Source: an uncultured Exiguobacterium sp.
Lineage (GTDB): Bacteria > Bacillota > Bacilli > Exiguobacteriales > Exiguobacteriaceae
DNA length: 64,000 nucleotides
Direction: 5' to 3'
Assembly (NCBI GenBank): GCA_913775715.1
Contig: CAJYMC010000001.1
Span: 237,526 to 301,525 of the forward strand
Part shown: positions 1 through 64,000 of the stretch, one piece after another
How positions within the stretch are numbered: the stretch's first letter is position 1
Layout of the letters: every line of letters begins with the position of its first letter
Translations under genes and position numbers: made by a program
Notes under the pieces: model-generated
What the model was told of the DNA's origin: nothing
Databases searched by the model: none
Seen by the model: the letters and a program-made list of their open reading frames with translations, nothing else

Positions 1-2
1 CC

Positions 3-86
3 TTGACGATCGCGGTCATCGCTTTATGGAACGGTCGCCGAATCGGACGACAAATCGTCCGGATTGCTGACGAACCGTTCCGTTGA
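3..86 (+). CDS. 3' end of an unidentified gene
   Basis: An open frame runs in from the left edge and stops at TGA 84-86. The last residues (LTIAVIALWNGRRIGRQIVR, then IADEPFR) look like the end of a hydrophobic helix followed by a basic tail. It is followed at once by a strong terminator, which supports this being the true 3' end of a plus-strand gene. Too little is present to name a family. Confidence 0.5.
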   Translation: MTIAVIALWNGRRIGRQIVRIADEPFR

Positions 87-101
87 ATGATACAACAGCC
101 T

Positions 102-128
102 ACGTCCACTTCGGTGGACGTTTTTTTA
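102..128 (+). terminator. Intrinsic terminator of the upstream gene
   Basis: A perfect 7-bp stem (CGTCCAC / GTGGACG) with a TTCG tetraloop is followed by a run of seven T. It separates the left-edge gene from the glcU operon. Confidence 0.9.
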
Positions 129-158
129 TTTCAGAATAATTCATCTTCACACTACGAG

Positions 159-184
159 GTTTTTCCTAACGCCTTGCGGGGTAC
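159..184 (+). promoter_or_regulatory. Possible sigma-B promoter of glcU-gdh
   Basis: GTTTTT (159-164), a 14-base spacer and GGGTAC (179-184) resemble the Bacillales sigma-B consensus GTTTAA-N12-14-GGGTAT (4/6 and 5/6 matches). It lies about 40 bases before the glcU start, and I see no better sigma-A promoter in the gap. General-stress control is an inference from the motif only. Confidence 0.4.
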
Positions 185-225
185 AGCTTCAAGTAGAGAG
201 ATAATAGTAAGGAGAGGTGAAACAC

Positions 226-1080
226 TTGATTGATATTTTAATTGCCATCGTTCCTGCATTAATGTGGGGATCGTTGCCGCTCGTCGTCTCGAAAATCGGA
301 GGTTCGACAGCGCAACAAATTATCGGTACGACTTTGGGTGCGTTGCTTTTCGCGATCGTCACCTTCTTTTTTGTCAGCCCAGAGATGTCAACGACTGCCT
401 GGGTCGCCGGATTCTTTTCTGGTGCCTTCTGGGCACTTGGTCAAAAAAATCAGTTTGCCGCATTTCGTCAGATGGGTGTCTCGAAGACGATGCCCATCTC
501 AACAGGGATGCAACTCGTCGGAACATCGTTGTTTGGTGTCCTTGCCTTTGGCGAGTGGTCAACAACAACTGCCTTGATTCTCGGAATCAGTGCGCTTGTA
601 TTGATTATTGCCGGAGCAGCCTTCACGTCTTATAAGGAAGACAAAAGTAAAGAAGATGAGAATATCGGCAAAGGATTGACGCTCCTCCTCGTCTCGACTG
701 TCGGGTATGTCGGCTACGTCGTCATCGCCCGCTGGTTTGATATTAATGGTTGGGAAGCCGTCTTACCGCAAGCGATCGGGATGGTCGTCAGCGCCATTCT
801 TCTTTCTTTACGAGAAGGAGATCTCTTTACGAAGAAAACTGCTGGCAATACAGTTGGTGGACTCATGTGGGCTGTCGGGAACGTCGCTTTACTGTTTGCG
901 ACGGCAAAAGTCGGGGTTGCGACAAGCTTCTCCCTTTCTCAAACAGGTGTCGTCATCTCAACCATCGGTGGCGTCCTCTTACTGAAAGAGACGAAGACGA
1001 AGAAAGAGATGACCTTCGTCATTATTGGTTGTATTTTAGTCGTTGTTGGCGGAATCATGATTGGATTTACGAAACAATAA
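226..1080 (+). CDS. glcU: Glucose uptake protein, GRP/DMT transporter
   Basis: A 284-residue integral membrane protein of the glucose/ribose porter family (GlcU/RbsU, DMT superfamily), expected to import glucose with protons. The N-terminus ([11 protein letters not shown]-like with GG and [13 protein letters not shown]) matches the GlcU pattern, and I count about ten hydrophobic helices. The frame is open to a GTG at 217, but that is only 2-3 bases from the AAGGAG Shine-Dalgarno; the TTG at 226 has ideal spacing and gives the usual GlcU N-terminus. The next gene is glucose 1-dehydrogenase, the same glcU-gdh pairing as in Bacillus, which strongly supports glucose as substrate. Confidence 0.88.
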
Positions 1081-1884
<804 letters not shown>

Positions 1885-1916
1885 CCTATTTTGAGTAGAC
1901 AAGGAGAGAACCGCTC

Positions 1917-2891
1917 ATGACCACTTTTTTCTCGTTGATCCGTCGCGGTAATAAGTCAGCCCTTGCTGCAGGCATCGTCAACACGATCATTGCCGTGATC
2001 AAGTTCGTCGCCTATATCTTGACTGGGAATGTGGCGATGTTCGCTGAAATGATGCATACGATTGGTGACGCAGCGAACCAATTCTTCGTTTACATCGGTT
2101 CTGCCCTTAGTAAAAAGGCACCAACGAAGCGGTTTCCGAACGGATTTGGGCGTCTCGTCAATCTTGTTCTGCTCGCTGCCATTCTCGTCGTCGCACTTCT
2201 CGCTTACGAGACGATTCGGGAAGGTATCTTGCATATCACACATGGTCCTGGTGAAGAAACGACGGGACTGTGGATTATCCTGACTGCACTTGGCATTGGT
2301 GTTGTTCTCGAGGTGAGTGTCTTTTATAAAGCGATGACGGAAATCGCCCACGAGACCGGATTGAAGTCTCGTGGATTGACGCTCGTCGCCCAAAGTTTTG
2401 CTCATCTTGGTCAGGCGAAACCGGCGACACGTCTCGTCTTCATGGAAGACCTTGTCGCAACTCTTGGTGGCGTCATCGCCATCATTGCTGTTTTGATTTC
2501 GCATTATACGTCGTTTTATCAAGCAGAAGGTATTGCGTCGATCTTGATTGGACTGATGATGTTTTATGTCGTCTACAACGTCTTTATTCAGAATGCAGCC
2601 GGTGCGCTCGGTGAGATTGATGAAGTATTGACGGCTAAAATTGGCGAAATCCTGTTACGTGACGAAGCGGTTCGGGACATTGAAAAGCTCGAAGTTATCA
2701 AAGAAGGCGATCACTTCCATGTCGAAACGGAGATTGAAGTTGATCCCAACTTGACGATTGCGCAAGCGGACGATATCAAGGATCGACTCGAACTGCAAAT
2801 CCGGATTCTTAAAGGAGTCACGGATGTCACGATTTCCTTTGATGAAGACGATAACGTACAACAGTATCAACCACCACCGCCACCTGTATGA
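1917..2891 (+). CDS. Cation diffusion facilitator family transporter
   Basis: A 324-residue CDF-type metal/proton antiporter with an N-terminal membrane domain (about six helices, residues 15-215) and a C-terminal cytoplasmic ferredoxin-like domain (about 220-305). The TM2 metal-site motif HTIGD (HxxxD) is present. The TM5 counterpart is divergent (MEDLVA instead of a clear HxxxD), so the metal (Zn, Mn or Fe) cannot be called. The C-terminus ends in a run of prolines. AAGGAGAG precedes ATG 1917. The gap to gdh is 32 bases without a terminator, so it is probably the third gene of that operon. Confidence 0.85.
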   Translation: MTTFFSLIRRGNKSALAAGIVNTIIAVIKFVAYILTGNVAMFAEMMHTIGDAANQFFVYIGSALSKKAPTKRFPNGFGRLVNLVLLAAILVVALLAYETIREGILHITHGPGEETTGLWIILTALGIGVVLEVSVFYKAMTEIAHETGLKSRGLTLVAQSFAHLGQAKPATRLVFMEDLVATLGGVIAIIAVLISHYTSFYQAEGIASILIGLMMFYVVYNVFIQNAAGALGEIDEVLTAKIGEILLRDEAVRDIEKLEVIKEGDHFHVETEIEVDPNLTIAQADDIKDRLELQIRILKGVTDVTISFDEDDNVQQYQPPPPPV

Positions 2892-2896
2892 TTGAC

Positions 2897-2925
2897 AAAA
2901 AGCCATCGTTTCCGATGGCTTTTTG
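2897..2925. terminator. Bidirectional intrinsic terminator
   Basis: AGCCATCG-tttc-CGATGGCT, flanked by A-run and T-run, ends both the glcU-gdh-CDF operon and the convergent nuclease gene. Confidence 0.9.
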
Positions 2926-2935
2926 TGTGCGCTTA

Positions 2936-3646
2936 TCAGCGTGCAGCGCGGACGAATCCGGCGTCTTTCGCTTCTTTCTCCGTACAGAACCGTTGCTCCG
3001 GCTTCACTTCATCGTAGGACTGACCTCCCGGTACATGATAGATTTTTTTACCTGACCGATTGATGTTGCCTTTAATGTCGCAGGATTTCGTTTCTGTAAT
3101 CGCTTGAGCATTAAAGCCACGATTCGTGACATAGCCATCGTGCTCCCAAATCTTCTTCTTTGCCTGCTTGGCTTCCTGTTCGATCTGTTCGAACATATCG
3201 ACGTAACGTGTGTCCGGTTCATAGACGAACGCCACACGCGCGAGTCCTTTTCGGAGTAACTCTTGATTCAACATTTTGTCGCCATACCAGACATATGCGA
3301 GCAGTCGTCCGTATCGATCCGTCCGGGAATGATCACGCTCCAACCGAATAGCTGTCCCGCTCGGTAAGGTCTCTTTTGTAAACGCTGATGCTTCCGTTCC
3401 ATACGGTTGAACCGGCGTATCCGGTTTGACGGTTTCCGGTGTATCAACGAGCAATAAACGAACATCCTCTGTTTTCCCATCTGCTAGTCTCACTTTTAAT
3501 GTATCCCCATCAATGACGCGTTCGACCGTCGCCTTCGTGATCTTTTCATCATCTGGTTGCTTAATGCCAAGCAGCTCGCTTTCTTCTGGTGCACAACCGA
3601 TGAGAACAAATAGTAACAGTAGACTTATCATAGCGTATCGTTTCAC
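2936..3646 (-). CDS. Thermonuclease-family lipoprotein nuclease
   Basis: A 236-residue exported nuclease of the staphylococcal nuclease fold. With the GTG start at 3646 (AAAGGAG ten bases upstream) the N-terminus is a lipoprotein signal peptide with lipobox LIGC, so Cys17 would be lipidated and the enzyme tethered outside. The SNase core has VIDGDT, the Ca2+/catalytic cluster RLLLVDTPE (Arg, Asp, Glu) and a second Arg in DRYGR. The last ~45 residues (IKGNIN, KKIYHVPGGQSY, FCTEKEA, AGF) are a short domain often found at the end of Firmicute YncB-like nucleases. It probably degrades extracellular DNA/RNA. Confidence 0.88.
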   Translation of the reverse strand: MKRYAMISLLLLFVLIGCAPEESELLGIKQPDDEKITKATVERVIDGDTLKVRLADGKTEDVRLLLVDTPETVKPDTPVQPYGTEASAFTKETLPSGTAIRLERDHSRTDRYGRLLAYVWYGDKMLNQELLRKGLARVAFVYEPDTRYVDMFEQIEQEAKQAKKKIWEHDGYVTNRGFNAQAITETKSCDIKGNINRSGKKIYHVPGGQSYDEVKPEQRFCTEKEAKDAGFVRAAR

Positions 3647-3671
3647 TTCTATTTGTCTCCTTTCCATGAAA

Positions 3672-3705
3672 ATACGGATTCGGTCAAAGCCCGAACCCGC
3701 ATACA
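3672..3705 (-). terminator. Terminator after the SDR gene
   Basis: On the minus strand ATGCGGGTTCGG and CCGAATCCGTAT pair over 12 bp (two G-U pairs) with a 7-base loop and a short T tail. It lies between the SDR stop and the nuclease start. Confidence 0.65.
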
Positions 3706-3721
3706 CTATCTTGTTTATAAG

Positions 3722-4372
3722 TTAGTCCGCTGAAAGAACTGTCTCGACTTCGTTGCGGTTCGTATAAAGTGTATAGAATGCTTCCGCTACATTTTTCGGA
3801 TCAAGTGCCGTACCACGCTTCACTTCCCCAGCAATCGTAACGGTTCCAACGTAGACACCGTCTTCCTTCAATGTATCATGGAGCATATGCGTCACTTGAC
3901 GAACGCCTGCCTTGCCAATCGAAAGCCCTGGTAACGATTTAATTGCTTGCATCGCAGCGCCGCCTCCTGTAATCAGGATGGTACCCTCTTTTCGTTCCTG
4001 CATCGACGGCGCGACAAGTTGTGCGGCATGCAGTGCTCCGAGAACATCGATTTCGAACTCTTTCGTAATCTGTTCTGCCGAGACTTCAAGCACCGATGCT
4101 TGATGTAAAATCGAAGCATTGTAGACTAAGACATCGACTTGTCCGTACTGCTCTTCTGTCCATTCGATGAGCGATGCGATATCAGCTTTTCGAGAAGCAT
4201 CACATTCCACTCCAACCGCTTCCACGCCTGCTTCTTTTAGTTCCGTGATGACAGCTGCGAGCGTTTCTTGTGTCCGTGCCGCGCAAACGACTTGAAAACC
4301 TTCTTGTCCGAATCGTTTACTGATTTCATATCCATTCCCTGGTCCTGCTCCGATGACGATTACTGTTTTCAT
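3722..4372 (-). CDS. SDR-like oxidoreductase lacking the catalytic Tyr
   Basis: A 216-residue Rossmann-fold short-chain dehydrogenase-like protein. The nucleotide motif GAGPGNGYEIS is at residues 8-18 and the later ITGGGAA strand is clear. At the usual YxxxK site the sequence is LSIGK: the Lys is kept but the Tyr is replaced by Leu, so ordinary SDR catalysis is doubtful. It is shorter than classical SDRs (about 250 residues). Start ATG 4372 has GGGGAG upstream. It follows the ywdI-like gene on the same strand. It may be an atypical SDR or a nucleotide-binding regulatory protein; the substrate is unknown. Confidence 0.75.
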   Translation of the reverse strand: MKTVIVIGAGPGNGYEISKRFGQEGFQVVCAARTQETLAAVITELKEAGVEAVGVECDASRKADIASLIEWTEEQYGQVDVLVYNASILHQASVLEVSAEQITKEFEIDVLGALHAAQLVAPSMQERKEGTILITGGGAAMQAIKSLPGLSIGKAGVRQVTHMLHDTLKEDGVYVGTVTIAGEVKRGTALDPKNVAEAFYTLYTNRNEVETVLSAD

Positions 4373-4432
4373 GACATATCTCCCCTTCTCGTTTCAACTG
4401 TGATGGTTATTCCCTGAATCGCGTCATTTCAT

Positions 4433-4699
4433 TCAAAAATCGAGTAATGAAGTGCCTTTTTCTTCTTTCTCCTGCGCGACACCCATGAAACGCGCCAACA
4501 TCGGATCAACTGTTGGTGTTGCCTGAGGTGTTGACGTAGGTAGCGATATCGTCGAACTTGGTGTCGACTCGGATTCGAGCAGTAGTTCGCAGTAGACTTT
4601 CATCGCTGCAATCTGTTCTTTTTGCGTGGCTCCTGTTGTTTGATCGATGCGTTGCATCACTTGGCGCATCTTTTCGATGATGTGTTGTTCCGTAATCAT
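4433..4699 (-). CDS. YwdI-like protein (DUF5327)
   Basis: An 88-residue small cytoplasmic protein. The N-terminal helical stretch (IIEKMRQVMQR, then QIAAMKVYCELLLES) fits the B. subtilis YwdI/DUF5327 pattern, followed by a Ser/Thr/Pro-rich linker and a short acidic end. Its function is unknown. Start ATG 4699 has AGGAGG upstream. It is divergent from the Gfo/Idh/MocA gene and 60 bases upstream of the SDR gene, with which it may be transcribed. Confidence 0.65.
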   Translation of the reverse strand: MITEQHIIEKMRQVMQRIDQTTGATQKEQIAAMKVYCELLLESESTPSSTISLPTSTPQATPTVDPMLARFMGVAQEKEEKGTSLLDF

Positions 4700-4756
4700 T
4701 TTATATTCCTCCTTATGGTAGATTGAGGGTATGAACTTGAAAAGGATGTGTTTTCT

Positions 4757-5725
4757 ATGATTCGTACCGCTTTAGTTGGTTTTGGTCTTGCTGGCGAACA
4801 TTTGCATGCTCCTTACTTACAAGCACCTGATTATCAGTTAGTCGCTGTCCAGTCGAGTCGTCCGGAAGCAGTCGCTGCTTATGACGCGACGCTCCCTGTC
4901 TATTCGACACTCAAAGCCTTGCTCGCTAAAGAACAGATCGATTTAGTCGTCATCGCGACAGCAAATGAGCTACATTATCCACTTGCGCGTCTCGCTTTGT
5001 TATCGGGCTGCGATGTACTGGTCGAAAAACCGTTCACCGTCACGCTCGAAGAAGCCGAAGTGTTAACAGAACTAGCACGTACACACGATCGATTACTGAC
5101 AGTTTATCATAATCGTCGGTACACGAAAGACTTCCGAACATTAATGAGCTTACTCGAATCTGGACGACTCGGTACACTTCAAACGTTCGAAGCGCATTAT
5201 GACCGCTATCGTCCCGATGTGCAGGATCGTTGGCGCGAACAGGATGTACCCGGTGCTGGTCTCTTGTACGATCTTGGATCACACTTGATTGATCAAGCAC
5301 TTGTCGTTTTTGATGAAATTCCGGATCGTGTCTTTTGTGATCAAACGATTCAACGACAAGGTGGAATCGTCGATGACTACACACATCTCATTTTAGCCTT
5401 CGGCACGCGACGCGCTATTTTGCATATCGGTTCCATCGTTCCAGCTGTTGGTCCATCCCTGATGGTACACGGGACGCAAGCAAGTTACTTCGTCGATGAA
5501 GTCGACACAAAACGGACGACGTATCAATTGGCTGAAGCAAACGGACCGCTGCAAGACTTCCCGTTTGTTCCCGGTCATTTTGGCGATTATTATACGGATC
5601 TTGCTCCAGCTATTCGACAGCGGACGACACCGCCCGTCTCTTCAAAACAGGCTGAACTCGTCATGAAAATCATTGATTGTGCTCAAAAGAGTGCAAAAGT
5701 GGGTACATGGATAGAAGTAGACTAA
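4757..5725 (+). CDS. Gfo/Idh/MocA family oxidoreductase
   Basis: A 322-residue NAD(P)-dependent oxidoreductase. The Rossmann motif GFGLAGEHLHAPYL is at residues 8-21; the EKPFT motif with the conserved Lys follows near residue 95, and the GLLYDLGSHLIDQ segment of the C-terminal alpha/beta domain near 170 carries the usual His. Members act on sugars, inositols or related polyols; the substrate here cannot be read. ATG 4757 is preferred to the in-frame GTG 4748, which overlaps the AAAGGA site. The gene is 33 bases upstream of glpD with no terminator, so the two may be co-transcribed. Confidence 0.85.
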   Translation: MIRTALVGFGLAGEHLHAPYLQAPDYQLVAVQSSRPEAVAAYDATLPVYSTLKALLAKEQIDLVVIATANELHYPLARLALLSGCDVLVEKPFTVTLEEAEVLTELARTHDRLLTVYHNRRYTKDFRTLMSLLESGRLGTLQTFEAHYDRYRPDVQDRWREQDVPGAGLLYDLGSHLIDQALVVFDEIPDRVFCDQTIQRQGGIVDDYTHLILAFGTRRAILHIGSIVPAVGPSLMVHGTQASYFVDEVDTKRTTYQLAEANGPLQDFPFVPGHFGDYYTDLAPAIRQRTTPPVSSKQAELVMKIIDCAQKSAKVGTWIEVD

Positions 5726-5758
5726 CTATCCATTTCAGACGAACAGGGGGAAGACAAG

Positions 5759-7420
5759 ATGTTTTCAAGTACGGAACGGACAGCATGGTTAGAAGAGATG
5801 GGACAAGAACTTTTAGACGTCCTCGTCATCGGGGGCGGTATTACGGGAGCTGGCATTCTGCTTGACGCGCAAAGTCGTGGTATGCGGACAGGCTTGATCG
5901 AAATGCAGGACTTCGCCGAAGGGACATCGAGCCGATCGACGAAACTCGTCCATGGTGGATTGCGTTATCTGAAGCAGTTCGAGATCAAACTCGTCGCCGA
6001 AGTCGGAAAAGAACGTGCCATCGTATATGAGAATGCCCCACACGTGACGACCCCAGAGTGGATGATGCTCCCACTCGTCGAAGGCGGTACATTCGGCAGC
6101 TTCTCGACCTCGATCGGTTTACGTGTCTATGACCAACTCGCCGGTGTCAAACGTCACGAACGCCGGACGATGCTGAGTAAAGAAGAAACGTTACGTTACG
6201 AACCATTGTTACGCTCGGAACACTTAGTTGGCGGTGGTCGTTATGTCGAATATAAAACAGATGATGCCCGACTGACAGTCGAAGTCTTAAAAGCAGCCGT
6301 CGGTTACGGGGGACGTGCCGTCAACTATACAAAAGCCGAATCGCTTGTCTACCACAACGGAAAAGTCGTCGGTGTCGAAGTTCGTGACGTCTTAAATGGT
6401 AAAACGTATACGATCCGGGCAAAGAAAATCATTAATGCGACTGGTCCTTGGGTCGATGAACTACGTGAAAAAGATGGTTCGAAAGCCGGAAAATCACTAC
6501 ATCTGACGAAAGGGATTCATCTCGTCATCGATCAAGTGCATTTCCCGTTGCAGCAAGCCGTCTACTTCGATGTTCCGGATGGTCGGATGATCTTTGCAAT
6601 TCCACGTGAAGGGAAAACGTATGTCGGAACGACTGATACGAACTATAAAGGAGATATCCTTGAGCCGGGTGTCACCGTTGAGGATCAGGATTATATTTTA
6701 GAAGCGACGAATCAAATGTTCAACGTCGAGTTGCGACCTGAGCATGTCGAATCGACATGGTCGGGACTGCGCCCACTCATTCATGAAGATGGGAAAGATC
6801 CAAGTGAACTATCCCGAAAAGACGAAATCTTCGTCTCGAAATCTGGTCTGATGTCAATCGCCGGTGGGAAGTTGACCGGGTACCGGAAGATGGCAGAACG
6901 CATCATCGATATGGTCGCGGAGCAATTCAAGACAGAAGAAAATAGAATTTATCTCGCTTCCCGTACGCACGATATCTTACTTGGTGGTGGTCATCCACAA
7001 GGAAGTAAAGGATTCGCTCGTTACATGAAAGAACAACAACCAAAGGGCGAAGCACTGGGGTTATCACCAAATGAGACGACATGGCTCATCCAGCGCTACG
7101 GTACGAATGTCGAACGTGTCTACGAGTTGATTCGGACACGTAGTGACGAAGCCGCTCGTTATCAATTACCGTTACACTGGTTCGGTGCTCTCCTATACGG
7201 ACTTGAGGCAGAACTCGTCATGCAACCCGGCGACTTCTTGAACCGTCGTGCTTCAGCCGTCTTCTTTGATTTCCCTCATGCTGAACAATACGCAGATGGT
7301 GTTCTTGCTCTGATGCGTAGTGAACTCGGCTGGTCGGCAGAAGATGAAGCGAAAGCCAATGAAAGCATTCGTCGTGAATTTGATGCGGTTCGCGTCAAAG
7401 GACCCGTTCCGCTTTTATAA
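5759..7420 (+). CDS. glpD: Aerobic glycerol-3-phosphate dehydrogenase
   Basis: A 553-residue FAD enzyme, close to the usual ~555. It oxidises sn-glycerol-3-phosphate to dihydroxyacetone phosphate at the membrane and feeds electrons to quinone. Signatures are the FAD-binding VIGGGITGAGILLDA near residue 22, the GTSSRSTKLVHGGLRYL block near 60, and the C-terminal GlpD/GlpO cap domain. A GGGGGAAG ribosome site precedes ATG 5759. No glpF/glpK genes are adjacent, and no obvious GlpP-type antiterminator leader is visible in the 33-base gap after the preceding gene. Confidence 0.96.
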   Translation: MFSSTERTAWLEEMGQELLDVLVIGGGITGAGILLDAQSRGMRTGLIEMQDFAEGTSSRSTKLVHGGLRYLKQFEIKLVAEVGKERAIVYENAPHVTTPEWMMLPLVEGGTFGSFSTSIGLRVYDQLAGVKRHERRTMLSKEETLRYEPLLRSEHLVGGGRYVEYKTDDARLTVEVLKAAVGYGGRAVNYTKAESLVYHNGKVVGVEVRDVLNGKTYTIRAKKIINATGPWVDELREKDGSKAGKSLHLTKGIHLVIDQVHFPLQQAVYFDVPDGRMIFAIPREGKTYVGTTDTNYKGDILEPGVTVEDQDYILEATNQMFNVELRPEHVESTWSGLRPLIHEDGKDPSELSRKDEIFVSKSGLMSIAGGKLTGYRKMAERIIDMVAEQFKTEENRIYLASRTHDILLGGGHPQGSKGFARYMKEQQPKGEALGLSPNETTWLIQRYGTNVERVYELIRTRSDEAARYQLPLHWFGALLYGLEAELVMQPGDFLNRRASAVFFDFPHAEQYADGVLALMRSELGWSAEDEAKANESIRREFDAVRVKGPVPLL

Positions 7421-7465
7421 TACAAGAAGACCCGATCGTCTAAAGGCGACCGGGTCTTCTTGTAT
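7420..7465. terminator. Bidirectional hairpin between glpD and the permease
   Basis: Perfect 15-bp arms (ATACAAGAAGACCCG and CGGGTCTTCTTGTAT) with a 16-base loop that itself has weak pairing. There is no clear T run on either side, but the position between convergent genes suggests a terminator. Confidence 0.75.
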
Positions 7466-7466
7466 G

Positions 7467-8903
7467 TTACTGTTCTTCTTTTGAAGCAGCGAGTTCCGCT
7501 GCCGGCATGTTTCCTGGATGTAGATTCGAACTCTTACGTGCAAACGTAAAGTAAAGGACTAAACCGATGGCGAGCCAGATTCCGAAAGCAATCCATGTCT
7601 CGAGTTTCAAGTTGAACATCAAGAAGAGACATGCAGCGATTGCTGCGATTGGCACATATGGCATACCCGGACATTTGAATGCACGCGGGAGATCCGGTTG
7701 TGTCTTACGAAGAATCAAGACAGCGACAGAGATCAAGACGAAGGCTGCGAGTGTACCCATGTTGACGAGGTTCGCGATGACATCGAGTGGAACGAATCCA
7801 GCGACGAGTGAGCTACCGAGTCCGATCATCCAAGTCGCTTTGAATGGTGTTTGGTACTTCGGATGCACTTCAGAGAATACTTTCGGGAACATTCCGTCAC
7901 GCGAGATGGCGAACGCAAGACGTACCATTCCGTATGTCATGACGAGAATAACCGTTGTGATCCCGAGAATCGCACCGAGATCGATGAACCCAGCAACCCA
8001 GTTTTGACCTGCCATTTGAATCGCAAGTGAGACCGGGTGATCGATCCCAGCGAATTTTTGATACGGTACGATCCCTGTCATGATAGCTGCGACGATAACG
8101 TAAAGGATCGTACAGACAGCGAGTGAACCGATGATACCACGTGGTAAGTTCTTTTGCGGATCGCGGACTTCTTCTGCTGCTGATGTAACAGCATCAAAAC
8201 CGATATACGCGAAGAAGACGATCGCGGCACCTGAGAAGACGCCTCCCCAACCGAATGGTGTGAATGGTGCCCAGTTCGATGGTTCAACGTAGCCGACACC
8301 AACGACGATGAACAACACAACGACTGCTAATTTGATGACAACCATGATGTTGTTGACACGCTTCGTTTCCTTGATTCCCATCGACAACAATGCCGTAATG
8401 GCAAAGAGGATTAGGAAGGCTGGAAGGTTGAAGTATGTCTTGGCTCCTTCGACTGCTCCAGGAGCTGCTGAGAGAGCAGTTGGTACATGGATATTGAATC
8501 CTGCGAGTAAAGACTGGAAGTAGCCAGACCAACCGGCTGCTACGGCACTGGAGGCAAGTCCATATTCGAGAATCAAGTTCCACCCGATGATCCAAGCAAA
8601 AATTTCTCCCATCGTTGCGTACGTATACGTATAGACGGATCCACTGACCGGAATCGTTGATGCGAATTCAGCGTAAGCAAGAGCAGCTAGACCACAGGCG
8701 ATGGCAGATAAGATGAATGATACGATAAGTCCTGGTCCTGCAGTCAACGCTCCTGTTCCTGTCAAAACAAAGATTCCGGTTCCGATGATGGCGCCAATTC
8801 CTAAAAACGTTAAATCCATCGCGCCAAGATTTCGAGCAAGTCCACTGTTGCGTTTACTTGCAGCAATCATAGCGGAAACATCTTTTTTCCGCGTCAAACT
8901 CAT
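7467..8903 (-). CDS. APC-family amino acid permease, YfnA-like
   Basis: A 478-residue permease of the cationic amino acid transporter type, with about 12-13 membrane helices. The first-helix motif GIGAIIGTGIFVLTG and the conserved FFAYIGFDAVTSAAEEV segment in the sixth helix are both clear. Residues 1-20 are a hydrophilic tail ending SGLARNLGAMDLT, typical of B. subtilis YfnA and relatives. The amino acid carried is not readable from the sequence. ATG 8903 has AGGGGGAAG upstream. It is convergent with glpD and transcribed as a single gene from a leader that contains two small inverted repeats. Confidence 0.88.
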   Translation of the reverse strand: MSLTRKKDVSAMIAASKRNSGLARNLGAMDLTFLGIGAIIGTGIFVLTGTGALTAGPGLIVSFILSAIACGLAALAYAEFASTIPVSGSVYTYTYATMGEIFAWIIGWNLILEYGLASSAVAAGWSGYFQSLLAGFNIHVPTALSAAPGAVEGAKTYFNLPAFLILFAITALLSMGIKETKRVNNIMVVIKLAVVVLFIVVGVGYVEPSNWAPFTPFGWGGVFSGAAIVFFAYIGFDAVTSAAEEVRDPQKNLPRGIIGSLAVCTILYVIVAAIMTGIVPYQKFAGIDHPVSLAIQMAGQNWVAGFIDLGAILGITTVILVMTYGMVRLAFAISRDGMFPKVFSEVHPKYQTPFKATWMIGLGSSLVAGFVPLDVIANLVNMGTLAAFVLISVAVLILRKTQPDLPRAFKCPGMPYVPIAAIAACLFLMFNLKLETWIAFGIWLAIGLVLYFTFARKSSNLHPGNMPAAELAASKEEQ

Positions 8904-9066
8904 GATGTACTTCCCCCTATATTCGTTGTGATTTGTCTTACGAAGCGAGTCGTTCGCAAGAACTTAATCAAAAATTTACGAAGTTTTCTGATAAATTGAT
9001 ATAGGTCATTGTACCTATTTGTTTTTTGAGTGACGCTTTCATCTGTTAAAGAACAAAAAATACCTC
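8904..9066 (-). promoter_or_regulatory. Leader/promoter region of the YfnA-like permease
   Basis: An AT-rich gap upstream of the minus-strand permease. It holds an inverted repeat ATAGGT-N6-ACCTAT at 9001-9018 that could be an operator, and an imperfect 8-bp hairpin (CTTACGAA / TTCGCAAG) at 8937-8960. I found no riboswitch class that fits, and no convincing -35/-10 pair. Confidence 0.35.
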
Positions 9067-9108
9067 AAAAATATCGGTATGTAACAGATGTTACATACTG
9101 ATATTTTT
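9067..9108 (-). terminator. Long hairpin at the 3' end of the DUF2252 gene
   Basis: Arms of 19 bases (AAAAATATCGGTATGTAAC and its near-perfect complement) with a 4-base loop AGAT; the one imperfect pair is G-T on the plus strand and A-C on the minus strand. It lies just beyond the DUF2252 stop and is followed on the minus strand by a short T tract, fitting a terminator, though the arms are unusually long. Confidence 0.65.
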
Positions 9109-9128
9109 CTCTCTTTTCAGTTCATGTC

Positions 9129-10424
9129 TCAAATCGTTTTCCGTGTCTTCGTCCATTCCAAAAACACTTGGTAATCCAGCTTTGTTCGAATGACATAAGC
9201 TTCTGACCAGCGTTCGATTTGCTTCAAAAAAGCGGTATCGGAAACACCGATGGCTCGAATGATTTCAACGTCCGCATGATGAGTCAGTATTTTTTCTTTA
9301 ATACCAGCATCCTGATCCGCTCGTGCATGCACTTTGGCGGTAATTTGACCTTGAATACATAACACATTTTCAAGGTCTTCCTGACTTTTTATATGCTTCG
9401 CCTTTAGTTTTTTCTTGTATGGTGAACGCTCGCGTACATAATATTCCTTTTTTCCGATCGTCAGATAACCAAGATATGGATCTTCATGTGCCTGCATCGC
9501 TTTTTGAGATGTGATGATCCGTCGTCCTTGATGGACGGCTTCTGCTTCCGGTCGATAGACAGGCAGGAATAACGAAGGAACGGACGTTTGCGCTTGTTTC
9601 ATCTCAAGAATCAAATCTTCTTCTCCACCTTTGCCCTCAATCAGAATGTAATAGCGCTCAAGACCAATCGATGCTGTTCCGCTATCTAGCTTACGAACGA
9701 TATCCTTAATCGTATAGAACGATTCTTCACGGCGATCCTCGGCGTCAATCGTCTCGATGTAGGAAGACCAGGCAGATTCGATTGCTGATCGTGTCGCGTC
9801 ATCTACTGCTTCCATATCGGGTAATGTACAAAAACGTCTCACACCATCCACTAGCTCCGTTCGCTCCCCCATTAATTCCTCACGTTTCTTTTCTGCTTTT
9901 TTGATTAACTTCTTGATTGGTCCTTTTGTATTGTCCCGCGTAAAACAGACATCACTCGGATCTTTTCCGAGAGCGTACTTTTTTAAATCGTGTAAGTATT
10001 CGAGAACATAATTGCGAATCGCAGGAGTCGGATCATATCCTGCCTCTTCGGCGAACAATCGGACAGAGACCGCCATGCGAATCAAATCATATAAATACGA
10101 TCCTAAGTATCCTTCATCAAAATCATTGACGTCGTAGATGATTTCTCCTTTTGCGTTGCCATGAACACCAAAATTCTCGAAGTGAAGATCTCCCTGAATC
10201 CACGTCGGTTTATCACGAGGTGTATCAAAACCAAGAGGAATCCGGGTCACATCATAATAAAACAGATGCGAACTTCCCCGGAAAAACCGAAATGGACTCA
10301 AGCTCATCTTGTCGTACTTCTCCTGACGTGCTTGCTCATCAAGCTGACGGATTTCATGATCGTAGAAATCAAGGACCTTCGCAATCGTCATCTGTCGAAT
10401 CTCTTCGTACACGGGCTGAAACAT
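9129..10424 (-). CDS. DUF2252 family protein
   Basis: A 431-residue cytoplasmic protein with the DUF2252 layout: SPFRFFRGSSHLFY near residue 43, the loop GDLHFENFGVHG near residue 78, and DVNDFDEGYLGSYLYDL near residue 98. These resemble the catalytic and metal loops of the aminoglycoside-phosphotransferase/kinase-like fold, and the family is often treated as a kinase-like enzyme of unknown substrate. ATG 10424 has GAGGAGAG upstream. It lies immediately downstream of msrAB on the same strand, but a terminator separates them. No experimental function is known to me. Confidence 0.85.
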   Translation of the reverse strand: MFQPVYEEIRQMTIAKVLDFYDHEIRQLDEQARQEKYDKMSLSPFRFFRGSSHLFYYDVTRIPLGFDTPRDKPTWIQGDLHFENFGVHGNAKGEIIYDVNDFDEGYLGSYLYDLIRMAVSVRLFAEEAGYDPTPAIRNYVLEYLHDLKKYALGKDPSDVCFTRDNTKGPIKKLIKKAEKKREELMGERTELVDGVRRFCTLPDMEAVDDATRSAIESAWSSYIETIDAEDRREESFYTIKDIVRKLDSGTASIGLERYYILIEGKGGEEDLILEMKQAQTSVPSLFLPVYRPEAEAVHQGRRIITSQKAMQAHEDPYLGYLTIGKKEYYVRERSPYKKKLKAKHIKSQEDLENVLCIQGQITAKVHARADQDAGIKEKILTHHADVEIIRAIGVSDTAFLKQIERWSEAYVIRTKLDYQVFLEWTKTRKTI

Positions 10425-10446
10425 TCAATTCTCTCCTCTCCATTTG

Positions 10447-10483
10447 AAAAAAAAGCAGTCAAAACGAAATCGTTTGACTGCTC
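10447..10483 (-). terminator. Terminator of msrAB
   Basis: AGCAGTCAAA... pairs with ...TTTGACTGCT over about 12 bp with one bulge, followed on the minus strand by eight T. Confidence 0.9.
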
Positions 10484-10491
10484 CCTGCGTG

Positions 10492-11439
10492 TTACTCGAA
10501 ATGTTTTTTATATTCCCCATATCCTGCCGAATCAAGCTCTTCTACCGGAATAAATCGTAATGCCGCTGAGTTGATACAATAGCGAAGACCACCAAGTTCC
10601 GTCGGGCCATCGTCAAAAATGTGACCAAGGTGACTATCCGCATTCGCAGAACGCACTTCCGTCCGCGTCATCCCGTGACTCGTATCGAGTTCGACTTCCA
10701 TCTTGTCTTCTGAGATCGGTTTAGCGAAGCTCGGCCAACCACAGTTCGATTGGAACTTGTCTTTTGATGTGAAGAGTGGTGTGCCATCAACGATATCGAC
10801 ATAAAGACCTGGACGTTCTTCGTCCCAATATTCGTTACGGAAAGCGGGTTCTGTTCCATTCTCTTGTGTGACTTTATACTGAATTGGTGTCAGACGCTCT
10901 TTCAGTTCTTTTTCCTTACCGTGATCCTTCCACGCTTCCTTGATGAATTTCGCGCGACCTGAGCCGACACTATACATCTGATAACGGAACGGATTCTTTT
11001 TATAATAATCTTGGTGATATTCTTCAGCTGGCCAAAACGGCTTTTCTGGACGAATCTCTACCGCGACCGGACGCGAGAAACGTCCTGATGCGTCAAGCGC
11101 TGCTTTCGAACGTTCCGCCGCTTCACGCTGTGCTTCATCGACATAAAAGATAGCCGGCTGATACGATTCACCACGGTCGTTGAACTGACCACCACCGTCT
11201 GTCGGATCGATTTGACGCCAGAAAATCTCGAGTAATTCTTCGTACGTAATGACGGACGGATCGTACGTGACTTCAACCGCCTCCAAGTGACCTGTCGTTT
11301 CCGAACAGACCTCTTTATAAGTCGGGTTCTCTGTATGACCACCGGTATATCCTGAAATGACCTGCTCTACCCCATCATATTTATGGAATGGCTTGACCAT
11401 GCACCAGAAACAACCACCTGCAAATATTGCTTTTGCCAT
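10492..11439 (-). CDS. msrAB: Bifunctional methionine sulfoxide reductase A/B
   Basis: A 315-residue fusion. Residues 1-155 are MsrA with catalytic Cys10 in GGCFWCM; residues 170-310 are MsrB, recognisable by SNCGWPSF and by the catalytic Cys in [11 protein letters not shown]. It reduces both S and R epimers of oxidised methionine in protein, using thioredoxin. The MsrB half shows no CxxC zinc pairs, so it belongs to the zinc-free form. GAGGAGGGG precedes ATG 11439. It is a stand-alone gene with its own terminator. Confidence 0.95.
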
Positions 11440-11508
11440 CTATCTTCCCCTCCTCTGTATATGACTATTTTACCGCGTTCAGAGAATGGACTCGACTTTC
11501 CTGCTCAT

Positions 11509-11691
11509 TCAATCCTCTGGGTTCGCTTTTAGACGACGCATGACGAAGTAAATCGCTGCAAAGACAAGAAGAAGACCTCCAAGCGAATACCAAATGTTAT
11601 TCAAACGATAAATCATTTGATATAGGGCAAGCGTCACAAGCAATAATGCGATCGGTAAGAAGGCACGCTTAAAGTGGTACCAGTAATTCAC
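11509..11691 (-). CDS. Small two-helix membrane protein
   Basis: A 60-residue protein with two hydrophobic helices (about residues 10-30 and 36-54) and a basic turn between them, ending RRLKANPED. GTG 11691 is chosen because AGGAGG lies eight bases upstream; the longer frame from ATG 11718 starts before that site. The family is not recognised. It sits between the lysine permease terminator and msrAB. Confidence 0.65.
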   Translation of the reverse strand: MNYWYHFKRAFLPIALLLVTLALYQMIYRLNNIWYSLGGLLLVFAAIYFVMRRLKANPED

Positions 11692-11737
11692 GAAGATCGC
11701 CTCCTGTTTTTCTTTCATCTTACTTGAAGCGACATCT

Positions 11738-11766
11738 AAAAAGCCACCTTCATTTGAAGGCGGCTA
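11738..11766 (-). terminator. Terminator of the lysine permease gene
   Basis: On the minus strand AGCCGCCTTC pairs with GAAGGTGGCT (one wobble) around a short loop, followed by five T. Confidence 0.85.
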
Positions 11767-11771
11767 GTGGA

Positions 11772-13253
11772 TTACGATTGACGTGGATGTTCTGGGAAGT
11801 CCATCTCGTCATAACGAACGATTGACGTCCGGTTTTTGAATTTATGTCCTAACCAGAAGGCAAGGAACAATGGAATACCGACATACGTTGCGGCGATCCC
11901 GACCCAATCAATTTGATCCGCGAGGAATGCGGCATAGTTTTGACCAACGATGACGAGGAAACAAAGACCGAATGCGAACAGCGGACCGAATGGGAACGCT
12001 GGTGCAACATATGGTAAGTCTTTCAACGAGTGACCTTGTGCAAGGAATCCTTTACGGAAACGATAGTGACTGATCGCAATCCCGAGCCATGCGATGAAAC
12101 CTGTCATCCCTGAAGCATTGAGTAACCACAAGTAGACTTGTCCACCAAACATTGACGTCAAGAAACAGAGTGCACCGATTGCTCCTGTTGCGAGCAAGGC
12201 GTTACGCGGCACACCGTTTTTCGATACTTTCGCGAATAACTTCGGTGCATCTCCTTGGCGAGCAAGCGTATAAAGCATCCGTGTTGAAGCATACATACCT
12301 GAGTTTCCGGCAGATAGAACAGACGTCAAGATGACGGCGTTCATGAGCGCTGCCGAGAAGGCAAGCCCTGCTTTTTCAAAGACGAGCGTAAACGGACTGA
12401 CGGCGACGTCCGTAATGTCATTCGAAACCAAGTTCGGGCTCGTATACGGAATGAGCATTCCGATGACGAAAATCGCAAAGACGTAGAAAAGTAAGATGCG
12501 CCAGAAGACTTGTTTGACTGCTTTTGGAACATTCTTTTTCGGATCTTCCGATTCACCCGCGGCAATCCCGACCAGTTCTGTACCCTGGAAACTGAATCCG
12601 GCAACGAGAATGATACCGATGACAGCAGGAATCCCACCGACGAACGGTGCATCCCCAAGTGCAAAGTTTTTAAAGCCAACCGGTGGCTCTGATGTAAAGA
12701 CACCGAAAATCATCGCGACACCAACGACTAAGAAGACGATGACCGTGACGACTTTAATCATGGCGAACCAATACTCCGCTTCTCCGAATCCTTTAACGGA
12801 GAAGTAGTTCAAGCCAATCATGAGTAAGAGGAACAAAGCACTGAAGTAAAATCCAGGAACATCCGGGAACCAGTACGTCATGACGATTTGTGCTGCGACG
12901 AGCTCAACTGCGATCGTGACTGCCCAGTTGTACCAGTAGTTCCAACCGAGTGCAAAACCGAATGATGGATCGACGAATTTTGTTCCGTATGTCGAGAAGG
13001 ATCCAGCAACCGGCATATACGCTGCCATTTCACCAAGACTTGTCATCAGGAAATAGACCATCAGACCAACGATTGCGTATGAGAGGAGCGCTCCACCTGG
13101 TCCTGCTGCTGCGACGGAAGCACCGGACGCAATGAAGAGTCCTGTTCCGATTGCACCGCCGATAGCGATCATCGACATATGACGAGCTTGTAATCCACGT
13201 TTTAATCCTTCTGCTGTCGAATCTGTTGTTTGTTTTACATCTAGATTGTTCAT
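11772..13253 (-). CDS. lysP: Lysine permease, APC family (LysP-like)
   Basis: A 493-residue amino acid permease with about 12 membrane helices. The first helix has SMIAIGGAIGTGLFIASG, followed by the APC amino-acid-transporter pattern (GEMAAYMPVAGSFSTYG) close to LysP/AAT-family proteins. A lysine riboswitch with a terminator platform lies in its leader, strong independent evidence that lysine is the substrate and that uptake is shut off when lysine is plentiful. ATG 13253 has GAGAGAAG upstream; the frame extends 20 residues further, but that stretch would lie inside the riboswitch terminator tail. Confidence 0.88.
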   Translation of the reverse strand: MNNLDVKQTTDSTAEGLKRGLQARHMSMIAIGGAIGTGLFIASGASVAAAGPGGALLSYAIVGLMVYFLMTSLGEMAAYMPVAGSFSTYGTKFVDPSFGFALGWNYWYNWAVTIAVELVAAQIVMTYWFPDVPGFYFSALFLLLMIGLNYFSVKGFGEAEYWFAMIKVVTVIVFLVVGVAMIFGVFTSEPPVGFKNFALGDAPFVGGIPAVIGIILVAGFSFQGTELVGIAAGESEDPKKNVPKAVKQVFWRILLFYVFAIFVIGMLIPYTSPNLVSNDITDVAVSPFTLVFEKAGLAFSAALMNAVILTSVLSAGNSGMYASTRMLYTLARQGDAPKLFAKVSKNGVPRNALLATGAIGALCFLTSMFGGQVYLWLLNASGMTGFIAWLGIAISHYRFRKGFLAQGHSLKDLPYVAPAFPFGPLFAFGLCFLVIVGQNYAAFLADQIDWVGIAATYVGIPLFLAFWLGHKFKNRTSIVRYDEMDFPEHPRQS

Positions 13254-13302
13254 TTCGTTCGCTTCTCTCTGTTTAGATTTTTTGAGAGGACACTTTTTGA
13301 AT

Positions 13303-13351
13303 GAAAAAAACAAAAAGCGCCCTCATCTTCCAGATGGAAGATGAGAACGCA
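13303..13351 (-). terminator. Expression-platform terminator of the lysine riboswitch
   Basis: On the minus strand GCGTTCTCATCTTCCA and TGGAAGATGAGGGCGC form a long stem with a 2-base loop, then T5-G-T7. It lies about 40 bases after the aptamer and before lysP. Confidence 0.9.
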
Positions 13352-13389
13352 ACATAATAAAATGGATGCGCCTCATTCTACCGTCGTGA

Positions 13390-13575
13390 AAGATAGCTCT
13401 CCACAAGTAAGTGATACCCCACTTGTGACAGTATTAGACCTATTCGATCTAATCCCAATCGATCATCTTCAAAGCGATGATTGATTTCGGCAATTCTTCC
13501 TTTTCGATCACCTCATTTGCCGCTTGACGACATCCGTAACCGTACTCTTAAGAACTGCAACCTCCATCCCACTGG
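13390..13575 (-). ncRNA. Lysine riboswitch (L box)
   Basis: Read on the minus strand, the hallmarks appear in order: GATGGAGGTTGCAG...AGAGTA at the 5' end (about 13569-13535), GGAAGAATTGCCGAAATC in the middle (from about 13500), and ACTGTCACAAGT...ACTTGTGGAGAGCTATC at the 3' end (to 13392). GATGG and CTATC close helix P1. The arrangement matches B. subtilis lysC-type L boxes as I remember them. The terminator platform that follows indicates transcriptional OFF control by lysine. Confidence 0.92.
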
Positions 13576-13613
13576 TTGAGTGAGAACTGAATTAAGTTAG
13601 TTATTACTACGCC

Positions 13614-13643
13614 ATATTACACAAAACGCCACGAAATTGTCAA
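13614..13643 (-). promoter_or_regulatory. Sigma-A promoter of the lysP leader
   Basis: Minus-strand TTGACA (13643-13638), an 18-base spacer and TAATAT (13619-13614). Transcription would begin about 35 bases before the aptamer. Confidence 0.75.
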
Positions 13644-13689
13644 TTGCCTTTTTCGAATCTGAGGTAGTAGATGGTAAAAATCCGATATG

Positions 13690-13703
13690 TTTAGTACACT
13701 AAA
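13690..13703 (+). promoter_or_regulatory. Palindromic operator upstream of the marR gene
   Basis: TTTAGTACACTAAA is a perfect inverted repeat (6-2-6) 36 bases before the start codon. Its position and size fit an autoregulatory MarR-type operator. Confidence 0.6.
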
Positions 13704-13739
13704 TGGTAGAAGTCCACTGAGAGAAAGGATGCTGCTTGC

Positions 13740-14195
13740 ATGCCACAGGAACGTGATTTGCTGACTTATCGACTCGAGGAACAAATGCGTGTCATTCTTC
13801 GTACCCTGCGACGTGAACTTAATCGACTATTTGAAGGAACAGCGACCCGGAGTGAGTTTTTCATCTTGCGGAGCCTCTCAGAAAACGGTCCTCAGCGTCC
13901 GACACTTCTTGCGGAACAGTTTGAACTCGCTACGAGTCAAGTCACTGCTTTAACGGATAAGCTCTTCAAACAAGGATATGTCACACGGACACGCTCGACG
14001 GAAGATCGTCGTTCGATCGTACTCGCTTTGACGGATGACGGAGAACGTGCTTTTCGGGAACTCGAAATCGTCCGAAGAAACTATTTACAGGATCGCTTCG
14101 GAACCTTAACAGAAGAAGAACTTGAAACGATGATTCGTGTCTTCGATAAGATTTTACTGACGATGGATGAGGATACCCTCACTTCGTCTTCATGA
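13740..14195 (+). CDS. MarR family transcriptional regulator
   Basis: A 151-residue winged-helix repressor. The DNA-binding region is LLAEQFELATSQVTALTDKLFKQGYVTRTRSTEDRRSI-like, about residues 58-95, with the wing motif DRR and the usual LTDDGE after it. Helices at both ends form the dimer interface. No Cys is present, so redox sensing through a thiol is excluded. AAGGATG precedes ATG 13740. A terminator follows directly, so it is monocistronic, and no efflux or oxidoreductase gene shares its transcript; the target is unknown, with autoregulation likely. Confidence 0.9.
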   Translation: MPQERDLLTYRLEEQMRVILRTLRRELNRLFEGTATRSEFFILRSLSENGPQRPTLLAEQFELATSQVTALTDKLFKQGYVTRTRSTEDRRSIVLALTDDGERAFRELEIVRRNYLQDRFGTLTEEELETMIRVFDKILLTMDEDTLTSSS

Positions 14196-14227
14196 AAACG
14201 GTAGATTTTCTACCGTTTTTTCTTTTT
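14195..14227 (+). terminator. Terminator of the marR gene
   Basis: AAAACGGTAGA-ttt-TCTACCGTTTT followed by further T-rich sequence; it overlaps the stop codon. Confidence 0.92.
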
Positions 14228-14323
14228 TATCTAAACATTTCTCACGATCTAACCGTTACCTAGATGAGTATAACGGAAGTATATATATGGAAAACTGTTA
14301 GCTGGGGGAGTTGGGAGGATTTG

Positions 14324-15424
14324 TTGTCCATCATGAATCAATTCATCATTAATTTTTGTCTACTGTTTACAACGATTACTCTCTTGTTCTTACCATTTCG
14401 GAATCAGCCGCGTATTTCGCTCAATTCAAGCTGGAGCACACGTCTCATATTAGGCGCTGTCTCTGGGCTGATTGCGGTTTTATTGATGTTCAATGGAATC
14501 CAGATTGATGTCGCCCGTGTGGATCTACGAATTGTCCCCGTCGCGATTGCCATGCTATTCGGTGGTTTCCCGAGCGCCATCGTTGCAGGTGTGATGATCA
14601 TCGGGACACGTTACTTCTTGACACCTGTCGATCAGATGGAAGGCTTTTATCTGTCCACACTGATTATCGTATTATTCATTTCGACGATCGGAATCGTACG
14701 TCGTTTCGTTCATGTCTCGACGCGCCATTTTCAATTATTGGTGTTGATCGGTATTCTCTATTCGTTACCTGCCATCTATATCCTGACACACAGCTGGTCA
14801 ACGTTTTTTAAAATCTCGATTGCGTACGTCTTTTTTAATTTACTAGCTGGATTTGTTGCCTTTCGATTGCTAACAGAATTACGCCGTCACTTTGAAAACA
14901 TCCAGTATCAGCAGAAATTAGCGATGACGGATGCCTTGACCGGACTTGCCAATCGGCGCCGTCTCGATGATTCGCTGTCACTTGTCGGTTCGACCGATCA
15001 AGGCTATTCACTTGTCTTAATCGATATCGACTTCTTCAAGCACGTCAATGATACATATGGTCATGACGCAGGTGATGATGTATTACGTCAACTCGGCATG
15101 ACGCTCGCTTCCTTAACACGTCCGGACGATCTCGTCGGACGGTACGGTGGCGAAGAATTTTTGATCATCTTACCAAGCACCACAGCTAAAGAAGCTCAAA
15201 AAATCGCAGAATTGGCTCGGATGACAGTCGCACGCAACCTGTTCCCGACAGCGGACGTACCTGATCTACAAATCACGATCTCGCTTGGGATTGCACATTC
15301 TAGTGGTTCTCATACGTCCCTTGAAGCGTTACAACAAGCAGATAAAGCATTGTATTATTCAAAAGAAAGCGGACGAAACCGAAGCACGATCTACACGAAG
15401 GAACTCGCTTTCCGACAAGCCTGA
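14324..15424 (+). CDS. Membrane-bound diguanylate cyclase (5TMR-LYT plus GGDEF)
   Basis: About 366 residues. The N-terminal ~190 residues hold five to six membrane helices of the 5TM receptor (LytS-YhcK) type, including the LRIVPVAIAMLFGGFPSAIV region. The C-terminal GGDEF domain has an intact GGEEF active site near residue 275 and an upstream RPDD that matches the RxxD inhibitory site, so c-di-GMP synthesis with product feedback is expected. GGGAGG at 14313-14318 fits TTG 14324 (spacing 5) or ATG 14333 (spacing 14); the longer frame from 14264 lacks a ribosome site. No EAL protein is nearby. Confidence 0.9.
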   Translation: MSIMNQFIINFCLLFTTITLLFLPFRNQPRISLNSSWSTRLILGAVSGLIAVLLMFNGIQIDVARVDLRIVPVAIAMLFGGFPSAIVAGVMIIGTRYFLTPVDQMEGFYLSTLIIVLFISTIGIVRRFVHVSTRHFQLLVLIGILYSLPAIYILTHSWSTFFKISIAYVFFNLLAGFVAFRLLTELRRHFENIQYQQKLAMTDALTGLANRRRLDDSLSLVGSTDQGYSLVLIDIDFFKHVNDTYGHDAGDDVLRQLGMTLASLTRPDDLVGRYGGEEFLIILPSTTAKEAQKIAELARMTVARNLFPTADVPDLQITISLGIAHSSGSHTSLEALQQADKALYYSKESGRNRSTIYTKELAFRQA

Positions 15425-15429
15425 ACACG

Positions 15430-15458
15430 AGACGCTTCCTATTTAGGAGCGTCTTTTT
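15430..15458 (+). terminator. Terminator after the diguanylate cyclase gene
   Basis: AGACGCTTCCT-attt-AGGAGCGTCT with five T. The stem contains one T-G pair. The minus-strand tetR gene ends just beyond it. Confidence 0.85.
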
Positions 15459-15466
15459 CTATGCAC

Positions 15467-16072
15467 TCATTCCGTCTCTTCGGGAAAGCCGATGCTCTCA
15501 ACCGTTCCAAAGACGATCATCCGGCTCAATTGTTCCGCCATATAAGCCGCTGAATATGGTCGACCGTTCCGCAACCAGGAAATCAATAATCCTAACTGTC
15601 CACCAATGACGTAGTTCAATAGCAAATCCCGATCGACAAAGGTTGCATCCTCTGCGACTTGCGGTCGAAAAACGAGGCGATAATTCTCTTTCAACGTATC
15701 AAGAAAACGCGAGATGAATGTTTTGATGGGACCTTGAACGAGCATCGTCTGATAAAACAATTCATTTTCTTCAATGTGAATGAATAAACGAGCAAAATAA
15801 CGACTGACCTGTTCGACGGTCGGAAACACGGTAGCTTTACCTGTAATCCGAATCGCTTGTTCGAGCGTCATCATCTGTTCCTCGACGATTTGGTCAAGTA
15901 AATCATATTTATCTGTGTAGTGCGCATAAAAGGTCGAGCGGTTCACCCCCGCCCCGTCCGTCAGCATCTTGACGGTGATGCTTGAAAAACTGTTCGTCTT
16001 CAATAAACGAAACAATTCCATCGTGATACGGTCACGTGACCGTTTCGGTCGTGGATCACGGCTCTCATTCAT
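15467..16072 (-). CDS. TetR/AcrR family repressor of the emrAB operon (inferred)
   Basis: A 201-residue TetR protein. The helix-turn-helix spans about residues 15-60 (SITVKMLTDGAGVNRSTFYAHYTDKYDLL), the form with FYAHYxDK typical of the subgroup carrying the short TetR C-terminal domain. AAAGGAGTG precedes ATG 16072. It is divergent from emrA/emrB with a 190-bp shared control region holding a 17-bp inverted repeat, so local repression of the efflux operon is the natural inference; the ligand is unknown. Confidence 0.88.
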   Translation of the reverse strand: MNESRDPRPKRSRDRITMELFRLLKTNSFSSITVKMLTDGAGVNRSTFYAHYTDKYDLLDQIVEEQMMTLEQAIRITGKATVFPTVEQVSRYFARLFIHIEENELFYQTMLVQGPIKTFISRFLDTLKENYRLVFRPQVAEDATFVDRDLLLNYVIGGQLGLLISWLRNGRPYSAAYMAEQLSRMIVFGTVESIGFPEETE

Positions 16073-16156
16073 CTGTATTTCACTCCTTTTTCATCTTCTT
16101 TTCATAAATGAATCCGTTACCATTTACTTTTCCAACATTTTGTCGGAAATTGTCGG

Positions 16157-16198
16157 TTGTTTGTTATCTAACTATCCATATAATTAACTATATTAATT
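16157..16198 (+). promoter_or_regulatory. emrAB promoter with overlapping inverted-repeat operator
   Basis: TTGTTT (16157-16162), 16 bases, TATAAT (16179-16184). The inverted repeat AATTAA-ctata-TTAATT (16182-16198) overlaps the -10 box and the expected start point, a classic place for a TetR operator. Confidence 0.55.
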
Positions 16199-16227
16199 AC
16201 TCCTCCCCCCAGAGGAGTACTTTTTTT
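16198..16227 (+). terminator. Terminator-like hairpin in the emrAB leader
   Basis: TACTCCTC-ccccca-GAGGAGTA (8 bp), one C, then T7. It lies after the proposed promoter and before emrA, so it cannot serve the divergent tetR gene; it may act as an attenuator. Confidence 0.65.
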
Positions 16228-16264
16228 GAATCGATTGTACACAAGAAAGGATGCTAACACACCC

Positions 16265-16921
16265 ATGAGTATGAAAAAATTATTAATCATCAATATCGTT
16301 ACACTCATCGTTTTGATTGGTGGTGGTGTCGTCGGATACTACTATTACGATCAAGCAACAAGCTACGTCAAAACAGACAATGCGAAAATCGATGGCAAAA
16401 TGATAACGGTTGCGAGCCCAAGCGCTGGAAAATTAACGGACTGGTCTGCGAAAACAGGCGAATCGCTCGATAGCGGTGCAACACTTGGTCACATCATGAC
16501 TGCGCAAGCTGGACAAAAACCAACAGATCTTTCTGTTTCGATGCCTGCGAAAGCAACGATCGTTCAGTCGATGGCGACAAAGAATGGCTTCGTCGCAGCA
16601 GGTACACCCCTTGCCTATGGTTTTGACTTAAACGACCTTTGGGTCACGGCGAACATCGAAGAAACAGAAATCGATGAAATCAAAGTCGGACAAGCCGTTG
16701 ATGTGTATGTCGACAGCTATCCTGACACAACACTTTCTGGTGAAGTGGAACAGATCGGAATGACAACAGCTTCGACATTCTCGATGATGCCTTCTTCAAA
16801 CGGAAATGCGAACTACACGAAAGTCGCACAAGTCATTCCAGTTAAAGTATCACTCTCGCAAGAAAAATCACTCGACATTCGACCTGGTATGAATGTGACC
16901 GTCCGCATTCATAAGGATTAA
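16265..16921 (+). CDS. EmrA-like HlyD-family efflux adaptor
   Basis: A 218-residue membrane-fusion-type protein with one N-terminal helix (about residues 6-26) anchoring an extracellular barrel. The lipoyl-like halves are VASPSAGKL and MPAKATIV, joined directly without the long coiled-coil hairpin of Gram-negative EmrA, as expected in a cell with no outer membrane. NIEETEIDEIKVGQAVDVYVDSYP and the C-terminal RPGMNVTVRI match the HlyD domain. ATG 16265 fits better than the upstream TTG 16226, which lies in the terminator T run. It is followed after 12 bases by the MFS pump. Confidence 0.87.
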   Translation: MSMKKLLIINIVTLIVLIGGGVVGYYYYDQATSYVKTDNAKIDGKMITVASPSAGKLTDWSAKTGESLDSGATLGHIMTAQAGQKPTDLSVSMPAKATIVQSMATKNGFVAAGTPLAYGFDLNDLWVTANIEETEIDEIKVGQAVDVYVDSYPDTTLSGEVEQIGMTTASTFSMMPSSNGNANYTKVAQVIPVKVSLSQEKSLDIRPGMNVTVRIHKD

Positions 16922-16933
16922 GGAGGGACGTTC

Positions 16934-18625
16934 ATGTCTACTACCTTCTTGTTCGGATATAGTGCGTTCACGATTCTAATCATTATCGGCGTCAACTGGA
17001 TCGCCCGCCGGAATCGTCAATCCGACATCGCACTGGCCACTGACGGACCGACACTTGAGGAATCTCTCGAGGCGGAACCGACGATGACCGTGACACCACC
17101 AGTCGCAGCACCTTCAAAACAGGTATCGACGGAAAACGTCAGTATTCCAAAAGTACTGACGGTCTTACTGATCGGTATGTTCATTGCTATTTTGAACCAA
17201 ACGTTGATTAATGTCGCGTTACCGGTTCTGATCAATGACTTCAACGTGTCGACGTCCACTGCCCAGTGGTTGACGACCGGTTTCATGCTCGTCAACGGGA
17301 TCCTGATTCCGATCAGTGCCTTTTTGATGCGAAGCTACACGTTCCGCCAGCTGTTCCTCGCTTCGATGACACTCTTTTTCTTCGGATCGGTCATCTGTTC
17401 GATGGCAATGAACTTCCCGGTCATGATGATCGGTCGTGTCGTTCAGGCAGCGGGTGCCGGCATCTTGATGCCACTCGGATCAAACGTCTTCATGACGTTA
17501 TTCCCACCGCATAAACGCGGTGCTGCCATGGGAATGCTCGGAATCGCGATGATTCTCGCTCCTGCTGTCGGACCTACGATCACAGGATATGTCATCCAAA
17601 ACTATGACTGGCACGTCATGTTTTATGCGATGTCGTTCTTTGGATTAGTGACACTGTTACTCGGTACTGCCTGGTTCCGTCTGACACAGCCCCTCTCGAA
17701 ACCTTCTTTTGACGCACTTGGTGTGTTATTTAGTACGATCGGGTTCGGGAGTCTCCTTTACGGATTCAGTGAAGCCGGGAATGACGGCTGGGATAGTCCG
17801 ATCGTCATCAGCTCGATCATCATCGGTTTAATCGGAATCGCTGCTTTTGCAATGCGTGAGCTGTCAATGGAAGATCCAATGCTGAACATTCGCGTGTTGA
17901 AAGTTCCGGAATTTTCGTTCACTCTCTTCATCAACGTCATCGTCACGATGGCCTTGTTCGGCGGGATGTTGCTTTTACCAATTTACCTTCAGAGTATTCG
18001 TGGATTCTCGCCGGTCGACTCCGGTCTTCTCCTGTTACCAGGATCACTGATCATGGGAATCACCGGACCGATTGCTGGTCGTTTATTTGACCGCTTCGGT
18101 ATCCGTCCACTCGCCATCTTCGGTTTGACGTTGATGACGTACGGGACATGGGAATTGACGCAATTGAACATGGATACGTCGTATTACTCGATCATGGGAA
18201 TCTATATGGTTCGGTCATTCGGAATGGCGTTCATCATGATGCCGATCATGACTGCCGGGATGAATGCCTTACCGATGAAGATGATCCCACACGGAAATGC
18301 GACACAAAACACACTCCGTCAAGTCGCTGGATCCATCGGAACGGCGATTCTCGTCACTGTCATGACACGTCAAACGACGGCTCATTTGGCAGATGACGCG
18401 AATCAGTTCACGACCCTCGACCCGACGCTTTCGCAACACTTGAATGACCTCGGACAACAGCTTGGTAGTTCACAAGCCGCTTCGATGAGCTGGTTTACGA
18501 CGTTGACGAAACAAGCAACGATTCAAGGGATCACCGACGCGTTCTGGATCGCGACCGTTTTATCTGCGCTCGCACTGATTCTGTCGTTCTTCTTGCATGG
18601 AAAAAAAGAACCAAATCTGGATTGA
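16934..18625 (+). CDS. EmrB/QacA-type DHA2 drug:proton antiporter with N-terminal extension
   Basis: A 563-residue 14-helix MFS exporter. The DHA2 core begins near residue 72 with VLTVLLIGMFIAILNQT and continues with LNQTLINVALP, GRVVQAAGAG and the motif-C segment around ILAPAVGPTITG. Unusually, residues 3-22 form an extra hydrophobic helix and residues 25-70 are a Pro/Thr/Glu-rich linker, so the protein has about 15 membrane segments. GGAGGG is seven bases before ATG 16934. It forms an EmrAB-like pair with the preceding adaptor; the substrates are probably lipophilic drugs but are unknown. Confidence 0.9.
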   Translation: MSTTFLFGYSAFTILIIIGVNWIARRNRQSDIALATDGPTLEESLEAEPTMTVTPPVAAPSKQVSTENVSIPKVLTVLLIGMFIAILNQTLINVALPVLINDFNVSTSTAQWLTTGFMLVNGILIPISAFLMRSYTFRQLFLASMTLFFFGSVICSMAMNFPVMMIGRVVQAAGAGILMPLGSNVFMTLFPPHKRGAAMGMLGIAMILAPAVGPTITGYVIQNYDWHVMFYAMSFFGLVTLLLGTAWFRLTQPLSKPSFDALGVLFSTIGFGSLLYGFSEAGNDGWDSPIVISSIIIGLIGIAAFAMRELSMEDPMLNIRVLKVPEFSFTLFINVIVTMALFGGMLLLPIYLQSIRGFSPVDSGLLLLPGSLIMGITGPIAGRLFDRFGIRPLAIFGLTLMTYGTWELTQLNMDTSYYSIMGIYMVRSFGMAFIMMPIMTAGMNALPMKMIPHGNATQNTLRQVAGSIGTAILVTVMTRQTTAHLADDANQFTTLDPTLSQHLNDLGQQLGSSQAASMSWFTTLTKQATIQGITDAFWIATVLSALALILSFFLHGKKEPNLD

Positions 18626-18630
18626 TTCAT

Positions 18631-18666
18631 AAAAGGCCAGTTGATGTCATATCAGCTGGTTTTTTC
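18631..18666 (+). terminator. Terminator of the emrAB operon
   Basis: CCAGTTGAT-gtcat-ATCAGCTGG-type stem with one G-U pair followed by six T. Confidence 0.9.
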
Positions 18667-18690
18667 TTATACTTTACAAAAAGTTCTTCT

Positions 18691-18719
18691 TTGCACTTCT
18701 CTCTTAAAATCGATACACT
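18691..18719 (+). promoter_or_regulatory. Sigma-A promoter of the 183-residue membrane protein gene
   Basis: TTGCAC (18691-18696), 17 bases, TACACT (18714-18719), 37 bases before the start codon. Confidence 0.65.
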
Positions 18720-18755
18720 AGGGACAATGAGTTTCATATCTAAAGGAGATGCTTT

Positions 18756-19307
18756 ATGGTTGCCTTTCTGCAATTTTATGCGTTTATCTTTGCTTGTTGT
18801 TTTGCTTGGCAAGTCGGTCGACCATCGCCTTGGTCGCAAAAGATTCTTCGCGCCTTTTTAACAAGTGTCAATGGGCTCTTCGTATTCGCACGTGCCTCGA
18901 TTTCAATCTTTTTGTTAGTTGGACCACTATTACTCGTCACATATCTTGTTTTTCCACGGTTAATCACTTTTGAAAATGGTTTAGCGATGGTGATCAGTGT
19001 GCTCGTCATCGGACTGATCGATCGTCTCGTCAGTCTCGTCGTCCTACCACTCATACGTTCTTTTTTCCTAAAACGTCAACGCGTCATGCCACAATCGGTG
19101 GAAATGGTGCTCTATACGATGGCAATGGCTGTCTTGCTCTTCATTCAGCTTCATGCTGTTCCTGGCGTTCAGATTCATGTAGCATTAACACTTTTCCTTG
19201 GGTTTACGATTTATTTTGCCCATTATTTATTTGCGTTGTACCGAATTCGTCTCATGAAAAAGAAACTAACGACTGTTGCTCAAGACGAGGAACGAAAAGC
19301 TTCTTAA
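18756..19307 (+). CDS. Multi-pass membrane protein of unknown function
   Basis: A 183-residue protein with about five hydrophobic helices and a basic cytoplasmic tail (RLMKKKL, then QDEERKAS). AAAGGAG is seven bases before ATG 18756. I recognise no family motif. It has its own promoter and terminator, so it is a single-gene unit between the emrAB operon and the nitroreductase gene. Confidence 0.75.
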   Translation: MVAFLQFYAFIFACCFAWQVGRPSPWSQKILRAFLTSVNGLFVFARASISIFLLVGPLLLVTYLVFPRLITFENGLAMVISVLVIGLIDRLVSLVVLPLIRSFFLKRQRVMPQSVEMVLYTMAMAVLLFIQLHAVPGVQIHVALTLFLGFTIYFAHYLFALYRIRLMKKKLTTVAQDEERKAS

Positions 19308-19320
19308 TACGAATGCAACG

Positions 19321-19352
19321 AAAGATGATTTCCTCTTGGGAATCGTCTTTTT
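19321..19352 (+). terminator. Terminator of the membrane protein gene
   Basis: AAAGATGATTTCC-tctt-GGGAATCGTCTTTTT, with a near-complete stem and T5. Confidence 0.85.
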
Positions 19353-19370
19353 GTTTTCTGACAAATAACG

Positions 19371-19400
19371 TTGACAATGATAATCGTTATCATTTATAGT
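19371..19400 (+). promoter_or_regulatory. Promoter with Fur box
   Basis: TTGACA (19371-19376), 18 bases, TATAGT (19395-19400). The spacer is filled by ATGATAATCGTTATCAT (19377-19393), a perfect 7-1-7-type Fur operator core, so iron-replete Fur should block RNA polymerase here. Confidence 0.88.
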
Positions 19401-19430
19401 GAAAAAGTACTCAGTGAGGAGATGAAACGG

Positions 19431-19988
19431 ATGCATGCCCAACAAGTGATTGAAACACGCCGGTCCATCCGGTCCTATACGGAACAACCTGTTCCGGTTG
19501 AATTAGTAGAGGCATTACTCGAAACGGCGATGTACGCCCCGAACCATAAATTACGAGAGCCTTGGCGTTTTGTTCTCGCAATCGAAGAAGGACAAACTCG
19601 ATACGTCGATGCTTTGATGGAGTTACTGACAGCGCGTGGTCAATTCGAGACGAAAACGTCTGAACAACGACAACAGGCTGAACAAAAATTACGAGAAGTT
19701 CCGGTTTACTTAACAGTACTTTGTCAGGTACAAGGAACGCCGGATCAACAGCTAGAGGATACACTCGCAACCGCTGCCATGATTCAAAATCTGCAATTGG
19801 TGGCGACAGAGCGCGGTCTTGGTTGTTGCTGGAAGAGCGGAAAACATTGGTTTACGCCAGAATATGCTGCACTCGTTCATGCTTCCGAAAACGAACGGGT
19901 TCTCGGCGTCATTCAAATCGGCTGGCCTGCCCTCGTTCCACCTGTCAAACCGAGAACGTCCGTGAAGGACAAGTTGACGCACTTTTAA
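19431..19988 (+). CDS. Nitroreductase-family FMN oxidoreductase, Fur-regulated
   Basis: A 185-residue FMN-dependent nitroreductase fold protein. The N-terminal ETRRSIRSYTEQPV gives the FMN phosphate-binding Arg/Ser residues, followed by APNHKLREPWRFV. Later segments (AAMIQNLQLVATERGLGCCWKSG and the VIQIGWP strand) fit the YdjA/YfhC subgroup. ATG 19431 is chosen because GAGGAG is eight bases upstream; the frame opens earlier inside the promoter. A Fur box overlaps the promoter, so expression should rise under iron limitation; a role in flavin-dependent reduction during iron shortage is inference. Confidence 0.9.
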   Translation: MHAQQVIETRRSIRSYTEQPVPVELVEALLETAMYAPNHKLREPWRFVLAIEEGQTRYVDALMELLTARGQFETKTSEQRQQAEQKLREVPVYLTVLCQVQGTPDQQLEDTLATAAMIQNLQLVATERGLGCCWKSGKHWFTPEYAALVHASENERVLGVIQIGWPALVPPVKPRTSVKDKLTHF

Positions 19989-20045
19989 GAGGTGCGCATT
20001 CTGCGAGCTACCCCTGCTCGCGCCAATCAAGCCCCAATTCAAAAT

Positions 20046-20102
20046 AAAAACGTTCCGATGACGTCTCTCTCCCCAAATGGAGACGCAATCGGAACGTTTT
20101 TC
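20046..20102. terminator. Large terminator hairpin
   Basis: AAAAACGTTCCGAT and ATCGGAACGTTTTT enclose an inner stem GTCTC/GAGAC. It has a T run on the plus strand and the mirrored A run, so it could act in both directions; it ends the nitroreductase transcript. Confidence 0.9.
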
Positions 20103-20123
20103 TGTGAGGGAAATCCTTCATGA

Positions 20124-20153
20124 TTGACAGGTGATTTAGCTTGATTCTAAGAT
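20124..20153 (+). promoter_or_regulatory. Sigma-A promoter of the Bmr-like pump gene
   Basis: TTGACA (20124-20129), 18 bases, TAAGAT (20148-20153). Confidence 0.65.
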
Positions 20154-20171
20154 AATGAAGGTGAAACAAAT

Positions 20172-20211
20172 AACCGCTTACAAAAAGCGGGTCGAAAGAA
20201 GGGGTCCCCTT
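20172..20211 (+). promoter_or_regulatory. Leader hairpins covering the ribosome binding site of the pump gene
   Basis: ACCGCTT-acaaa-AAGCGGGT forms one hairpin. It is followed by the 13-base palindrome AAGGGGTCCCCTT (20199-20211), which contains the Shine-Dalgarno and the first two bases of the TTG start. Pairing would hide the translation start. Confidence 0.5.
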
Positions 20212-21406
20212 GCACGCAGATCAACGAAAAAAATTAACGGTCCTCATGATCAATATGTTTATTGCGGTCGGGAGCTTCGGGATCATCATTCCGATTCTTC
20301 CCGCTTACTTAGCGTCGATTGGACAAGGTGGGACAGCGGCTGGATTAATGATTGCCATCTTTGCCGGAGCACAGCTCGTCATGTCACCGATTGCCGGAAA
20401 ATGGGCAGATCAATACGGACGTCGCAAGATGATCATTTATGGCTTGATCGGTTTGACGCTCTCGATGTTCGTCTTCTATTTCTCCAATTCCGTGACGGTT
20501 CTCTATATCTCGCGCGCAATCGGTGGTGCCGGTGCCGCCCTCCTGATTCCAGCGATCTTTGCTTACGTCGCGGACATCACGACGATGGATCAACGCGCAA
20601 AAGGAAACAGTTACGTCTCGGCTGCGATGTCCCTCGGGATCGTCATCGGTCCTGGAATCGGTGGTTTCCTTGCCGAGTATGACTTAAAATTGCCGTTACT
20701 CGTCTCAGCGATCGTCTCGGGTCTTGCCGTCTTATTCAGCGTCCTGTTGCTTCAAGAAAGCGAACAACACGATGCAACAGCAATGGCACCCGATGAAGGA
20801 TCGATGCTCAAGAAACTCGGTACGTCGTTTAAGAAACCGTACTTTGTCCCGCTCGTCATTACACTCGTCATGAGCTTTGGTCTCATGGCATACGAATCAG
20901 TCCTTGGTCTATTCGTCGATGACCAATTCGGCGCTTCACCGAAAGACATCGCAATCATGGTGACGTCGACCGGTATCATCAGCGTCATTGCTCAAATCTT
21001 CATCGTCGATAAGCTGTCACGTAGTCTTGGAGAAGGAAAGGTCTTGAATCTGTTCCTGTTCATCGCGGCGCTCGGCTTCCTGTTGTCATTATTGACATCA
21101 AGTTACGGTGGATTCTTTGCGATCACCCTCGTCATCTTCCTTGCGACGTCGATTTTACGTCCCGTCTTGAATACGATGATTTCAAAGCTCGCTGGTAATG
21201 AGCAAGGCTTTGCTATGGGGATGAACAACGCCTACATGAGCATCGGGAACGTGCTCGGACCGACGCTTGCGGGTGTCCTGTATGACGTCAACATTCTCTA
21301 TCCGTTCGCACTCGGTCTGATTTTCCTCGTCGTGACGTTCATCGGATCGTTCATCTGGCAAAAACGTCAAGCACGACTGATTGCCAAGGTCGAACAGAGT
21401 TCTTAA
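20210..21406 (+). CDS. Multidrug MFS transporter, Bmr/NorA-like (DHA1)
   Basis: A 398-residue 12-helix exporter. MFS motif A is SPIAGKWADQYGRRKM near residue 62, motif C is SLGIVIGPGIGGFLAE near residue 142, and the segments ESVLGLFVDDQFG and AGNEQGFAMGMNNAYMSIGN match B. subtilis Bmr closely from memory. It is expected to extrude lipophilic cations and quinolones with protons. The start is TTG 20210, the only start near a ribosome site (AAGGGG); both lie within a palindrome. No BmrR-like regulator is adjacent. Confidence 0.9.
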   Translation: MHADQRKKLTVLMINMFIAVGSFGIIIPILPAYLASIGQGGTAAGLMIAIFAGAQLVMSPIAGKWADQYGRRKMIIYGLIGLTLSMFVFYFSNSVTVLYISRAIGGAGAALLIPAIFAYVADITTMDQRAKGNSYVSAAMSLGIVIGPGIGGFLAEYDLKLPLLVSAIVSGLAVLFSVLLLQESEQHDATAMAPDEGSMLKKLGTSFKKPYFVPLVITLVMSFGLMAYESVLGLFVDDQFGASPKDIAIMVTSTGIISVIAQIFIVDKLSRSLGEGKVLNLFLFIAALGFLLSLLTSSYGGFFAITLVIFLATSILRPVLNTMISKLAGNEQGFAMGMNNAYMSIGNVLGPTLAGVLYDVNILYPFALGLIFLVVTFIGSFIWQKRQARLIAKVEQSS

Positions 21407-21414
21407 ACGCATCA

Positions 21415-21466
21415 AAAATAGCCTCGATTACTCCCTCCCATCGGACAGAGCAGTCGAGGCTATTTC
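21415..21466. terminator. Bidirectional terminator
   Basis: Perfect 12-bp arms AAATAGCCTCGA / TCGAGGCTATTT with a 26-base loop. The T run is on the minus strand, so it chiefly serves the minus-strand gene that follows. Confidence 0.8.
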
Positions 21467-21485
21467 GTTTAACGATATTCGTTCG

Positions 21486-21785
21486 TCATACATATTGTTC
21501 CTCTGTTCTTGACACGAGCAGTTTCGCGACGATTTCTGTTAACAAGAAGACGAAGACGACTCCTGTAAAATCCAGCGTCAACCACGGCATCAGACCACAG
21601 CCGATCAAAAGTGTCCCAATCATTAATGGACGATACGAAGAAAAGGATGGTCGATTCGGACGGACACTCAAAAGGATGCTCACGACACCCAGCATGATAA
21701 GCCACGTCACTGAAATATGATAGAAAAAGTGATCGACCAGTAAAAACAGACCGATCGGATACAGCGGAACCCACCAACGGTTCAT
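21486..21785 (-). CDS. Small membrane protein, 99 residues
   Basis: A 99-residue protein with three hydrophobic helices and a short acidic tail. ATG 21785 is chosen because GGGAGG is seven bases upstream; the frame is open for 35 more residues but that stretch is hydrophilic and lacks a ribosome site. An overlapping minus-strand frame (21469-21777) is a shadow. The family is not recognised. It lies 67 bases downstream of the DUF4385 gene on the same strand. Confidence 0.65.
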   Translation of the reverse strand: MNRWWVPLYPIGLFLLVDHFFYHISVTWLIMLGVVSILLSVRPNRPSFSSYRPLMIGTLLIGCGLMPWLTLDFTGVVFVFLLTEIVAKLLVSRTEEQYV

Positions 21786-21852
21786 ACCAATACCTCCCGT
21801 TTTCTTTTCAGTATCGCATGATTTGAATTGATTCCCTTTATTTTGAAATGAC

Positions 21853-22305
21853 TTATCCGTATTTCTTTTGATGCGCACGTTTAAGTTCAAGGTATTCTTT
21901 ATCTGTCCGGATCAAATCCCATTTTTCTTGGAAGATGACCGCAGATTTTGCTTTTTCTTCGTCGATCTCGCGTGTGTGCAATTCGTTTTTCTCTTTATCT
22001 TTGTATTTTCGTCCACCCTTATAGTTCGCGTAACGTCGTGCGCGCGTATGTCCCATCTGAATGAACTTCCGCGCCATATCCATACCAACGAAGTCCCCGT
22101 CTTCTTTATAAGCTAAATACATCTCATAAATTTTCTCAGACGATTCCTTCGCGATGTCCGGTGTCTTAAAACGCCAGTACGGCAAAATCTCACTTTTATA
22201 AGGTTCGACGAGTAAGACCCCTTGCTCTCCGCGTCCAACCCGGTACTTTTCCGGCTCCTTACGAAAATCCGTTGTCTTGAAATCGAGATCGTAATCAAAC
22301 GCCAT
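21853..22305 (-). CDS. DUF4385 family protein
   Basis: A 150-residue soluble protein. FDYDLDFKTTDFRK at the start, then YRVGRGEQGVLLVEPYKSEILPYWRFKTP and FVGMDMARKFIQMGHTRARRYANYKGG, are the hallmarks of DUF4385. It is basic and lysine-rich toward the C-terminus. The function is unknown. ATG 22305 is nine bases after GGGAG; the in-frame GTG at 22314 is too close to that site. Confidence 0.8.
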   Translation of the reverse strand: MAFDYDLDFKTTDFRKEPEKYRVGRGEQGVLLVEPYKSEILPYWRFKTPDIAKESSEKIYEMYLAYKEDGDFVGMDMARKFIQMGHTRARRYANYKGGRKYKDKEKNELHTREIDEEKAKSAVIFQEKWDLIRTDKEYLELKRAHQKKYG

Positions 22306-22354
22306 CCCGGTCACGCTCCCTTCTACTTTGAAACGTTCCCTTCCCGTCTATTCA

Positions 22355-22984
22355 TCAATCCTCGATCCGGTAGAGTCCTTGCGTATAAATCGTCGCTAAG
22401 ACGTGCGCGATCTCTTCGATCGTCGCTGTCGCCTCTTCGCGGACGACTTCGAATAAATACATCTCATTGGCAAAAAACCAACCACGGGCGACGAGTTTTG
22501 GGTCGACATCCTGCCGTGCGAGTCCTGTCTCCTGCGCATACTGGATATCCTGACTGATCCGATCAATGAACCGTTCCCGAATCGCTTTCCATTTCGCACG
22601 GACGATGTAAGACACGCCGATTGCTTGCTCGACGATCCGTAACATCGCTCGTTCTTCTTCCGCGAGACGTAAGAAATCCGTCGCTTGGGTCACGATACGT
22701 TCCTTTGCTTCTAGCGGCGTCGTCGGTTCGAATGTTCGTTCTGCGATCGCGTGGAAGCGGCTCATGACATCTTCCATCAGGACGACGAGCAGCTCATCTT
22801 TCCCTTCGAAATGGACATAGGCTGTTCCGTAGCCGACGCCAGCTTGTTTAATCACTTGTGAAATCGTAGCCGTTTGAAACCCTTGTTCTAAGAAGACGTC
22901 ACGTGCCGCACTCAACAGTTTCTCGCGTGTCCGCACCGTGCGCAGATGACGTTTATCGATTTTTTCTGGTTGAGAAGATGACAT
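22355..22984 (-). CDS. TetR family regulator of the kynurenine operon (inferred)
   Basis: A 209-residue TetR repressor. The helix-turn-helix is at residues 20-60: REKLLSAARDVFLEQG, then ATISQVIKQAGVGYGTAYVHF. The C-terminal ligand domain is typical in length. AAGGAGTG precedes ATG 22984; the frame continues upstream into the kynU gene but without support. It is divergent from kynU, and a 17-bp perfect palindrome lies between them overlapping both promoters. Control of tryptophan catabolism with kynurenine or a related compound as inducer is therefore likely but not shown. Confidence 0.88.
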   Translation of the reverse strand: MSSSQPEKIDKRHLRTVRTREKLLSAARDVFLEQGFQTATISQVIKQAGVGYGTAYVHFEGKDELLVVLMEDVMSRFHAIAERTFEPTTPLEAKERIVTQATDFLRLAEEERAMLRIVEQAIGVSYIVRAKWKAIRERFIDRISQDIQYAQETGLARQDVDPKLVARGWFFANEMYLFEVVREEATATIEEIAHVLATIYTQGLYRIED

Positions 22985-23019
22985 ATCCTTCACTCCTTTT
23001 GTTTTCTCTATTCGATAAT

Positions 23020-23036
23020 ATTGACACAATGTCAAT
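23020..23036. promoter_or_regulatory. Divergent kyn/tetR promoter with 17-bp operator palindrome
   Basis: ATTGACA-caa-TGTCAAT is a perfect inverted repeat containing TTGACA -35 boxes on both strands (23021-23026 plus, 23035-23030 minus). Binding would block both directions. A further half-site TTGTCAA occurs at about 23052-23058. Confidence 0.78.
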
Positions 23037-23092
23037 TTGTTTGCTACGCTTTTGTCAAAATTGATTGAGCATTCATTTGAGGAGGATGACGT

Positions 23093-24370
23093 ATGACACT
23101 GCAAGCAAAACGGAGCGATGCTTTTGCTCGGGACGAGCAAGATGCACTCGCCGCCTATCGTGATGAGTTTTATCTGCAACCGGGTAGTATCTATATGGAC
23201 GGAAACTCGCTCGGTTTATTATCGAAGCGTGCCGAGAAGACATTGCTTGAGTCGCTATCAGACTGGAAAGAACTCGGGATCGATGGCTGGATGAAAGGAC
23301 GTCATCCTTGGTTCGAATTATCGGAACGTCTCGCTGCTCTCAACGCTCCGCTCGTCGGCGCACAAGCGGAAGAAGTCATGGTCACTGGTTCGACGACCGT
23401 CAATCTCCATCAACTCGTGGCGACATTCTTCCAACCATTGGAAGGTCGAGACAAGATTTTAGCGGACGCGCTGACGTTCCCGTCAGACATCTATGCCCTC
23501 CAAAGCCAACTTCGCTTACGCGGACTGGATCCGGAGACACATCTCATCCAAGTACCGAGTCGGGACGGTCGCTTTTTAGAAGAAGACGATATCATCGCCG
23601 CGATGACGGATGATATCGCATTGATTGTCTTGCCAGCGGTACTTTACCGAAGTGGACAAATTCTCGATATGGAGCGTTTGACGAAAGCAGCACACGACCG
23701 TGGCATCCTGATCGGTTTTGATGGTTGCCATTCCGTCGGAGCCGTTCCCCACGCGTTCCATGACTGGGGCGTTGATTTTGCCTACTGGTGTAATTACAAA
23801 CACTTGAACGGCGGTCCTGGAACGGTTGGTGGATTATTCGTCCACGAACGTCATTTCGGAACGTTGCCTGGTCTGACGGGCTGGTTTGGTTCACGCAAGG
23901 ATAAGCAGTTTGACATGGATCACACGATGACACCGGCGGCGCATGCCGGGGCTTTCCAAATCGGGACACCACACGTCTTAAGTCTCGCTCCACAAATCGG
24001 TGCGTTAGAAATGTTTGACGAAGTCGGTATCGAAGCTGTCCGAACGAAGTCCCTTGCCTTGACACAATATATGATGGAACTCGTCGAACAGGAGCTCACA
24101 CCGTACGGTTTTGTCATCGGAAACCCGGTCGACGATAAACGCCGCGGGGCGCACCTCAGCCTCGAGCACCCGGAAGCAGCACGGATCTGTAAAGCACTCA
24201 AGGAAAATCGGATTATCCCCGATTTCCGGGCACCGAACATCGTCCGTCTAGCACCCGTCGCGCTCTACAATACGTTTACCGATGTCTATGACGTCGTCGC
24301 GACACTCAAACGCATCATGAAAGATAAAGAATACGAACGTTTCGCGAATGAACGCGAAGTCGTTGCTTAA
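23093..24370 (+). CDS. kynU: Kynureninase
   Basis: A 425-residue PLP enzyme (aspartate-aminotransferase fold) that cleaves L-kynurenine to anthranilate and L-alanine. [10 protein letters not shown] near residue 35 and the [12 protein letters not shown] segment are family marks. The PLP lysine lies in [13 protein letters not shown] near residue 233, preceded by the FDGCHSVGA aspartate region that binds the pyridine ring. GAGGAGG precedes ATG 23093. It is the first gene of an operon with the permease, kynA and kynB; the kynU stop is 10 bases before the permease start. Confidence 0.96.
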
Positions 24371-24380
24371 GGAGTACATC

Positions 24381-25760
24381 ATGGAACAACCTACTGAACT
24401 ACGGCGTGAACTCAAGACACGCCAATTAACGATGATCGCAATGGGCTGTGCGATCGGAACCGGTCTTTTCCTCGGAAGTGGGCTTGCGATCGGACTTGCC
24501 GGACCGAGTGTTTTAATCAGTTACGCAGTCGGTGCCTTCATCGTCCTACTTTTAATGGGCTGTCTGGCAGAAATGACGGTCGCCCATCCGACATCTGGCT
24601 CGTTCGGTACGATTGCCGAACGATACATTAGTCCATATGCGGGTTTTCTCGTCCGCTATTCGTACTGGATCGCAAACGTTCTCGCGATTGGCGTTGAGGT
24701 CAGTGCGATCGCTATCTATATGAAATACTGGTTCCCGGACGTTCCCGGGGTCGTCTGGATTCTCGTATTCGCTGCCGCGTTGATCTATATCAATGCCACG
24801 ACAGTCAATACGTTCGCGACCTTCGAATACTGGTTCTCAGTCATTAAAATCAGTGCCATCTTGCTATTCATCCTGCTTGGCGCCTACTTGGTCATCGGTA
24901 GTCCAAGTCCTGAGATTGGTCCTCAAAACTTCACAAATGACGGTGGATTCATGCCTTTCGGCTTCTCAGGTCTCTGGATCGCGATCTTCATCTCCCTGTT
25001 CAGCTTCCTCGGAACAGAATTGATTGCCGTCACTGCTGGTGAAGCGAAGGATCCAGATGTTGCTGTACCGAGAGCATTAAAAGCGACAGTCTTCCGTCTC
25101 TCGACGTTTTATGTCGTAACGATTGCTTTGATGTTGATGATCGTCCCATGGCAACAAGCAGGCGGTGTCGATCAAAGTCCGTTCGTCAAAGTAATGGAGA
25201 TGCTATCGATTCCGTATGCGGGCGGCATCATGAACTTCATCATCCTGACGGCAGCATTGTCTGCGATGAACAGTCAGCTGTATGCTTCGACACGGATGAT
25301 GTATTCGTTATCGAAGGCAACGTATGCGCCAAAAGTATTTGGGCGTTTGAATCGAAAAGGTGTACCGCTTTTCGCACTCGCCTTGTCGACACTCGGCATT
25401 TTTCTCGCAGCGATCATTAGCAGTCAATCGAGCGTCTCTTATCCATTCATGATGGGGATTTCGATGTTCGGGGCGATTTTCACATGGTTCATGATTTTTA
25501 TCTCCCATCTGTACTTCCGCAAAGCCTGGGAACGTGAAGGTGGACGGACGTTACCGGTTCGGATGATGGGCTATCCGTATTTGACTGCTCTCGGTGCATT
25601 GTTGTTATTCGCACTCGTCCTAACGACATGGTTCACGGATTTCCAAATCGTCTTGAAGTTTGGTGTCCCGTGGTTAGTGTTCTTGTCGATCGCCTATTTC
25701 TTCTGGAAACGGGCGCATCCGGAACAACCACAGACCGCTGAAAAACGAAAACTGAATTAA
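24381..25760 (+). CDS. Amino acid permease of the kyn operon
   Basis: A 459-residue APC/AAT-family permease with about 12 helices. The signature MIAMGCAIGTGLFLGSG is in helix 1, with GCLAEMTVAHPTSGSF and the FSFLGTELIAVTAGEA segment later. ATG 24381 follows TAAGGAG; the longer frame overlaps kynU. Lying between kynU and kynA with tight spacing, it most likely imports tryptophan or kynurenine, but the sequence alone does not fix the substrate. There is no terminator on either side. Confidence 0.88.
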   Translation: MEQPTELRRELKTRQLTMIAMGCAIGTGLFLGSGLAIGLAGPSVLISYAVGAFIVLLLMGCLAEMTVAHPTSGSFGTIAERYISPYAGFLVRYSYWIANVLAIGVEVSAIAIYMKYWFPDVPGVVWILVFAAALIYINATTVNTFATFEYWFSVIKISAILLFILLGAYLVIGSPSPEIGPQNFTNDGGFMPFGFSGLWIAIFISLFSFLGTELIAVTAGEAKDPDVAVPRALKATVFRLSTFYVVTIALMLMIVPWQQAGGVDQSPFVKVMEMLSIPYAGGIMNFIILTAALSAMNSQLYASTRMMYSLSKATYAPKVFGRLNRKGVPLFALALSTLGIFLAAIISSQSSVSYPFMMGISMFGAIFTWFMIFISHLYFRKAWEREGGRTLPVRMMGYPYLTALGALLLFALVLTTWFTDFQIVLKFGVPWLVFLSIAYFFWKRAHPEQPQTAEKRKLN

Positions 25761-25783
25761 CTTAATAAAGGGGATGAATGGGA

Positions 25784-26623
25784 ATGACAAAGACAGATCC
25801 TACGTCTATTGAAGCATCGATTCAAACGGATTTTAAGAAAGATATGTCCTACGGGGATTATTTGCAACTAGATCCATTGCTTACGAGTCAACATCGCTTA
25901 TCGGGGCATCATGACGAGATGCTGTTCATCATCATTCATCAAACGAGCGAACTATGGATGAAGCTGATCCTGCATGAGATGCGAGCAGCGACGCAAGCGG
26001 TCGCAAACGATGATCTCGAATCGTCGTTTAAGATGCTCGCACGTATCTCAAAGATTCAGCACCAGTTGATTCAGTCGTGGAATGTCTTGTCGACCTTGAC
26101 CCCTGCCGAATATCTGGAATTCCGTGATGCGCTTGGTCACTCATCCGGTTTCCAATCGTATCAAAACCGCCAAATCGAATTCGCGCTCGGTTTTAAGAAT
26201 GAGCAGATGCTAAAAGTGTATGCGCACGACGAAACGCTCTATCCGATGATGCTAGAAGAATTGAAGACACCAAGTATCTACGACGAAACGATCCGGGCGA
26301 TGGCACGCCATGGGCTACCGATCGACCAATCCGTCCTTGAGCGTGATGTCACGCAAGACTGGACGCCAAATGCGAGCGTCGAAGCAGCTTGGGCGAGTGT
26401 CTATCGGGATGTCGATCGGTACTGGGATCTGTATGAACTTGGTGAAAAACTACTCGATATCGGGAGCCAACAACAGATGTGGCGCTTTAACCACATGAGT
26501 ACCGTCGAACGGATCATCGGACAAAAGCCAGGAACGGGCGGTTCTTCTGGCGTCAGTTATCTACGCCGTGTGCTCGACCACCGGTTCTTCCCGGAACTGT
26601 GGTCAGTCCGCACGACATTATGA
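25784..26623 (+). CDS. kynA: Tryptophan 2,3-dioxygenase
   Basis: A 279-residue haem enzyme that opens the indole ring of L-tryptophan to N-formylkynurenine. Family marks are [39 protein letters not shown] (including the distal His region), [21 protein letters not shown], and the C-terminal [29 protein letters not shown] block containing the proximal haem His. ATG 25784 has AAAGGGG ten bases upstream; ATG 25778 is also possible. It is the third gene of the operon, with kynB following. Confidence 0.96.
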
Positions 26624-26636
26624 GGAGGATGAAGCG

Positions 26637-27260
26637 ATGACACGATGGATTGATGTTTCACAACCACTTGATCGCCACGTCACGACGTGGCCGGGGGATA
26701 CACCGTTTGAAGCAACATTGACATGGAATAAGGCAGACACCGGTTCCGTTAACGTGGGAAAGGTAACGATGAGTCTGCATACTGGCACTCATGTCGACGC
26801 GCCGTTTCATTTTGACGATGCCGGACAAAAAATCATCGACCTTGATCCGGATCTCTATATCGGACATGCGCGCGTCATTTACTTACCAGGTCGTACAGAA
26901 ATCACAGCCGCTGATTTAGATGGCTTTGAGCTAAATGACGTCCAGCGCTTGATCATCAAAACGGATGGTTGGATCGACAAATCAACGTTCCCAGAAACGA
27001 TTCCCGTCTTGACGCCAAGTCTTGCTGAACGTCTCGGCGAACTCGGGATTTCGCTGATTGGTCTCGACTTACCAAGCGTCGATGCGATCGATAGCAAGGA
27101 AATGGCAGCCCATCACGCACTGGCGCAGCATGGAGTCCATATCCTTGAAGGACTCGTTCTCGATGCGATCACGCCTGGTGATTACCACCTCAACGCTGTC
27201 CCACTTCCGCTCGTCGACGGCGACGGTAGTCCCGTCCGTGCCTTACTTCGTCCATACTAA
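26637..27260 (+). CDS. kynB: Kynurenine formamidase
   Basis: A 207-residue cyclase-family metal hydrolase that removes formate from N-formylkynurenine. The metal motif LHTGTHVDAPFHF (HxGTHxD with a later His) is near residue 45, and TWPGD is near the start. GAGGAGG is eight bases before ATG 26637, just after the kynA stop. With kynA and kynU this completes tryptophan to anthranilate plus alanine. The 207-residue length is usual for bacterial KynB. Confidence 0.94.
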   Translation: MTRWIDVSQPLDRHVTTWPGDTPFEATLTWNKADTGSVNVGKVTMSLHTGTHVDAPFHFDDAGQKIIDLDPDLYIGHARVIYLPGRTEITAADLDGFELNDVQRLIIKTDGWIDKSTFPETIPVLTPSLAERLGELGISLIGLDLPSVDAIDSKEMAAHHALAQHGVHILEGLVLDAITPGDYHLNAVPLPLVDGDGSPVRALLRPY

Positions 27261-27299
27261 AAAATCCGTCTAGCAGGCTCTCTGCTGGACGGATTTTTT
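27259..27299. terminator. Bidirectional terminator of the kyn operon
   Basis: CCGTCTAGCAG / CTGCTGGACGG (one U-G pair) flanked by AAAAAA and TTTTTT; it also serves the convergent hydrolase gene. Confidence 0.92.
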
Positions 27300-27300
27300 G

Positions 27301-27939
27301 TTACTTAGGTAGTGGTTCGAACAAATTGGCTTCAATTTGACGAACGACGTGTCCGAGAACCGCAAGCGATGGATCGACCTCGAATCCTTGATCTAGGGAA
27401 TGATTCGCTCCTTCAATGACATCAATCGTCAGTTGTGAGGTACGACACGTTTCAAGTGCTACTTCATCATAAAACTTATCGGCTGTCCCGATGACAAGGA
27501 GTCCAGTTTGCGACGAATTGGCGATTTGTTCGACCACTTCAGTCAGGACGGGTGTTAAGAAGACGAAACGTGCTGTCTGTAGATTCGGCTTAGCAAGCAA
27601 TGCCGCTAGCGGAATTGTTCCTAACGACTTTGCGATGAACTGAACGTTTTCGTATGGATGCGTCGCAAGTACTTCTGAGACGACGGCGTCGACCCGGCGC
27701 GTCATGCACATATTCGATTCTGCGTCTGTCATCGAAAAGAGCTCTTCTGTCACATAGTGAATACAGATGACATCGATGCCTCGTGCTAGTAATGCCATTC
27801 GACTGTAGTAAAAGTAAGGATGATCGTATAGGTACGATGCTCCCGAAATCAAGAAGCAGACCTGTTTGGATCCCATTTGAAAATGATCATATGAAACGTT
27901 CGTCTGATCGACGACAATGGATGATTGTGTAATATGCAT
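27301..27939 (-). CDS. Alpha/beta-hydrolase-like protein
   Basis: A 212-residue protein with the alpha/beta hydrolase order: a CFLISGAS strand/oxyanion region near residue 28, nucleophile-elbow-like FIAKSLGT near residue 105, an acid in GTADKFYD near 157, and His in GANHSLD near 182. The elbow is KSLGT rather than GxSxG, so catalytic activity is plausible but substrate and reaction are unknown. GGAGGGG precedes ATG 27939. It is monocistronic and convergent with the kyn operon. Confidence 0.7.
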   Translation of the reverse strand: MHITQSSIVVDQTNVSYDHFQMGSKQVCFLISGASYLYDHPYFYYSRMALLARGIDVICIHYVTEELFSMTDAESNMCMTRRVDAVVSEVLATHPYENVQFIAKSLGTIPLAALLAKPNLQTARFVFLTPVLTEVVEQIANSSQTGLLVIGTADKFYDEVALETCRTSQLTIDVIEGANHSLDQGFEVDPSLAVLGHVVRQIEANLFEPLPK

Positions 27940-28018
27940 GAAACCCCTCCACGTTTTTTCTAGACTTTACCATTTCAGAGATGGACTGTCATGTTTTTTC
28001 AGCTCTCCCTTATAAACT

Positions 28019-28052
28019 AAAAAAGGCGATGTACCATATTTGGTCATCGCCA
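28019..28052 (-). terminator. Terminator of cydDC
   Basis: Minus-strand GGCGATG...CATCGCC stem (extended by ACC/GGT) followed by at least six T. Confidence 0.88.
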
Positions 28053-28063
28053 ATCCTATATCT

Positions 28064-29773
28064 TTATCCAATCGGAGCGAACACGGACTGTTCGACTTGT
28101 TTTAACTCATAAAATGCCCCTTGTTGCGCCATCAATTCAGCGTACGTTCCGACTTCGATGACTTGACCTTGATCCATGACGATGATTTGATCCATCGCTT
28201 CAAGACCCGCTAACCGGTGGCTAACGAGGACAAGTGTCGCATCCGTTGCTCGTTCAAACAGTCGTGTAAGAATCATCTGTTCCGTCAAAGCATCAACGGA
28301 AGATGTCGGTTCGTCAAGCAAGTAAAGCGAGGCTTCCCGCAAGAGCACACGAGCAATCGCTAGCCGCTGCTTTTCTCCCCCAGACAAGTTCTCTCCTTTT
28401 TCAAACACACGATCACTCAACTCGAACGTCGTTAATCCGACATCATCGAGTGCTTGTCGCATCGCTTCATCCGTCGCTGCTTCGTTTGCGAGCAACAGAT
28501 TGTCGCGAAGCGTTCCATAAAAGTAATGATTCTGTTGCAGCACGACATTTGCATGTTGCCAAAGTCCTTCCGGATCAACCGTCCGACTATCTTGACCAGC
28601 AATCGTTAATCCGTCCGCTGGATACATCCGTAACATCAATTGGAGTAACGTGGATTTACCGGAACCACTCGCCCCGACGATCGCCGTCTTCTTGCCGGCA
28701 GGAATCGAGACGGTGACGTCACGTAAGACCGGACGCGGTGCATCAGGGAACGTGAATGCCAACGCGTTCGTTTCAAAGGATGGTGCCTGATTGAGAACAA
28801 ACGTGTCATAAGTTGGCTCTTCTTGCTCGGTCACGACTTCATCAAGTCGTTTCGCAGCATGCCGGCTATCTTCGAAAAAGCCCGGTAAAATCGCCATCGG
28901 TGCCGCATTCTCAAAGACCGTCAACGATGTCATGACGAGTAAAGCGAGGAAGACACCTTCGAGTTGTCCGCTCGCGACGAGATAGGCACCGACACCCAAA
29001 ACGAGCCAGGAGATGATCAGCGTCACCATCGTATTCAATGCCAAGTTCGAGACGGCATGTAACCCATTCCGTTTTTCTTCTTCGACATACCGTTTCGCGA
29101 CGGCATTCAAGTCCTGTTCTTTTTGATCAAGTTGCTGGTAAATCTTCAAATCACGATAGCCTTGGAACAACTCTGTCACTTCTGTCGACAGATCACCACG
29201 GCGGACACGAACCGAACGTGCGAAACGCTGTTCACGGTACGCAAACCATCCTGGAATCAAAAAGCCAGTCAGAATCAGACCAAGCAATAACAGTCCAGCA
29301 ATTGTCCACGAGAAGAAACTGACGAAAAAGATCGTACAGAAGAAGACAAGCAACAAGACGATTGGTGGATAGAGGACGCGTAAGAACGTATTTTGCAGGC
29401 TCTCGACATCTCCGACGATCCGGGCAAGTAAGTCCCCACTCCGGTATTTACCGAAGATACCAGGTGCGAGCGGCTCGAGTCGACGGTAAAACGACGTCCG
29501 GATATCACTGAGGATCGTAAACGTCGCCCGGTGCGAATAATAGCGTTCCGCATATCGACTGACGGCGCGCGTCAGACTCGACACTTTTTGCAGGGCAATC
29601 AAGACGGCGAGCGTCTGGATCGGTGGCAACAAGGCTGCTTTTGAAATGAGGTAACCACTTGCTGCGAATAACCCGACCGCCGTCACTCCAGCGAGGACAC
29701 CGAAGAAGATCGACCAGGCGATATCGCGTTTTTGATGCACCATCAAACGAAAGATTCCTAGTAGTTCCTTCAT
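28064..29773 (-). CDS. cydC: ABC exporter subunit CydC
   Basis: A 569-residue fused membrane and ATPase half-transporter. Residues 1-310 carry six helices, and the ATPase follows with Walker A GASGSGKST near 367, signature LSGGEKQR near 470 and Walker B SLYLLDEPTS. With CydD it forms the exporter needed for cytochrome bd assembly; E. coli CydDC is linked to thiol/haem handling. The ATG overlaps the cydD stop by four bases, so translation is coupled. Assignment of the C versus D role rests on order and similarity. Confidence 0.92.
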   Translation of the reverse strand: MKELLGIFRLMVHQKRDIAWSIFFGVLAGVTAVGLFAASGYLISKAALLPPIQTLAVLIALQKVSSLTRAVSRYAERYYSHRATFTILSDIRTSFYRRLEPLAPGIFGKYRSGDLLARIVGDVESLQNTFLRVLYPPIVLLLVFFCTIFFVSFFSWTIAGLLLLGLILTGFLIPGWFAYREQRFARSVRVRRGDLSTEVTELFQGYRDLKIYQQLDQKEQDLNAVAKRYVEEEKRNGLHAVSNLALNTMVTLIISWLVLGVGAYLVASGQLEGVFLALLVMTSLTVFENAAPMAILPGFFEDSRHAAKRLDEVVTEQEEPTYDTFVLNQAPSFETNALAFTFPDAPRPVLRDVTVSIPAGKKTAIVGASGSGKSTLLQLMLRMYPADGLTIAGQDSRTVDPEGLWQHANVVLQQNHYFYGTLRDNLLLANEAATDEAMRQALDDVGLTTFELSDRVFEKGENLSGGEKQRLAIARVLLREASLYLLDEPTSSVDALTEQMILTRLFERATDATLVLVSHRLAGLEAMDQIIVMDQGQVIEVGTYAELMAQQGAFYELKQVEQSVFAPIG

Positions 29774-31500
29774 CGTGTTTCCTCCCCTCTCTGGACGCTA
29801 CGCATCCGAGCATACTCCGAATCACGTCCAAGTAGTTCATCGTGCGTACCACGATCGACGATTCGTCCGCCGTCGAGGACGACGATTTGATCTGAGCGCT
29901 CGATTGTATGCAGGCGGTGTGCGACAGTGATGACTGTCGCGGTTTGTCCAAGCTGTTCGATCGCTTGTTGGAGCAGTCGCTCCGTTTTGACGTCGAGTCC
30001 TGTCGTCGGTTCATCAAAGACGATGACGTTCGGTCGTTTCAAGAACGCTCGTGCCAACGCAACGCGCTGTTTCTCGCCACCTGATAGACCACGTCCGCCC
30101 TCTCCAATTACTGTGTCAATCCCTTCAGGTAACGTCGCAATCAACTCCTCGAGTCCTGCCGCCTGCGCCGCCTCAAAGATCTCTTCCGGCGTCGCTTGAC
30201 GGAGTTCACCGATCGCAATGTTTTCTGCCAGCGTTCCGGCATACAGATACGGATGTTGCGAGATGTAGCTCAACTGACGGAACCAGCTCGCTTCCGCCAC
30301 CTGACTGCGCTCGATCCCGTCAAGCAGAATCCGTCCTTCTTTTGGATCCGCGAGTCCGGCAATCAACTGCAAGACAGTCGACTTACCGGCACCACTGCGA
30401 CCGATCAACGCCACCTTTTGATACGGTTCGATCGCAAGTGTCACGTCTTGTAAGGCAAAGCGTCCTTCTTGATACGTAAAATCAACTTCATCCAAGACGA
30501 TTCGTGGTGGACGGTTCATCGAAAGTTCTGATTGCCCAAAGGCAACAGGACGATCGTCTGCTGTTAGTTCGGCTGCGATCTGTTTCGCTGCCGCGATACT
30601 ACCTCGTCCAGTATGGAAGGCAGCTCCCATCTCTTTTAAGGCAAGATAGTATTCTGGTGCCAACACGAGCATCAAGAACGCCGGGATGAAGGTAATGCTT
30701 TGGAACAAAATCAAGCGCAGACTGACTTCAAGTGCAATCATTCCCATGCTGAGCATCGAGATGAACTCAAGCATCAACGACGACAAGAAGGCGAGCTTCA
30801 AGACCGTTAACGTCGCATCTCGGAAATCAAGACTACTTTTTTCGATGACGTCACGTTGCCGTTTCGCACGACCAAATAACTTCAAGGTCGTCAGTCCTTG
30901 CAACGTATCAAGGAACGTTCCCGAGAATGCCGTCATCTTCTCGAGTTGAGCATCCGCCCGCTTTTGCGTCATGATGCCGATGATGATGTAGAACAACGGA
31001 ATGAACGGTGCCGTGATCATCATGACGAGACCGGTGATCCAGTCATAGCTGAATGCCGCGATCAAGACCATCAAGGGAACGATTGTCGTCTGGACAACCT
31101 TCGGCAAGTACTGACTGTAGTAGCTGTCCATCTCGTCTACAGCGTCGAGCAAGACACTGACCTTCTGTCCCGCTTGCCCTTGTAGCATCATCTCGACCGA
31201 ACGACCTGTGTATTTCGCGACGAGTGCTTCCCGAAGCGCCTGCTTCATGTGTGCCGATAACGTCGTACCGAGACGACCGTTCCAATACGTCACGGCGACC
31301 CGGAGCAACAGCATCCCGAGGACGACGAGTAGTAACGGAATGACGGCTTCAAACGGTTGTTTTTTCAAGAAAATCCGATCGACCGTCAACACGATACCGT
31401 ACGATTGACCGACGACCGCAACCCCCATTAGGAAAGCTGCAATAATGAATTGAATGAGAATACTGCGTGGAATCTGGACGATTCCTTTTAATGGATTCAT
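29770..31500 (-). CDS. cydD: ABC exporter subunit CydD
   Basis: A 576-residue ABC half-transporter with an N-terminal six-helix domain (first helix LIQFIIAAFLMGVAVVGQS) and a C-terminal ATPase: Walker A GRSGAGKST, signature LSGGEKQRVALARAF, Walker B VIVFDEPTTGLD. ATG 31500 has AAAGGACG upstream; the longer frame to 31647 runs through the promoter and is rejected. A Rex-like operator lies 38-51 bases upstream of the start. No cydA or cydB is in the window, so the oxidase genes must be elsewhere. Confidence 0.92.
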   Translation of the reverse strand: MNPLKGIVQIPRSILIQFIIAAFLMGVAVVGQSYGIVLTVDRIFLKKQPFEAVIPLLLVVLGMLLLRVAVTYWNGRLGTTLSAHMKQALREALVAKYTGRSVEMMLQGQAGQKVSVLLDAVDEMDSYYSQYLPKVVQTTIVPLMVLIAAFSYDWITGLVMMITAPFIPLFYIIIGIMTQKRADAQLEKMTAFSGTFLDTLQGLTTLKLFGRAKRQRDVIEKSSLDFRDATLTVLKLAFLSSLMLEFISMLSMGMIALEVSLRLILFQSITFIPAFLMLVLAPEYYLALKEMGAAFHTGRGSIAAAKQIAAELTADDRPVAFGQSELSMNRPPRIVLDEVDFTYQEGRFALQDVTLAIEPYQKVALIGRSGAGKSTVLQLIAGLADPKEGRILLDGIERSQVAEASWFRQLSYISQHPYLYAGTLAENIAIGELRQATPEEIFEAAQAAGLEELIATLPEGIDTVIGEGGRGLSGGEKQRVALARAFLKRPNVIVFDEPTTGLDVKTERLLQQAIEQLGQTATVITVAHRLHTIERSDQIVVLDGGRIVDRGTHDELLGRDSEYARMRSVQRGEETR

Positions 31501-31513
31501 ATACAAACGTCCT

Positions 31514-31570
31514 TTCACAAAGTGTGAACGACTTTTAGTGAATATTTTCACATATCGTACATTTAGTATA
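31514..31570 (-). promoter_or_regulatory. cydD control region with Rex-like site
   Basis: GTGAA-tatt-TTCAC (31538-31551) fits the Rex consensus TTGTGAA-N4-TTCACAA in its core. Upstream on the minus strand TATACT (31570-31565) is a fair -10. A second palindrome TTCACA-aag-TGTGAA (31514-31528) abuts the ribosome site. NADH/redox control as in Bacillus cydABCD is inferred. Confidence 0.65.
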
Positions 31571-31640
31571 CCGAATCCGGAACGGGGATGCCATGCAGAT
31601 GCTGTCGAAAAGGTGTGACGGTTTTGTGAGAGCATATGAC

Positions 31641-31684
31641 TCGACAATTCTTTCGAATAAAACTATTATGGATATACATTATCC
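31641..31684 (+). promoter_or_regulatory. Promoter and inverted repeat of the Rrf2 gene
   Basis: TCGACA (31641-31646), 17 bases, TATTAT (31664-31669), followed at once by GGATA-tacat-TATCC (31670-31684) over the expected start point, a likely autoregulatory operator. Confidence 0.6.
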
Positions 31685-31708
31685 ACGTTTAACGAAAGGA
31701 GATTTCTC

Positions 31709-32191
31709 ATGCAAATGAAAACCGGGGTCGAGCAATCCGTCTATGCGATGTTGCTTTTGACCTTCCTTCCGGATCGCGCTGTGTTGCCCGGTGAATTCAT
31801 CAGCCAGCAACTCGGTGCCTCGCCGACTTATTTTCAAAAGCTCTTACGAAAACTCGTCCAGGCGGATCTGTTGTATTCCGTACCGGGTGTCAAAGGCGGC
31901 TTTCGCTTACGGCGTCCGGCAGACGAAATTCAAATCTTTGACGTCTATCAAGCAATCGAGGGCAAACAGACGTTGTATGCGTCAAGCGGTGTCTTTGAGG
32001 ATTTGATGGGAATTCAGGAACAGGAAATCGGTCTACTCTCGAATCTAATGACAGAGGCGGAAGACGCATGGCAATCGACGTTGAAGCGCGAATCGATTGG
32101 CTCGATCCGTCAAGCAATCGATGCCTCCTGTCCACCAGAACATTTAGAACGGCTGCATGCGTTAATCACAGACCGGATGATGACACTTTAA
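31709..32191 (+). CDS. Rrf2 family transcriptional regulator
   Basis: A 160-residue winged-helix regulator. The N-terminal pattern GVEQSVYAMLLLTFLP, then ISQQLGASPTYFQKLLRKLVQADLLYSVPGVKGGFRLRRP, is the Rrf2 DNA-binding domain with its GG wing. The family's three-Cys iron-sulfur loop is absent; only one Cys occurs, near residue 144, so it is a cluster-free type as in CymR/YwnA. AAAGGAG precedes ATG 31709. It is divergent from cydDC and 22 bases upstream of a SnoaL-like gene. Confidence 0.88.
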   Translation: MQMKTGVEQSVYAMLLLTFLPDRAVLPGEFISQQLGASPTYFQKLLRKLVQADLLYSVPGVKGGFRLRRPADEIQIFDVYQAIEGKQTLYASSGVFEDLMGIQEQEIGLLSNLMTEAEDAWQSTLKRESIGSIRQAIDASCPPEHLERLHALITDRMMTL

Positions 32192-32213
32192 TGAACAGAA
32201 AGAGGTTTTTACT

Positions 32214-32582
32214 ATGGTATTAAATCGTTATTTTGACTTATTCGACGCGTCACGCACAGACGCACAAGCTTTTGAGGATCTCGTTTCCTTATTCACGACA
32301 GACATCACGTTCATCCTGAACGGACAACCAAAGCACGGGATCGACGCTTGGAAACAGTTCGTCCGTCATGTGTTCACGGCGAATCAGGATATTAAGCACA
32401 TGTACGCAGGCTGGGAAGAAACAACACCCGGAACGTACGAAACACGCTGGGCAGTTTGCGGGAAACGGGCAGACGGTAGTGTCTTCACGCAAGACGGAAA
32501 AGATATCGCACGTCTCGATGAAAACGGACGAATCGCTTACCTGGAGAACGTTCCAGATGATCCGACGATGTTCCGTTCATAA
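32214..32582 (+). CDS. SnoaL-like (NTF2-fold) protein
   Basis: A 122-residue cone-shaped alpha+beta protein of the SnoaL/NTF2 superfamily: an N-terminal helix (NRYFDLFDASRTDAQAFEDLVSLF), then DITFILNGQPKHGIDAWKQFV and the strands ending DIARLDENGRIAYLENVPDDP. Members are small-molecule isomerases or hydrolases, or non-catalytic binding proteins. GAGG is upstream of ATG 32214. Co-transcribed with the Rrf2 gene, which suggests it is that regulator's effector gene; the substrate is unknown. Confidence 0.8.
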   Translation: MVLNRYFDLFDASRTDAQAFEDLVSLFTTDITFILNGQPKHGIDAWKQFVRHVFTANQDIKHMYAGWEETTPGTYETRWAVCGKRADGSVFTQDGKDIARLDENGRIAYLENVPDDPTMFRS

Positions 32583-32600
32583 GATTGCTTTTAAACAACG

Positions 32601-32638
32601 AAAACCTGTGTTCCGCGCAAGCAGAACACAGATTTTTT
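32601..32638. terminator. Bidirectional terminator
   Basis: CTGTGTTC-10 nt-GAACACAG with A and T runs; it ends the Rrf2 operon and the small minus-strand gene that follows. Confidence 0.88.
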
Positions 32639-32643
32639 GGTAT

Positions 32644-32811
32644 TTAGCGCTTTAGTACGAGTCGTTTCAACAAATAGCCTGTGATGACAAGTAATGACGC
32701 AATGGCGAAATAGACCATGTAGATCAACAAGTCCGGCGCAAATCGTGACACGATGTACGTCATTACAACGACAGCCGTATAGAGCAACAAAAATAGACTG
32801 ATGTGCTTCAA
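32644..32811 (-). CDS. Small two-helix membrane protein, TTG start
   Basis: A 55-residue frame on the minus strand: the N-terminal KHISLFLLLYTAVVVMTYIV helix, then DLLIYMVYFAIASLLVITGY, ending in a basic tail KRLVLKR. TTG 32811 has AAGGGGAG eight bases upstream. The gene fits exactly between the Rrf2-operon terminator and the YpfJ gene and shows coding-like codon use. No family is recognised. Confidence 0.65.
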   Translation of the reverse strand: MKHISLFLLLYTAVVVMTYIVSRFAPDLLIYMVYFAIASLLVITGYLLKRLVLKR

Positions 32812-32894
32812 CTTCGACACTCCCCTTTAAATCCTTCCCTCTTCTTTACGGAAACGACTGGAAGATGTTTCAAAAGGTCTGTCGTTACTTCGTT

Positions 32895-33737
32895 TTATAG
32901 ATTCTTCGCTTTAAATGTATCTCCGCCTTCGATCGTGCCGTTATCAAAACCTTTTTGGAACCAACGTTCTCGTTGCATTGATGTGCCATGGGTGAAACTT
33001 TCCGGTACGACATATCCTTGTCCCTTCTCTTGTAACGTATCATCCCCGACAGCATTCGCTGCCGTCAACGCTTCTTCAAGATCGCCTTCTTCGAGCAAGT
33101 TTTCGCCTTGCGCATGATGCGCCCAGACGCCGGCATAATAATCGGCCTGTAACTCGAATCGAACGAGGTACTTGTTGAACTTCTCCTCACTCATTTGCTC
33201 TCGAAGTGGCATGATCTCGTCCGACTTTCCAAGTAACGTCTGGACATGGTGTCCGACTTCGTGCGCAATGACATAAGCCATCGCAAAATCGCCCGGTGCC
33301 CCGTACTTCGTCTGCAGTTCATCATAAAAGCTTAAATCAATGTATAATTTTTGATCACCGGGACAATAAAAGGGACCGACGGACTTCCCTGCTTGTCCGC
33401 AAGCCGAACTGACTTGATCCGTATATAAGACGAGCTTTGGTTCTTTGTAAGTCTTACCATCTTCTTTGAATTCTTTCGTCCAGACCCGTTCCGTATCTGC
33501 TAAGACGACGGAGACGAAGTCCGCTGCTTCTTTTTCCTGTGCTGTTTCTTCGTACGTCGCATTTTGCTGATCCCCGCCGGTTAAGTCTCCGAGTAATTCA
33601 GCTGGATTACCGCCCATCAAAGTGATGACGATCAGCAGGATGATCCCGACACCACCACCGATGCCGGCAATTCCTTTCCCGCCCATTCCCCGTCGATCCT
33701 CAACGTTTGAACTCCGTTCTCTTCCCTTCCATTTCAT
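32895..33737 (-). CDS. YpfJ-type neutral zinc metallopeptidase
   Basis: A 280-residue membrane-anchored peptidase of the YpfJ/KPN_02809 family. The start KWKGRERSSNVEDRRG is typical; one helix at about residues 26-43 anchors it, then a low-complexity linker, then the catalytic domain with VIAHEVGHHVQTLLG (HExGHH zinc motif) and ELQADYYAGVWAH giving the third ligand. GAGGAAAG precedes ATG 33737. It is transcribed alone. The natural substrate is unknown. Confidence 0.9.
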   Translation of the reverse strand: MKWKGRERSSNVEDRRGMGGKGIAGIGGGVGIILLIVITLMGGNPAELLGDLTGGDQQNATYEETAQEKEAADFVSVVLADTERVWTKEFKEDGKTYKEPKLVLYTDQVSSACGQAGKSVGPFYCPGDQKLYIDLSFYDELQTKYGAPGDFAMAYVIAHEVGHHVQTLLGKSDEIMPLREQMSEEKFNKYLVRFELQADYYAGVWAHHAQGENLLEEGDLEEALTAANAVGDDTLQEKGQGYVVPESFTHGTSMQRERWFQKGFDNGTIEGGDTFKAKNL

Positions 33738-33920
33738 GCGCTTTCCTCCTACTCGTTTCGTTGTAGGTCTTTACCCGAAAGCATTCGTCCGTAACGCTCC
33801 GTCTTAGGATGGACGTTCCTTCTCGTATTCATTGCTAAAATAAGTACATCCATTTCTAGGAATATCGCCCTCCTGTAGAGAAGAAGTTCAGCACGGATTT
33901 TCGCAGAAAGGAGCTGTCCG
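33738..33920. other. Divergent intergenic region, no RNA element seen
   Basis: This gap must hold promoters for the peptidase (minus) and the giant membrane protein (plus). On the minus strand GTTACG-N13-GGGTAA near 33770-33800 weakly resembles a sigma-B promoter. Otherwise I see no inverted repeat or riboswitch. Confidence 0.3.
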
Positions 33921-36900
33921 ATGCACTCGTTCCGTCAACACCTCAAGAACTTCATGCATACGTACCGTAAGGACATCCTTGTTCTATCTGGTATGTTTGT
34001 ATTCATCCTAATCTATAGCTTCCCGTTGTTTCGTTCCGGTATGGTGACGTTCAGCGATCTATCCTTTGGACTGTCCTCCCATCGCTATTTAGAAGAAATC
34101 TACGGTGCCTGGAACAACCGCTGGAGTACGACGACGCTTCTGAATGTCGCACGATTGCTCTACATCCTACCGTTTTATCTACTCAGTCTATTGTTTGGCT
34201 CATCCGGTCCTGTCTTGATCAAGTCATTCATCATCGGACTGTTAACGATCTCTGCTTTATCGATGTTTGCTTTTACGAAACGGCTCCATTCCGTTTATGT
34301 TTCGAAGCACTTTTCTTATCTCTCACTGATTGCTTTCGCGATCGCCGCGTTGTTTTATGCCTTGAACCCGTGGGTGATCACGCGAATTCAACATATCTAT
34401 TTACTATGTGGCTATTCCGTCTTTCCTTACGCTTTGATGTTGTTCTTCAATATCTTCGACCCGAAGTTTCGTGAACAACTTGATCCCGGTTTTCATTTGT
34501 CTGATCGGTTGAGCCGACGGACATGGATTGATATCACCGGACTATCGATCGTCTTCGCCTTCATGGCGGCCGGGATCCATTATTTCTTCTTCTCGCTGAT
34601 CTACATGGGCATCATGGTCGGACTCATTTTCCTAAAGACAAGTTGGACGCGTCGCAAAGAACGGATTTGGTCACCGTTACTGTGGTTTTACGTCCGAGCG
34701 ACCTGTGCGTTTGGTCTCGTTTTTCTACTATTCAATGGATATTGGTTCTTGATGTACGTCGGCTCGATTCTGACTGGCTCACAAGCTTCACAACACAATA
34801 TCAATGTGTCTGATACATTGATGTTGTTCAGTCGCCACTCGAGCTGGACGAACGTTTTATTTTTAACGAGCTACTGGTGGCCGATGTTTGATTTGACGAC
34901 GTTACCGCTGACGTTTTGGATTGGTGGTGTGATCACGCTTTTACTCATTTTACTAGGAGCCATCGTCGCGTATCGGCAACCGATCCATCTGTTCTTTAGT
35001 CTGCTTGCGATTCCGCTGATCGTCTTTGCGACCGGTACCCATGAACAAGTTGCCGATGCATTTGTTCTGTTCGTGACGAAGACACCGTTGATTGGTGCGA
35101 TGTTCCGCGATCCGAATAAGCTAGTTGGTCTCTTAATGGTCAGTTACAGTTTGTTGCTCGCCGTTGGATTAAATGCTGTCTTCACCCGTGCATCTCGGAC
35201 GATTCCACTGAAGTTGTACCGGGTCGTCTCAATCGTCGGAACACTAATCGTCATCGCCTGCTTTTTCCTCCCTTACCGGACTGTCTATATGGAAGGTTTT
35301 TATCATCCGGTCAAGATGCCTAAGGAATACACGGCTATCCAAGAAGAAGTCAATGGGAAGTGGTTGCAATTCCCGATTGCGGACGAGATGACGCAACCAA
35401 GTACCGGCATCGCGACTCCACGCTGGAATCAAAATCCACGAAAAGGTGGCGAAATCAAGGCTACGGGTGACGTACAAGTCTATACGTCGGCACACGACAC
35501 CGTCTTTCATCATGAAGGAGCATCACCGACGATTGGTTACATGATGACGTTCATGCAATATCTACTCGACACCGGTCGCTCGGAACAAGCCGGACAGATC
35601 GCAAAAGCGTTCGGATTGAAGCAATTCGCCTACCGCGATGAATACACGGGGATGAAGGATCGACAAGACTTCAATCTAAAGGTTCTGCAGGAACAACGTG
35701 ATCTAGTGCAGACGAAACAAGTCGGCTTGTTCACCTTATTCGACTTGATCGCACCGCTTGATACACGAACCGTTCCACAACTGATTTTGACCCCCTATGG
35801 GCTCGAACGGTCGATTAGTTACCCGACACTGGATGGATACAATCTCGGGCGTCAATCGATTTTGTATGCGACACAAGCACATCAGGACAGCCTATCCTGG
35901 ATGAAAAAGGGTGATCTCGTCGAGATGATCGAGGAAAACGACCTTGTCCTCAGTCAGGTATCGGACGAATACTACTGGAAACCGTTCGATGCGATTGATT
36001 CAGCCAATGCCTTCCTGAACTGGGGTAAGACGTTTCTCGCCAACAATGACTGGCGCTGGTATTTACGGACGCAAGGCATGACGAATCCGTCGTTTGATCT
36101 CGACTTTGGAGACGGAATTGGTCTCTCGTTTGCTTCTGCCCAAATTGACGCGCCGGTCTACAAATTAGACGGATTAAAGGCGAAGCAGGTCGCCTCCTTT
36201 AATTCCATGCTTGAGGATGAGACGTTCTTCAAAGCCGATAACCCAGACATCGTCGACTTATCTCCGAATCCGATGTCAAAAGATAATAACCTGCCTGTCC
36301 TTCATGCGGAAGTCGCGGAAGGTGATCCGAAATACATCTGGCAAGTCGCGAAATCCGGTAAGCTACCGGCACGACCGAATAACGCCTACCGCTTTGATAT
36401 CACAGCGAGCGGTCGCGGTGTCGACCGGCTCCATGTCAAGGTCCGGTTCTTTGATGAGAAGGATCGCGAGCTGAATCAAACGTATGTCGTCGCTCCGCAT
36501 GATTCCGGTGATGTCGATGCGATTCACTTACAAGGTGAATATGTCACACCACGAAACGCAAAAACGATGCGGATTGATCTACTCAGCTTCCAACGTCCTG
36601 AGCGGAAAACGTATTGGTGGGTCCATGATATTAAAATCTTTAGCTATGAGGATTATATGATTCCGAACACGTTTACGATGACGAAAGACTTGCCTGCCGG
36701 TCGTTACGCTGGTTTTGCCCGCGTGCTGCTGAACCAAAAAGGCGGGCAACTCGATTTGACCTTCAATAAACGAGGCGTCACGATTCCAACTCGACAACGA
36801 TCCGGTGCTAAGCTCGCTTGGGTTCCGCTCGGTTCGTTCACGACGCCGAGCGGTCCTGCAACGCTCAGTGTGACGAACACGGAAGGCTTCAATGCCATCC

Positions 36901-38366
36901 AAAATATCGTTCTGATTCCGGAAGAAAAGCTGACTACTTTACGAAAACGCGTCGATGATACACTCGCTTTTACGAAGACCTTGATGGTACTCGAGGCAGA
37001 GACCGGATTCGATTACACCGGTCACTTGCAGTCGGAGCGAAACTATCCCGGACTAAGCTTCGGGAAAGGAATCGCTGCGCAACGTGGACGTTTACAGCGT
37101 TCGATTGATATTCGGGAAGCGACCGACTATCAACTCCAGTTGATGTTGACTCCACCGCCAGGCAATGATGGTCGGATCACTGTCAAAATCCAAGACGGAA
37201 AGCAGGTCGTCTTCGAACGCACTTTGTCTCGTGCAGATATTCTAAATGGTCAAAAACACCAACAGCAGATCGGTAATCAGACGGTGACGTATGATCCGCT
37301 ACACTTAGCGTTTCCGTACCGGATGACCGAGTTGAGCGATGTTTACCAAACGTTATACGATGTGAAGTTATCCAATATCCCACTTGCGAAGGGACGCTAT
37401 CAGTTAGAACTATCCTATGCGAGTAAGGTGCCATCACTCGTCGATTGGAAGGATCTGCACAAGTTCGACCCGAACGAGATCGTCACCGATAAAGCCCTTG
37501 CTGCTCCAGAAGCAGCAGCAAATTGTGCGACGTGCGTCTCGATCACGGACGATATGTTCGATGCGAGTGAGACCGAAAACGGCTATACGATTGATTATGA
37601 GCCGACCTGCTCGTGTGACTGGTATATTTATGCCTCGCAAAAAATGAAGGTGAAACCGTATCACGAATATTTAATTCAGTTTGACGCAGTCAGCAAGAAT
37701 GTCCGTCAACGGCACCTCAAAGTGTATTACCTGGATAAAGATGATCGTGTCATTGGTACGGATTTCATCAATGAAGTCGAAGAAAAGAAAAAGAAGCAGT
37801 GGAACCATTATGAACAAATCGTCATTCCACCGAAGAAGACCGTCCGGATGCAGTTGCATATCTGGACGCGCGGAAATGAGAAAAAGGCTGGGCAATTGCG
37901 TCTGAAGAATTTAGAAGTGCTACCGTACGATCAACTGATTCTAGTCGATCAACTCGTTCTCTCCGAGCAAAGCGGGACGCTGTTCGCAACAGAACCTGCG
38001 CGTGCGCTTGACGTCGATGCCTCACAGATGGGACGGGATATAAACAGTGATGCGCCACTCGGTCGCTTTACGGTCAATGATTCTCCGACGCCGTTATTTA
38101 AGCTCCAGACAGATCAGGAAACGATGCGTGGTGATACGGCATTAAACGGCGTTAGTCAGTTGTATCATTCGAACGAAAAGACGGCACATGTGACCGTTGT
38201 GTTGCGTCCGATTTATTACGCCGGACTGACCATCCTCGTCTTAGCGCTCCCACTTAGTATCTTGTTGATTTATTTCATGACAAGCAATCGTGGTCTAGCT
38301 ATACGACAACGCCTATCGTCCGTGTTCAAGCAACGTCTTCCTCGTCTGAAACGAAACCAGAAATAG
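33921..38366 (+). CDS. Giant GT-C-like membrane protein of the glycan locus
   Basis: A 1481-residue membrane protein. Residues 1-450 contain about 11-12 helices with long loops, as in GT-C-fold or YfhO/AftD-like lipid-sugar glycosyltransferases; the segment MFRDPNKLVGLLMVSYSLLLAVGLN near residue 396 is a typical late helix-loop motif. Residues 460-1430 form a large external region with several beta-rich, carbohydrate-binding-like segments and an unusual CATC (1202-1205) and CSC (1230-1232) cluster. A last helix (about 1433-1455) and a basic tail return it to the cytoplasm. The family call is by topology, not by a proven catalytic motif. It opens the glycan locus. Confidence 0.7.
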   Translation: MHSFRQHLKNFMHTYRKDILVLSGMFVFILIYSFPLFRSGMVTFSDLSFGLSSHRYLEEIYGAWNNRWSTTTLLNVARLLYILPFYLLSLLFGSSGPVLIKSFIIGLLTISALSMFAFTKRLHSVYVSKHFSYLSLIAFAIAALFYALNPWVITRIQHIYLLCGYSVFPYALMLFFNIFDPKFREQLDPGFHLSDRLSRRTWIDITGLSIVFAFMAAGIHYFFFSLIYMGIMVGLIFLKTSWTRRKERIWSPLLWFYVRATCAFGLVFLLFNGYWFLMYVGSILTGSQASQHNINVSDTLMLFSRHSSWTNVLFLTSYWWPMFDLTTLPLTFWIGGVITLLLILLGAIVAYRQPIHLFFSLLAIPLIVFATGTHEQVADAFVLFVTKTPLIGAMFRDPNKLVGLLMVSYSLLLAVGLNAVFTRASRTIPLKLYRVVSIVGTLIVIACFFLPYRTVYMEGFYHPVKMPKEYTAIQEEVNGKWLQFPIADEMTQPSTGIATPRWNQNPRKGGEIKATGDVQVYTSAHDTVFHHEGASPTIGYMMTFMQYLLDTGRSEQAGQIAKAFGLKQFAYRDEYTGMKDRQDFNLKVLQEQRDLVQTKQVGLFTLFDLIAPLDTRTVPQLILTPYGLERSISYPTLDGYNLGRQSILYATQAHQDSLSWMKKGDLVEMIEENDLVLSQVSDEYYWKPFDAIDSANAFLNWGKTFLANNDWRWYLRTQGMTNPSFDLDFGDGIGLSFASAQIDAPVYKLDGLKAKQVASFNSMLEDETFFKADNPDIVDLSPNPMSKDNNLPVLHAEVAEGDPKYIWQVAKSGKLPARPNNAYRFDITASGRGVDRLHVKVRFFDEKDRELNQTYVVAPHDSGDVDAIHLQGEYVTPRNAKTMRIDLLSFQRPERKTYWWVHDIKIFSYEDYMIPNTFTMTKDLPAGRYAGFARVLLNQKGGQLDLTFNKRGVTIPTRQRSGAKLAWVPLGSFTTPSGPATLSVTNTEGFNAIQNIVLIPEEKLTTLRKRVDDTLAFTKTLMVLEAETGFDYTGHLQSERNYPGLSFGKGIAAQRGRLQRSIDIREATDYQLQLMLTPPPGNDGRITVKIQDGKQVVFERTLSRADILNGQKHQQQIGNQTVTYDPLHLAFPYRMTELSDVYQTLYDVKLSNIPLAKGRYQLELSYASKVPSLVDWKDLHKFDPNEIVTDKALAAPEAAANCATCVSITDDMFDASETENGYTIDYEPTCSCDWYIYASQKMKVKPYHEYLIQFDAVSKNVRQRHLKVYYLDKDDRVIGTDFINEVEEKKKKQWNHYEQIVIPPKKTVRMQLHIWTRGNEKKAGQLRLKNLEVLPYDQLILVDQLVLSEQSGTLFATEPARALDVDASQMGRDINSDAPLGRFTVNDSPTPLFKLQTDQETMRGDTALNGVSQLYHSNEKTAHVTVVLRPIYYAGLTILVLALPLSILLIYFMTSNRGLAIRQRLSSVFKQRLPRLKRNQK

Positions 38367-38381
38367 TCTATCTAAAAAGCT

Positions 38382-38421
38382 AAAAGGACAATGGAGACCC
38401 CTCGGTCCCCATTGTCCTTTT
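38382..38421. terminator. Bidirectional terminator
   Basis: AAAAGGACAATGGAGACC / GGTCCCCATTGTCCTTTT, an 18-base near-perfect stem with loop CCTC, between the convergent giant gene and the GT2 gene; it touches the GT2 stop codon. Confidence 0.9.
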
Positions 38422-39593
38422 CATTTGACCGGTACTTCGTCTTTCCGGTGGCGCTGATACAAGCTGACCATCGTCTTCAAGAACGCAACGGAATCCTTGA
38501 CGAGATTGACATGCGATCCTTCGCGCTCGATGCAGGTCACCGGTTGTTGGTAAACCCGTAGGCGTTCTTTTTTCGCTGCATACATCAGCTCTAAATCAAT
38601 TGCGAGACCACTCTCGACGTGTAGATAAGGCAACAGACGATGAACGACCCGTCGGTTGATGATCTTCAGACCGGTCTGTGAATCGGTCACCCCTTTCGGT
38701 AAGAAGAACCGTGTCAGATTTCGTTTTCCAAAGCTCATGAAACGCCGGACGGCTCCCCGGTCTTCGATCGTCAAATCCTTCGTCCCGACGACGATGTCAT
38801 AATATCCTTCCTGGGCGATCGTCAGCAACCGCGCGATGTCTTCAATTCGAAACGAGTTATCCGCATCGACGAAGACATAATAATCACTCGAGACGTTTTT
38901 CATTCCCTCGATGAACAGACCGGCCTTTCGTGTATTTCGTTCGACCTGGTGTACTTCTAGATATCCGACCGTGAATAACGTATCGGTCGCTTCCATGACG
39001 ATCGAGCGATACTCCTGTAAGAGTGCTTTCGATCGATCTGATGAAGCATCATCAAAGAAATTGATCGAAGCGTGGATGTAGTCTTCGCTGATGAAGGTCG
39101 CAAGCGACTCTAAAAAATCTTTTACATAATTAAAACGTTTCTCTTCGTTAAATATTGGCAATATAAAGGCTATAGTATCCTTTAAAATGGGATATTCAGG
39201 ATGGATGATATGCTGGATTTCAGCAAACAATTCATTCGGATAGGCTGGGCGATAAGAAAACAAGCGAAGCATACCGTCTCCTTGAACCGTGTGATACGGA
39301 AAATCTCCCTTTAAACGAATGGCTTCTTTAATCAACAGGATTTTGGAACGTGGACGTACAGCTCGAATCTGATTGGCGATCGCAAGCTCCTCTTCACGTG
39401 TCTTATAGTCGACGACATACAACAGAATCTCGTGTTCTTCTGCTTCTTGAATTTCAGTGCTAGCGATTTGTTTAAACGAGGCAGGACATCTGCCAGGTTG
39501 TGTGTAAAACAAAACCGGATAATAAGAAATCAAAGATTCGTATGGAATATGCCGCGAGTGATCGGTGAAAACAGCAATATGTCCTTGACTCAT
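38421..39593 (-). CDS. Receiver-like domain fused to a DPM1-like GT2
   Basis: A 390-residue soluble protein. Residues 140-380 are a GT-A family-2 glycosyltransferase of the polyprenyl-phosphomannose/glucose synthase type: FILPIFNEE at 143-151, FDDASSD at 180-186, the metal-binding DAD at 243-245, DSQTGLKI at 304-311, with no C-terminal helices. Residues 1-135 look like a divergent response-regulator receiver: Asp11 after strand 1, Asp62 in LLYVVDY at the phospho-acceptor place, and Arg115-Pro116 where Lys-Pro is usual. ATG 39593 is nine bases after GGAAAGG. It probably makes lipid-P-mannose from GDP-mannose supplied by manC. Confidence 0.75.
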   Translation of the reverse strand: MSQGHIAVFTDHSRHIPYESLISYYPVLFYTQPGRCPASFKQIASTEIQEAEEHEILLYVVDYKTREEELAIANQIRAVRPRSKILLIKEAIRLKGDFPYHTVQGDGMLRLFSYRPAYPNELFAEIQHIIHPEYPILKDTIAFILPIFNEEKRFNYVKDFLESLATFISEDYIHASINFFDDASSDRSKALLQEYRSIVMEATDTLFTVGYLEVHQVERNTRKAGLFIEGMKNVSSDYYVFVDADNSFRIEDIARLLTIAQEGYYDIVVGTKDLTIEDRGAVRRFMSFGKRNLTRFFLPKGVTDSQTGLKIINRRVVHRLLPYLHVESGLAIDLELMYAAKKERLRVYQQPVTCIEREGSHVNLVKDSVAFLKTMVSLYQRHRKDEVPVK

Positions 39594-39642
39594 AAGTTTC
39601 ATCCTTTCCGTAAAACAGCTCTGACTGATGGGAGGTGGCTCC

Positions 39643-40821
39643 ATGACAAGTTTCATTCAGCGACATGCCGTCCTGTTGATTTTTCCGATTCTCGATGTAG
39701 CGTTGAATCTCGTGAACTATGCCTATCATTTACTATTAGCCCGTGAGCTTTCTAGTGCTGTCTACGGATTACTGAATGCTTATCTAGCTTTCTTAGGTCT
39801 TCTACTCATCATCGGTGGCGCTTTACAATGGACCGTGACACGTGACTACAGTCAACAGAAGACAAATGATTATCAAAAGCTCCGTTTTCGTATACTGGTG
39901 GTCACAGGATGCTTTTTACTTATTTTACTTTATGCATTACCTTATTTCCTGCCTTTTGCCAAAATAAACCTACTAATTGTTTATTTCATCATCGTGTTTC
40001 ATATCCTTCTCTCTTTTCGCCGTGGTGTCTTACAAGCGACTGAACGCTTCTATGCCCTAAACCTCTCGTATTACATCGAATCCGTCGTCAAAGTCCTAGC
40101 CACATGGTTTTTGATTCAGCAAACGAACATCAGTTATGCACTGTTGTTCATCTTGGCCGGCATGATTGCGTCCTACCTATTAAGCCTGATACAAGTCACG
40201 TTCCCGGTTAGTAGCGGGCAAATCCAGGCGAATGGACTCGTCCATATGATCCATACACAGATCGTCATGACGCTCTTCTTTACACTTGATAGTCTCCTCG
40301 TCACCCGTTATTTTCCGCAGTTCGCAGGAGATTATTCCGTTGCCTTACGCTTCGGTCAACTCCTGTTATTCGTCGCGTTATCACTCGCCCAATTGTTGTT
40401 GCCGCGCTTAAGTCAAAAAAGTCAGGATGAAGCCTTTCTTCTTTGGGAGCGGCGCTTTTACCGTATCTTGTTAGGTGGACTCGTTCTTGCTGTTTTGGTG
40501 TACTGGACGATCGTTCCTTACCTGATTCCGCTTCTATTCGGGAGCGGCTACGACATGGCAACTCATTACATCAAATATATGGTTTTCGTTTATGTCGGCA
40601 TCACATTGATTCAATACGAGGCACTCGTCCAGTTTTCCCTACATCGAACTAGTTACTTGAAAGGCTACTGGCTGATTCTGATTCTGTTCGTCCTTGTTTT
40701 GACGACATTTCACTCGACCGTTGAGATTTGGTTGCTTGCACAAGCAGGTGTCTTTTTACTTGGCGCCCTGATCTTACGTTTCACCTTACCTCGACACCCC
40801 GATCCCGTGAAGGAGGCATAA
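39643..40821 (+). CDS. Polysaccharide flippase, Wzx/MOP-like
   Basis: A 392-residue protein with about 12 hydrophobic helices over its whole length. The start LLIFPILDVALNLVNYAYHLLLAREL, then YGLLNAYLAFLGLLLIIGGALQWTVTRD, is the helix 1-2 pattern of the MOP/Wzx oligosaccharide-lipid flippases. GGGAGGTGG precedes ATG 39643; the frame extends five residues upstream into that site. It shares only 49 bases with the divergent GT2 gene and is followed by GT4 and GT2 genes with almost no gap, so it is likely the exporter of the lipid-linked glycan they build. Confidence 0.8.
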   Translation: MTSFIQRHAVLLIFPILDVALNLVNYAYHLLLARELSSAVYGLLNAYLAFLGLLLIIGGALQWTVTRDYSQQKTNDYQKLRFRILVVTGCFLLILLYALPYFLPFAKINLLIVYFIIVFHILLSFRRGVLQATERFYALNLSYYIESVVKVLATWFLIQQTNISYALLFILAGMIASYLLSLIQVTFPVSSGQIQANGLVHMIHTQIVMTLFFTLDSLLVTRYFPQFAGDYSVALRFGQLLLFVALSLAQLLLPRLSQKSQDEAFLLWERRFYRILLGGLVLAVLVYWTIVPYLIPLLFGSGYDMATHYIKYMVFVYVGITLIQYEALVQFSLHRTSYLKGYWLILILFVLVLTTFHSTVEIWLLAQAGVFLLGALILRFTLPRHPDPVKEA

Positions 40822-40822
40822 C

Positions 40823-41962
40823 ATGAAACCCCATCTACTTTTTTTATCTTGGCGCGATATCAAACACCCGAAAGCAGGTGGCGCAGAAGTGTTCACCCAC
40901 GAGATGCTCCGACGTGTTAGTGACGACTATGAAATTACCCATTTTTCTCCCGCATTCGAAGGCGGACATGATGTCGAGTACTTGGACGGAATCACTTATA
41001 TTCGGAGAGGTACTGCACTTTCTGTCATTCCGCTCGCCTTTTCTTATTATCAGTCGCATGCTGCGACGATTGATTTAGTCGTCGACCAGATGAACACGCA
41101 TCACTTTTTCACACCCTTGTATGTTCCATTAGCGAAACGTGCCCTCTTCATTCATCAACTGACACGTGAAATCTGGCAAATCAATGTTCGTCCTCCATTT
41201 TCATACGTCGGCGAATGGACGGAGACGCCACGTCTGCAGCTTTACCGGACCGGTCGCGCGTTGACGGTCAGTCAATCCACAGCAGACGACCTGCTTGCTG
41301 TTGGTTTCTCCAAGGACGACGTAACGATTCTACCAGAAGGTCTCTCCTTTATCCCATGGAACGAGGAGGACTGGAAGCCAAAAGAAACACATCCAACTTT
41401 TTTATACGCTGGACGGATGTCTGCCTATAAAGGAATCAATGATGCACTCCAAGCTTTCGTCATCGTCAAACGGGAGTACCCTGACGCTCGTTTCTGGGTC
41501 ATTGGAAAGAAAGACGAGGCGTATATCACCGAGCACCTTCATCCAATCGTTCCGGAAGAGATGCGTGAGGCCATCACCTATTTCGGATTCGTCAGTGAGG
41601 AAGAAAAGCTCGAACGGATGAGTCGCGCGACGGCGCTCCTGTTTCCCTCCAAACGAGAAGGTTGGGGTCTGACGGTCAGTGAAGCGGCAGCTGTCGGTAC
41701 ACCGACGATCGTCTATGACGCCCCTGGACTGCGTGACGCCGTCCAGTACGGTATGACTGGTTACATGGCCAAAAGTCAGACGCCGGGCGCACTCGCTGCC
41801 GAGATGCGTGCCTGCTTACGTGACCCGGAAGAATACGAAATGATTCAAGCAGCCGGTCATCGTTTCGTTCAGACCTTACACTGGGATCACACAGGTCAGG
41901 CGTTTCGAAACTGGTTGCAACGCGAATTAATACCCGTCGCACTAAAGGAGGATTTTTCATGA
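40823..41962 (+). CDS. Glycosyltransferase family 4
   Basis: A 379-residue GT-B enzyme. The N-terminal domain begins LLFLSWRDIKHPKAGGAEVFTHEML, with the acceptor-side GGAE loop. The C-terminal domain has FLYAGRMSAYKGINDALQAF near 195 and the nucleotide-sugar site FPSKREGWGLTVSEAAAVGTPTI near 275 (ExxxGxGxxxxE-like). It probably adds a hexose, possibly mannose, to a lipid-linked acceptor at the inner face. It starts one base after the flippase stop and overlaps the next GT2 by four bases. Confidence 0.88.
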   Translation: MKPHLLFLSWRDIKHPKAGGAEVFTHEMLRRVSDDYEITHFSPAFEGGHDVEYLDGITYIRRGTALSVIPLAFSYYQSHAATIDLVVDQMNTHHFFTPLYVPLAKRALFIHQLTREIWQINVRPPFSYVGEWTETPRLQLYRTGRALTVSQSTADDLLAVGFSKDDVTILPEGLSFIPWNEEDWKPKETHPTFLYAGRMSAYKGINDALQAFVIVKREYPDARFWVIGKKDEAYITEHLHPIVPEEMREAITYFGFVSEEEKLERMSRATALLFPSKREGWGLTVSEAAAVGTPTIVYDAPGLRDAVQYGMTGYMAKSQTPGALAAEMRACLRDPEEYEMIQAAGHRFVQTLHWDHTGQAFRNWLQRELIPVALKEDFS

Positions 41963-42825
41963 TTGGAATCGCTATGTCCACATACGAAAATGAAGCAATT
42001 ATCACGGAAACGATCCGCTCCCTTCAGGCACAACAGGTTTCTTTCCTTTGTGTCATCGCGGATGATGGTTCGACCGATTCGACCGTCGCGACGATGCGTC
42101 AATTGACCGCAAATGATACGCGATTCGAAGTGCTCGCGCTACCGCACGGTGAACGAGGTATTGCCCGCAAGACTGCGATTGATCGCTTAAAGCAAGACGA
42201 TGTTGAATACCTCTACATCATTGATTCCGATATGGTACTTGAAGAACAGTTATTAAAAAGCTGCCTCTTATACCTTGAGGCACATTTAGAGGTCGGGGCA
42301 CTCGTCATTCCCGAACGCGCGTACAGTGATTTTGATAATTACTTCAGTCAAGTGAAGGTCTTTGAGCGTAACCTGTTCAACGTCCCAACGGATCAACTCG
42401 ACACGCATACGATGGAAGCCGCGCGCTTCTGGCGGCTCGAGGCGTACGTCGCCTCGGGCGAGATTGATCCGACGCAAATCAGTTTCGAAGAGACGCAGCC
42501 GACGATCCGTTATTTAGAACAAGGCGGAATCATTCGCCGTGCGACGTTCACTTACGTACACCACAACGAAAAGCAGGTCGAATTAAATGACCTGCTTCGA
42601 AAGAAACGCTATTACTTTGATGTCATGCCCGCGACGCTCGACGCGGAACAGGGTGGCTTCATGAAAGCCTTACGACGTTGGTATTTCTTCCGTCCCGTTC
42701 TCTATCATCAGGCTAATTTAAAAAAATATAGTCGTCATCCACTACTGACCGCTGGTGTCATCTACATGTACTTGCGTCTTAGCTTCATTGGTGTAGAATC
42801 CCTCTTCTTCAAACGGGTTTCGTAA
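41959..42825 (+). CDS. Glycosyltransferase family 2
   Basis: A 288-residue GT-A enzyme. GIAMSTYENEAIITETIRSL and ADDGSTDST give the nucleotide site, and IIDSDMVLEEQ is the DxD motif near residue 78. The rest is alpha-helical and ends with a hydrophobic amphipathic stretch. The ATG overlaps the GT4 stop (ATGA). Its 3' end overlaps the 3' end of the minus-strand receiver gene by 17 bases. The sugar is unknown; it completes the glycan-building trio with the flippase and GT4. Confidence 0.88.
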   Translation: MIGIAMSTYENEAIITETIRSLQAQQVSFLCVIADDGSTDSTVATMRQLTANDTRFEVLALPHGERGIARKTAIDRLKQDDVEYLYIIDSDMVLEEQLLKSCLLYLEAHLEVGALVIPERAYSDFDNYFSQVKVFERNLFNVPTDQLDTHTMEAARFWRLEAYVASGEIDPTQISFEETQPTIRYLEQGGIIRRATFTYVHHNEKQVELNDLLRKKRYYFDVMPATLDAEQGGFMKALRRWYFFRPVLYHQANLKKYSRHPLLTAGVIYMYLRLSFIGVESLFFKRVS

Positions 42826-43420
42826 GACTGCCAGTAAGTGACTGATAGAGGATGTACGTTCCGAACTGCGTCGGGAATTCGAATCGATGAATACCGTTTT
42901 GGTCTTCTAGAATCTGTTCATGATGATCAATCGTCAGGGCACGTTGACTGATGATTGATCCATCTTCGTAAAAGAGACAATACGGACGATTTGAATTGAT
43001 TAACACATCAGTAAAATGTTGTCCCAGATTCCGTTTACGTTGTTTCGTTTCCACGACCTCATCTCCGATGCGCGTCATGATACTAAGAACTCGATCGTCA
43101 ATTTTCAATGGTTTCGTCATCATCCGACTGACGTTTCCTGCGTTCACAGCTGCCAGCAACGTATGGACTTGCATATAATCCGTCAAGACGATTTGTTTCG
43201 TTAACGGCGCCTGTTGTTTAGCAGCACGCAACAGCTCGACACCATCCATTTCTGGAAGTCGAAGTTCTGTCAGCAAGACATCAACGTCGGAGTTGCTGAG
43301 TTGTTCCAACGCCTCTTCTCCTGATCCTGCTTCCTGTACGTCTTGTCCCGCTGCCAGTAGTTTACGACGTAAAATCCGTCGTGTCGGTTCATGTGAGTCA
43401 ACTAATAGATAAAGTGCCAT
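42809..43420 (-). CDS. Receiver-domain protein with Glu at the phospho-site
   Basis: A 203-residue protein. Residues 1-120 are a response-regulator receiver: LLVDSHEP (Asp8) for the acidic pocket, LLTELRLPEMDG where the phospho-acceptor Asp is replaced by Glu52, T80 at the switch position and Lys103 in TKP. Residues 125-203 have no recognised output domain and no helix-turn-helix. Glu at this site often mimics phosphorylation, so it may be locked active and act through protein contacts. GGAGGCG precedes ATG 43420. It sits inside the glycan locus, convergent with the GT2 and divergent from manC. Confidence 0.8.
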   Translation of the reverse strand: MALYLLVDSHEPTRRILRRKLLAAGQDVQEAGSGEEALEQLSNSDVDVLLTELRLPEMDGVELLRAAKQQAPLTKQIVLTDYMQVHTLLAAVNAGNVSRMMTKPLKIDDRVLSIMTRIGDEVVETKQRKRNLGQHFTDVLINSNRPYCLFYEDGSIISQRALTIDHHEQILEDQNGIHRFEFPTQFGTYILYQSLTGSLTKPV

Positions 43421-43460
43421 ATGCTATCGCCTCCGTTTTAAAAAGAAAGGATGGTCGTCA

Positions 43461-44795
43461 ATGTATATTCTTTTACTATCAGGTGGATCCGGAAAACGGC
43501 TTTGGCCGCTCTCGAACGATTTGAACTCGAAACAGTTCTTGAAAATCCTAGAAGATCGCGATGGCAATAAACAATCGATGATGGAACGCGTCTTTCAGCA
43601 GCTTCAGGAAGTCGGTCTGGACGACCGGACTGTCATTACGACGACGAGTTCACAAGTCGATGCAATCGAAAATCAGCTTGGATTCCGAACGTCCATCATT
43701 CAAGAACCGTCACGTCGCGATACGTTCCCTGCGATCATGCTTGCGACAAGTTATCTCGCAGAACGAATTGATTTAGAAGAGACGATCATCATCATGCCGG
43801 TCGATCCTTACGTTGAACTATCGTTCTTTGAACGCTTCGAACAACTGGACCAAGCCGTCCAAGAACATCCGGATGCGCTTCATTTAATGGGGGTCGAACC
43901 GTTGCATCCGACATCAAAATATGGCTATATCATTCCGCAGACTTCCGACAATATGTCCATCGTCGATCGCTTCCAAGAGAAACCGACCGTTGAAGTCGCG
44001 AGTGACTTAATCGAACAAGGTGCACTATGGAACTGTGGTGTCTTTGCCTGTCGCCTTGACTTCTTAATGCAGTGTCTAGAAGAACAAGCTGTGCCGACGA
44101 CATTCGAGGCGCTCCGTTCGAACTACGAGGCACTAGAAAAGACATCATTTGATTATGCGGTTGTTGAAAAGACCGATTCTTTATTCGTTCATCGGTATGA
44201 TGGTTACTGGAAAGATCTCGGAACATGGAATACATTAACGGAGGAGATGCCGCATCCGCTTCATGGAAACGCCCGGATGCTCCATTCGAAAAATACGCAT
44301 ATCGTCAATGAATTACAGGTTCCGGTCCTTGGAATCGGACTTGATAACTTAATCGTGTCGGTGAGTCCAGATGGTGTCCTCGTTGCGTCCAAAGATGAGA
44401 CACCTGCTTTAAAGGAATATTTGACGGATGATACTTTGCCACCACAATTTGAGTGGAAACGCTGGGGTTATGCGACGATTTTACATCAACAGCAACTAGA
44501 GGACGGGCGTTATGCCGTGACCCGACGGTTGCATATCAAGGCACATCAGCAAATCAGTCATCATTATCATGCGCATACCGACTCGACATGGAGTATCTTA
44601 CAAGGTCGCGCTGAGGCACTGATCGATGGTCAGTCACAGCAGCTCGGACCAACTTCTGTCGTGCATATCCCACAAGGTGTTCCGCATACGCTGACCACAC
44701 TAGAAGATCTGATCATGATCGAAATTAAATATTCGATCGATTGGACGGAACAAGATAACTATCCGCTCCCGACCTCCATCCGGTCCAAACCATGA
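43461..44795 (+). CDS. manC: Mannose-1-phosphate guanylyltransferase with cupin domain
   Basis: A 444-residue type II enzyme. The nucleotidyltransferase domain starts LLLSGGSGKRLWPLS (GxGxRLWP pattern), with FQEKP near residue 173 and GYWKDLGTW near 253. The C-terminal ~110 residues form a cupin, HYHAHTDSTWSILQGRAEALI, as in bifunctional ManC/AlgA proteins whose cupin may carry phosphomannose isomerase activity. It makes GDP-mannose from GTP and mannose-1-phosphate, the donor for the neighbouring glycosyltransferases. AAAGGATGG precedes ATG 43461. Confidence 0.92.
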   Translation: MYILLLSGGSGKRLWPLSNDLNSKQFLKILEDRDGNKQSMMERVFQQLQEVGLDDRTVITTTSSQVDAIENQLGFRTSIIQEPSRRDTFPAIMLATSYLAERIDLEETIIIMPVDPYVELSFFERFEQLDQAVQEHPDALHLMGVEPLHPTSKYGYIIPQTSDNMSIVDRFQEKPTVEVASDLIEQGALWNCGVFACRLDFLMQCLEEQAVPTTFEALRSNYEALEKTSFDYAVVEKTDSLFVHRYDGYWKDLGTWNTLTEEMPHPLHGNARMLHSKNTHIVNELQVPVLGIGLDNLIVSVSPDGVLVASKDETPALKEYLTDDTLPPQFEWKRWGYATILHQQQLEDGRYAVTRRLHIKAHQQISHHYHAHTDSTWSILQGRAEALIDGQSQQLGPTSVVHIPQGVPHTLTTLEDLIMIEIKYSIDWTEQDNYPLPTSIRSKP

Positions 44796-44800
44796 TGTTA

Positions 44801-44831
44801 GAAAGGGCACCTCTTATCGGTGCCCTTTCGT
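44801..44831. terminator. Hairpin between manC and manA
   Basis: GAAAGGGCAC / GTGCCCTTTC, perfect 10 bp with a 9-base loop, between convergent genes. There is no clear T run, so efficiency is uncertain. Confidence 0.7.
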
Positions 44832-44836
44832 CTGCT

Positions 44837-45787
44837 CTAGTCTAAAAACACTTCACTTGTCACGAATGTGACGGATCCCGCTATTTCGTAATCTCCCGCT
44901 CGACGCGGTACAAAGAATTGGTTTCCTTTCTGTAAAGGAATCACGCGACTGCCTTGCCGCGCTTCTCCTTTACCATCGATGACAGTCAACAAACGAAAGA
45001 CTGGATGATCATGTAATGTATATCGACCGATCACTTCATGACGGATCACCGTAAAGGAAGGTACTTGAAGCAACTTCGTCATGACACCCCCTTCCTTGAT
45101 GATCGTCTCTGGTTGGTTCGTCCACGGCTCATCTGGAATCGTCGTGACAGCGATTGCCTTCTCAACGTGCAATTCTCTCGGTTTCCCGTCATCTCCTAAT
45201 CTGTCGTAATCATATAGTCGATACGTCCGGTCGCTCATCTGTTGAATCTCAAGAAGAACGATGCCTGGTCCTAGAGCATGAATCGTACCACTCGGAATGT
45301 AATAAAATTCGCCAGGTTTTACTTTTTGATGCCGAAGAGACGTCTCCCAGTCCTTTTCTTGCGCGCACCGGAACAAGGCATCTCGTGATTGTAGATTGTG
45401 ACCAAGAATGATTTCTGCCTCTGGTGCAGCCTCTAAGATATACCAGCACTCATTCTTACCGAATGGTTCTCCTTCTAGCCGTCGTGCCTCCTCATCATTC
45501 GGATGGACTTGTACGGATAAGTACGCGGACGAGTCCAGAAATTTTACATGAAGCGGAAAGGCGTCAAGCAGATAATCACCGAACAGTTCCGTCCGTTTCG
45601 TTTGCCATAATTCATCTAGCGTCTTCCCCTGATCAGGTCCATCTAAGAAATGCGTCCGTCCACTCGCATGAGCGGATGCTGTCCAACATTCTCCAATTTG
45701 TCCTTCTGGTAACTCAAACTGAAACAACGCCTCTAACCGTCGACCGCCCCAAATTCGTTCTTTGAAAATTGGTTGAATGGCATACAT
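44837..45787 (-). CDS. manA: Mannose-6-phosphate isomerase, class I
   Basis: A 316-residue cupin metalloenzyme close in length to Bacillus ManA. It interconverts fructose-6-phosphate and mannose-6-phosphate. The zinc site appears in QVHPNDEEA near residue 97, with ECWYIL and SGTIHALGPGIVLLEIQQ near 170. ATG 45787 has GGGAG upstream. Convergent with manC, it completes the GDP-mannose route except for a phosphomannomutase, which is not in the window. Confidence 0.93.
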   Translation of the reverse strand: MYAIQPIFKERIWGGRRLEALFQFELPEGQIGECWTASAHASGRTHFLDGPDQGKTLDELWQTKRTELFGDYLLDAFPLHVKFLDSSAYLSVQVHPNDEEARRLEGEPFGKNECWYILEAAPEAEIILGHNLQSRDALFRCAQEKDWETSLRHQKVKPGEFYYIPSGTIHALGPGIVLLEIQQMSDRTYRLYDYDRLGDDGKPRELHVEKAIAVTTIPDEPWTNQPETIIKEGGVMTKLLQVPSFTVIRHEVIGRYTLHDHPVFRLLTVIDGKGEARQGSRVIPLQKGNQFFVPRRAGDYEIAGSVTFVTSEVFLD

Positions 45788-45903
45788 ATCGACGCGGACT
45801 CCCGATAGACTAGGAGCGACGCTTCACCTCCATCTATACGTTTGGTTACCTCTTTATACCCATTTTTATGTCTATATTATCCAAATAAAACAGATTGAAT
45901 CAT
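45788..45903 (-). other. manA upstream region, nothing recognised
   Basis: About 115 bases between manA and the peroxiredoxin terminator. It must contain the manA promoter but shows no clear operator, hairpin or riboswitch. Confidence 0.3.
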
Positions 45904-45943
45904 AAAAAAACCAACTCTTAGTGCATCACTAGTAGTTGGTTTT
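45904..45943 (-). terminator. Terminator of the peroxiredoxin gene
   Basis: AAAACCAACTCTTAGTG / CACTAGTAGTTGGTTTT-type stem with loop CAT; T7 on the minus strand. Confidence 0.88.
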
Positions 45944-45964
45944 CGTACAGTTTGCTAGCTCTTT

Positions 45965-46606
45965 TTATTGTTCGAGATAATCGATGATCGTCTGCGGATC
46001 CACTCGTTTCGTATAATCCGATGATACTTCAGCGAAACGAATCACACCACCGGTATCAATGATGAACGTCGCCGGTTTCGGTAACTGCCAATCCTCATTT
46101 CCGTTGTGCTTCGCTACATCAAGTCCCGATGCTTTGTAAATCTCGATCAAATAATCTGGCAGGTCAAACACCAAATCAAATTGACGGGATACATGCAAAT
46201 CAACGTCACTTAAAACAGGGAAACTTAACGCATTCTTGTTTGCTGTCTGTTCAGCAAAATCAGGTGTCTCTGGACTGATCGCAACGACAGTCGCTTCTAG
46301 CGCGCGAATACGATCGATTTGCCGTTCGTACGCGCGAAGCTCGAGATTGCAGTACGGACACCAACCGCCCCGGTAGAATGTTAAGATGACAGGACCTTGC
46401 TCGAGTAATGTCTCGATCGCCACAGGCTTGCCGGATACATCGGGTAACGTAAAGTGTGGAATTGTATCACCGACACCTAGACCTTTAGCAATACCAGAAG
46501 CAGCGAGTTCAGCTGTCGCTTCCGCCATCAACCGTTGTTTCTCAGCAGGTGCCTTTTGTCGGAACTCTGATTGATACTGTTTGATTTCTTCGAGTAAGCG
46601 TGTCAT
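45965..46606 (-). CDS. Peroxiredoxin-like thiol enzyme (AhpC/TSA)
   Basis: A 213-residue thioredoxin-fold protein. After a ~45-residue helical N-terminus it has GDTIPHFTLPDVSGKPV, then ILTFYRGGWCPYCNLELRAY with Cys83 and Cys86 in a CxxC arrangement rather than the single peroxidatic Cys of classical AhpC, and PATFIIDTGGVIRFAE near the end. This is the peroxiredoxin-like subgroup, likely reducing peroxides. GGGGGAG precedes ATG 46606. It is monocistronic. Confidence 0.88.
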   Translation of the reverse strand: MTRLLEEIKQYQSEFRQKAPAEKQRLMAEATAELAASGIAKGLGVGDTIPHFTLPDVSGKPVAIETLLEQGPVILTFYRGGWCPYCNLELRAYERQIDRIRALEATVVAISPETPDFAEQTANKNALSFPVLSDVDLHVSRQFDLVFDLPDYLIEIYKASGLDVAKHNGNEDWQLPKPATFIIDTGGVIRFAEVSSDYTKRVDPQTIIDYLEQ

Positions 46607-46646
46607 GTGTTCTCCCCCTTTATTGCTGTATAGAATAACAGGGAGA

Positions 46647-47714
46647 TTACTCGTTTGTCTCTTCTGACGACTCTTCTGCCTTCTTCCGGAATCGTTTCAC
46701 AAATCCCATCAGTTGTTCCGGTGTTAATTCGAGCTTATTCTCATAGACATATTTCGTTCCGTATCCGAGTGCAAGGGTGGCAGTCGAAGCGACTCCCGCG
46801 GCAATGACGGCACCATACCCCGGAACTAGCTTCGCCATTTGCCGAAAAGCAGTCTTTCCGGAGTTTCCGACGATTGTCACGACAAGCAATTCCTTCGCAC
46901 TCTCCTTGGATAACTGTCGTTCGTACAGATTCGATAACTTGAGCATCAAGCCGATTTGAATTGAAGTCAACGGAATGATATCAGCTCCCGGGAACGGGAC
47001 TGCACCGATCGCACCAGCGGCTGTTCCGGCACCGACGATCCAGTTGTTGGCGATTTTCCCGCGAACGGTCGGATCCATCTGGCGAACGAACACATTATCC
47101 TTGTCGAACTTTTTTAAGATATCGAGGACCTCCCGGCGGAGCCGATCGATGTTCGTTCCTTCTCGTGCTGATACGGGAATGATTTTGGGTCCTGGTAGTT
47201 TTTCTGCAATATGCTGGACGATCGTATCGACATCATCCGTCGCATCCATCTTCGTGACAACGATCAAGACATTTTGGTTATGTTGATAAATCTTACGGAA
47301 ATTCTTCGTCTCCGTCTCAGATAAAACAGTACCTGCCGCATTTAAAAAGTAAAGGATGACATCGGCACTTTGATAGTACGTCCACGTCGCTTCCGAGTTC
47401 TGTGTATTGGCATCATTCAATCCTGGTGTATCGACGAAGATGACTTTATCTTCCGGGTGCTGCCGGACTTGATCAATCCGGACCGTTTCACCCGGGCGCG
47501 CCCCGACCGTTGCGACTTCACGACCAAGAATCGCGTTCAAAGTCGAAGATTTTCCCGCATTGACATCTCCGATCAGAGCAACCGTCACGTCCTGCTCCAG
47601 CGATTGATTGAAATCCCGTCGCTCCGATTCAAACGACTGATCAAAGATTTCCTCCAGTTTGCGTTTCCGCTTTTGCTGATTGGTCTCAAGTCCTTCACCA
47701 AAAAAATCATCCAT
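46647..47714 (-). CDS. Era-like GTPase with DUF697 domain
   Basis: A 355-residue protein. Residues 44-210 are a TRAFAC-class GTPase: G1 GDVNAGKSS (49-57), G3 DTPG, G4 TKMD, G5 near PVSA. The C-terminal half (about 240-335) is a DUF697/YcjF-like membrane-associating domain with FPGADIIPLTSIQIGLMLKL and an Ala/Gly-rich hydrophobic helix. GGGAGGG precedes ATG 47714; the frame runs 48 residues further without support. The role is unknown; relatives are tied to envelope or membrane stress. Confidence 0.85.
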   Translation of the reverse strand: MDDFFGEGLETNQQKRKRKLEEIFDQSFESERRDFNQSLEQDVTVALIGDVNAGKSSTLNAILGREVATVGARPGETVRIDQVRQHPEDKVIFVDTPGLNDANTQNSEATWTYYQSADVILYFLNAAGTVLSETETKNFRKIYQHNQNVLIVVTKMDATDDVDTIVQHIAEKLPGPKIIPVSAREGTNIDRLRREVLDILKKFDKDNVFVRQMDPTVRGKIANNWIVGAGTAAGAIGAVPFPGADIIPLTSIQIGLMLKLSNLYERQLSKESAKELLVVTIVGNSGKTAFRQMAKLVPGYGAVIAAGVASTATLALGYGTKYVYENKLELTPEQLMGFVKRFRKKAEESSEETNE

Positions 47715-47773
47715 CGTGATCCCTCCCCCTTCTTCTGCTGTCTGTCTTTTCCCGTTATCTATTGATTTCAATA

Positions 47774-47815
47774 CAAAACAGGCAAGTGAACCTCTTGTCC
47801 ACTTACCTGTTTTTA
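47774..47815 (-). terminator. Terminator of the GNAT gene
   Basis: ACAGGTAAGTG / CACTTGCCTGT on the minus strand with T4 tail; it overlaps the stop codon. Confidence 0.82.
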
Positions 47816-48295
47816 AAGATATGTGCTGCGTCGCTCGAGCAACACCGTATCGCGCCATCTGCCACCAAGCCGACCAATCCGTTCGCGACGACCGACTTCC
47901 CGAAAATTAAAACGTTCATGAAGGCGTAGACTCGCTTGATTTTCCGGAAAGACTTGCGATTGTAAGGTCCAGATTCCGGCTGCTTCACTTGCTTGAATGA
48001 CGTCCTCCATCAAGCGTGTGCCGACACCTTTGCCGCGTGCTTCTTCCGCGATATAGAGACTGATTTCAGCGACACCGGCATATGCCGGAATCGAAGAGAA
48101 TGGACTTAACGCGACCCAGCCGAGCAGTTGCTCGTCTTCAATCCCAACGAGTCGACTGTGTTCGTGGTGGTGCCTCGTCCATTCTTCGTACGGTAACGCT
48201 TCCGTACGAAACGTCGCATTCTCCGTCTTTATTCCTTGTTCATAGATACGAACGACCTCCGGATAATCAGATTCTCTCATTATTCGAATATGCAT
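47813..48295 (-). CDS. GNAT acetyltransferase, Pat/YwnH-like
   Basis: A 160-residue GNAT enzyme of the phosphinothricin/methionine-sulfoximine acetyltransferase type: RIMRESDYPEVVRIYEQGI at the start, WVALSPF, then AEISLYIAEEARGKGVGTRLMEDVI with the acetyl-CoA loop RGKGVG near 88, and NQASLRLHERFNF. GAGGAG precedes ATG 48295. It likely detoxifies an amino-acid analogue or related amine. A terminator separates it from the GTPase gene. Confidence 0.85.
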   Translation of the reverse strand: MHIRIMRESDYPEVVRIYEQGIKTENATFRTEALPYEEWTRHHHEHSRLVGIEDEQLLGWVALSPFSSIPAYAGVAEISLYIAEEARGKGVGTRLMEDVIQASEAAGIWTLQSQVFPENQASLRLHERFNFREVGRRERIGRLGGRWRDTVLLERRSTYL

Positions 48296-48332
48296 AGTAT
48301 CTCCTCTACTCGTTCTATCATCTTATCAAGTG

Positions 48333-48770
48333 CTATACTTCTAATCGCACTGCCATTTCCCGACCGAATCGATCCCCGTGATCGATGAAGCCGAGACTTG
48401 CATACAGACGGTGTGCCGCCTGATTATCCGGCCGATAGCCGACGACGATTCGTTTGGCTGCGGGTAGCATTCGCATCTCGTCAATCACGGCTTGCATCGC
48501 TAATCGTCCGATCCCGTTCCCTTGCTGTGTCTGATCGATCATAATGCGGTAAATCCAGTAACCATCGAGTTCTTCTAGTTCCGTGTTGTACATCACAAAA
48601 CCAACGACTGCTCCACCTGCAATGATCGCCCGAAGGACAAGGCTCGGTTCGAACTTCGCTTGCGCGATCGAGTAGACGTTCGTTTCCATGAAGTCTTGCT
48701 GTTCTGCTGTCAATGTCAACTCACAACACGCTTCCCAGTTCTCTGCCGTTACCGGTACAAGTTGAATCAT
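48333..48770 (-). CDS. GNAT acetyltransferase (spermidine-type)
   Basis: A 145-residue GNAT protein: TAENWEACCELTLTAEQQDFME at the start, VGFVMYNTELEELDGYWIYRIMIDQTQQGNGIGRLAMQAVI with the CoA loop QQGNGIG near 82, and NQAAHRLYASLGF near 120, as in BltD/PaiA-like acetyltransferases. The acceptor is unknown, possibly a polyamine. ATG 48770 has AAGGGGA eight bases upstream; ATG 48776 is too close to it. A 14-codon open frame lies just upstream. Confidence 0.82.
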   Translation of the reverse strand: MIQLVPVTAENWEACCELTLTAEQQDFMETNVYSIAQAKFEPSLVLRAIIAGGAVVGFVMYNTELEELDGYWIYRIMIDQTQQGNGIGRLAMQAVIDEMRMLPAAKRIVVGYRPDNQAAHRLYASLGFIDHGDRFGREMAVRLEV

Positions 48771-48788
48771 GTTCATTTCCCCTTTTAG

Positions 48789-48833
48789 TTAGACGGGAGT
48801 TGCCTCCAGCGTCTGTTGATCACATCGTTGCAC
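48789..48833 (-). CDS. Possible 14-residue leader peptide
   Basis: GTG 48833 follows AAGGGGG by eight bases and opens a 14-codon frame (QRCDQQTLEATPV after the start) ending in TAA, 18 bases before the GNAT start. The placement resembles a leader peptide, but so short a frame can arise by chance. Confidence 0.25.
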   Translation of the reverse strand: MQRCDQQTLEATPV

Positions 48834-48877
48834 AGTGATCGCCCCCTTTCCTTCTCTCTCCTATCGGTTGGTTTAAT

Positions 48878-49579
48878 TCATTGTTGAAGAACTGCTGCGT
48901 TTTCAAGCACCGCAGGAAGTTTAGCTAACGAAGTAATCGTAAATGTCGGCTTGATATCCGTCGCTGATTTTCCGTCTGGATTAAACCAACATGTGGCGAT
49001 ACCAGCTTGATTGCCACCTGCGATATCAGCTGACAAGGAATCTCCGACGATGATCGTTCGCGCCGGGTCGAATTGCGGAATCCGCGCAAATACGTGGTCG
49101 AAGAATCCTGCCATTGGCTTTTGAAAACCCGTCTCCTCTGAAACGAAAATCCCTTCAAAGAAATCCGTTAATCCAGCGCCATCGAGCCGTGCGCGTTGTG
49201 TCTTCGAAATACCGTTCGTGACGACATACATCGTGACGTTTCCGGTTAGCTGCTCAAGTAGCGCCGTCGCACCCGGAATCAATTCTGTTCCTTGTGCGAG
49301 ATAGCCGCGATACGTTTCGTCAACTTCTCGTCCGTCGACCGTCCGTCCTTCTTCCGCGAAGAATGTCACGAACCGTGAGTGAATGACTTCCTCGCGTGTC
49401 ACCTCGCCTCGTTCGAGTGCTTTCCAAAGTGCTTGATTGAGTGTTTTATAGCGCGCTTCTCGCTCCGGCGTCCACTGCAACTCTTGTTGCTCGAGCAGGC
49501 GGCGAAAGGCAATCCGTTCCGTCGCTTCAAAATCGAGTAATGTATGGTCAATATCGAATAATATTGTCGTGTAAAACAT
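48878..49579 (-). CDS. YjjG-type HAD pyrimidine 5'-nucleotidase
   Basis: A 233-residue HAD phosphatase. The catalytic aspartates are Asp9 and Asp11 in LFDIDHTLLDF, the alpha-helical cap follows (residues 20-95), then VVTNGISKTQ (motif II) and GDSLSADIAGGNQAGI (motif IV). This is the YjjG/YfnB pattern, enzymes that remove non-canonical pyrimidine nucleotides. ATG 49579 has AAAAGGAG upstream; the frame extends 127 residues through the neighbouring gene and is rejected. It is the last gene of a four-gene operon. Confidence 0.88.
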   Translation of the reverse strand: MFYTTILFDIDHTLLDFEATERIAFRRLLEQQELQWTPEREARYKTLNQALWKALERGEVTREEVIHSRFVTFFAEEGRTVDGREVDETYRGYLAQGTELIPGATALLEQLTGNVTMYVVTNGISKTQRARLDGAGLTDFFEGIFVSEETGFQKPMAGFFDHVFARIPQFDPARTIIVGDSLSADIAGGNQAGIATCWFNPDGKSATDIKPTFTITSLAKLPAVLENAAVLQQ

Positions 49580-49581
49580 AT

Positions 49582-50052
49582 TCAAGCTCCTTTTCGTACG
49601 TGTTGTACAGTCGTTGTTTTCCCGCCCAGTTGAAATAACAGCACGCCGCCACCAATCAATAGGACACCGAGTGCTTTCGTCCATGTGAACGGAACGGTCT
49701 GTAAACCAAACCAACCGAGCGTATCCCACAGCAAGGCAAACAAGATTTGCGATACCATGACGATCGAAATCGCTCGACTCGGTCCGAGTTGTTGAACGCC
49801 TTGTGTCACACAGAGGACGACACCGACACCGATGATTCCGCTGAACCAAAACCAGGTTTGTGCCTCTTTTAGGGCAAATAGTTGTGATCCTTCGACGATT
49901 AAACCAATCGTCAGTGAAGCGAGGAATCCGAGTCCAAGGACTAGCGTCGTCGTCGCCCAAGCACCGACGTGTTCTTTGACTTTTGCGTTAAACGTATTTT
50001 GAATACAGACGAGCATGCCCCCACAAAGGGCAAGAATGATTCCTGTAACCAT
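49582..50052 (-). CDS. YdcZ-type small DMT transporter, copy 2
   Basis: A 156-residue, five-helix protein of the DUF606/YdcZ family (half-size drug/metabolite transporter): ALCGGMLVCIQNTFNAKVKEHVGAWATT is the family start. The stop is two bases before the nucleotidase start. A related 141-residue copy lies upstream of the Crp gene, so the two may form a heterodimer. AGAGGTG precedes ATG 50052. The substrate is unknown. Confidence 0.87.
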   Translation of the reverse strand: MVTGIILALCGGMLVCIQNTFNAKVKEHVGAWATTTLVLGLGFLASLTIGLIVEGSQLFALKEAQTWFWFSGIIGVGVVLCVTQGVQQLGPSRAISIVMVSQILFALLWDTLGWFGLQTVPFTWTKALGVLLIGGGVLLFQLGGKTTTVQHVRKGA

Positions 50053-50064
50053 ATCACACCTCTT

Positions 50065-50727
50065 TCATTCGTAAATGCTTTCTCCAACGCGCTCCATCAA
50101 TCCGTCTCGATCAATGATTTCAATCGTATGCTGCGTCCGGCGAATCAACCCATCATCGACGAACTGGCGTAAGACACGATTGACATGACGATAACTCGTC
50201 CCGATCAAATCTGCCGCATCGACGAGTTCCTTACTCGCAAAAGCATCCGTATTAGGTGTCATCGACAGCAAATAACTGGCGAGCCGAACTTCAACCGGGT
50301 ACAACAGATTGAAGCTGAGCGTATGCGATTTTAATTCAAACTTTTTCGTGATCGTCTCGAGTAAAAATAATAAAAAGGCAGAATGATGGACACGTGCTTC
50401 TTCCAAATCCGGATAGGCAATGCGTAAGACGGTCACTGGTGTCACTGCCTCGACCGTGTTCATCAAATCAATCTTTCGGACGAACTCAATATCACCGACG
50501 AGATCAAACGGATGCTTGAAGGACAACACGAGACGTTTCCCCGTTGCCGACATATGCGTGATCTTCAATTTCCCTTCGACGAGCAGGTAGAGTTCATGCG
50601 CAACATCGCCTTGTCGGCATAAAGCCTCACCCGGTGCGAACGTCTGGATGTGCATCGCCTTGCGTAGTGATGCATCAAAGACATGCATTAACTGATACCG
50701 TTCCAAATAGGTCACAATGTCCGTCAC
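50065..50727 (-). CDS. Crp/Fnr family regulator
   Basis: A 220-residue regulator with an N-terminal cyclic-nucleotide-binding-like barrel (about 15-115; APGEALCRQGDVAHELYLLVEGKLKI) and a C-terminal winged helix (about 160-205; DAADLIGTSYRHVNRVLRQFVDDGLI). It has one Cys (in ALCRQG) and none of the Fnr iron-sulfur pattern, resembling the YeiL/PrfA-like branch. The start is GTG 50727 after AGGAGG. Lying between two YdcZ genes, it probably controls them in response to an unknown small molecule. Confidence 0.88.
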   Translation of the reverse strand: MTDIVTYLERYQLMHVFDASLRKAMHIQTFAPGEALCRQGDVAHELYLLVEGKLKITHMSATGKRLVLSFKHPFDLVGDIEFVRKIDLMNTVEAVTPVTVLRIAYPDLEEARVHHSAFLLFLLETITKKFELKSHTLSFNLLYPVEVRLASYLLSMTPNTDAFASKELVDAADLIGTSYRHVNRVLRQFVDDGLIRRTQHTIEIIDRDGLMERVGESIYE

Positions 50728-50739
50728 TTCTTCTCCTCC

Positions 50740-51165
50740 TTAGCTCTTTAAGATGAAGATGCCTGCTACCATCATCAAGATGCCGATGATTTGTGGTCCG
50801 CGCAGTCGACGTTTCATGACGCCGAACCAGCCTCTTCCGTCAATCCAGAGTGCCAGCGCTAATTGCGCCAATAAAAAGAGCGAAATCGTCAAAGTCACGC
50901 CCATCCGGTGGACAGCCGTCATGTTGCTGAATAATATGATCGCCGCAAAGGCTCCCCCTGCCAGATAGAGTGGTTTGACACGTCGCATCGCTGAAAAACT
51001 GCGATCCCGTAAGACGATTGCTAAGAGGATCGCAACGATGAACCCAGTCATCTGAGTGATCGTCGCCGCTTGCCACGTCCCGATCGTTTGACTGATCCGG
51101 GCATTGGCGACACTTTGGAGCGTCAAGAAAAAGCCACCAGCAATCGCAAATAAGACACCACGCAT
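50740..51165 (-). CDS. YdcZ-type small DMT transporter, copy 1
   Basis: A 141-residue five-helix DUF606 protein: VLFAIAGGFFLTLQSVANARISQTIGTWQAATITQ, then a basic loop and a last hydrophobic helix ending FILKS. ATG 51165 follows GAGAGGAG at proper spacing; ATG 51189 lies before that site. It is the first gene of the operon ydcZ-crp-ydcZ-yjjG, each gap under 15 bases. Confidence 0.85.
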   Translation of the reverse strand: MRGVLFAIAGGFFLTLQSVANARISQTIGTWQAATITQMTGFIVAILLAIVLRDRSFSAMRRVKPLYLAGGAFAAIILFSNMTAVHRMGVTLTISLFLLAQLALALWIDGRGWFGVMKRRLRGPQIIGILMMVAGIFILKS

Positions 51166-51225
51166 GTGCATACTCCTCTCTTGTTCCATGATACTTTCAT
51201 TTAACGAGAGTCCTTCTGATTTGAA

Positions 51226-51241
51226 CAGGACATTTGTCCTG
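51226..51241 (-). promoter_or_regulatory. 16-bp operator palindrome of the ydcZ-crp operon
   Basis: CAGGACA-tt-TGTCCTG is a perfect 7-2-7 inverted repeat about 60 bases upstream of the first ydcZ start. It is a good candidate for the Crp/Fnr-family regulator encoded in the operon. Confidence 0.55.
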
Positions 51242-51302
51242 AGATGTGAATAAGTTCATGCTTCATGATAACTGAAAAAAATTCATACAAAGCCAAATGC
51301 AT

Positions 51303-51345
51303 CAAAAAAAAGCGATTCTTCTCAGCAAGAGAACAATCGCTTTTG
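51303..51345 (-). terminator. Terminator of the PPK2 gene
   Basis: AAAGCGATTCTTCTC / GAGAACAATCGCTTT stem with at least seven T on the minus strand. Confidence 0.9.
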
Positions 51346-51356
51346 GTGTAAATGAT

Positions 51357-52211
51357 TTATGCTTCTTCTTCCAATCGTTTAATCGCTTCATCTAGTTGTT
51401 CCTGATCCTCTTCCGACAACTTCGGATATTGCGGATCAATTTCCTTCAAAACGTCATTCATGACTTCGGTGACGATATAGCGAGAATACCATTCGTCATC
51501 TGCCGGCAAGATGTACCATGGTGCATACGATGTCGACGTCGCCGAGACGAGTTCAGCAAAAATCTCATGGTATTCGTCCCAGTGCTTGCGTTCTTCAATA
51601 TCACTGAACGAGAATTCAAAGTTTTTCGTTGGATCCTTCAGACGAGTCAATAATCGTTGCCGTTGCTCTTCTTTTGAGACATGGAACAAAAACTTGACGA
51701 CCCGGAAGCCGTTCTCGACGAGATAGCGTTCAAAGTCATTGATTTGGCGATAACGCATCTGCCAGACATCTCCGTCATCCGGCTTTTCTTCTTCCTCGAG
51801 CAAATCATGAATTCGTGGCGCAATGACTTCCTCATAATAGGAGCGGTTCAAGATGCCGACTTCCCCTTTTTCCGGTAGACCTTCGTGGATCCGCCATAGA
51901 TAATCGTGTTTTTGCTCCGTATCCGACGGTTTTTTGACGGAGATCGTCCGGAGTCCTTGTGCGTTTAGGTTAGAAAAGATGTAGCTGATCGCCTCATCCT
52001 TCCCCGCTGCATCAATCGCTTGCAGGATGACGAGGACACCGTTCTTTTCTTCGGCATGCAAACGCCAGTGTAACTCTTGTAATGTCTCGACACTTTTCGG
52101 AATCCGTTTCTCTCGTAATTCCGCTTCTGAAATTTTATGTTCTTCTGATGTCGGGTAATTCGAAAACGAGACTTGCTCGCCTTCCTTGACACGATAGGAT
52201 GACAGTTTCAT
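51357..52211 (-). CDS. Polyphosphate kinase 2 family protein
   Basis: A 284-residue PPK2 enzyme. Walker A QAIDAAGKDEA near residue 65, Walker B region LNRSYYEEVIAPRIH near 120, and the lid arginines in RYRQINDFERYLVENG and SKEEQRQRLLTRLKDPTKNFEFS are all present. It transfers phosphate between polyphosphate and nucleotides; the single domain and length point to the class that phosphorylates nucleoside mono- or diphosphates. AAAGGAGGAG precedes ATG 52211. A second promoter may exist in the 74-base gap after the QorB gene. Confidence 0.92.
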   Translation of the reverse strand: MKLSSYRVKEGEQVSFSNYPTSEEHKISEAELREKRIPKSVETLQELHWRLHAEEKNGVLVILQAIDAAGKDEAISYIFSNLNAQGLRTISVKKPSDTEQKHDYLWRIHEGLPEKGEVGILNRSYYEEVIAPRIHDLLEEEEKPDDGDVWQMRYRQINDFERYLVENGFRVVKFLFHVSKEEQRQRLLTRLKDPTKNFEFSFSDIEERKHWDEYHEIFAELVSATSTSYAPWYILPADDEWYSRYIVTEVMNDVLKEIDPQYPKLSEEDQEQLDEAIKRLEEEA

Positions 52212-52285
52212 GGTAGGGCTCCTCCTTTAATTGCTTCTAAAGGGGGTTTACCCTACTCGTTCACCCTAAAAACGTTCAGATGAAC

Positions 52286-53140
52286 TTATCTTTTCAAAAG
52301 GAGACGGACTCCCTCTTCTAGCGTCGTCACAGGACGACCGAGTAATTCTTTAAAATCAGTACTTTCTACTGCCAGAGTTCCGGCTGCGATATCTGCCTGG
52401 ATACCCGTCAACATTGGAATCAAGAAGTCAGGTAAGCCAGCTTCTCGCATCCGCTCGCCATAGGTCGCGCCATCCACTTCATCTACAGCGACCGGTCGGT
52501 TAAGCACTGTTCCGACTGCATTCGCAAGTTCTGCTTGTGTATGCAACGGTCCAGAGAGTTCATAGATTGGTTTTGGATGTTCAAGCGTCAGTCCCGTCGC
52601 AATCGCTAACGCATACTCATCTTGTAACGCCCATCCGACTTTTCCTTCGCCTGCTGCCGTTAACCAGTCTGCGCCTTGTGAAACGGCATCAATCGTTCCG
52701 AGTTCATTTTCGAGATACCAGTTGTTGCGGAAAAAGACATACGGGATATCTGTCGCTTGAATCGCTTCTTCTGTGACCCGATGTGTTCGCGCAAGTCCGT
52801 TCGTACTGTGTGCCGCATTGGCGATACTCGTATAGCCGATCAGCTTGACGCCTGCCGCTTGTGCGGCCGTGACAGCGGTTTGATGTTGCCGGATCCGTGT
52901 TGCTTCTTCACCGTCCGTCGAGATGATCAGCAGACGATCGATGCCTTGAAACGCGTGTCCGAGTGTTTCCGGCTGATCGAAATCACCATGCCGGACGTCG
53001 ATTCCTTGCGCTGCAAGCGACGCTGCTTTTTCAACGTCACGGACACTAACCGCTACATGTTCGTTGCCGACTTGTTCACTGAGATATTGCACGATCCGCG
53101 CACCTAATTTTCCGGTTGCTCCTGTAATTAACCATTTCAT
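52286..53140 (-). CDS. QorB-like NAD(P)H:quinone oxidoreductase (NmrA/SDR)
   Basis: A 284-residue atypical SDR: WLITGATGKLGARIVQYL at the start (GxxGxxG), VSVRDVEKA, GDFDQPETLGHAFQGIDRLLIIS, and YTSIANAAHSTNGLARTHRVTEEAI, matching E. coli QorB-type quinone oxidoreductases. No classical YxxxK is needed in this group. AAAGGAGTGG precedes ATG 53140. It is divergent from an HxlR regulator gene, a pairing often seen for quinone or electrophile response, so induction by quinones is likely. Confidence 0.86.
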   Translation of the reverse strand: MKWLITGATGKLGARIVQYLSEQVGNEHVAVSVRDVEKAASLAAQGIDVRHGDFDQPETLGHAFQGIDRLLIISTDGEEATRIRQHQTAVTAAQAAGVKLIGYTSIANAAHSTNGLARTHRVTEEAIQATDIPYVFFRNNWYLENELGTIDAVSQGADWLTAAGEGKVGWALQDEYALAIATGLTLEHPKPIYELSGPLHTQAELANAVGTVLNRPVAVDEVDGATYGERMREAGLPDFLIPMLTGIQADIAAGTLAVESTDFKELLGRPVTTLEEGVRLLLKR

Positions 53141-53262
53141 GATGAAACCACTCCTTTGAAGTTTGATGTTGTTCTTCATGATACGCCAGGTGATACACTA
53201 AAAAAAGTAGGCACTTATCTGAAACTAGGTCCCTCAAAACGAACCAATGGGAGAGGATGAAC

Positions 53263-53595
53263 GTGGCTGTATTCGATTCAACGACTAATCAACGGACGGC
53301 TTGCCCGGTCACTCGGGTCCAACAGATGGTCGCTGGCAAATGGAAGATCATCTTGCTCTGGCACCTGACACACGGGACGCATCGTTTTCATGAACTGCAA
53401 CAATTAACAGGCATCTCTAAAGGAACATTAACGCGTCAGCTTCGCGAGCTCGAGGCGGATGGTTTGATTCAACGACACGTCTTTGGCGAAGTTCCTCCTC
53501 GCGTTGAATATTCCCTGACGGATGCCGGACATAGTTTTTTACCGATTCTTGACCAAATGGCAGCCTGGAGTGAGCAACACTTCCAGACGGAATGA
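53263..53595 (+). CDS. HxlR family transcriptional regulator
   Basis: A 110-residue winged-helix regulator: CPVTRVQQMVAGKWKIILLWHL, then FHELQQLTGISKGTLTRQLRELEADGLIQRHVFGEVPPRVEYSLTDAGHSFLPIL is the HxlR domain almost throughout. Cys14, just before the DNA-binding domain, is at the position of the redox-sensing Cys in YodB/HypR-like members. GTG 53263 fits GGGAGAGG better than ATG 53257. It is divergent from the QorB-like gene, which it probably represses. Confidence 0.88.
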   Translation: MAVFDSTTNQRTACPVTRVQQMVAGKWKIILLWHLTHGTHRFHELQQLTGISKGTLTRQLRELEADGLIQRHVFGEVPPRVEYSLTDAGHSFLPILDQMAAWSEQHFQTE

Positions 53596-53606
53596 TCGTG
53601 AGTAAC

Positions 53607-53650
53607 AAAAAAACATGCGCTTCTTCTCGATTCAGAAAAGAAGTGCATGT
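53607..53650 (-). terminator. Terminator of the FAD oxidoreductase gene
   Basis: ACATGCGCTTCTT / AAGAAGTGCATGT with T7 on the minus strand; it also lies just past the HxlR stop. Confidence 0.88.
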
Positions 53651-53656
53651 TGTCGT

Positions 53657-54649
53657 TCATTCCGTCGCTGTCACCGTCTGACGTAAGTGGGTATCAATCG
53701 CCTCTGCGACGCGTAATCCGGAAATGACAGCACTCTCGACGCGCGTCCGCCCTGACGCATCATCGGCTTCAAGGAACGCATCCCCGGCAAGCCAAAGCGG
53801 ATGTGCCGCCAGTTTCAAGTGTGGTGTCCGGTAAACCGCGCGTGCCTGAGCGTAACGCCAGCGTTTGAGCTGACGCGAAACAATCGTCACCGGTCCGAGT
53901 TGCTGTTGTAACAGCCGCTCGACTTCAGCGAGTGTCTCTTCTTCCGGACGCTCGTACCAGTCTTCACTGAAGCGGGCTGTCATATAGACGCTCAGGAGTG
54001 TCGTCTTCGAAATCTGTTTCTCGGCATTATTGACGAGTTTTAACATCCCATCGACGAGTTGTTCGTCTTGTAGGCCGACTTCCCCGATTGTCAGTCGCTC
54101 TTTGATTTCAAACAGACCCACGAATGTCGGCTCGAACGTCACTTGACGTAACTGCTCATGATCGTCCTCTCCGAGCGCCAGATCAGAAGCCTGCAACAGT
54201 TCATATGCTTGCGGTACAGGCGCCGTCACAAGTAACGCATCATACGCACCTTGATGATCCGTCGCTTGTGTGACGAGTTCATCTTCTGTTGCCGTAATAT
54301 GCGTGACCTGTTCATTCAAATGAACGGGAATACCCTGACCAATGGCTTGTACGAGTTGATTCATGCCGTCCGTCGCGACATAGCGTGGAAAATCCGTTCC
54401 GAACCATTTACGAACCCACCCTTTCTCAAGCCAGTCGTCGACTTCGCGTTCCAACTCTTCCGTCCGAACCGTGAAGAAGACGGCACCATGATCCGCTGTT
54501 CCTTCATCAATCCGACGAGTCGCCATTCGCCCCCCGACGCTCTGGCTTTTTTCGATGATTTCAACAGCATGTCCTGCTGCCTGCAATTGACGTGCCGCAA
54601 AAATCCCGGCGAGTCCACCACCGATGATTCCGATTCGTTTCCCTGTCAT
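53657..54649 (-). CDS. FAD-dependent oxidoreductase, renalase-like
   Basis: A 330-residue flavin amine-oxidase-like protein: GIIGGGLAGIFAARQL at residues 7-22, GGRMATRRIDEGTADHGAVFF near 39 (FAD contacts), and the C-terminal LWLAGDAFLEADDASGRTRVESAVISGLRVAEAI, which closes the FAD site. This order and length fit the bacterial renalase-like group; the substrate is unknown. GAGGGGGAAG precedes ATG 54649. It follows the phosphotransferase gene by 64 bases with no terminator and may be the fourth gene of that operon. Confidence 0.85.
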   Translation of the reverse strand: MTGKRIGIIGGGLAGIFAARQLQAAGHAVEIIEKSQSVGGRMATRRIDEGTADHGAVFFTVRTEELEREVDDWLEKGWVRKWFGTDFPRYVATDGMNQLVQAIGQGIPVHLNEQVTHITATEDELVTQATDHQGAYDALLVTAPVPQAYELLQASDLALGEDDHEQLRQVTFEPTFVGLFEIKERLTIGEVGLQDEQLVDGMLKLVNNAEKQISKTTLLSVYMTARFSEDWYERPEEETLAEVERLLQQQLGPVTIVSRQLKRWRYAQARAVYRTPHLKLAAHPLWLAGDAFLEADDASGRTRVESAVISGLRVAEAIDTHLRQTVTATE

Positions 54650-54713
54650 CTCGCTTCCCCCTCATATTCCTCATTTCCCTAAGTATAGAGGTTTCTTCCA
54701 AGACATGGGTGAA

Positions 54714-55607
54714 TCAATACCCGTTCGATATGCTCGTCATCTGTAATTCCTGCTCGATGAGCATGATGTTCTCCTCAAAGAACACCCGGTGCTCTTCTAG
54801 TCCACGTTTGATGCACCACCCGACGGCCGTGAGTGCTTCCCACAAACGATAGTATGCTAGATACGTCTCGATCGGCACGTCTGGGTGTAACGTCGCGTAT
54901 CCTTCTTGAAATGCCGTGACGTAAATGGAACCGAACGACTTGAGATTACGGACGATCTTCGTGAAGTCCATCTCGACGGCCCCGTAGCGGGTCGTCTCGA
55001 AATCGATCAACCCTGTGACTTGATCACCTATCGTCAGTAAATTTGCTAGGCGGAAGTCACAATGTATGGCAACGGGACGTGAAGGCTCCGGTAACGACTG
55101 TTCTCGTCTGACTAACTCTGTTTGGATGTTCTCTAAAAAAACCGGATCGAGTTCGGTCGTGATAAACGGCATGAATCCATCAAGTTTTTCATTCCGGAAG
55201 CGCCGCCAGTCCTGAACCGGATAGGCATAAAATCCGTCTTCCGTATACTCGCCGTAAGCTTCTCCTGTACACGTATGTAGCATTGCGAGCGTTCGACCAA
55301 TTTCGTACGCCAATTTTTTAGTCATCGTGACCGGTGCCTGTCCCGGTAAGGCAGCAAGCACGAACGATCCGGTCGTCTGCCCGGGAGCTGCTTCAGCTAA
55401 GATGTGCGGCACGGGTACAAACCCTTCTAGTACATGAATCCAGCCACGCTCCCGGTACCACTTTTCAGCCGTGTACGGTCGCTTTAAGAAAACGACCTGA
55501 CCATCTGTTAGGACGAGACAATCGACTTCAGAACTATACGATTCGTCGACAGTCGCGCATGCTGCAACGTCGAGTTGAAAATGTTCAATCCATTCGTCTC
55601 GTGTCAT
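54714..55607 (-). CDS. Aminoglycoside-phosphotransferase-fold kinase
   Basis: A 297-residue APH-fold protein: VVFLKRPY (ATP Lys) near 55, the catalytic loop IHCDFRLANLL near 180, and the metal-binding GLIDFETTRYGAVEMDF near 202. The fold serves antibiotic, choline or homoserine kinases; the substrate cannot be told. It overlaps the preceding GNAT gene by four bases (ATGA), so the two are translationally coupled. Resistance is one possibility, small-metabolite phosphorylation another. Confidence 0.85.
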   Translation of the reverse strand: MTRDEWIEHFQLDVAACATVDESYSSEVDCLVLTDGQVVFLKRPYTAEKWYRERGWIHVLEGFVPVPHILAEAAPGQTTGSFVLAALPGQAPVTMTKKLAYEIGRTLAMLHTCTGEAYGEYTEDGFYAYPVQDWRRFRNEKLDGFMPFITTELDPVFLENIQTELVRREQSLPEPSRPVAIHCDFRLANLLTIGDQVTGLIDFETTRYGAVEMDFTKIVRNLKSFGSIYVTAFQEGYATLHPDVPIETYLAYYRLWEALTAVGWCIKRGLEEHRVFFEENIMLIEQELQMTSISNGY

Positions 55608-56086
55608 TCCGTCGTCCCCAATATTTTCTGTAGCGTTTCACCTGGTAGACCGTCAATCTGTCCAAGATAGGTCGATTCAAAACCTAATCCGATCAAAATA
55701 CGGCGCGATGCTTCATGTGCTGGATCAATCGTTGCCGTGACGACCTGTAGCTCTTCTTCTGTCGCTAACTGTAACAGACGCTCTGCAATCGCTGTGCCGT
55801 ATCCACGTCCCCACTGATCGGGTAGCAGCATATAACCGAGCTCTGCTTCGAACGGTTGCGTTTGACTCCGGGTCATGTGCACGATTCCAATCCATGTCTC
55901 TTCGGCATAAATCAAATACGATCCGAGTCGGTCGTGCTGCTGTTGTTCAAGGATTCGGTCAAAGCGCTGTTTCGTTTCCGTATCTGTTAATGCCTGTTCC
56001 GTAATGTAACGCATGACACGTTCATCTTGGACGAGCGTTGCGTAGCGTTCGTAATCGGGCGCTGTTATTTTTTGTAATTCAATCAT
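55604..56086 (-). CDS. GNAT acetyltransferase (RimJ-like)
   Basis: A 160-residue GNAT protein of the ribosomal-protein/amino-acid acetyltransferase type: YERYATLVQDERVMRYITEQALT, AELGYMLLPDQWGRGYGTAIAERLL with CoA loop QWGRGYG near 95, and ASRRILIGLGFE near 130. GAGGAG precedes ATG 56086; the longer frame enters the cysteine hydrolase gene. It is the middle gene of an operon between the hydrolase and the kinase. Confidence 0.85.
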   Translation of the reverse strand: MIELQKITAPDYERYATLVQDERVMRYITEQALTDTETKQRFDRILEQQQHDRLGSYLIYAEETWIGIVHMTRSQTQPFEAELGYMLLPDQWGRGYGTAIAERLLQLATEEELQVVTATIDPAHEASRRILIGLGFESTYLGQIDGLPGETLQKILGTTE

Positions 56087-56099
56087 CTTATTCTCCTCT

Positions 56100-56660
56100 T
56101 CATGTCCGGTAATCATTGTGGGTTGGGGTGAAGACATCTTCCGTCGACGGACGAACAATCGCAAAATGTTCGACGTTATAATGACCGTGCAAAACTTGAT
56201 TGTGGTGAGCGATCATTTGCTCCGGCGTCAGGACATCAGAGCCGTTCGTCGTGTGCCCGTCAGCGACAAGCGTGACATCAAAGCCATGCACCGTCGCACT
56301 ACGCACCGCGGTATCGATGCAGTGCTCCGTCTTACAGCCTAAGACGATCAGATGTTCAATCGATGCTTGGCGTAGATAATCAAGCAAAGGGGTGCCATGA
56401 AACGCATTCGTCGCCGCTTTATCAAACGTGATACTGGACGCTGGAACGGGAATCGAGTCATGGACTGCAAACCCAGACCCTGTTCCGCCGGCGACATCCA
56501 GATCCCGAATAAAGACGATCGGGATATTCCGTTCGTCTGCTTCGAGTACGACCGCTTCGATGACGTGCGCGACTTGTTCTTTTAAGTATACCGGACGTTC
56601 TTCTGTGTTTCCGTCGACGAGTTCCTGTTGAAAATCGATCACTAGGACTGCTTGTTTCAT
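56100..56660 (-). CDS. Cysteine hydrolase, isochorismatase family
   Basis: A 186-residue enzyme with the triad of the family: Asp9 in VLVIDFQQ, the Lys in DKAATNAF near 78, and the nucleophilic Cys in LGCKTEHCIDTAVRSA near 112, preceded by a cis-peptide-type LGC. Members are nicotinamidases, ureidoacrylate or other amidases. ATG 56660 has AAGGAGG nine bases upstream; ATG 56666 is too close. It heads the operon with the GNAT and kinase genes. Confidence 0.88.
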   Translation of the reverse strand: MKQAVLVIDFQQELVDGNTEERPVYLKEQVAHVIEAVVLEADERNIPIVFIRDLDVAGGTGSGFAVHDSIPVPASSITFDKAATNAFHGTPLLDYLRQASIEHLIVLGCKTEHCIDTAVRSATVHGFDVTLVADGHTTNGSDVLTPEQMIAHHNQVLHGHYNVEHFAIVRPSTEDVFTPTHNDYRT

Positions 56661-56789
56661 CGTCATGTTCCTCCTTATAAAATCGACTGCTTGTTTCCTT
56701 CCCGTTCTTCTGAATGATTTCCTGCTCCTGACGGACGTGAAACTTTTTAGCTGTTGGATTCGTTAAGAAGAAGGAAAGGATGTGTCTGG

Positions 56790-56963
56790 ATGATTTGGTT
56801 TGGCGTCATCTTCTTATGTGTGCTTCTCGTCAATCTGACACTGGAGAAACTGATCATGAACCGGACGATGACAGGTCGCTGGTTCGTCCGCAACTTACTC
56901 ATTTGTCTCGGGATCACTCTCTTATTATTCGGGATCGAACGTTATGTTATATCCGGATTCTAA
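56790..56963 (+). CDS. Small two-helix membrane protein
   Basis: A 57-residue protein with helices at about 2-22 and 36-54 and a basic turn (MNRTMTGRWFVRN) between. ATG 56790 is nine bases after AAGGAAAGGA; the frame from 56754 lacks a site. The family is not recognised. A strong terminator follows directly. Confidence 0.65.
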   Translation: MIWFGVIFLCVLLVNLTLEKLIMNRTMTGRWFVRNLLICLGITLLLFGIERYVISGF

Positions 56964-57000
56964 AAAAGCAGATAGCGATTTTTCGCTATCTGCTTTTTTA
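56962..57000. terminator. Bidirectional terminator
   Basis: AAAAAAGCAGATAGCGA / TCGCTATCTGCTTTTTT, a perfect long stem with a short loop, between the small plus-strand gene and the convergent SDR gene. Confidence 0.93.
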
Positions 57001-57001
57001 G

Positions 57002-57601
57002 TTAATAGACTTCGTAATTTTGCCCCGTCTGTGCCCCTTCGACACTCTTTTCGAACGCCGTCGCGACACGTGACGCCGGAACGGCTTCAAAACCACGGAA
57101 GAAGGGTTCGTACTTCTCAAGCGACTCGATCAGTACGTTCGGACTGACGCTGTTGATTCGAATGCCTCGTGGCATCTCGATCGCTGCTGCGTGAACGAAC
57201 GCTTTGACCCCACCGTTCGCAAGCGCAGCGGATGCGCCTTGGCGAATCGGATCGTCCATCATGATGCCGGTCGTCAGCGTAAAGCTTCCGCCGTCTCGTA
57301 CGGACTCTAAACCAAGCAAGACGAGATTGACCTGACCTTTTAGTTTACTGTCGATTCCGATTTGATTAAGCTCCGGTGTTAAGTCCGTCAATGGACCGAA
57401 ATGAGCGCCACCTGTGGCACTGATGACGGCATCAACAGAACCGACCGCTTCATACATCGCTCGGATACTTGCTTCTGATATAATATCGACTTGTACATCC
57501 GCTCCGCTTCGTCCAGCACGAATGATGTCATGCCGCTCACTCAACCGTTCGACGACTGCCTGCCCAATCGTTCCGCTTGCCCCTACTACTAAAATTCGCA
57601 T
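57002..57601 (-). CDS. Short SDR family oxidoreductase
   Basis: A 199-residue SDR: ILVVGASGTIGQAVVERL at the start (GxxGxIG), then ISATGGAHFGPL, SFTLTTGIMMDDPIRQGASAALANGGVKAFVHAAA and IRINSVSPNVL. The usual YxxxK is not seen; at that place the sequence reads GASAALANGG. This matches a small SDR group often annotated only as short-chain dehydrogenase. ATG 57601 follows a GGGGAAGGA site. It is the last gene of the unit with the esterase and the unknown 187-residue protein. Confidence 0.8.
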   Translation of the reverse strand: MRILVVGASGTIGQAVVERLSERHDIIRAGRSGADVQVDIISEASIRAMYEAVGSVDAVISATGGAHFGPLTDLTPELNQIGIDSKLKGQVNLVLLGLESVRDGGSFTLTTGIMMDDPIRQGASAALANGGVKAFVHAAAIEMPRGIRINSVSPNVLIESLEKYEPFFRGFEAVPASRVATAFEKSVEGAQTGQNYEVY

Positions 57602-57639
57602 GATTCCTTCCCCTTTCACGTCTAGCTTACTTATCTAGC

Positions 57640-58407
57640 CTACTGCACAGTAGATGATGGTTTCAAGGAATGTACCGGGTGGGTCTTCAAGAAGACGAGG
57701 ATTTCTTCGAACAAACACTGTTTATCCCGATCGAGCGTCAGTAAATGTTTACTGTTCGGAAGAAGGACTTTTTTCTGATCTCGGCTCGGTACCGTCGTTT
57801 CGATTCGCTCGAGACTTGCATGATAGACGGTATCATCTAATGCGCCAAGGAAAAGAGCGATGGGCTGCGTGATCTTCGGTAAGACGACTTCTGTGTCGAG
57901 GATGAACTGTTGCAGTGCTCGTAAGTCTTTTTCTGGTCGTGGAAAATGACAGGCGACAAAGTCTGCAATCCACTCTTGCGAACGATCGTCAAATTGAAAA
58001 TACCGTTCTGTATAGCGACGAACGCGATACTCGAGTCCGGCGATCGTCCGCTCAAGAATCGGCGTCGAAAGTAAGATGAGTCCGGCACATCCTGACTGCT
58101 CTGCCAGTCGAAGTGCCATCACTCCACCGAGTGATTGTCCGATCAAAAAGATGTCTTTGTGTCCTCGATCATGTAAAAACGCGAGTCCGGCTTGTGCGGA
58201 CTGCCAGACGTCTTCGATCGTCGTCGCAAACAAACGCTCCGGCGATTCTCCGTGCCCGGCATAGTTCGGTGCGAAACAGGTATACCCGGCTGCATGTAAA
58301 AAACGAGCGAGTCCCCGCATCTCATTCGCACTACCAGTAAAGCTATGTAACAACAAAATAGCAGGTCCAGCTCCTTCTAAGTACAAATCCCTTGATTTCG
58401 TAATCAA
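57640..58407 (-). CDS. Carboxylesterase, Est30/YvaK-like
   Basis: A 255-residue alpha/beta hydrolase: ILLLHSFTGSANEMRGLARFL (oxyanion region), the nucleophile in LIGQSLGGVMALRLAEQ near 98, acid in LGALDDTVYHA near 198, and His in LPNSKHLLTLDRD near 225. It resembles the Bacillus Est30/YvaK carboxylesterases acting on short acyl esters. The start is TTG 58407 with AAGGAGGGG upstream. It lies 23 bases after the unknown 187-residue gene. Confidence 0.86.
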   Translation of the reverse strand: MITKSRDLYLEGAGPAILLLHSFTGSANEMRGLARFLHAAGYTCFAPNYAGHGESPERLFATTIEDVWQSAQAGLAFLHDRGHKDIFLIGQSLGGVMALRLAEQSGCAGLILLSTPILERTIAGLEYRVRRYTERYFQFDDRSQEWIADFVACHFPRPEKDLRALQQFILDTEVVLPKITQPIALFLGALDDTVYHASLERIETTVPSRDQKKVLLPNSKHLLTLDRDKQCLFEEILVFLKTHPVHSLKPSSTVQ

Positions 58408-58430
58408 GTGCGCCCCTCCTTTTCATTTCT

Positions 58431-58994
58431 TCACATTTCCTCTACCAAAACACCCTCCCGTAACGATTCTATAATCCGAAAGCCTGGGTAGTTTGCTTCG
58501 GACCGTCGTTCGCCAGAGCGGTAATAAGCATTCCAGTAACTGATCATTCGATCCTCGATTCGCTTCATGTATGCTGGATCTTCCTCGACGAATCGCCGCT
58601 TCACTTCCGAATCCCATTGCTCGATTGCGGGTACGATGATATCGACGATTTCACGGATGTACTCACTAGCAAGTTCGATGACATAGGCGAGGACCCATCC
58701 GTCGTGTGGATGGTTTTTAAGTAACTGTTGGAGATAATGCTCACGGACGTAACCGTCATGATGACGCGTGTAGAGGCAATATAAAATCGTCTGTTGCGTC
58801 GACGTCAGCTTCTTAATACGCTCCGCGTCGACCTCTAATAAGTACAAACGCATCGGAATCTGTATGTGTTCGTATTCTATCTTCACTTTAATTGTCCCTG
58901 GTGATAAGCGTGTCCATCCAAACGGTAGACACGCTTTAACGACCTGAACGTCCTGTTCATATCGTTTAGGAAATGCTGTAAGCCATCGGTTCAT
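58431..58994 (-). CDS. Conserved-looking protein of unknown function, 187 residues
   Basis: A 187-residue soluble protein, rich in Tyr, Arg and Glu, mostly helical after residue 60. Segments such as IKKLTSTQQTILYCLYTRHHDGYVREHYLQQLL and HPHDGWVLAYVIELASEYIREIVDII suggest a repeated alpha-helical fold, but I recognise no family. AGGAG precedes ATG 58994. It follows the glmS terminator on the same strand and probably heads the unit with the esterase and SDR. Confidence 0.7.
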   Translation of the reverse strand: MNRWLTAFPKRYEQDVQVVKACLPFGWTRLSPGTIKVKIEYEHIQIPMRLYLLEVDAERIKKLTSTQQTILYCLYTRHHDGYVREHYLQQLLKNHPHDGWVLAYVIELASEYIREIVDIIVPAIEQWDSEVKRRFVEEDPAYMKRIEDRMISYWNAYYRSGERRSEANYPGFRIIESLREGVLVEEM

Positions 58995-59012
58995 CTTATT
59001 CTCCTCTCATAT

Positions 59013-59057
59013 AAAAAACTCCAAACGGCAGACGCTCACACGCCTGTCATTTGGAGT
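59013..59057 (-). terminator. Terminator of glmS
   Basis: ACTCCAAATGACAGGCG / CGTCTGCCGTTTGGAGT-type stem on the minus strand with T6. Confidence 0.85.
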
Positions 59058-59069
59058 CAATTTGTTTCC

Positions 59070-60866
59070 TTATTCAACCGTTACCGACTTCGCCAAGTTA
59101 CGTGGCTTATCGACGTCACAGTCGCGACCGAGTGCCGCGTAGTATGAGATCAATTGAAGTGGTAAGACCGACAAGAGCGGTGACAAGAGTGGCTCGACTG
59201 CTGGGATGACGAATGCATCTGTCGGCAATTCAAGACCTTCTGCTGCGATGACACACGCGTTTGCCCCACGTGCGACGACTTCCTTGATATTCCCACGGTT
59301 GTTGAGATGAACGTGTGGTTGTGTCACGAGCGCGATGACCGGTGTGTTGTCTTCGATCAAAGCGATCGGACCGTGCTTGAGCTCTCCACCCGCGTATCCT
59401 TCTGCTTGGATATACGAGATCTCTTTGAGTTTTAATGCACCTTCCATCCCGACGTATGCATCTTGTCCGCGACCGATGAAGAACGCGTTACGTGACTCAG
59501 ACAAGTATTCTGTCGCGATTTCTTGGAAGCGATCTTTTTGAGACATGACCGACTCCATCGCACTTGAGATTTTACCGAGTTCCTTCATGAGATCGAAGTT
59601 GACGGCAACTCCTTTTGCTTGAGCAAGGTCAAACGCAAGGACAGCGAGAACAGCGATTTGAGCTGTATACGCTTTTGTTGAAGCAACAGCGATTTCTGGA
59701 CCTGCGTGGAGCAACAATGTTGCGTTTGCTTCACGTGACAATGTTGATCCTAGAACGTTCGTGATCGTCAGTGCCGGGTGACCGAGTTTTTTCGCTTCGA
59801 CGAGAACAGCACGGCTATCCGCTGTTTCACCTGATTGTGAAAGGAAGAGGAAGAGTGGTTTCTCTGTCAATAATGGCATGTTGTATCCGAACTCAGAAGA
59901 AATGTGCACTTCTGTCGGGATGCCTGCGATTTGTTCGATCAACTGTTTTCCGATCAAACCAGCATGATAGCTTGTTCCGCAACCGATGATATAGACACGG
60001 TCACGACCGAGTACGAGATCACGGACCGATTGATCGAGTGTGATGTCGCCTGCTTCGTTTTGATATTTTTGAACGATGTTCCGGATGACTGCTGGTTGCT
60101 CATCCATCTCTTTAAGCATGTAGTGCGCGTACGTTCCTTTTTCGATATCTGATGCATCGATTTCAGCCGTGTACGCTTCACGCTCTTGGACGTTCCCGTC
60201 GAGATCTTGAATCGTGACGCTATCACGCGTCAAGATGATCATCTCACCGTCATGCAACTCAACGAATTGATCCGTTACTTGCAACATTGCCATTGCGTCT
60301 GACGCGACAACGTTGAACGTACCGTCACCGAGACCAACGAGAAGTGGTGATTTGTTTTTTGCGACGTATAAGACGTCTGGATTTTCCGCATCGATCAATG
60401 CGAGGGCATACGAACCGTGCAAGACGCGGAGTGTTTGACGGAATGCTTCCGCGACGTCACCTGTCTCGTTGAAGTTCTTTTCGATCATCTGAACGATGAC
60501 TTCTGTATCCGTGTCGCTGAGGAGATCGACATTCAATTCCGCTTTTAGCTGCTCATCGTTTTCGATGACGCCGTTGTGCACGAGTGTGAAACGTGCTGAC
60601 GCACTTTGGTGCGGGTGCGCGTTTGGTACGCTTGGAACACCGTGTGTCGCCCAGCGTGTGTGTCCGATTCCGACTGTGCCGTCTGCATCAGCAGGAACGA
60701 CTTCGCGTAGCGCAGCAATCCGGCCTACTTCTTTATGGACTTGGACGCCGTCGTTGACGAACGCAAGACCTGCCGAGTCATAGCCGCGATACTCGAGCTT
60801 CTCGAGACCTTTTAATAAAATTTCCTTCGTGTTGACTTGTCCAATCATACCTACGATTCCGCACAT
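59070..60866 (-). CDS. glmS: Glutamine--fructose-6-phosphate aminotransferase
   Basis: A 598-residue enzyme that makes glucosamine-6-phosphate from fructose-6-phosphate and glutamine, the first step to UDP-GlcNAc. Cys2 (MCGIVGMIG) is the glutaminase nucleophile; the N-terminal domain has HTRWATHG and the HPH-type NAHPH. Two SIS domains follow ([13 protein letters not shown] near 300, FFIGRG near 460), and the end [15 protein letters not shown] is canonical. ATG 60866 follows GGAGAG. Its leader carries a glmS ribozyme for feedback by the product. Confidence 0.97.
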
Positions 60867-60924
60867 GTTACATCTCTCCATTTACAAGTATTTCCCTAAA
60901 GAGGAAACGGCTCTTGTTGAGAGG

Positions 60925-61071
60925 ATCCCGATCGGTCTGTTTGTCCGTCCAATCACTTGGACGATTTCAGAACGATTTACGGTATGGACCTGGTACCGGG
61001 AGGCATCCGCCGAATGATTCGATAAACCTCCACCTCGTCAGCTTTCATCCTCCGAAGAAAGCCCTGGCGCT
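60925..61071 (-). ncRNA. glmS ribozyme (GlcN6P-activated)
   Basis: On the minus strand from 61070: GCGCCAGGGC..., GACGAGGTGGAGGTTTATCGAA and TTCGGCGGATGCCTCCCGG appear in the order and spacing of the glmS catalytic RNA, followed by ACCGTAAAT and a CGTCCAA-gtga-TTGGACG hairpin. The expected self-cleavage is between the base at 61071 (A) and G at 61070. The 3' boundary is approximate. Glucosamine-6-phosphate would trigger cleavage and lower glmS mRNA. Confidence 0.93.
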
Positions 61072-61111
61072 TTGTTAGTTCCGTCTGACTCCGTTTCTGT
61101 CCGACTTCACC

Positions 61112-61140
61112 ATCATACGAACTTTACTTTGAAAAAGCAA
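61112..61140 (-). promoter_or_regulatory. Sigma-A promoter of glmS
   Basis: Minus-strand TTGCTT (61140-61135), 17 bases, TATGAT (61117-61112). Transcription would start about 35 bases before the ribozyme cleavage site. Confidence 0.75.
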
Positions 61141-61239
61141 GAAAGGTAACGTAGTTGTAACTATTCCCGATATTTCACTAATCAATACGTATAATCCCTA
61201 TTTTTTGTAAAAATCTCAAGCTGTTTTTCTAAAATAATT

Positions 61240-61273
61240 GTAAAAAAAAGAAGCAGAGCATCGCTCTGCTTCG
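61240..61273 (-). terminator. Terminator of the cdaA-cdaR-glmM operon
   Basis: GAAGCAGAGC-gat-GCTCTGCTTC followed by eight T on the minus strand, seven bases after the glmM stop. Confidence 0.95.
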
Positions 61274-61279
61274 GGCTGT

Positions 61280-62635
61280 TTAATTTTCTTGTAACGCATA
61301 GTTTTCACGAACGACATTCGCGATCCGCTCAACATATGCATCACACGCTTCTTGTGTCGGAGCTTCTGCCATGACACGAACGAGTGGCTCTGTTCCTGAC
61401 GCACGAACGAGGATCCGTCCGTTGCCCGCCATTTCCGCTTCGACTTCCGCAATGATTGCTTGCACGGCAGGACCGCTCATTGCACCATTTTTATCTGAGA
61501 CACGGATGTTGACGAGGCGTTGTGGGAAGATCGGCATCTCAGCTGCGAGTTCCGATAATTTCTTCCCTGTCGCTTTCATGATTTGCAACAACTGGACGCC
61601 TGACAACATGCCGTCCCCTGTCGTTGAGTAGTCCATGAAGATGATGTGTCCCGACTGTTCGCCTCCGAGCGTATAGTCGTTCTTACGCATCTCTTCGACG
61701 ACATAACGGTCACCGACTGCTGTCTGAAGTGCCGTCATTCCGTTTTCTTTGACGGTTTTATGGAAACCAAGGTTACTCATGACCGTCGCAACAATCGTGT
61801 TGTCTTTTAGACGACCAAGTTCGTTCAAGTATTTTCCGCAGATGAACATGATTTTATCACCATCGACGATATCGCCGTTCTCATCAACTGCAATCAAACG
61901 ATCGCCGTCGCCATCAAATGACAGACCGACATCTGCACCTTTTTCTTTGACGAAGGCAGCAAGGTGTTCAGGGTGTGTCGAACCGACACCATCATTGATG
62001 TTGAGTCCGTTCGGATTCGTTCCGATCGTCGATACTTCCGCTTCTAAGTCACCGAATAGACGTGGTGCGAGGCTTGACGTCGCTCCGTGTGCACCGTCAA
62101 TCGCGACATGGATGCCTGAGAAATCTTCATCCGATGTCTGACGAAGCATATGCAGATACTTTTGTGCGCCCTCAAAATAATCATGAACGAAGCCGAGTTC
62201 TTTTCCGGCTGGTCGTGGCAATGTATCTTCTGCTTCATCGAGCAATGCTTCGATTTCAAGTTCTGTTGCGTCATCAAGCTTAAAGCCGTCTGATCCGAAG
62301 AACTTGATTCCGTTATCTTCCACTGGATTGTGCGACGCGGAAATCATGACCCCTGCTGTCGCATCCATTGTTTTTGTCAGATACGCGACACCCGGTGTCG
62401 AAATGACACCAAGACGCATGACTTCTGCACCAATCGATAAAAGACCCGCGATAAGTGCGTTCTCAAGCATTTGACCAGAAACACGTGTATCGCGTCCAAT
62501 CAAGACTTTTGGTCGTGTGCTTTCGTGTTTTGTTAATACGTAACCACCTGTTCGACCGAGGCGATACGCCAGTTCCGGTGTCAATTCTACGTTTGCGACG
62601 CCGCGTACGCCGTCAGTTCCAAAATACTTACCCAT
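61280..62635 (-). CDS. glmM: Phosphoglucosamine mutase
   Basis: A 451-residue alpha-D-phosphohexomutase converting glucosamine-6-phosphate to glucosamine-1-phosphate. It has [13 protein letters not shown] at the start, the phosphoserine loop [17 protein letters not shown] near residue 100, the metal loop DGDGDR near 240, the sugar loop GGEQSGHII near 325 and the phosphate loop [12 protein letters not shown] near 410. GAGGAAATAAC precedes ATG 62635. It follows cdaR in the usual order; in B. subtilis GlmM also binds and inhibits CdaA. Confidence 0.97.
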
Positions 62636-62664
62636 ATGTTATTTCCTCATTTCACTAATTTGTT

Positions 62665-63951
62665 TTAATTGGTCGGAACGGATGTCCGAGGCACGGCTTT
62701 TAACGTGACATCCATGTTATCCGGGCGCAGGACGTCGAAGGCTTTCGACGTCTGGTAGGAAATCGGCAATCCATGCGTTCCTTCTTTTAATCCTGTCACG
62801 TCGATGACCGCTTTAATATCCGTCGCATCAATCGATGCTAAATCAGATTCTTTCCCACGGACAACGACATCTATCGTTTGGTTATAATCAATCGTATACT
62901 TCGACTCATCAAACCCGTTCAATGTGACCGTTACACCCGGGATCGTTTTCTCTGCTCGATCCTCGACGGTTTCTGTCGTCGATTTCGCGTTTTCCTTTTC
63001 AACGACGATATTGACGGTAACCTGTGTCGGATCCATCGCCGTCGCGTTTTCCGGTTCGACGAGTTTGACGGTTTTTTCGGTCGTCTTCGTCAATCCTTTG
63101 AGCGAGACCGCTTCCGTATCAACGGAACCAATCCGCTCCAATTCTTCTTTTGTCCCATACAGACGAGCTTCCGTCGTGACAGGAACAATCTTGACGACGG
63201 TATACCCTTTTTTGACGTCATCTTTTGTCTTCACATTAATCGGTACTGTCTTACTTTCCTTATAGATCGGTACGGTGATTTCTAATTGTTCCGGCTGATA
63301 AGATGCATTGATCGTATTCCCGTTCGCATCGGTCGCTTTAGCATTGAACGTCTCTTTGAACGTCTCCGCCCGACCGGTAACATCGATCGGTACTTGAATC
63401 GCTGAAATTGCCTGTAGCTTCTCCGCCCCACCCGTAACTTCAACAGTTTGTTGGTTCGGTTGTGCTTCTCCCGCTACATAACCTTCAGCGATTTTGTTTT
63501 TATTGAGTAAGGCAACTTGTACCGGTACTTCTTTCGTAATCTTCTTATCGAGGAATACTTCGATCGTCTGTTGTTTCGGTGTCACCTCGACATCTTTTCC
63601 GAAGCCTGTCGGTGTAACACGGACACGATGATAGCCCGGGTCGAGTCCTTGCAAATCAATCGATAATCCGAAATCTTGTACGAGCCGGAGCATCGTCAAG
63701 CTACTCGAAGGACCTTTAACGGTGACCTCCATCGTATTTGGAATATTATAGGCGACCCATTGCGATTCATCATACTGGACCGTAACCGGTACGTCAAACT
63801 TCGTCGAACCTTGTCCTGCGATCGGTAACAGACTAGCGGCATCACTTTTTCCTGTTGGATTCGAACCTGCGACCATCAAATACAACATGACGGCTAAGGC
63901 AACAGCAACGATGCGTAAGAACCAGCGTTCATTGAACCACTTTTCGAACAT
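62665..63951 (-). CDS. cdaR: CdaR (YbbR), regulator of diadenylate cyclase CdaA
   Basis: A 428-residue membrane-anchored protein. One helix at about residues 11-27 (LRIVAVALAVMLYLMV) is followed by about four extracytoplasmic YbbR repeats (roughly 50-130, 135-215, 220-300, 325-415) of beta-rich pattern such as VPVTVQYDESQWVAYNIPNTMEVTVKGP. It modulates c-di-AMP synthesis by CdaA. Its ATG overlaps the upstream cdaA stop (TAATG). It ends 29 bases before glmM. Confidence 0.94.
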   Translation of the reverse strand: MFEKWFNERWFLRIVAVALAVMLYLMVAGSNPTGKSDAASLLPIAGQGSTKFDVPVTVQYDESQWVAYNIPNTMEVTVKGPSSSLTMLRLVQDFGLSIDLQGLDPGYHRVRVTPTGFGKDVEVTPKQQTIEVFLDKKITKEVPVQVALLNKNKIAEGYVAGEAQPNQQTVEVTGGAEKLQAISAIQVPIDVTGRAETFKETFNAKATDANGNTINASYQPEQLEITVPIYKESKTVPINVKTKDDVKKGYTVVKIVPVTTEARLYGTKEELERIGSVDTEAVSLKGLTKTTEKTVKLVEPENATAMDPTQVTVNIVVEKENAKSTTETVEDRAEKTIPGVTVTLNGFDESKYTIDYNQTIDVVVRGKESDLASIDATDIKAVIDVTGLKEGTHGLPISYQTSKAFDVLRPDNMDVTLKAVPRTSVPTN

Positions 63952-64000
63952 TATTTTTTCGCCCCCATCCAGTTCAAGAAGGAAGTATTCGTCGGCTCGA
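63951..64000 (-). CDS. cdaA: 3' end of the diadenylate cyclase gene
   Basis: Only the last 15 codons are in the window (EPTNTSFLNWMGAKK, then TAA). Identification rests on position: a frame whose stop overlaps the cdaR start in the order cdaA-cdaR-glmM-glmS conserved in Firmicutes. The catalytic domain lies outside the window. Confidence 0.75.
   Translation of the reverse strand, partial: EPTNTSFLNWMGAKK

Follow-up and report, generated by a model that had tools for sequence, protein, structure and literature searches.

We found that the 64,000-nucleotide stretch of Exiguobacterium-like DNA analyzed here (the window) carries a set of eight genes that behaves as one unit, is rare, and recurs in distantly related bacteria. 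The set appears to make a surface sugar, probably one with mannose, and to export it. On balance, we favor reading the locus as one multi-component transmembrane glycosylation machine, the ancestral form of which was controlled by a phosphorelay. The original prediction of eight genes in alternating orientation was confirmed, as all eight open reading frames were located:

33921-38366, + strand: the giant, an open reading frame for a 1481-aa membrane protein of a new sequence family
38421-39656 (open reading frame, probable start at 39593), - strand: GT2rec, a DPM1-like GT2 glycosyltransferase (PF00535, 2.4e-16)
39628-40821, + strand: flip, a Polysacc_synt-like flippase of the MATE/Wzx class (PF01943, 1e-4, below cut-off)
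40823-41962, + strand: GT4 glycosyltransferase (PF00534, 1.4e-30)
41959-42825, + strand: GT2b glycosyltransferase (PF00535, 2.2e-17)
42809-43420, - strand: recv, a receiver protein of 203 aa (PF00072, Response_reg, 1.7e-17, the only match)
43461-44795, + strand: manC-like mannose-1-phosphate guanylyltransferase with cupin (PF00483, PF01050; TIGR01479, 3.6e-53, below cut-off)
44837-45787, - strand: manA, class I mannose-6-phosphate isomerase (TIGR00218, above cut-off)

The longer GT2rec frame, with its start at 39656, runs into the start of the flippase gene. The Met at 39593 leaves a gap of 34 bases and is probably the true start, because the L016-L019 matches set in only at residue 22 of the longer frame. 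About 10-11 hydrophobic segments were predicted in the flippase, and GT2b has a weak C-terminal one (261-279). The window giant shares 98% identity with its counterpart in E. indicum HHS 31. The eight proteins were compared with Pfam and NCBIfam (for GT4 and recv, the best 25 NCBIfam matches). As originally noted, no Wzy, chain-length, tyrosine-kinase or epimerase family was named among the matches, and no phosphoglycosyltransferase was found among the eight proteins. The components that define a Wzx/Wzy EPS or capsule locus (Wzy, a chain-length regulator and a phosphoglycosyltransferase) are therefore missing from these matches. Two other identities were considered and rejected. The GT4 protein matches PF20706 (GT4-conflict), but none of the eight proteins matched PADLOC at E 1e-3, which does not fit an anti-phage defence system. 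As for a mobile element, plasmids gave no match, and the two stretches of viral contigs that matched the search pattern do not encode a relative.

The distribution of the gene set was determined in related and distant genomes. The giant was present in 14 of the 41 genomes of Exiguobacterium and its kin that were searched: 12 of 19 from the genus of the window (one of them, G002, with a fragment), two of six from the second genus of the family, and none of 16 others of the class. GT2rec was not detected at E 1e-20 in any of the 12 Exiguobacterium-family genomes lacking an intact giant, and it adjoins the giant in all ten named Exiguobacterium loci. The same ten loci encode the flippase, GT4, GT2b, recv and manC without exception, and nine of them encode manA. 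Farther away, with the seed genomes included in every count, the giant was found in 1 of 391 genomes of the class of C. puniceum, 2 of 198 of the order of a Peptostreptococcaceae genome, 3 of 98 of the phylum of Propionigenium (Fusobacteriota), and 1 of 74 and 1 of 188 in two further samples. At E 1e-50, GT2rec occurred in 1 of 391 and 2 of 198 genomes of the two Clostridia samples, which overlap (e.g., G049 and G385) and in which only a few candidates per genome were scored; these were the same genomes that carry the giant. Among eight far giant-bearing genomes, obtained by a scan with exact peptide patterns that can miss giants, GT2rec accompanied the giant in six. In the other two (G047 and G048) the giant was found and GT2rec was not; therefore, GT2rec is not indispensable.

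Seven long loci outside Exiguobacterium were studied (L024, L025, L026, L028, L032, L048/L049 and L050/L051). Six of them contain the giant, GT2rec, flippase, GT4, GT2b and recv together, the exception being L032. manC is present in three (L024, L028 and L050; not in L025, L026, L032 or L048) and manA in one (L050). The gene order in G661, the genome of L050/L051, is manC, flip, GT4, GT2b, manA, GT2rec, Hpt, recv, a sensor-like protein and the giant. The GT4 of the window is 46-53% identical to the copies of far relatives. The pairwise identities of five core proteins correlate with r of 0.50-0.87, in a comparison that excluded pairs inside Exiguobacterium and contained no unrelated control gene. 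In a Margulisbacteria genome, flip, a GT4-GT2b gene and the giant lie on contig L030, and GT2rec and recv on contig L053; the GT4 and GT2b of L030 form one protein of 684 aa with no internal stops. Likewise, the flippase and giant of L032 form one 1800-aa protein with no internal stops. The co-occurrence in related genomes on which the single-system reading had been made to depend was thus observed.

These data bear on a very improbable alternative, according to which two systems merely lie side by side, a GDP-mannose/DPM1 branch and a Wzx-type branch for polysaccharide export that is unrelated to it. Several transcription units are likely, because the genes alternate in orientation, and three system-free genomes retain a lone GT4 homologue at the site; both observations would suit two systems. 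Nevertheless, both halves are found together in loci of Exiguobacterium, Clostridia and Fusobacteriota, the giant and GT2rec are jointly present or absent in the samples (except for G047 and G048), and the flippase-giant fusion exists. We conclude that this reading is already disfavored. The two branches postulated within one system by the original prediction did not gain support either: there is no initiating phosphoglycosyltransferase among the eight proteins, and the fusion fits a single path equally well.

The giant was analyzed by sequence comparison and structure prediction. No Pfam family scored better than E 0.055 in nine members, and the families listed for these nine at E 10 include none of the GT-C type. 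A PDB profile search gave no match, and the only NCBIfam hit of the window protein was MmpA, with 27.5 bits where the cut-off is 210. The predicted layout consists of a GT-C fold, a large outside part and one C-terminal TM. The model of residues 1-1150, which is of moderate quality (pLDDT 68), matched the GT-C transferases AftD and STT3, in agreement with the GT-C assignment made earlier. The giant would accordingly add a new sequence family to this fold. The best structural match by Z was AftD (6w98), only 2 above STT3; the alignment spans residues 17-999 of the model, with an rmsd of 17.6 over several domains. Two regions of the giant were distinguished:

34050..34157, + strand: conserved loop after TM1, residues 44-79 (16-row alignment)
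36177..36656, + strand: CBM22-like beta-sandwich, residues 753-912 (structural match 753-909)

Residues F44, D46, F49, N65, S69, N75 and R78 of the loop are invariant in all 16 rows, and Asp46 is a candidate catalytic acid/base. Judging from the model, the CBM22-like region is a candidate acceptor-binding domain. The mycobacterial arabinofuranosyltransferase AftD is likewise a giant GT-C protein with outside carbohydrate-binding domains. The order of a GT-C core followed by CBM domains is shared; in contrast, the giant belongs to no described GT-C sequence family, has no Pfam or PDB-profile sequence match, occurs in different hosts, and lies in a gene context that suggests mannose rather than arabinose. 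STT3/PglB enzymes share the GT-C fold, and WWDxG is the motif of STT3. The window giant contains SYWWPMFD and YWWVHD, and no WWD.

We consider it rather unlikely that the giant works as an oligosaccharide transferase or ligase. In such a case, GT2b, GT4 and GT2rec would build one lipid-linked oligosaccharide, the flippase would export it, and the giant would transfer the whole chain at once to a protein or a wall polymer. By Z, AftD comes first, though only narrowly and over several domains, no phosphoglycosyltransferase that could start a pyrophosphate-linked chain is among the eight proteins, and the STT3 motif is not in the window sequence; all three points argue against a transfer of this kind.

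GT2rec has a GT-A enzyme domain at residues 137-386 of 390 and no TM. DPM1 has no TM of its own, and GT2rec resembles it in this respect. The catalytic domain matched DPMS (Pyrococcus 5mlz), ArnC and GtrB in both fold and profile. DPMS was the best VIA-align match, whereas ArnC, which uses another sugar, outranked it by Foldseek and by sequence profile. GT2rec is thus probably a polyprenyl-phosphate sugar synthase, perhaps for mannose, that shares the catalytic fold and probable reaction type of DPMS, DPM1 and ArnC/GtrB. The description of the locus as mannose-based was supported in part: manC, manA and the VIA-align result favor it, whereas the first rank of ArnC in the two other comparisons and the presence of manC in only three of the seven long loci do not.

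In contrast to these enzymes, GT2rec has an extra N-terminal domain:

39204..39593, - strand: N-terminal (beta-alpha)5 domain, receiver-like (predicted model)
39408-39410, - strand: codon of Asp62, at the acceptor position (aligned copies)

The acceptor position is occupied by Asp in 19 of 20 copies and by Glu in one, and the other receiver motif residues (Lys/Thr) are unconserved. In hhalign the domain matched recv with 86.7% (E 4.3e-6, 65 columns; decoys at most 0.43%), and a profile comparison with the kinases' own receivers gave only 0.7%. The best natural proteins in the PDB search were response regulators (E 0.019 and weaker); designed TIM barrels, in which no single stretch was significant, ranked above them. 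Pfam recognized Response_reg in none of the 14 members. The 50 best matches listed for the whole GT2rec model, a list filled by the GT2 domain, included no receiver chain. These sequence comparisons suggest that the N-terminal domain is possibly a strongly diverged receiver. Of the built-in receiver domains that had been predicted, the 203-aa recv was therefore recognized, whereas the GT2rec domain was unseen by Pfam and has weaker profile evidence. The L032 locus, which has no recv, encodes a 326-aa DPM1-like GT2 in which the match covers only GT2rec residues 202-405 and the GT2 domain starts at residue 53; most or all of the N-terminal domain is missing there.

The window recv is a stand-alone receiver with a tail of about 80 aa. 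Pfam recognized no DNA-binding or output domain in it or in its relatives, and the copy of G661 is a bare receiver of 134 aa. We infer from this that recv more likely exerts control by contact than by DNA binding. At its acceptor position, the window protein has Glu52 (codon 43265-43267). Glu is found in all 11 Exiguobacterium copies and Asp in all ten others, which include two each from L026 and L053. A hybrid kinase (HisKA-HATPase-REC) is encoded at five of the seven long loci (L024, L025, L028, L048 and L051) and recv at six. A small Hpt protein is likewise encoded at five (L024, L025, L026, L028 and L050), with the L025 protein scoring slightly below the Pfam cut-off. The complete set of hybrid kinase, Hpt and recv, with a receiver carrying Asp, was found in four of the seven (L024, L025, L028 and G661). 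L026 is without a kinase, G440 (L048) without Hpt at E 0.01, and L032 without any part. Outside these loci, the Thermotogales contig L052 carries GT2rec, a hybrid kinase, Hpt and recv, and the giant lies on another contig. The acceptor Asp is present in all five kinase receivers aligned, and the kinases vary in type from locus to locus (PAS, HAMP and GAF).

The set with Asp is not present in the window. When the relatives' kinases and Hpt proteins were compared by BLAST with 11 Exiguobacterium loci (window positions 28001-50000, at E 1e-3, and the ten named loci), neither was found, and the sole match was the recv of L023. Hpt was matched twice elsewhere in the genome of the window: within a 669-aa open frame that is probably CheA, and as a stand-alone match beside a cheV-like gene (L060; both names assigned by eye). 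Neither shows a sign of a link to the locus, and they were rejected as relay partners. The predicted regulation through receiver domains is backed by the relatives with hybrid kinase, Hpt and receiver (four of seven); in the window itself, however, recv has Glu and no kinase or Hpt was found.

The analysis shows the gene set, its co-occurrence, the folds, the relay genes of relatives and the Asp/Glu split; from there we infer the sugar, the reaction order, the acceptor, and the direction and target of control. ManA and ManC would supply GDP-mannose, and GT2rec would load mannose onto polyprenyl phosphate. Further sugars might be added or supplied by GT4 and GT2b. The flippase would turn the lipid-linked sugar outward, and the giant GT-C protein would pass the sugar to an acceptor at the cell surface that its CBM-like domains hold. 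The hybrid kinase and Hpt of several Clostridia and Fusobacteriota would feed the stand-alone recv, which would most likely act by direct contact; its likeliest target is the receiver-like domain of GT2rec. Because the Exiguobacterium loci have no relay genes and their recv has Glu in place of Asp, the switch there is probably either locked or under some other input.

Our tentative proposal for the relay is that it gates the donor-making polyprenyl-phosphate mannose synthase, the signal passing from kinase to Hpt to recv, which would dock on or phosphorylate the receiver-like domain of GT2rec. In Exiguobacterium, the relay would have been lost from the locus and the Asp-to-Glu exchange would have fixed the switch in one state. 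If this were true, glycan output would answer a signal within seconds, without transcription. The relay-carrying version would make direct switching of lipid-carrier sugar flow testable, and the Exiguobacterium and Clostridia loci would offer a natural pair, possibly of locked and switchable forms.

The relay may instead control transcription or another target. A possible, though doubtful, reading keeps the same glycan machine and regards recv and the kinases as ordinary two-component neighbors whose targets are transcription or motility rather than the enzymes. The different kinase types, the 11 Exiguobacterium loci in which no kinase or Hpt was found, and the failure of Pfam to recognize the GT2rec domain as a receiver are all consistent with it. 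On the other hand, recv has no recognized DNA-binding domain and is a bare receiver in G661, GT2rec and recv are duplicated in L026 as two adjacent pairs, and Exiguobacterium retains recv at a locus that has no relay genes.

Returning to the single phosphorelay-controlled machine, we compared it with known systems. Three-component transmembrane glycosylation is represented by CsbB/GtcA/YfhO, GacK and GacL of S. pyogenes, and the GT136 ribofuranose system. According to the parts of PMC8035078 and PMC11127046 used here, these systems combine a polyprenyl-phosphate sugar synthase, a flippase (some of Wzx or MATE type) and a GT-C transferase that in some cases bears a CBM. The present locus has a predicted GT-A synthase (by fold and profile), a predicted GT-C transferase (by fold) and a protein with many TMs that matches PF01943 at 1e-4, below cut-off. 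It differs in its own-family giant of ~1,480 aa, in two further glycosyltransferases, and in the manC and manA of the window. Several relatives also encode a phosphorelay at the locus, and the same parts of PMC8035078 and PMC11127046 name no relay. The Lactobacillus johnsonii glucan also involves a bactoprenol glycosyltransferase and a flippase, as described in part of PMC7117936.

Receivers joined to GT2-type glycosyltransferases are known from Methanobacteria (MTH_548), where, in the relevant part of PMC5847659, they are assigned to three genera of one family and carry a BcsA-like glycosyltransferase (PF13641). Unlike these archaeal fusions, GT2rec would join a possible divergent receiver to a DPM1-like enzyme. 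The 18-gene syp locus of Vibrio fischeri is a polysaccharide locus under kinase and response-regulator control, in which kinases act through response regulators and one of these regulators, SypE, controls the protein SypA. It is a different locus, and the part of its description used here contains no joining of receiver and glycosyltransferase and no giant GT-C protein. The Caulobacter Hmr phosphorelay was rejected as a precedent, since its authors, in the part of PMC11481889 used here, link it to c-di-GMP. In the open-access literature, we found no description of the gene set, of a receiver- or phosphorelay-linked glycosyltransferase matching the system, or of such a system for Exiguobacterium and mannose. 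Three-component glycosylation and receiver-glycosyltransferase fusions are already known; the locus-encoded hybrid kinase and Hpt in four of seven loci are what is new here.

Finally, the genomic site was inspected in the seven system-free genomes of the genus, where it lies between a Zn-peptidase and a GTPase gene. G003, G016 and G018 have the lone GT4 homologue there (56-58% identical). G004, G010 and G017 have another gene, in G004 a chemoreceptor, together with a GT4-like gene (37-39%), and G008 has nothing. A manC match in G016 was rejected as a remnant of the system, because it sits among gmd/fcl-like genes (named by eye) in what is an ordinary capsule-like cluster. G002 carries a decayed copy of the system. 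The site resembles a polymorphic surface-antigen locus.

The site of the system was found to be polymorphic. Between the same flanking genes, its content differs among the relatives that lack the system.

Window 33738-45964: site of the system; counterparts in other genomes, L064-L070

These relatives carry a single GT4 homologue, a 514-aa gene with a GT4-like gene, or nothing at this site. The 514-aa gene of G004, a genome of the same genus, encodes a chemoreceptor. A decayed copy of the system was observed in another genome of the genus, G002 (locus L054). Its giant protein is truncated to about 293 residues, the DPM1-like GT2rec is missing, and the flippase and the receiver protein recv are each shorter at one end; GT4, GT2b, manC, and manA are still present.

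In non-Exiguobacterium loci, three further genes adjoin components of the system or of the relay (hybrid kinase, Hpt, and recv).

L024:8767-9984, L025:8756-9982, L026:8783-9973, L028:8902-10002, L050:14636-15682: membrane protein, putative outside sensor domain
L024:7431-8756, L025:7421-8743, L048:722-2047: conserved 440-441-aa protein
L024:15617-16513, L048:3166-4059 (the latter by BLAST): NMT1-like substrate-binding protein

The membrane protein is encoded directly upstream of giant in all five loci listed, and it could be the sensor of the relay or a partner of giant. The 440-441-aa protein, which adjoins recv in the three Fusobacteriota loci, is perhaps an outer-membrane barrel. Pfam gave no match for either protein (copies of L024, L028, and L050 for the former, and of L024 and L048 for the latter). 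In two Fusobacteriota loci, the NMT1-like gene lies immediately before the gene for the hybrid kinase; its product is a candidate signal input.

Elsewhere in the window, what looks like an ordinary tryptophan-degradation cluster was observed.

Window 23093-27260: kynureninase, amino-acid permease, and cyclase-family gene, with one further ORF in between
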